Assembly (NCBI GenBank): GCA_018814265.1
Contig: JAHIZU010000215.1
Location: 1-15,862 of the forward strand
DNA: 15,862 nt
DNA from: Candidatus Margulisiibacteriota bacterium
Lineage (GTDB): Bacteria; Margulisbacteria; WOR-1; O2-12-FULL-45-9
Reading direction: 5' to 3'
Of the stretch, positions 1 to 15,862 are shown in pieces. Positions within the stretch are counted from its first letter, which is position 1; each line of letters starts with the position of its first letter. Made by a program: the position numbers and the translations under genes. Below the pieces are notes generated by a model that searched no databases, was not told where the DNA came from, and was given only the letters and a program-made list of their open reading frames with translations.

Positions 1-1
1 A

Positions 2-397
2 TTTACTATAATGGAAATACTGGTGGTTATTGGCATTATCAGCCTGCTGGCCGTATTTCTCGTGCCCAATTTGTTGGGGGCCAAGGATCGCGCCAAAGAG
101 ACAGCGGTTAAAGGCGTGATGCACTCTGTGCAGCTGGCAATCGAAGCATATGAGATGGAAAATCAAATATATCCGGTCGATAATAATTTGCCCTTGGAAA
201 GCCTTTGCAAAAATTATTTAATGGCTGGCGTCTACGTTGCTGCGGTGCCCAAAAATCCTTTCACTGGCCAGCAATACAAAGATTCCGACGCGGCTGGCAG
301 GATTATCTATAATTATGATGCCGCGACCGGCAAGTACACTATGACCGGCTATAATCGTTCCGGCACGAAGAAAATTCAAGAACTTAGCAATATGTGA
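2..397 (+). CDS. Type IV prepilin / type II secretion pseudopilin-like protein, 5' truncated by window
   Basis: The frame is open to the left edge and reads Phe-Thr-Ile-Met-Glu-Ile-Leu-Val-Val from base 2. This is the classic prepilin cleavage region: the mature protein would start at that Phe with Glu at +5. The preceding codon ends in A, compatible with the expected Gly (GGA). The ATG at base 11 is therefore internal (Met+4), and the true start with its short basic leader lies outside the window. A hydrophobic helix follows (about residues 6-24 of the mature form), then an amphipathic stretch with AIEAYEMENQIYP and NPFTGQQY, as in GspG/PulG-like pseudopilins. The family is processed by prepilin peptidase and assembles into a pilus or secretion pseudopilus at the inner membrane. 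The gene ends with TGA then TAG, 12 bases before the lipoprotein gene. Which system it serves cannot be told. Confidence 0.85.
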   Translation, partial: FTIMEILVVIGIISLLAVFLVPNLLGAKDRAKETAVKGVMHSVQLAIEAYEMENQIYPVDNNLPLESLCKNYLMAGVYVAAVPKNPFTGQQYKDSDAAGRIIYNYDAATGKYTMTGYNRSGTKKIQELSNM

Positions 398-409
398 TAG
401 AATTACGGC

Positions 410-1984
410 ATGCGGAAAAGATATTTTGCCTTTGCTGTTCTATTGATTTTTATTGCTGGCTGCGCAAGTCCTTCTCCTCAGAAAGATAAGCTGATAAAAC
501 TGCCCGATCCTTCTTCCGCTGATCCTCATGGCAGATTGGTTTTTGCTCTGGGCGGAGAGGTTTCCGTCTTAAATCCGATCTTGTCTACTGATTCGACTTC
601 TTCGGCTGTTGAAGGAACTATCTTTACCGGCATGACCAAGATCAATGAAAAGCTGGAAGTTGTGCCTGACCTGGCCAAGTCATGGCGGGTTTCCAAGGAT
701 GGGAGGGTTTGGACTTTCAAACTACGACGTGATGTCAAATGGCACGATGGACATCCCTTCACGGCTGAGGATGTTGTATTCACCTTTAATTCTATTCTTG
801 ATCCAAAAGTAAACTCGGTTCGCCGCAGTGACTATATCATTGATGGCGAGCCGATCAAGTTCAAGGCCCTGGATAAATTTACAGTTCAAGCCCTGCTGCC
901 TAAGCCTTTTGCCCCGTTTCTGGTCCGCTCAGGCATGAGCGTTATCCCTAAACACCTTTTAGCTGGCATAGATATTAATACAGCAGCTTTTAATCGTCAG
1001 CCAGTTGGCACCGGGCCTTTTATTCTTAAAGAGTGGGTGACAGGGGATCATCTAACAGTCGTGCGCAATCCCAATTATTATTTAGGGAATCCAAAGCTGG
1101 CAGAGATAATTTTCAAGATCATTCCTGATGAAAATGCTCGTTTAGTTGCCTTGGAGGCAGGCGAGATCGATCAAGCTGGCATTCCTCCCAAAGACTACAA
1201 GAGAATGAAGTCTTTGGCTGGCATAAATGTTTTTGAATTTGATAATCTTGTCTACACTTATTTAGGGTTTAATTTGGCTAATCCAAAATTCAAGGATAAG
1301 CGAGTGCGTCAGGCCCTGGCTTATGCAACGAATAAAGATCAGTTGGTTAATCTTATCTTTAAGGGCCTGGCTTCTCCTGCTTATGCTCCTTCTGCGCCGA
1401 TTTCCTGGGCTTATTCTGACAAGGTTGCCAAATATCCCTATAACCCTGAAAAGGCCAGGAAGCTTTTAGCTGAAGCCGGGGCAGAGGAGCTGGAATTTAC
1501 TATTCTGACCAATCAGGGGAACAAAGAACGTGAAAAGGCCGCGGTGATCCTGCAGCAGCAATTCAAAAAAGTCGGGGTAAAGGTTTCAGTTCGGATAATG
1601 GAATGGTCAGCTCTGCTTAAGATCGTCAATGCCAACAACGACCCAAAAGATTTTGAAACAGTCTTGATGGGCTGGTCGCTGGGGCTTGATCCTGATGCTT
1701 ATTCGATCTGGCACTCCTCCCAGTATCCCAGGGGCTTTAATTTTATCGATTATCATAACAGAAAAGTTAACCAGCTGCTGGAAAAAGGCCGCACAACTAT
1801 GGCCAAAGACAAACGCAAAAAGATCTATGCTAAGCTTTGGGAAGAAATTGCCTCTGATCAGCCGTATCTTTTTCTCTGGTATCCAAAGACAGTGGTGGGG
1901 GTGAGCGAGCGGGTGGGCGGATTGTCTGAACCTGGCCCGGCCGGCTTGATGCTGCATCTGGAAAAAGTTTTTGTGATTAAATGA
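410..1984 (+). CDS. ABC transporter substrate-binding lipoprotein, family 5 (peptide/nickel type)
   Basis: A 524-residue protein with a basic N-terminus, a hydrophobic core and a lipobox ending IAGC (Cys18), so it should be lipid-anchored outside the cytoplasmic membrane. The mature part reads as an SBP_bac_5 (DppA/OppA-like) protein: NPILSTDSTSSAVEG near the start, DLAKSWRVSKDGRVWTFKLR, VKWHDGHPFTAEDVVFTFN, then GTGPFILKEW and VRQALAYATNKDQLV. Length is normal for the family. It would capture the substrate and deliver it to the two permeases that follow. Its stop overlaps the start of the first permease in ATGA, a sign of translational coupling. No strong ribosome site is visible before ATG 410, but the signal sequence supports this start. 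Substrate (peptide, nickel-chelate, sugar or other) cannot be decided from sequence. Confidence 0.93.
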   Translation: MRKRYFAFAVLLIFIAGCASPSPQKDKLIKLPDPSSADPHGRLVFALGGEVSVLNPILSTDSTSSAVEGTIFTGMTKINEKLEVVPDLAKSWRVSKDGRVWTFKLRRDVKWHDGHPFTAEDVVFTFNSILDPKVNSVRRSDYIIDGEPIKFKALDKFTVQALLPKPFAPFLVRSGMSVIPKHLLAGIDINTAAFNRQPVGTGPFILKEWVTGDHLTVVRNPNYYLGNPKLAEIIFKIIPDENARLVALEAGEIDQAGIPPKDYKRMKSLAGINVFEFDNLVYTYLGFNLANPKFKDKRVRQALAYATNKDQLVNLIFKGLASPAYAPSAPISWAYSDKVAKYPYNPEKARKLLAEAGAEELEFTILTNQGNKEREKAAVILQQQFKKVGVKVSVRIMEWSALLKIVNANNDPKDFETVLMGWSLGLDPDAYSIWHSSQYPRGFNFIDYHNRKVNQLLEKGRTTMAKDKRKKIYAKLWEEIASDQPYLFLWYPKTVVGVSERVGGLSEPGPAGLMLHLEKVFVIK

Positions 1985-2952
1985 GAAAATTCGTCTTTCG
2001 CAGATTACTGCAATTGATCCCTCTTTTGATCGGGGTTTCTTTGATCTCCTTTTTTGTCATGCACCTTGCTCCTGGTGACCCGACCTCTTTGTTTACTGAC
2101 CCCAATATCGACCCGATGGATCTGGCTAGAATTAGAGCTAATTGGGGCCTGGATAAGCCAATTATTATCCAATACTTTTATTGGTTGGGGAATGTTGTGC
2201 GCGGAGATTTTGGCACCAGCTATATGTCGGGCCAGCCTGTGCTCAAGGAAATTTTAGAGAGATTGCCGAATACGCTGCTGCTCATGGTCGCTTCCTATAT
2301 TTTAACTTTACTGATCACTATTCCCCTGGGAGTTATTTCCGCGGTTAAGAAAGGAAAGTGGTTTGATAATTTGGTGACTGTTCTATCCTTCGCTGGAATG
2401 GCCACCCCTTCTTTTTGGTTAGGAATGATGTTGATGTTGCTGTTCTCGGTCAAGCTGGGCTGGCTGCCGGCTGTTGGCATGTATGATCCGTTGATCAGGG
2501 ATCAGGGGGTAGGGGTTAGGGTTTTAGATTTAATCCGACATATGATCTTGCCTTTGACTACGATGACGGTTCTGAGTCTGGCAGGCATAACTCGATATCA
2601 ACGAGCAGCCATGCTTGAGGTCCTGAACCAGGATTTTATCCGCACTGCGCGGGCCAAAGGTTTGCCAGAAAGAGTCGTGATCTTTAAACATGCGTTAAGG
2701 AATGCTTTGATCCCCATTGTAACTATTTTGGGCCTGTCTTTGCCCGGTCTTTTTGGCGGCGCTTTTATTATTGAAACTATTTTTGCCTGGCCGGGTATGG
2801 GCAGGTTAGGGGTTTTAGCGATCTTTCAGAGAAATTATCCCTTGATCATGGGGATCGTGGTTTTCTCCGCGGTTTTGATCATGTTAGGCAATCTTTTGGC
2901 TGATATTTGCTATGCGCTGGTTGATCCGAGGATCAGGTATGCTAAGAAATAA
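1981..2952 (+). CDS. ABC transporter permease, DppB/OppB type
   Basis: A 323-residue inner-membrane protein of usual family length. It has about six predicted membrane segments near residues 10-29, 98-122, 133-156, 188-204, 242-264 and 288-312. The N-terminal region reads HLAPGDP then WGLDKPIIIQYFYW, characteristic of DppB-type permeases. The EAA-like cytoplasmic loop that contacts the ATPase lies at about 211-240 (DFIRTARAKGLPERVVIFKHA). The C-terminus carries the DPRIRY signature. It forms the translocation pore with the next gene's product. The start overlaps the binding-protein stop by four bases (ATGA), and the end overlaps the next permease by 14 bases. Confidence 0.94.
   Translation: MRKFVFRRLLQLIPLLIGVSLISFFVMHLAPGDPTSLFTDPNIDPMDLARIRANWGLDKPIIIQYFYWLGNVVRGDFGTSYMSGQPVLKEILERLPNTLLLMVASYILTLLITIPLGVISAVKKGKWFDNLVTVLSFAGMATPSFWLGMMLMLLFSVKLGWLPAVGMYDPLIRDQGVGVRVLDLIRHMILPLTTMTVLSLAGITRYQRAAMLEVLNQDFIRTARAKGLPERVVIFKHALRNALIPIVTILGLSLPGLFGGAFIIETIFAWPGMGRLGVLAIFQRNYPLIMGIVVFSAVLIMLGNLLADICYALVDPRIRYAKK
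2928..2933 (+). promoter_or_regulatory. Ribosome binding site that fixes the start of the second permease
   Basis: GAGGAT sits inside the end of the upstream permease gene, six bases before ATG 2939 when counted from GAGGA. It supports ATG 2939 over the in-frame ATG at 2912, which would add nine residues copied from the overlapping gene's frame and has no comparable site. Confidence 0.6.
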
Positions 2953-3739
2953 GTTCGCGATATTCGGTTTATTAGTGCTTGGTTTCTTTGTTCTGGTGGC
3001 GATATTTGCTCCGCTGATCGCGCCGTATGATCCGGGTGAGATAGTGGAGTCAGAAACTTTGCCGCCCAGTTTTGCCCACCCCTTTGGCACAGATGATCTG
3101 GGACGAGATATTCTTAGTCGGGCGATTTATGGCGCCAGGATATCTTTGACCGTGGGAATAGTCGCGGTGACGATCGCGATCCTGATCGGAACTTTATTCG
3201 GCGCTTTTGCCGGTTATTTTGGCGGTTGGGTGGATGGGATCGTGATGCGGTTTGTTGATGTGATGCTGTCTTTTCCGTCTATTTTCCTGATCCTGGCTAT
3301 TCAAGCTATGCTGACCCCAAATATTTATAACGTGATGATCGTGATCGGCCTAACTTCCTGGATGGGAGTAGCCAGGCTGGTGAGGGGAGAATTTTTAAAG
3401 ATCCGCGAACTCCAATACGTTGAGGCTGCTAAAGCCATCGGCTGTTCCAATCCTAGAATTATTTTTCGACATATGCTGCCAAACGCCCAGGCTCCCATTA
3501 TTGTAGCCGCTACATTGGGAATGGCGGGAGCAATTTTGACCGAATCTGCTCTGTCCTTTTTGGGTATGGGAGTCCAGCCCCCCATGCCTTCCTGGGGGAA
3601 CATGCTAATGGATGCGCAAGCCTATATGCGCGACGCGCCCTGGATGGCGATTATTCCCGGTTTGTTGATTTTGGTTACAGTTTTAAGCCTGTATTTTGTA
3701 GGCGAAGGCTTGCGCGAAGCCTTGGATCCTCGCAGATAA
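2939..3739 (+). CDS. ABC transporter permease, DppC/OppC type
   Basis: A 266-residue inner-membrane permease from ATG 2939, which has a ribosome site; the in-frame ATG 2912 is possible but less likely. It begins LRNKFAIFGLLVLGFFVLVAI, the first membrane segment. It then carries the periplasmic HPFGTDDLGRD signature at about 47-57, further segments, and the EAA loop at about 151-180 (EFLKIRELQYVEAAKAIGCS). SALSFLGMGVQPPMPSWG, typical of DppC, follows near 203-220, and the end reads GEGLREALDPRR. It pairs with the upstream permease. The next gene starts 60 bases later and is not a transporter gene: three unrecognised paralogues separate this permease from the ATPase. Confidence 0.93.
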   Translation: MLRNKFAIFGLLVLGFFVLVAIFAPLIAPYDPGEIVESETLPPSFAHPFGTDDLGRDILSRAIYGARISLTVGIVAVTIAILIGTLFGAFAGYFGGWVDGIVMRFVDVMLSFPSIFLILAIQAMLTPNIYNVMIVIGLTSWMGVARLVRGEFLKIRELQYVEAAKAIGCSNPRIIFRHMLPNAQAPIIVAATLGMAGAILTESALSFLGMGVQPPMPSWGNMLMDAQAYMRDAPWMAIIPGLLILVTVLSLYFVGEGLREALDPRR

Positions 3740-3799
3740 ACTTCTCAAAACCCTGCAATTTTTTGCTTTTTTATCCGAAGATTTCCTAGAGGAACTCAT

Positions 3800-5071
3800 A
3801 TGCCTAATTTAAGCTCACCAAGCGTATTCAGTAAACACCTGCGCAGTGTGCATCAACCAACTGTTAATGCTGTCACAATGGGGTTAGGGAGGAAAATCCT
3901 GGGCAGGTGGTGGAAGGTTATCTATATCCCATCCATAAACGAGAATTTTGTGAAGATAAGGATGGGTGAGAGGGAGATAAAGATTTCTGGTTTTACCGGG
4001 TATGATCGAGTATTCTCTTTGATCTTCGAACAAAAATTTAAAGACGGCAGGAGAATTGTCGCTAATTTTTATCCTGACAAAGTTACAGCTAAAAATGCCA
4101 CTCAGCCTTTAAAGACGGTTGTTTTATCAGTAAAACAAAGAACCTCAGGCCAAAGAAGGGGAGGCGAATGGACTGTCTTGCAGCCGCCTGAAATTATTTA
4201 TGCTTCTCCAAATAGTCCGGTTCAGGAGATGAGATTGCGCACTAAAAGATTGAAGGAATTTTTACTGGCGGATCAGCCAGCTGGGGCTCATTTTGATCTG
4301 GAGCCTCGCAATGTCGGCCGCAATGGAGAGATCCGATTTAGTATTGATGAGAAATTGATTATTCTATGCGGATTTTTGGACTTTGCTGGTCAGTATCTTC
4401 CAGGCAGGGTTGTTTCCGAAGGCAATGTTAAAAAAGCTTATTTCTGGGCGGATATTTGGTCAAGGGATTCATGCGCTCGAGCAATTATTCCGGATGGAAG
4501 CGTAATGCTTTCGCAGGTTGATGGCAGATTTGACCTGGAGTCAGGCAGACCGGCTGGAGAAATAAAGGGCGAGATAGGCGAGACTTTGCAATATGGAAGA
4601 TATTTATATGCCACAGTCGGAGATAAGCTTTATGTTCGCTTATGGAATGTGACTGTGGTAAATGACAGTAGCCGCAACCAGCCGTGCCGCAAGCTGCACA
4701 AAAGGATTCGCGGCAAGAACTGCACTCTTGCAGTCGGCAGTTTTCCTGAGGTGGATTCTTTTTATTCAGTTGCGCGGGAATTGCAGAAAAGAATAAAACT
4801 AGTTGAATTTTGGACTTCTGGAGAAGCATATGAAATGGGAGAAAACCCTGTTCGGGCCAGGTTTATTACCTTTCGAGCGAGTGATAACGGCAAAGTGAAT
4901 GGTTGGATGCATTTTTGGAGCAGGCTGGATGATGCCGGTAAATTCAGAAGCCTGCTGCGGCGAAAATTAATTACGCGCGATGATCTGCTCTGGCTCTTAA
5001 GTGATAAATATTTAATTGAGGGCCCTTATCGGTCTGCTATGAATAGCTTGATTTGGGGTTTGAATTTGTAG
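3800..5071 (+). CDS. Unrecognised repeat protein, short paralogue (copy 1 of 3)
   Basis: I do not recognise this 423-residue protein. AGAGGA lies six bases before ATG 3800. No signal peptide or membrane segment is visible, so it is probably cytoplasmic. It aligns with the two genes that follow but lacks their first repeat, starting where their second begins (GLGRKILGRWWKV, residues 28-40). Three degenerate repeats can be marked at about 30-126, 166-250 and 268-376. Each pairs a Gly-rich/Tyr motif (GFTGYDRVFSLIFE; SFPEVDSFYSVARE) with a downstream aromatic motif (NFY, YFW, EFW) and ends in a Trp-containing strand. A charged helical linker lies at about 142-159 and a helical tail at about 377-423. 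It is basic overall and contains four Cys not in a metal-binding pattern. Lying between transporter genes on the same strand suggests co-transcription, but a role in transport is only a guess. Confidence 0.8.
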   Translation: MPNLSSPSVFSKHLRSVHQPTVNAVTMGLGRKILGRWWKVIYIPSINENFVKIRMGEREIKISGFTGYDRVFSLIFEQKFKDGRRIVANFYPDKVTAKNATQPLKTVVLSVKQRTSGQRRGGEWTVLQPPEIIYASPNSPVQEMRLRTKRLKEFLLADQPAGAHFDLEPRNVGRNGEIRFSIDEKLIILCGFLDFAGQYLPGRVVSEGNVKKAYFWADIWSRDSCARAIIPDGSVMLSQVDGRFDLESGRPAGEIKGEIGETLQYGRYLYATVGDKLYVRLWNVTVVNDSSRNQPCRKLHKRIRGKNCTLAVGSFPEVDSFYSVARELQKRIKLVEFWTSGEAYEMGENPVRARFITFRASDNGKVNGWMHFWSRLDDAGKFRSLLRRKLITRDDLLWLLSDKYLIEGPYRSAMNSLIWGLNL

Positions 5072-5074
5072 GAG
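5070..5074 (+). promoter_or_regulatory. Ribosome binding site that fixes the start of the second unknown paralogue
   Basis: AGGAG overlaps the TAG stop of the first paralogue and lies five bases before ATG 5080. It favours ATG 5080 over the in-frame ATG 5053, which lies inside the previous gene and has no site. The in-frame GTG 5074 falls within the site itself. Confidence 0.55.
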
Positions 5075-5079
5075 TGACT

Positions 5080-6759
5080 ATGGTTGTTTTGCGCGCCATA
5101 AATACTAAATTGAACAACCGCGGCATGTTTGCTAATGCCAGCAGGATCGTTGATGCCATGCCTAATTGGCCGGGCTTAGCAAGATTTTTAATTACTGATG
5201 CTGGATCAGTGGTCTACAGGCGCAGATATGGCATTTCAAATGGCCTGCTTAAGATCAGCGTTAAATATGGGCAGCAAGTTAAGACAATTGCAGTCCTGGG
5301 CTTGTCGGGTCTGGACCAGATATTTGTAGCAATAAGGGAAGAGCGGTTAAGGAGTGGTGGTGGAAGAAAAGTTCTATACGGTTGGGAAAAGGAAGATGAT
5401 TGGGGGATCATGGCCAGGGCAAGGGTTCGTTATGTAGTTGCCGAAAAGAAATCAAAAACTGGATTATGGGAACTACTAACGCCGCCTTTAGTCTTAAAAG
5501 GCTTAACAGAGGCCCAGGCGGCCAAGAGAGCTGGTGAGGCTACTTTTGAGGCAGTAACCAAGGGGTTGGGCAGAAAAAAACTCACAAGGTGGTGGAGAGT
5601 TAATGAAAGAGAGCGACGGCCTTATGTCCAATATAAATGCTTTGCCATGCAGCTTAGGATCTACGGGTTTGATGGGTTTGAGCGAGTTTATTCGGTTATT
5701 GCCGAAGAAAAAGGCCAGATCATTGGCCGGTTTTACGCTGATCCTGCCAGCGCCAGATCAGGCGAGGGAATGATGAAAGAAGTCCTGCTGTCTGAGAAGG
5801 ATCAGGCTGGTCACTGGAGCCCGCTAAAGCCGCCGAAGCTTATTTTCGCTGCAGCCAGTTCCACTAATCAAAATCATAAAATTGAGGTCCGCAGGATATT
5901 GGACTTTTTGCGTGCTGATCTGCCGGACGGAAACGTTCTTGATCTTAAGCCGCGTCGGGTTAGAAGCCGGGGGGTGCGTTTCCATATGGGTGAAGACGCA
6001 GAAGACCGGGGAGCTGTTTCCTTGAACGGCTATAAGGATCATCAGGAAGTTACTGGCAGGCTCGTGGTTGAGACCGGGGAAAAGCGAGCCTATTTTTGGC
6101 CGAGCCCTGAGTCACGGGATCAAGGAGACCCTCCGATAATTGAACAAGGACACGTTATGGCAAGAAGGGCGGCAGAAAAGGATGCTTGGGAATTGATCTT
6201 AAGATATGCGGCTAAAGAAGTAATTACCAGGAAAGCGGCAACGCGGGCTTATATGAGATATTTGTTTGCTACGGTCGGGCCTAAAGTTTATTTTGATACC
6301 TGGCCGATTTATAGCGACATTTATCGCGGCCGGGAACGGAGAAGGATCACCAGAAAGATTAGAGATGTAACGATGAATGTTGGTGTCACAAAGGTTTCCG
6401 GACTTGGCGAGGAGGCTTATTCAGTTACCCGTGAGGTTGCCCGGATGATCAAGCTGGTTGAATTTTGGCCAGCCAGACAGGCCTTTGAAAGAGGGGAAAG
6501 GGCTTTGGCAGCCCGCTTTATAACTTTTAATCTCAATGGCCTGGCAGGTAAAGAGCAGAACGGCAGGAATTGGATGCCCTTTTGGTCGAAGCTAGATGAT
6601 GTGGCCGGATTTAAGAAACTAATTAAAGATGGTTTCTTAACGCCTGCCATATTCAATGAAATCCTGGGAGACGAATATCTTGGAGATAACTATAGCAGCC
6701 AGGTTATTGGGCTTGTTGATAATTTTAAACTCTTTGAATTAACCGGAGTAAGATCATGA
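5080..6759 (+). CDS. Unrecognised four-repeat protein (copy 2 of 3)
   Basis: A 559-residue protein of unknown function from ATG 5080 (ATG 5053 would add nine residues). Four degenerate repeats can be read at about 43-133, 162-249, 288-373 and 396-506. Their Gly/Tyr motifs are GLSGLDQIFVAIREE, GFDGFERVYSVIAEE, a divergent GYKDHQEVTGRLVVE and GLGEEAYSVTREV. Each is followed by an aromatic motif (LYGW, RFY, YFW, EFW) and ends in a Trp-containing strand (LWELL, HWSPL, AWELI, WMPFW). The last 50 residues look helical and are shared with both neighbours. It is strongly basic, with no signal peptide, membrane segment or catalytic motif I know. Repeated aromatic beta-type strands suggest a scaffold or binding protein, but that is inference. 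It ends in ATGA overlap with the third copy. Confidence 0.8.
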   Translation: MVVLRAINTKLNNRGMFANASRIVDAMPNWPGLARFLITDAGSVVYRRRYGISNGLLKISVKYGQQVKTIAVLGLSGLDQIFVAIREERLRSGGGRKVLYGWEKEDDWGIMARARVRYVVAEKKSKTGLWELLTPPLVLKGLTEAQAAKRAGEATFEAVTKGLGRKKLTRWWRVNERERRPYVQYKCFAMQLRIYGFDGFERVYSVIAEEKGQIIGRFYADPASARSGEGMMKEVLLSEKDQAGHWSPLKPPKLIFAAASSTNQNHKIEVRRILDFLRADLPDGNVLDLKPRRVRSRGVRFHMGEDAEDRGAVSLNGYKDHQEVTGRLVVETGEKRAYFWPSPESRDQGDPPIIEQGHVMARRAAEKDAWELILRYAAKEVITRKAATRAYMRYLFATVGPKVYFDTWPIYSDIYRGRERRRITRKIRDVTMNVGVTKVSGLGEEAYSVTREVARMIKLVEFWPARQAFERGERALAARFITFNLNGLAGKEQNGRNWMPFWSKLDDVAGFKKLIKDGFLTPAIFNEILGDEYLGDNYSSQVIGLVDNFKLFELTGVRS

Positions 6760-8429
6760 CAATATCAGGACCGAGAAATATTAGGGCCCAAGGTCTCTTT
6801 GCCGGAAGATATCCGGTGATTGACGGAAGGTTGCATTCACGTGCTTATGGATTAAGGACCTTCTTGCTTAGAGATGCGGCGAACACAGTTTATAGAAGAG
6901 AATATCCACTTCACAACGGCTACCTCCATCTAGCTGTCACACTTAAAGATGGGAAAAAAATAAGTCCGATCTGGATAACTAAAGAATTTAATAAGTTTTA
7001 TGTTGCTGTCAGAGAGGAGAGACTCGAAAACGGTCGATCTCGCAAAGTCCTTTACGGATGGGGAAAACAGGCTGATTGGGGCGTGATGGCCAGGGCGCGC
7101 GTCAGATACATAGTGGCTGAAAAAGAGAATGCAGAAAGTGAATGGCAGATATTGCATATTCCAAGGGCGCTCAAAGGCTTGACCGAGCGTCAGGAGGTTA
7201 GAAAAGAAAATGACCCAACGGTTGAGGCAATGACGCAAGGATTGGGCAAACGGATCTATCGTCGTTGGTGGAATGTTACGCTTGGCAGTAATGGGGATAA
7301 GTATGTTAAGTATGCTTTTGAAGGCTTGGATATATTAATTCATGGTTTTGCCGGCTATGATCGGGTTTACTCTTTGATCGCAGAAGAAGGCGACCGCATT
7401 ATTGCCCGCTTTTATCAAGGGCCAGACGAAGCCCGTCAGGGCGCACCACTGATCAAAGCAGTCATCATGGCCAGAAAAAGTAACGGCAACGGTAATGGTA
7501 ATGGACGCTTATGGCGGCCGCTGCTCTTTCCTCAAGTAATAACTGCAAGTCCTAACAATGTGATACAACACCATCGAGCAACGATTCGGGAGATAAAAGC
7601 GTTTTTGCTGGCTCGCGAACAGGAAACGGGAACTGAACTTATGATCGATCCTCGGCCGGTTAATCAAAATGGAACAGTTCGTTTTGGTATAGATTCCAGG
7701 AGTGACTGGGGCGGAGTTATTGAAATAAGAGGCTATAAAGGGTATGAGACTGTCGCTGGAAAGATTATGGTTGAAGGTGCGATAAAGAAAGCATATTTTT
7801 GGGCTGATGAAGCAGTAAGAGGCAATGGTGAGCCGGCGATCCGGACGGAGGGTCATCTGATTGCTAAAAAGAGCGTTGATCTCATCAACAAGAAAGAGCA
7901 ATGGGAGATAATTTGGCGCGACCCTATCTGGGGGGCAAGACGAGTGCGACAAGCCTCTATTGAGTACGGAAATATTGTTTTTAGTACTGCTGGCAGTGAG
8001 ATCCACTTGTCTACTTGGCCGGTAAGAATTCAAATGAGTAATGGTTATCAGCAGCATTGGGCGGTCAGGGCTTTTCGCGGGGGGCGCAGGAAGGTGAATT
8101 TGCATGGGATGTCGGGGATTGGAGAAGAGATTTTTTCAGTCACCAGGGAATTTCAAGGGATGATAAAGCTGGTAGAGTTTTGGAAACAAGCAACAGATTA
8201 TGTTGCCGGTGAACGGCCATTTGACTCGCGCTTTATTGCTTTTAGGCCTAGCGGTAAGAACTGGATGCATTTTTGGGCCAGGTTTGATGAGATAAAGCTT
8301 TTTAAACGGCTTATCCAGCAGGGTTTACTTACAAAAAAAGAACTAAATAGAATTGTTTGTGATGACTATTTAGCTGGAAATTATGAGCAGAAAATGATTG
8401 TGCTGATCGATTCCCTGAATCTTTATTGA
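6756..8429 (+). CDS. Unrecognised four-repeat protein (copy 3 of 3)
   Basis: A 557-residue protein starting in ATGA overlap with copy 2, with GGAG seven bases upstream. It is collinear with copy 2 over its whole length. In one conserved block (KVLYGW..DWG.MARARVRY) 22 of 27 positions match. Four repeats lie near 45-133, 162-256, 298-386 and 408-508. Their aromatic motifs are LYGW, RFY, YFW and EFW, after GYDRVYSLIAEE, GYKGYETVAGKI and GIGEEIFSVTREF. A four-unit Asn-Gly run at residues 243-250 forms a flexible loop in repeat 2 that is absent from the other copies. The C-terminal helical module (LLTKKELNRIVCDDYLAGNY) matches both neighbours. No export signal or known catalytic motif is seen. 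The transporter ATPase starts 42 bases downstream on the same strand. Function unknown. Confidence 0.8.
   Translation: MTISGPRNIRAQGLFAGRYPVIDGRLHSRAYGLRTFLLRDAANTVYRREYPLHNGYLHLAVTLKDGKKISPIWITKEFNKFYVAVREERLENGRSRKVLYGWGKQADWGVMARARVRYIVAEKENAESEWQILHIPRALKGLTERQEVRKENDPTVEAMTQGLGKRIYRRWWNVTLGSNGDKYVKYAFEGLDILIHGFAGYDRVYSLIAEEGDRIIARFYQGPDEARQGAPLIKAVIMARKSNGNGNGNGRLWRPLLFPQVITASPNNVIQHHRATIREIKAFLLAREQETGTELMIDPRPVNQNGTVRFGIDSRSDWGGVIEIRGYKGYETVAGKIMVEGAIKKAYFWADEAVRGNGEPAIRTEGHLIAKKSVDLINKKEQWEIIWRDPIWGARRVRQASIEYGNIVFSTAGSEIHLSTWPVRIQMSNGYQQHWAVRAFRGGRRKVNLHGMSGIGEEIFSVTREFQGMIKLVEFWKQATDYVAGERPFDSRFIAFRPSGKNWMHFWARFDEIKLFKRLIQQGLLTKKELNRIVCDDYLAGNYEQKMIVLIDSLNLY
7482..7505 (+). repeat. 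Asn-Gly codon repeat inside the third paralogue
   Basis: Four AAY-GGN codon pairs in a row encode (Asn-Gly)4. The codons vary (aac/aat, ggc/ggt/gga), so this is not a perfect microsatellite. It falls in a predicted loop just before a Trp-containing strand, where copies 1 and 2 have shorter charged loops. Confidence 0.8.
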
Positions 8430-8471
8430 CTTGATTTGACTTCCTGACCCTGTTTTGTTAACCTTCTTTTT

Positions 8472-10650
<2,179 letters not shown>

Positions 10651-10666
10651 GATGGGTTAGCAGCGG

Positions 10667-12028
10667 TTATTTAATGCCTAATGTTTCCAGTTTCGTAACA
10701 AGAGTGGTGCGGGCAATGCCCAGCTTTTTAGCGGCCTGAGTCCGGTTGCCGTTAGTTTCTTCCAGAACTTGTTTGATGTGATTTCTCTCAAAAGATTCTA
10801 AGGTTTGGTTTAATCCCTGGCTTCCCGTTGCCGGGGGATGCGCAGCAACAGGAATGTTCAATGTTCTTTCAATATCATTTTGGGTAAGCATATTTTGCGA
10901 GCTGAGGGTTACCAGTCTTTCAATAATGTTTTGTAACTCCCGGACATTTCCCGGCCAATCATAACTCTTAAGCAAAGTGACTGCTTCTTTTTCAAAGCCA
11001 GTGATGTTTTTGTTTAGTTCCTTATTATATTGATTTAGAAAATAACTGAGAAAGAGGGGGATGTCTTCTCTTCTTTCGCGCAGGGGTGGGAGGTGGATGG
11101 GGATCACGTTAAGCCGGTAATAAAGATCTTCCCTAAAGGTCTTTTCTTTGATCGCGCTGGGGAAATCGATGTTACTGGCGGATAATATCCTGACATCAAT
11201 ATTAATGGGAGCGGTTCCTCCTACTCGGTCAATAGTTTTTTCCTGAACAACCCGCAGGAGTTTGGCCTGCATACTAGCCGGCATGCAGCCGATCTCATCC
11301 AAAAAAATTGTTCCGCCGTCCGCTAGCTCAAATTTGCCCAGCTTTCTTTCCAGGGCATTGGTAAAAGCGCCTCTTTCATAGCCAAAAAGTTCAGATTCCA
11401 GCAGGTTTTCCGGCAGGGCAGCGCAATTTATAGCGACAAAGGGTTTGTTGGCCCGTTTACTCTTGTTATGGACGGCGCGGGCTACTAATTCTTTACCCGT
11501 GCCTGACTCCCCAGTTATCAAAACCCGGCTGTCACCCTTGGCCACAGTGTCAATGGTTTCAAATATCTTCTTCATTTCAGCTGTTTTACCCAGCAGGTCG
11601 CAATAAGAGGAGGCTTGTGCCAGGGCTTCTTTTAAATACAAGTTTTCTTTGATCAAAGACCTTTTTTCCAAGGCTTTTTCAATGACAACAATGAGCTCTG
11701 CTACATCAAAGGGTTTGGTAATGTAGTCAAAGGCGCCAAGTTTCATGGCTTCAACTGCGGAAGCAACGTCTTTGGAGGCTGAGACCATAATGATTTCCAG
11801 GTCAGGCAGGGCGGCTTTGGCTTTTTTTAAGATTTCAATGCCGTCCATCTTTGGCAGGCGGATATCAAGTAGGATAAGGTCAACGTTCTCTTCTTGAATG
11901 ATCTTTAAGGCTTTACTGCCGGATTCGGAGGTCAAAAGATTGTATTTTTTCTTAAGGACGTTTTGGAAGGTCTTAAGCATATCTTTCTCATCATCAACAG
12001 CCAGGATAGTATGTTTTGCCTTTGTCAT
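10667..12028 (-). CDS. Sigma-54-dependent response regulator, NtrC family (variant GAFTNA loop)
   Basis: A 453-residue three-domain regulator. The receiver domain (about 6-120) has Asp12/Asp13, phospho-acceptor Asp55 (LLDIRLP), Ser83 and Lys105 (TKPF). The AAA+ domain (about 143-375) has Walker A GESGTGKE (173-180), the sigma-54 loop as GAFTNA (220-225) instead of GAFTGA, Walker B TIFLDEIG (Asp244, Glu245), arginine-finger region FREDLYYRLNV and WPGNVREL. A Fis-type helix-turn-helix closes it (about 412-453, NRTQAAKKLGIARTTL). Phosphorylation by a partner kinase should allow it to remodel RNA polymerase-sigma-54. The kinase gene diverges from it across 192 bases and is the likely partner. AGGAGG lies seven bases before the ATG. 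A sigma-54 promoter upstream suggests autoregulation. Confidence 0.95.
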   Translation of the reverse strand: MTKAKHTILAVDDEKDMLKTFQNVLKKKYNLLTSESGSKALKIIQEENVDLILLDIRLPKMDGIEILKKAKAALPDLEIIMVSASKDVASAVEAMKLGAFDYITKPFDVAELIVVIEKALEKRSLIKENLYLKEALAQASSYCDLLGKTAEMKKIFETIDTVAKGDSRVLITGESGTGKELVARAVHNKSKRANKPFVAINCAALPENLLESELFGYERGAFTNALERKLGKFELADGGTIFLDEIGCMPASMQAKLLRVVQEKTIDRVGGTAPINIDVRILSASNIDFPSAIKEKTFREDLYYRLNVIPIHLPPLRERREDIPLFLSYFLNQYNKELNKNITGFEKEAVTLLKSYDWPGNVRELQNIIERLVTLSSQNMLTQNDIERTLNIPVAAHPPATGSQGLNQTLESFERNHIKQVLEETNGNRTQAAKKLGIARTTLVTKLETLGIK

Positions 12029-12083
12029 TTTTGCCCTCCTAGTTGATAATTATATAGTATTATGGTCAAAATCCAAAATCTTC

Positions 12084-12108
12084 TTGCTCAAATAAGAGCA
12101 ATCTTATT
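12084..12108. repeat. Two interlocking inverted repeats over the -12 element
   Basis: TTGCTC/GAGCAA (12084-12089 and 12096-12101, six-base loop) and AATAAGA/TCTTATT (12091-12097 and 12102-12108, four-base loop) are both perfect and share bases. They cover the -12 region and the predicted start of the sigma-54 promoter, so they could be an operator or alternative RNA/DNA hairpins, or chance in an AT-rich stretch. Confidence 0.45.
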
Positions 12109-12113
12109 GCCAG
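12097..12113 (-). promoter_or_regulatory. Putative sigma-54 (-24/-12) promoter for the response regulator
   Basis: The minus strand reads CTGGCAATAAGATTGCT, against consensus YTGGCACGRNNNTTGCW. It has both invariant elements, GG and GC, ten bases apart, and differs only at the two positions after TGGCA. Predicted transcription starts near 12086, about 58 bases before the regulator's ATG. I found no equivalent GG-N10-GC arrangement facing the kinase gene in this gap. Confidence 0.65.
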
Positions 12114-12135
12114 CTTAAAATCGGTCTTTTTAAGC
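12113..12135. repeat. 8-bp perfect inverted repeat just upstream of the -24 element
   Basis: GCTTAAAA (12113-12120) and TTTTAAGC (12128-12135) are separated by seven bases. The repeat lies between the activator-like site and the sigma-54 promoter, where a DNA-bending protein or second regulator could bind. It lacks the GC-rich stem of a terminator. Confidence 0.4.
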
Positions 12136-12148
12136 GTGAAATTAGGTC

Positions 12149-12170
12149 AGGTGTCGAGATTCCGACACCT
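12149..12170. promoter_or_regulatory. Putative enhancer (upstream activator) site, TGT-N10-ACA type
   Basis: AGGTGTCG (12149-12156) and CGACACCT (12163-12170) form a perfect 8-bp inverted repeat with a six-base centre. The core fits the TGT-N10-ACA layout known for NifA-type activators of the NtrC class. Its centre is about 73 bases upstream of the predicted sigma-54 start for the regulator, suitable for binding by that regulator's own Fis-type domain. It could also act on the kinase gene 50 bases to its right. Confidence 0.5.
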
Positions 12171-12220
12171 TGGGTGACGGGGTTTTGGACGGTCATTTCT
12201 GACTGGTTAGTAAAGAATAG

Positions 12221-13870
12221 ATGATGTGTGTTAAAATATCTCCTAAGATGGGTTTTTATACTGCGTCACTTTTGGTTACCTCAGGGGCCTCGTTTTTGCT
12301 TGCCATTTTTGTCTTTTCGAAGGGGAAAGAAAAAGCAGTTAACAGGACCCTGGCTTTGTTTTCTCTGACTTTAGCGGTCTGGACCTTGGCCCAGTCGATC
12401 GGGGAAATGGCCGAGGCCAAGGCAGTGGTACTGATTTGGACTAGAATTAATGTGGGTGCGGCGGTTTTGCTGCCGGTTCTTTATCTTCATTTTATCCTGT
12501 CCCTTTTAGAACTTAAGGATGGGAAGAAAAAGATATTACAGATTGCGTATGGGCTTGATCTGATTTTCCTTGTCCTGGTTTTTACTCCCTGGTTTGTAAA
12601 AGATGTTGCGCCAGTCGCGGGTTTTAAATATTATCCTCAAGCGGGCATAGTCTATCCGTTTTTTGCGATATATTTATTTTCTTGTTTTCTCTATAGTCTT
12701 GTGCAGCTTGTTTTAGCCCTGCGCCAGGCAGGCGGAGAAAACTATCGCAGGCTATTGTATGTGTTTGTTGCCTCAGTGGTTGGTTTTTTTGGCGGGGCAA
12801 CAACTTTCTTCCCGGTTTTTAATATTGCTTTTCCGGTAATAAGCCATTTTGCTTTGCCGATCTATGTGGCTATTACGGTCTATGCGATCGTTCGGCATAA
12901 GCTGCTGGATATCACGATCCTAGTACGCGAAGGTTTAATTTATTCATGCCTGACCATCCTTTTTGCCGGTTTCTATGTGCTGGTAGTTCTTATTGCTAAT
13001 TATCTGGTTTCTTATTTTGTCCATTTGAATCCCCTGGTCACTATGTTTATGGTGGTTTTTGTTTCGGTTATTATCTTTCAGCCGGTGAGGAATAGGGTGC
13101 AGCGCATGGTGGACCGCGTATTTTTTATGGGAGAATATCGTTATCAGAAAACAATTAATGATCTTTCGGAAGAAAATCGCAAACTTTTCCGCGGTTTGCT
13201 TCAGGCAGATAAAGTGAGCGCTTTAGGCACATTAGCAGCTGGCATGGCCCATGAAATAAAAAATCCTTTAGCTTCGATCAGGGCCATGACCCAGATCCTC
13301 CCGGAGAACTTAAACGATAAGGAATTTCTTAAAGATTACAATGAAATGATCCCGCGGCAGCTTGAGCGGATCAATCGGATCGTGGAAAATCTCCTGAAAG
13401 TCGGGAAAACCGCAAAGCTGGAAAGACTTGAGGTCGACATAAATTCTATTATCCGAGAGGCAGTGGAGCTAAATGCCAGCCTGTGTAAGAAGCAAGAAAT
13501 AGAAATTGCTCTAAATCTAAATCCCTTGCCAAAAATAATTGCCGATCCTGAGCAGCTGCAGCTGGTGTTTACCAATCTTATTCTAAATGCTGTTCAGGCG
13601 ATGCCGGATGAGGGTAAACTGGCGATTTCCAGCTCAATGAGTATCGAGAGGATTGTGGTTCAAGTCGCTGATAATGGGAGCGGGATCCCCGCTGACAAGC
13701 TTGATGATATTTTTGATCCGTTTTTTAGCCTTAAGGAGAAGGGGACAGGTTTGGGGCTATTTACGGCTTATCGTATTATTCAAGAGCACGGCGGGTCAAT
13801 TGAAGTCGCAAGCCAGCAGGGCAAAGGAACAAAATTCACCATATGGCTCCCTATAAAACCAAAGCAATAA
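12221..13870 (+). CDS. Membrane-bound sensor histidine kinase, multi-spanning sensor and NtrB-like core
   Basis: A 549-residue kinase. The first 290 residues hold about eight hydrophobic segments, including a RHKLLDITILVREGLIYS region, resembling 7TM-type histidine kinase sensors. A linker (about 290-328) leads to the dimerisation/phosphotransfer domain with MAHEIKNPLASI (His344), then the ATPase domain with TNLILNAVQAMP (N box), DNGSGIP (G1), DPFFSLKEKGTGLGL (F/G2) and a normal C-terminus. The core is NtrB/PilS-like, which fits a sigma-54 regulator as partner, encoded divergently. The signal sensed is unknown. The start is uncertain: ATGs at 12221, 12224 and 12248 are all in frame and none has a good ribosome site. 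The end overlaps recO by 28 bases. Confidence 0.92.
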   Translation: MMCVKISPKMGFYTASLLVTSGASFLLAIFVFSKGKEKAVNRTLALFSLTLAVWTLAQSIGEMAEAKAVVLIWTRINVGAAVLLPVLYLHFILSLLELKDGKKKILQIAYGLDLIFLVLVFTPWFVKDVAPVAGFKYYPQAGIVYPFFAIYLFSCFLYSLVQLVLALRQAGGENYRRLLYVFVASVVGFFGGATTFFPVFNIAFPVISHFALPIYVAITVYAIVRHKLLDITILVREGLIYSCLTILFAGFYVLVVLIANYLVSYFVHLNPLVTMFMVVFVSVIIFQPVRNRVQRMVDRVFFMGEYRYQKTINDLSEENRKLFRGLLQADKVSALGTLAAGMAHEIKNPLASIRAMTQILPENLNDKEFLKDYNEMIPRQLERINRIVENLLKVGKTAKLERLEVDINSIIREAVELNASLCKKQEIEIALNLNPLPKIIADPEQLQLVFTNLILNAVQAMPDEGKLAISSSMSIERIVVQVADNGSGIPADKLDDIFDPFFSLKEKGTGLGLFTAYRIIQEHGGSIEVASQQGKGTKFTIWLPIKPKQ

Positions 13871-14349
13871 GTATCAGGACCAAGCCGTTCATGGAAGCGG
13901 ACAAAATGGTTACCTTGTTTACCAGAGACCATGGTAAAATAAGAGCCATAGCCAAGGGGGCCAGGCGGGTGCCGTCGAGTCTCGGTGGTCGGGTAGAAAC
14001 CTTTACTTACGCTGATTACTTTATTGCCAAAGGCCGTAACCTGGATATAATTTCACAGGGCCAGGTGATCGAGACCTTTCAACGGATAAGAGAGAACCCG
14101 GAAATGCTTCCTTCCGGCTTATATATGATAAAATTAGTGGATTCGGGTACGGCGGAAGGACAGCCTTATCCAGAACTGTTTGATCTGCTCTTGCAAAGTT
14201 TGTTGAGACTAAAAATTGGTGATCCGGCCAGACGGGTAGCCAAAGACTTTGAAAAGTCTTTCGTGGTACTGGAAGGCATCCATTGCGAAGGCGTTGACCC
14301 GCAATATGCTTTAAGCGAGCATGTTGGAAAGGATTTAAGATCGTGGTAG
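13843..14349 (+). CDS. recO: DNA repair protein RecO, short form lacking the zinc finger
   Basis: RecO loads RecA with RecF/RecR in recombinational repair. The N-terminal OB-fold reads typically: YKTKAISIRTKPFMEADKMV, LFTRDHGKIRAIAKGARR, and a beta-rich stretch to about 80, followed by the helical domain (LYMIKLVD, ELFDLLLQSLLRL). RecO proteins are usually about 240-250 residues; this one has 168. After DFEKSFVVLEGIHCEG the Cys-rich zinc-binding segment is missing. The sequence goes straight to SEHVGKDLRSW, which resembles the usual far C-terminal tail, so an internal loss of about 70 residues is a better description than simple truncation. The start at ATG 13843 lies inside the kinase gene and matches the family N-terminus. 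The end overlaps the transporter gene by seven bases. Confidence 0.85.
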   Translation: MAPYKTKAISIRTKPFMEADKMVTLFTRDHGKIRAIAKGARRVPSSLGGRVETFTYADYFIAKGRNLDIISQGQVIETFQRIRENPEMLPSGLYMIKLVDSGTAEGQPYPELFDLLLQSLLRLKIGDPARRVAKDFEKSFVVLEGIHCEGVDPQYALSEHVGKDLRSW

Positions 14350-15602
14350 AGATCAGTGATCAAAGTGATATTCAAAATACCGGGACATTGCCGCCTCATC
14401 CTGGCGCCAGTTTTGCTAAAGTGCTGTCAAACTTTGGTTTTCTTTGGCTCTGGTTCGGTCAACTCAATTCCCAATTAGCTGATCGAGTTTTTGTCTACGT
14501 CCTAATGATCATTGCGTACAACCTGACCGGGACTAATCTTGGCGTATCCATTCCTTTGTTAGCTTTTGGCATCCCTTCATTGTTATTCGGACCGCTGGCT
14601 GGGGTTTTTGTTGATAAATGGGACAGGAAGACCATTTTGGTCATTACTTCGATCATCAGAGGCGCTTTGGTCCTGCTGGTCGTGCCGTTGATCGACAAAT
14701 CATTGGGCTCGATCTTTGCGGTGAGTTTTCTTATCTACACAGTGACGCAATTTTTTGCGCCGGCCGAGACCGCCTCGATACCCGAGCTGGTCAAGAAACA
14801 TGACCTGATCGTGGCTAATTCGCTTTTCATGATCACTTGGATGGGGGCTTCGGTCATCGGGTTTGGCCTGGGCGCGCCGCTAGTCAACTTTTTTGGCAAC
14901 GAAGGAACGTTTTTAGTGGCGGCTGTCCTGTATTTTGTTGCCGCGGTTTCTGTTTCTTTGGTGCGGCTTAAGCCGGTGGAGCATGAAGAAAAACATAAGA
15001 ATAGGCCGATTAGGGAAGATCTGTTCTTTGGCCTGGAATTTATTCGCCGTAACAAAGTTGTCATGTATTCATTGCTCAAACTCTTTGTGGCTACTGCGGC
15101 CATTGCCATAATTTCTTTATTAGCTATTTCTTATGCCAAAGATGTCCTGGGGATCGGGGCCAAGAACTTCGGCTATCTGATCATTGCCGTTGGGGTGGGG
15201 ATGTTTGTGGGGATGGGTTTGCTGGAGAGACTAAGCCGGCTTGTGACCAAGGGAGCTATTGTTATTTTAAGCTTTATTGTTTCTGGGATTGCGCTGATCT
15301 TGATCGGTTCTGTGACCGACCTGAAAGCAGCCCTGCTGTTGATCGCCTTGCTGGGTGTGGGCAATATCTTTATTGTTTCATCGATCCAAACGATCCTGCA
15401 GCACCGCATCCCGAGGAACATCCGGGGCCGGGTCTTTGGCGTGCAGAATATGCTGATCAATTCGGCCTTTGTCTTTCCGGTTATTCTATCTGGGTTTGCC
15501 GCTGACATTTATGGCGTGAAAACAACGCTGATGGTCCTGGGCTATATCGTGGCTTTTACTGGTGTGGCGGGCATCTTCCTGCCCCGGTTCCGTGACGCAT
15601 GA
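14343..15602 (+). CDS. Major facilitator superfamily transporter, exporter-like (MFS_3/EntS type)
   Basis: A 419-residue polytopic membrane protein with about twelve hydrophobic segments after a 28-residue hydrophilic N-terminus. The loop between the second and third segments carries a motif-A variant, GPLAGVFVDKWDRKTIL (83-99). The middle region FFAPAETASIPELV and the late RIPRNIRGRVFGVQNM are typical of EntS-like and macrolide-efflux-like MFS exporters. A central cytoplasmic loop is rich in Lys/Glu (about 213-225). The start is GTG 14343, with AAAGGA about nine bases upstream, overlapping the recO stop; no ATG occurs before the first membrane segments. The stop overlaps the next gene in ATGA. 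Substrate unknown. Confidence 0.9.
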   Translation: MVEISDQSDIQNTGTLPPHPGASFAKVLSNFGFLWLWFGQLNSQLADRVFVYVLMIIAYNLTGTNLGVSIPLLAFGIPSLLFGPLAGVFVDKWDRKTILVITSIIRGALVLLVVPLIDKSLGSIFAVSFLIYTVTQFFAPAETASIPELVKKHDLIVANSLFMITWMGASVIGFGLGAPLVNFFGNEGTFLVAAVLYFVAAVSVSLVRLKPVEHEEKHKNRPIREDLFFGLEFIRRNKVVMYSLLKLFVATAAIAIISLLAISYAKDVLGIGAKNFGYLIIAVGVGMFVGMGLLERLSRLVTKGAIVILSFIVSGIALILIGSVTDLKAALLLIALLGVGNIFIVSSIQTILQHRIPRNIRGRVFGVQNMLINSAFVFPVILSGFAADIYGVKTTLMVLGYIVAFTGVAGIFLPRFRDA

Positions 15603-15862
15603 GCCAGCGAGTTGGCAATTACTATGTGACCCTGCGCTGTAATGATTCCTGCGAATTCTGTGTTATCTGGGATAACGACCAGCATAAGAAGATCGAGGAA
15701 AAGGCCTATGACCTGGCTCGATTTAAAGAGCTGGGGGTTGCCCGGCTTAATATTCTTGGCGGTGAGCCGCTGCTGCGTTCTGATCTGCCGCAGATTCTGC
15801 AACAAGCCAAAAATCTCGATTTAAATGTTGACCTAACGACCAATGGCATTCTTTATCCTGAA
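15599..15862 (+). CDS. Radical SAM protein, 3' end cut by window
   Basis: The frame starts at ATG 15599 in ATGA overlap with the transporter stop and stays open for 88 codons to the window end. It has the radical SAM cluster motif CxxxCxxC at Cys14, Cys18 and Cys21 (RCNDSCEFCVIW) right after the first beta strand. It also has the SAM-contacting GGEP motif at 54-57 (NILGGEPLLR) and LTTNG at about 79-83. This N-terminal layout is that of MoaA/PqqE/SPASM-like enzymes, which bind a 4Fe-4S cluster and make a 5'-deoxyadenosyl radical. The substrate and any C-terminal auxiliary cluster domain lie beyond the window. Confidence 0.9.
   Translation, partial: MSQRVGNYYVTLRCNDSCEFCVIWDNDQHKKIEEKAYDLARFKELGVARLNILGGEPLLRSDLPQILQQAKNLDLNVDLTTNGILYPE

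What the first reader, a model, noticed from the sequence alone, without database searches (positions are those of the whole stretch)
3800..8429. Three tandem paralogues of an unrecognised protein family inside an ABC importer gene cluster
Two permease genes and their ATPase gene are separated by 4.6 kb holding three same-strand, tightly packed paralogues (short overlaps, good ribosome sites) that I cannot place in any family. They have no export signal, are basic, and have kept long open frames despite strong divergence. Either they are functionally tied to the importer (for example handling its cargo in the cytoplasm) or the array was inserted into a standing operon. This is the best candidate here for something undescribed.
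Basis: partly seen in the sequence, partly recalled or inferred. Interest (0 to 1): 0.78.

Follow-up and report, generated by a model that had tools for sequence, protein, structure and literature searches.

The report
Four-module unknown proteins inside transporter operon
Three related genes of an undescribed, clade-restricted protein family, each built from three or four copies of the same roughly 100-residue module, sit as an insertion inside an otherwise ordinary peptide-importer operon of an uncultured bacterium; what they do is unknown and they are probably not part of the importer.

Summary
3800-5071, 5080-6759 and 6756-8429 encode paralogues (35-39% identical) between dppC and dppD, with no convincing match in Pfam, NCBIfam, PHROGs, PADLOC or PDB sequences. 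New anatomy: each protein is a tandem array of a ~100-residue module (three copies in the first, four in the others). One module folds confidently alone (AlphaFold2 pLDDT 86.9, pTM 0.80: helix plus seven strands); Foldseek finds no significant PDB match. The family is basic, lacks export signals in the window copies, diverges fast, and is found in 6 of 74 genomes of the phylum (window included), all in one class (by record titles Saganbacteria/WOR-1), and in 0 of 29 and 0 of 294 genomes elsewhere (overlapping sets). The importer reading does badly on the finder's own test: dppC and dppD are contiguous in 19 of 22 relatives measured, and 7 of 9 other family loci lie away from dpp genes. The array is an insertion into a standing operon, a kind of site that takes unrelated cargo in relatives. 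Against this, one relative of another family has a member at the same junction and shares a promoter-like stretch before dppD. Best guess: accessory basic multivalent binding protein, perhaps for nucleic acid; function not shown.

The parts
3800..5071 (+). W1, 423 aa, three-module family protein (modules about 3860-4144, 4250-4525, 4589-4906); lacks the first module of its neighbours
5080..6759 (+). W2, 559 aa, four-module family protein (modules about 5176-5469, 5545-5817, 5902-6189, 6250-6540)
6756..8429 (+). W3, 557 aa, four-module family protein (modules about 6852-7148, 7221-7487, 7593-7877, 7962-8264) plus a C-terminal tail predicted helical
   Evidence: module model
8436..8464 (+). promoter-like TTGACT-17 nt-TAACCT, 7 nt before the dppD start codon (a leaderless start is inferred); the pattern occurs before dppD in G017 too and nowhere else in the 5 genomes searched
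410..1984 (+). host operon: solute-binding protein (SBP_bac_5)
1981..2952 (+). host operon: dppB-like permease
2912..3739 (+). host operon: dppC-like permease
8472..9254 (+). host operon: dppD-like ATPase; contiguous with dppC in 19 of 22 relatives in which both were measured

Best explanation
The three genes are accessory cargo inserted between dppC and dppD of a standing peptide-importer operon in a Saganbacteria (WOR-1) genome and multiplied there; they are not importer subunits. They are probably co-transcribed from the upstream dpp genes, while dppD has its own promoter-like stretch. Each protein is a cytoplasmic string of three or four ~100-residue helix-plus-seven-strand modules. With a strong positive charge and no conserved catalytic constellation, the most likely action is multivalent binding of a polyanion (nucleic acid the first guess), not catalysis. 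Shown by computation: position, paralogy, module array, basic charge, distribution, insertion relative to relatives; predicted: module fold. Inferred: co-transcription, promoter activity, cytoplasmic location, binding. The ligand is a guess (about 0.35).
For: Insertion: dppC-dppD contiguous in 19 of 23 class genomes with both genes on one strand (25 examined, window included); long gaps only in the window (4735), G017 (1803), G029 (1771) and G023 (1737). Of the 17 best loci of a named-genome scan, which overlap those genomes, 14 have dppD directly after dppC, one a 1771-base gap and two none. The operon carries other inserts in relatives: a 679-aa and an NHL gene between dppB and dppC (G008), an LGT-like and a sigma70_r4 gene between SBP and dppB (G007, G003). 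Further family pieces in the window's own genome lie at the ends of two contigs beside ilvD and ilvB; that junction is contiguous in 3 and filled in 6 of the 9 relatives with both genes on one contig (11 relatives searched), among others by a C5 methylase plus NgoFVII-type nuclease and by ORF6N and HEPN genes. Modules: 45 in 14 sequences and fragments; profiles built per position meet other positions at hhalign 81-95% for five of six pairs. Module model pLDDT 86.9, pTM 0.80. Charge: 14 of 14 sequences and fragments basic, pI 9.0-10.2. Of 48 strongly conserved columns in the nine-member alignment 34 are G, W, L, F, V or Y and none is H, C, D or S.
Against: G017, of another family, has a member at exactly the same junction and another after the next ATPase gene, and the stretch before dppD is conserved between the two genomes (0 of 5000 base shuffles as good), so the dpp link may be older or less accidental than plain cargo would be. 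The 5' junction is not significantly alike (265 of 5000). No inverted repeat or flanking direct repeat marks an element, and I saw no transposase among the window's ORFs (by eye; seven were run against Pfam). hhalign gives only 2.6% for modules 1 and 4, and only 11 of 111 cross-position profile tests reach E below 0.01. Basic charge does not show nucleic-acid binding; several unrelated unknown genes in these genomes are as basic. No recognised defence gene adjoins the window array.
Confidence: 0.62

Rival explanations
1. The proteins work with the peptide importer: they bind imported peptides or the ATPase in the cytoplasm, or regulate the operon in response to amino-acid supply.
For: Same junction occupied in two genomes of different families, with three genes in one operon and two in the other; other members lie beside amino-acid genes: ilvD and ilvB, cimA, valS, gatA. 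By my count 7 of 10 loci, three of them at dpp genes; the category was chosen after seeing the neighbours and no background rate was computed.
Against: 19 of 22 relatives measured have no gene between dppC and dppD. Of the five other class genomes with the family (of 30) one (G017) has it at dpp, three (G009, G015, G020) have dppC and dppD contiguous, and in one (G018) dppC was not found. dppD seems to have its own promoter-like site.
Confidence: 0.12
2. The family is an anti-phage or other conflict system, carried at operon junctions used as hot spots for such genes.
For: The ilvD-ilvB junction, beside which the window's genome has further family pieces, holds a methylase plus NgoFVII-type nuclease in G011 and HEPN plus an MNT-like gene in G010; in G009 the member lies about 1.5 kb from an MNT-like gene and 3 kb from a reverse transcriptase. 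Patchy distribution and fast divergence (end branches 0.6-2.7 changes per site, against 0.02-0.54 for DppC).
Against: No PADLOC match for any of nine members; junction occupants in several other relatives are not defence genes by Pfam; no effector-like domain found.
Confidence: 0.18
3. The proteins are remnants or domesticated structural parts of a phage or other mobile element.
For: Lineage-restricted, repeated, beta-rich by prediction, patchy; weak fold rows include phage tail and baseplate proteins.
Against: Only chance-level PHROGs rows (best E 0.039), no tblastn match of W3 in 50,697 phage and 72,556 plasmid records, none confirmed of 99 pattern matches in viral contigs, no viral model at E 0.001 or better for the module.
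Confidence: 0.06

Closest known systems
Dpp/Opp-type peptide ABC importer operon
   Same: The array shares strand and gene run with SBP, two permeases and one ATPase.
   Different: No sequence match to an importer family; nothing at the same position in 19 of 22 relatives measured.
[not shown]
   Same: 54-73 residues superpose at 3.1-3.9 A.
Accessory cargo at gene junctions (restriction-modification, HEPN with MNT-like gene) in the same clade
   Same: Occupies the same kind of site, a junction that is contiguous in other relatives.
   Different: No recognised defence or toxin domain in the family.

Membership tests
Peptide ABC importer component | Conserved presence in the operon across relatives | tested here: not met
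   dppC and dppD contiguous in 19 of 23 class genomes with both on one strand, window included
Peptide ABC importer component | Sequence match to an importer family | tested here: not met
   no such Pfam or NCBIfam match
Peptide ABC importer component | Physical interaction or effect on uptake | not testable with these tools
   needs experiment
Known anti-phage defence protein | Match to a PADLOC model | tested here: not met
   0 families at E 0.1 for nine members
Known anti-phage defence protein | Neighbourhood with defence genes | tested here: inconclusive
   the ilvD-ilvB junction in two relatives and one member's surroundings hold such genes; the window array has none that I recognised
Solved beta-fold families | Significant structural match of a confident model | tested here: inconclusive
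   [not shown]
Tandem-module proteins in the general sense | Homologous units in tandem within one chain | tested here: met
   the pair of positions 1 and 4 is not joined directly
B3-like DNA-binding domain of NgoFVII-type nucleases | Profile similarity | tested here: inconclusive
   hhalign probability 0.2% (module profile) and 0.1% (full-length profile), against one single sequence only

The most novel reading that the evidence does not exclude
A new superfamily of basic, multi-module proteins with a domain fold not represented in the PDB, working as nucleic-acid-binding regulators or antiterminators linked to amino-acid supply (members beside dpp, ilvD and ilvB, cimA, valS and gatA), confined to Saganbacteria.
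Probability: 0.1. Interest if true: 0.75.

Novelty: new variant of a known kind. Interest (0 to 1): 0.47.

Why it matters
It adds an undescribed modular protein family, with a confidently modelled domain for which I found no solved match, to a lineage that a 2019 paper calls a close phylogenetic neighbour of the Cyanobacteria (PMC6349859, start of abstract in the listing); I know of no cultured member (recalled). It also suggests that housekeeping operons in Saganbacteria can carry lineage-specific inserts at gene junctions (one dpp and one ilv operon examined, both chosen because a family gene is there), which would be a place to look for unknown accessory and defence genes.

Tried and rejected
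Spurious open frames: rejected, because identities, codon-position pattern and homologues in other genomes argue for real genes. The protein collection also holds W3 (P0001, 2 contigs, the longest 43,769 bases, longer than the window) and a near copy of W2 (P0002); these may come from the same sample.

Foreign arrival with a composition signature: GC of the array genes (0.44-0.47) is close to that of the neighbours (0.44-0.50); only the skews differ. No support.

A shared origin of the G000 and G017 insertions: the DppC tree puts G017 with its congener G015 (96/89) and leaves the window's place weak; the DppD tree puts G017 with G015 and G011, joined by G008 of the window's family (92/92), and leaves the window unresolved. 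The family tree joins W2 with the G017 member at 85/86, below the starred level, on long branches. Left open.

A known RNA element: no Rfam match in the window at gathering scores; the stretch before dppD has no stable fold.

Wider protein search: three searches found 3, 3 and 1 proteins. The second, by profile, did not list a member (P0004) that the third found at 100%, although its sequence was in the profile, so these searches are insensitive and absence there means little. Pattern scans of genome and viral contigs with the close alignment confirmed 0 of 62 and 0 of 99 pattern matches, with narrow patterns.

Papers: four library searches (8, 4, 26 with 8 listed, and 0 papers) and one search for six terms in PMC6349859 (one passage shown). 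I saw listings and that passage only; nothing there pointed to this family. Most subscription papers are not held, so this is no proof that it is unpublished.

Full report
What is there. The window is one whole contig (G000:C115) of a 1.48-Mb draft genome in 301 contigs, 80.5% complete. The gap between dppC and dppD is about 4.7 kb.

The family. W1-W3 are 35-39% identical. Nine family members were run against libraries: Pfam best E 0.031, NCBIfam 0.019 and 0.026, PHROGs 0.039, PADLOC none at 0.1. In the PDB, the whole-protein profile has one row at E 0.77 and the module profile none up to E 10. In the protein collection the closest relatives are a copy of W3, a near copy of W2 and a protein of 573 aa at 41% identity; the G020 member is deposited as 'hypothetical protein KKB81_07260 [Candidatus Margulisbacteria bacterium]'.

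Chemistry. All 14 sequences and fragments are basic (pI 9.0-10.2; W1-W3 net +22 to +29); W1-W3 have no hydrophobic N-terminus and no 19-residue stretch above 1.62 on the Kyte-Doolittle scale. Of 48 strongly conserved columns in the nine-member alignment, 34 are G, W, L, F, V or Y; none is His, Cys, Asp or Ser. This fits a binding or scaffold protein better than an enzyme. Divergence is high: end branches of the family tree run from 0.6 to 2.7 changes per site, median 1.87, against 0.02-0.54 for DppC in 23 genomes of the class.

Distribution. Family matches occur in 6 of 31 class genomes and 6 of 74 phylum genomes, all in the same class, window genome included; in 0 of 29 genomes reached through DppC loci of other lineages and 0 of 294 of the phylum of one of these, whose locus is titled Elusimicrobia bacterium (some genomes are in both sets). 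The last two have no positive control of their own, though the same profile finds members within the class. No match for W3 in phage or plasmid records.

Is it part of the importer? I measured gene gaps in 25 class genomes, window included. dppC and dppD lie on one strand in 23 and are contiguous in 19; the four exceptions are the window, G017 (one family gene), and G029 and G023, which share a different insert (a ferredoxin-like gene on the other strand, a LemA-like gene, both by eye, and an M48 peptidase). dppB-dppC is long in 1 of 24 (two other genes) and SBP-dppB in 2 of 15 (LGT-like and sigma70_r4 genes). Six class genomes were not measured because no full dppC locus was returned. In a scan of named genomes (80 best of 321 confirmed loci), a dppD follows on the same strand in 59 loci, within 100 nt in 44 of these, and in 21 none was found; no locus holds a family module at E below 0.1 among 7,919 open frames. 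So the ancestral order is contiguous and the array is an insertion.

Where the other members are (10 loci by my count with the window). Own genome: pieces at the ends of two contigs, beside ilvD and beside ilvB, which may be one gene between them; the contig ends share no overlap. G017: between dppC and dppD; after a dppF-like gene (N-terminal part on one contig, a C-terminal part beside an enolase gene on another; that they are one gene, and the gene names, are by eye); and beside citramalate synthase. G018: beside an isocitrate-dehydrogenase-like gene. G020: 20 nt upstream of valS, and in a run of unknown genes. G015: upstream of gatA. G009: between unknown genes, about 1.5 kb from an MNT-like gene and 3 kb from a reverse transcriptase with a bAvd-like part. 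The ilvD-ilvB junction was sought in 11 relatives; in 9 both genes lie on one contig: contiguous in 3 (gaps of about 30-60 nt) and filled in 6, by FGE-like, HATPase, phosphoesterase plus SprT-like, methylase plus NgoFVII-type nuclease, ORF6N plus HEPN, and one unmatched gene. Both junctions were chosen because a family gene is there, so these are not unbiased rates for the clade.

A puzzle. Before dppD the window and G017 share TTGACT-17 nt-TAACCT, 7 and 9 nt before the start codon; in five genomes searched, the pattern (with one more fixed base) occurs only at these two places, and the alignment of the two spacers beats all of 5,000 base shuffles. It looks like a leaderless promoter for dppD; contiguous relatives have no room for it between the genes. 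The 5' junctions are not significantly alike (265 of 5,000). A common insertion with later loss or exchange, or two insertions at the same place, are both possible; the DppC and DppD trees do not decide.

How it most likely works. The array rides in the dpp operon and makes three soluble, basic proteins with three or four modules each; the simplest action is multivalent binding, with nucleic acid the first guess because of charge, lack of conserved catalytic residues and the kind of cargo found at the ilvD-ilvB junction in some relatives. The steps from charge to ligand and from ligand to purpose are inference. A link to amino-acid supply is an after-the-fact impression from neighbours (7 of 10 loci, three of them dpp loci) with no background rate.

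Verdict. A real, undescribed, clade-restricted modular family; the importer link is not supported as a general property; function unknown, best guess accessory multivalent binding protein.

Noticed in passing
window 9251-10582, minus strand: The enolase gene is interrupted by an in-frame stop at 9794-9796, leaving two open frames; several relatives have an uninterrupted enolase frame of about 444 aa. Could be a sequencing error or a real change; described only.
   Followed up: partly
L026:12474-13969: A reverse transcriptase with a bAvd-like N-terminal part (Pfam RVT_1 and bAvd) next to a small gene without Pfam match whose end looks by eye like a C-type-lectin variable protein: a probable diversity-generating retroelement about 3 kb from a family gene in G009.
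   Followed up: partly
L231:2706-4832 (G011, ilvD-ilvB junction): A C5 cytosine methylase and an NgoFVII-type restriction nuclease inserted between ilvD and ilvB.
   Followed up: partly
L111:340-1824 (G003, between SBP and dppB, reverse strand): A 495-aa protein with a sigma-70 region 4 domain and long unmatched flanks inserted into the dpp operon.
   Followed up: no
L233:656-1227 and the same place in L227, L228, L231, L232, L234: Two small genes, alike by eye (about 79-133 and 73-87 aa as listed), lie directly upstream of ilvD in six Saganbacteria genomes.
   Followed up: no
L022:1990-6036 (G020): A 1348-aa acidic protein without Pfam match about 2.7 kb from a family gene.
   Followed up: no
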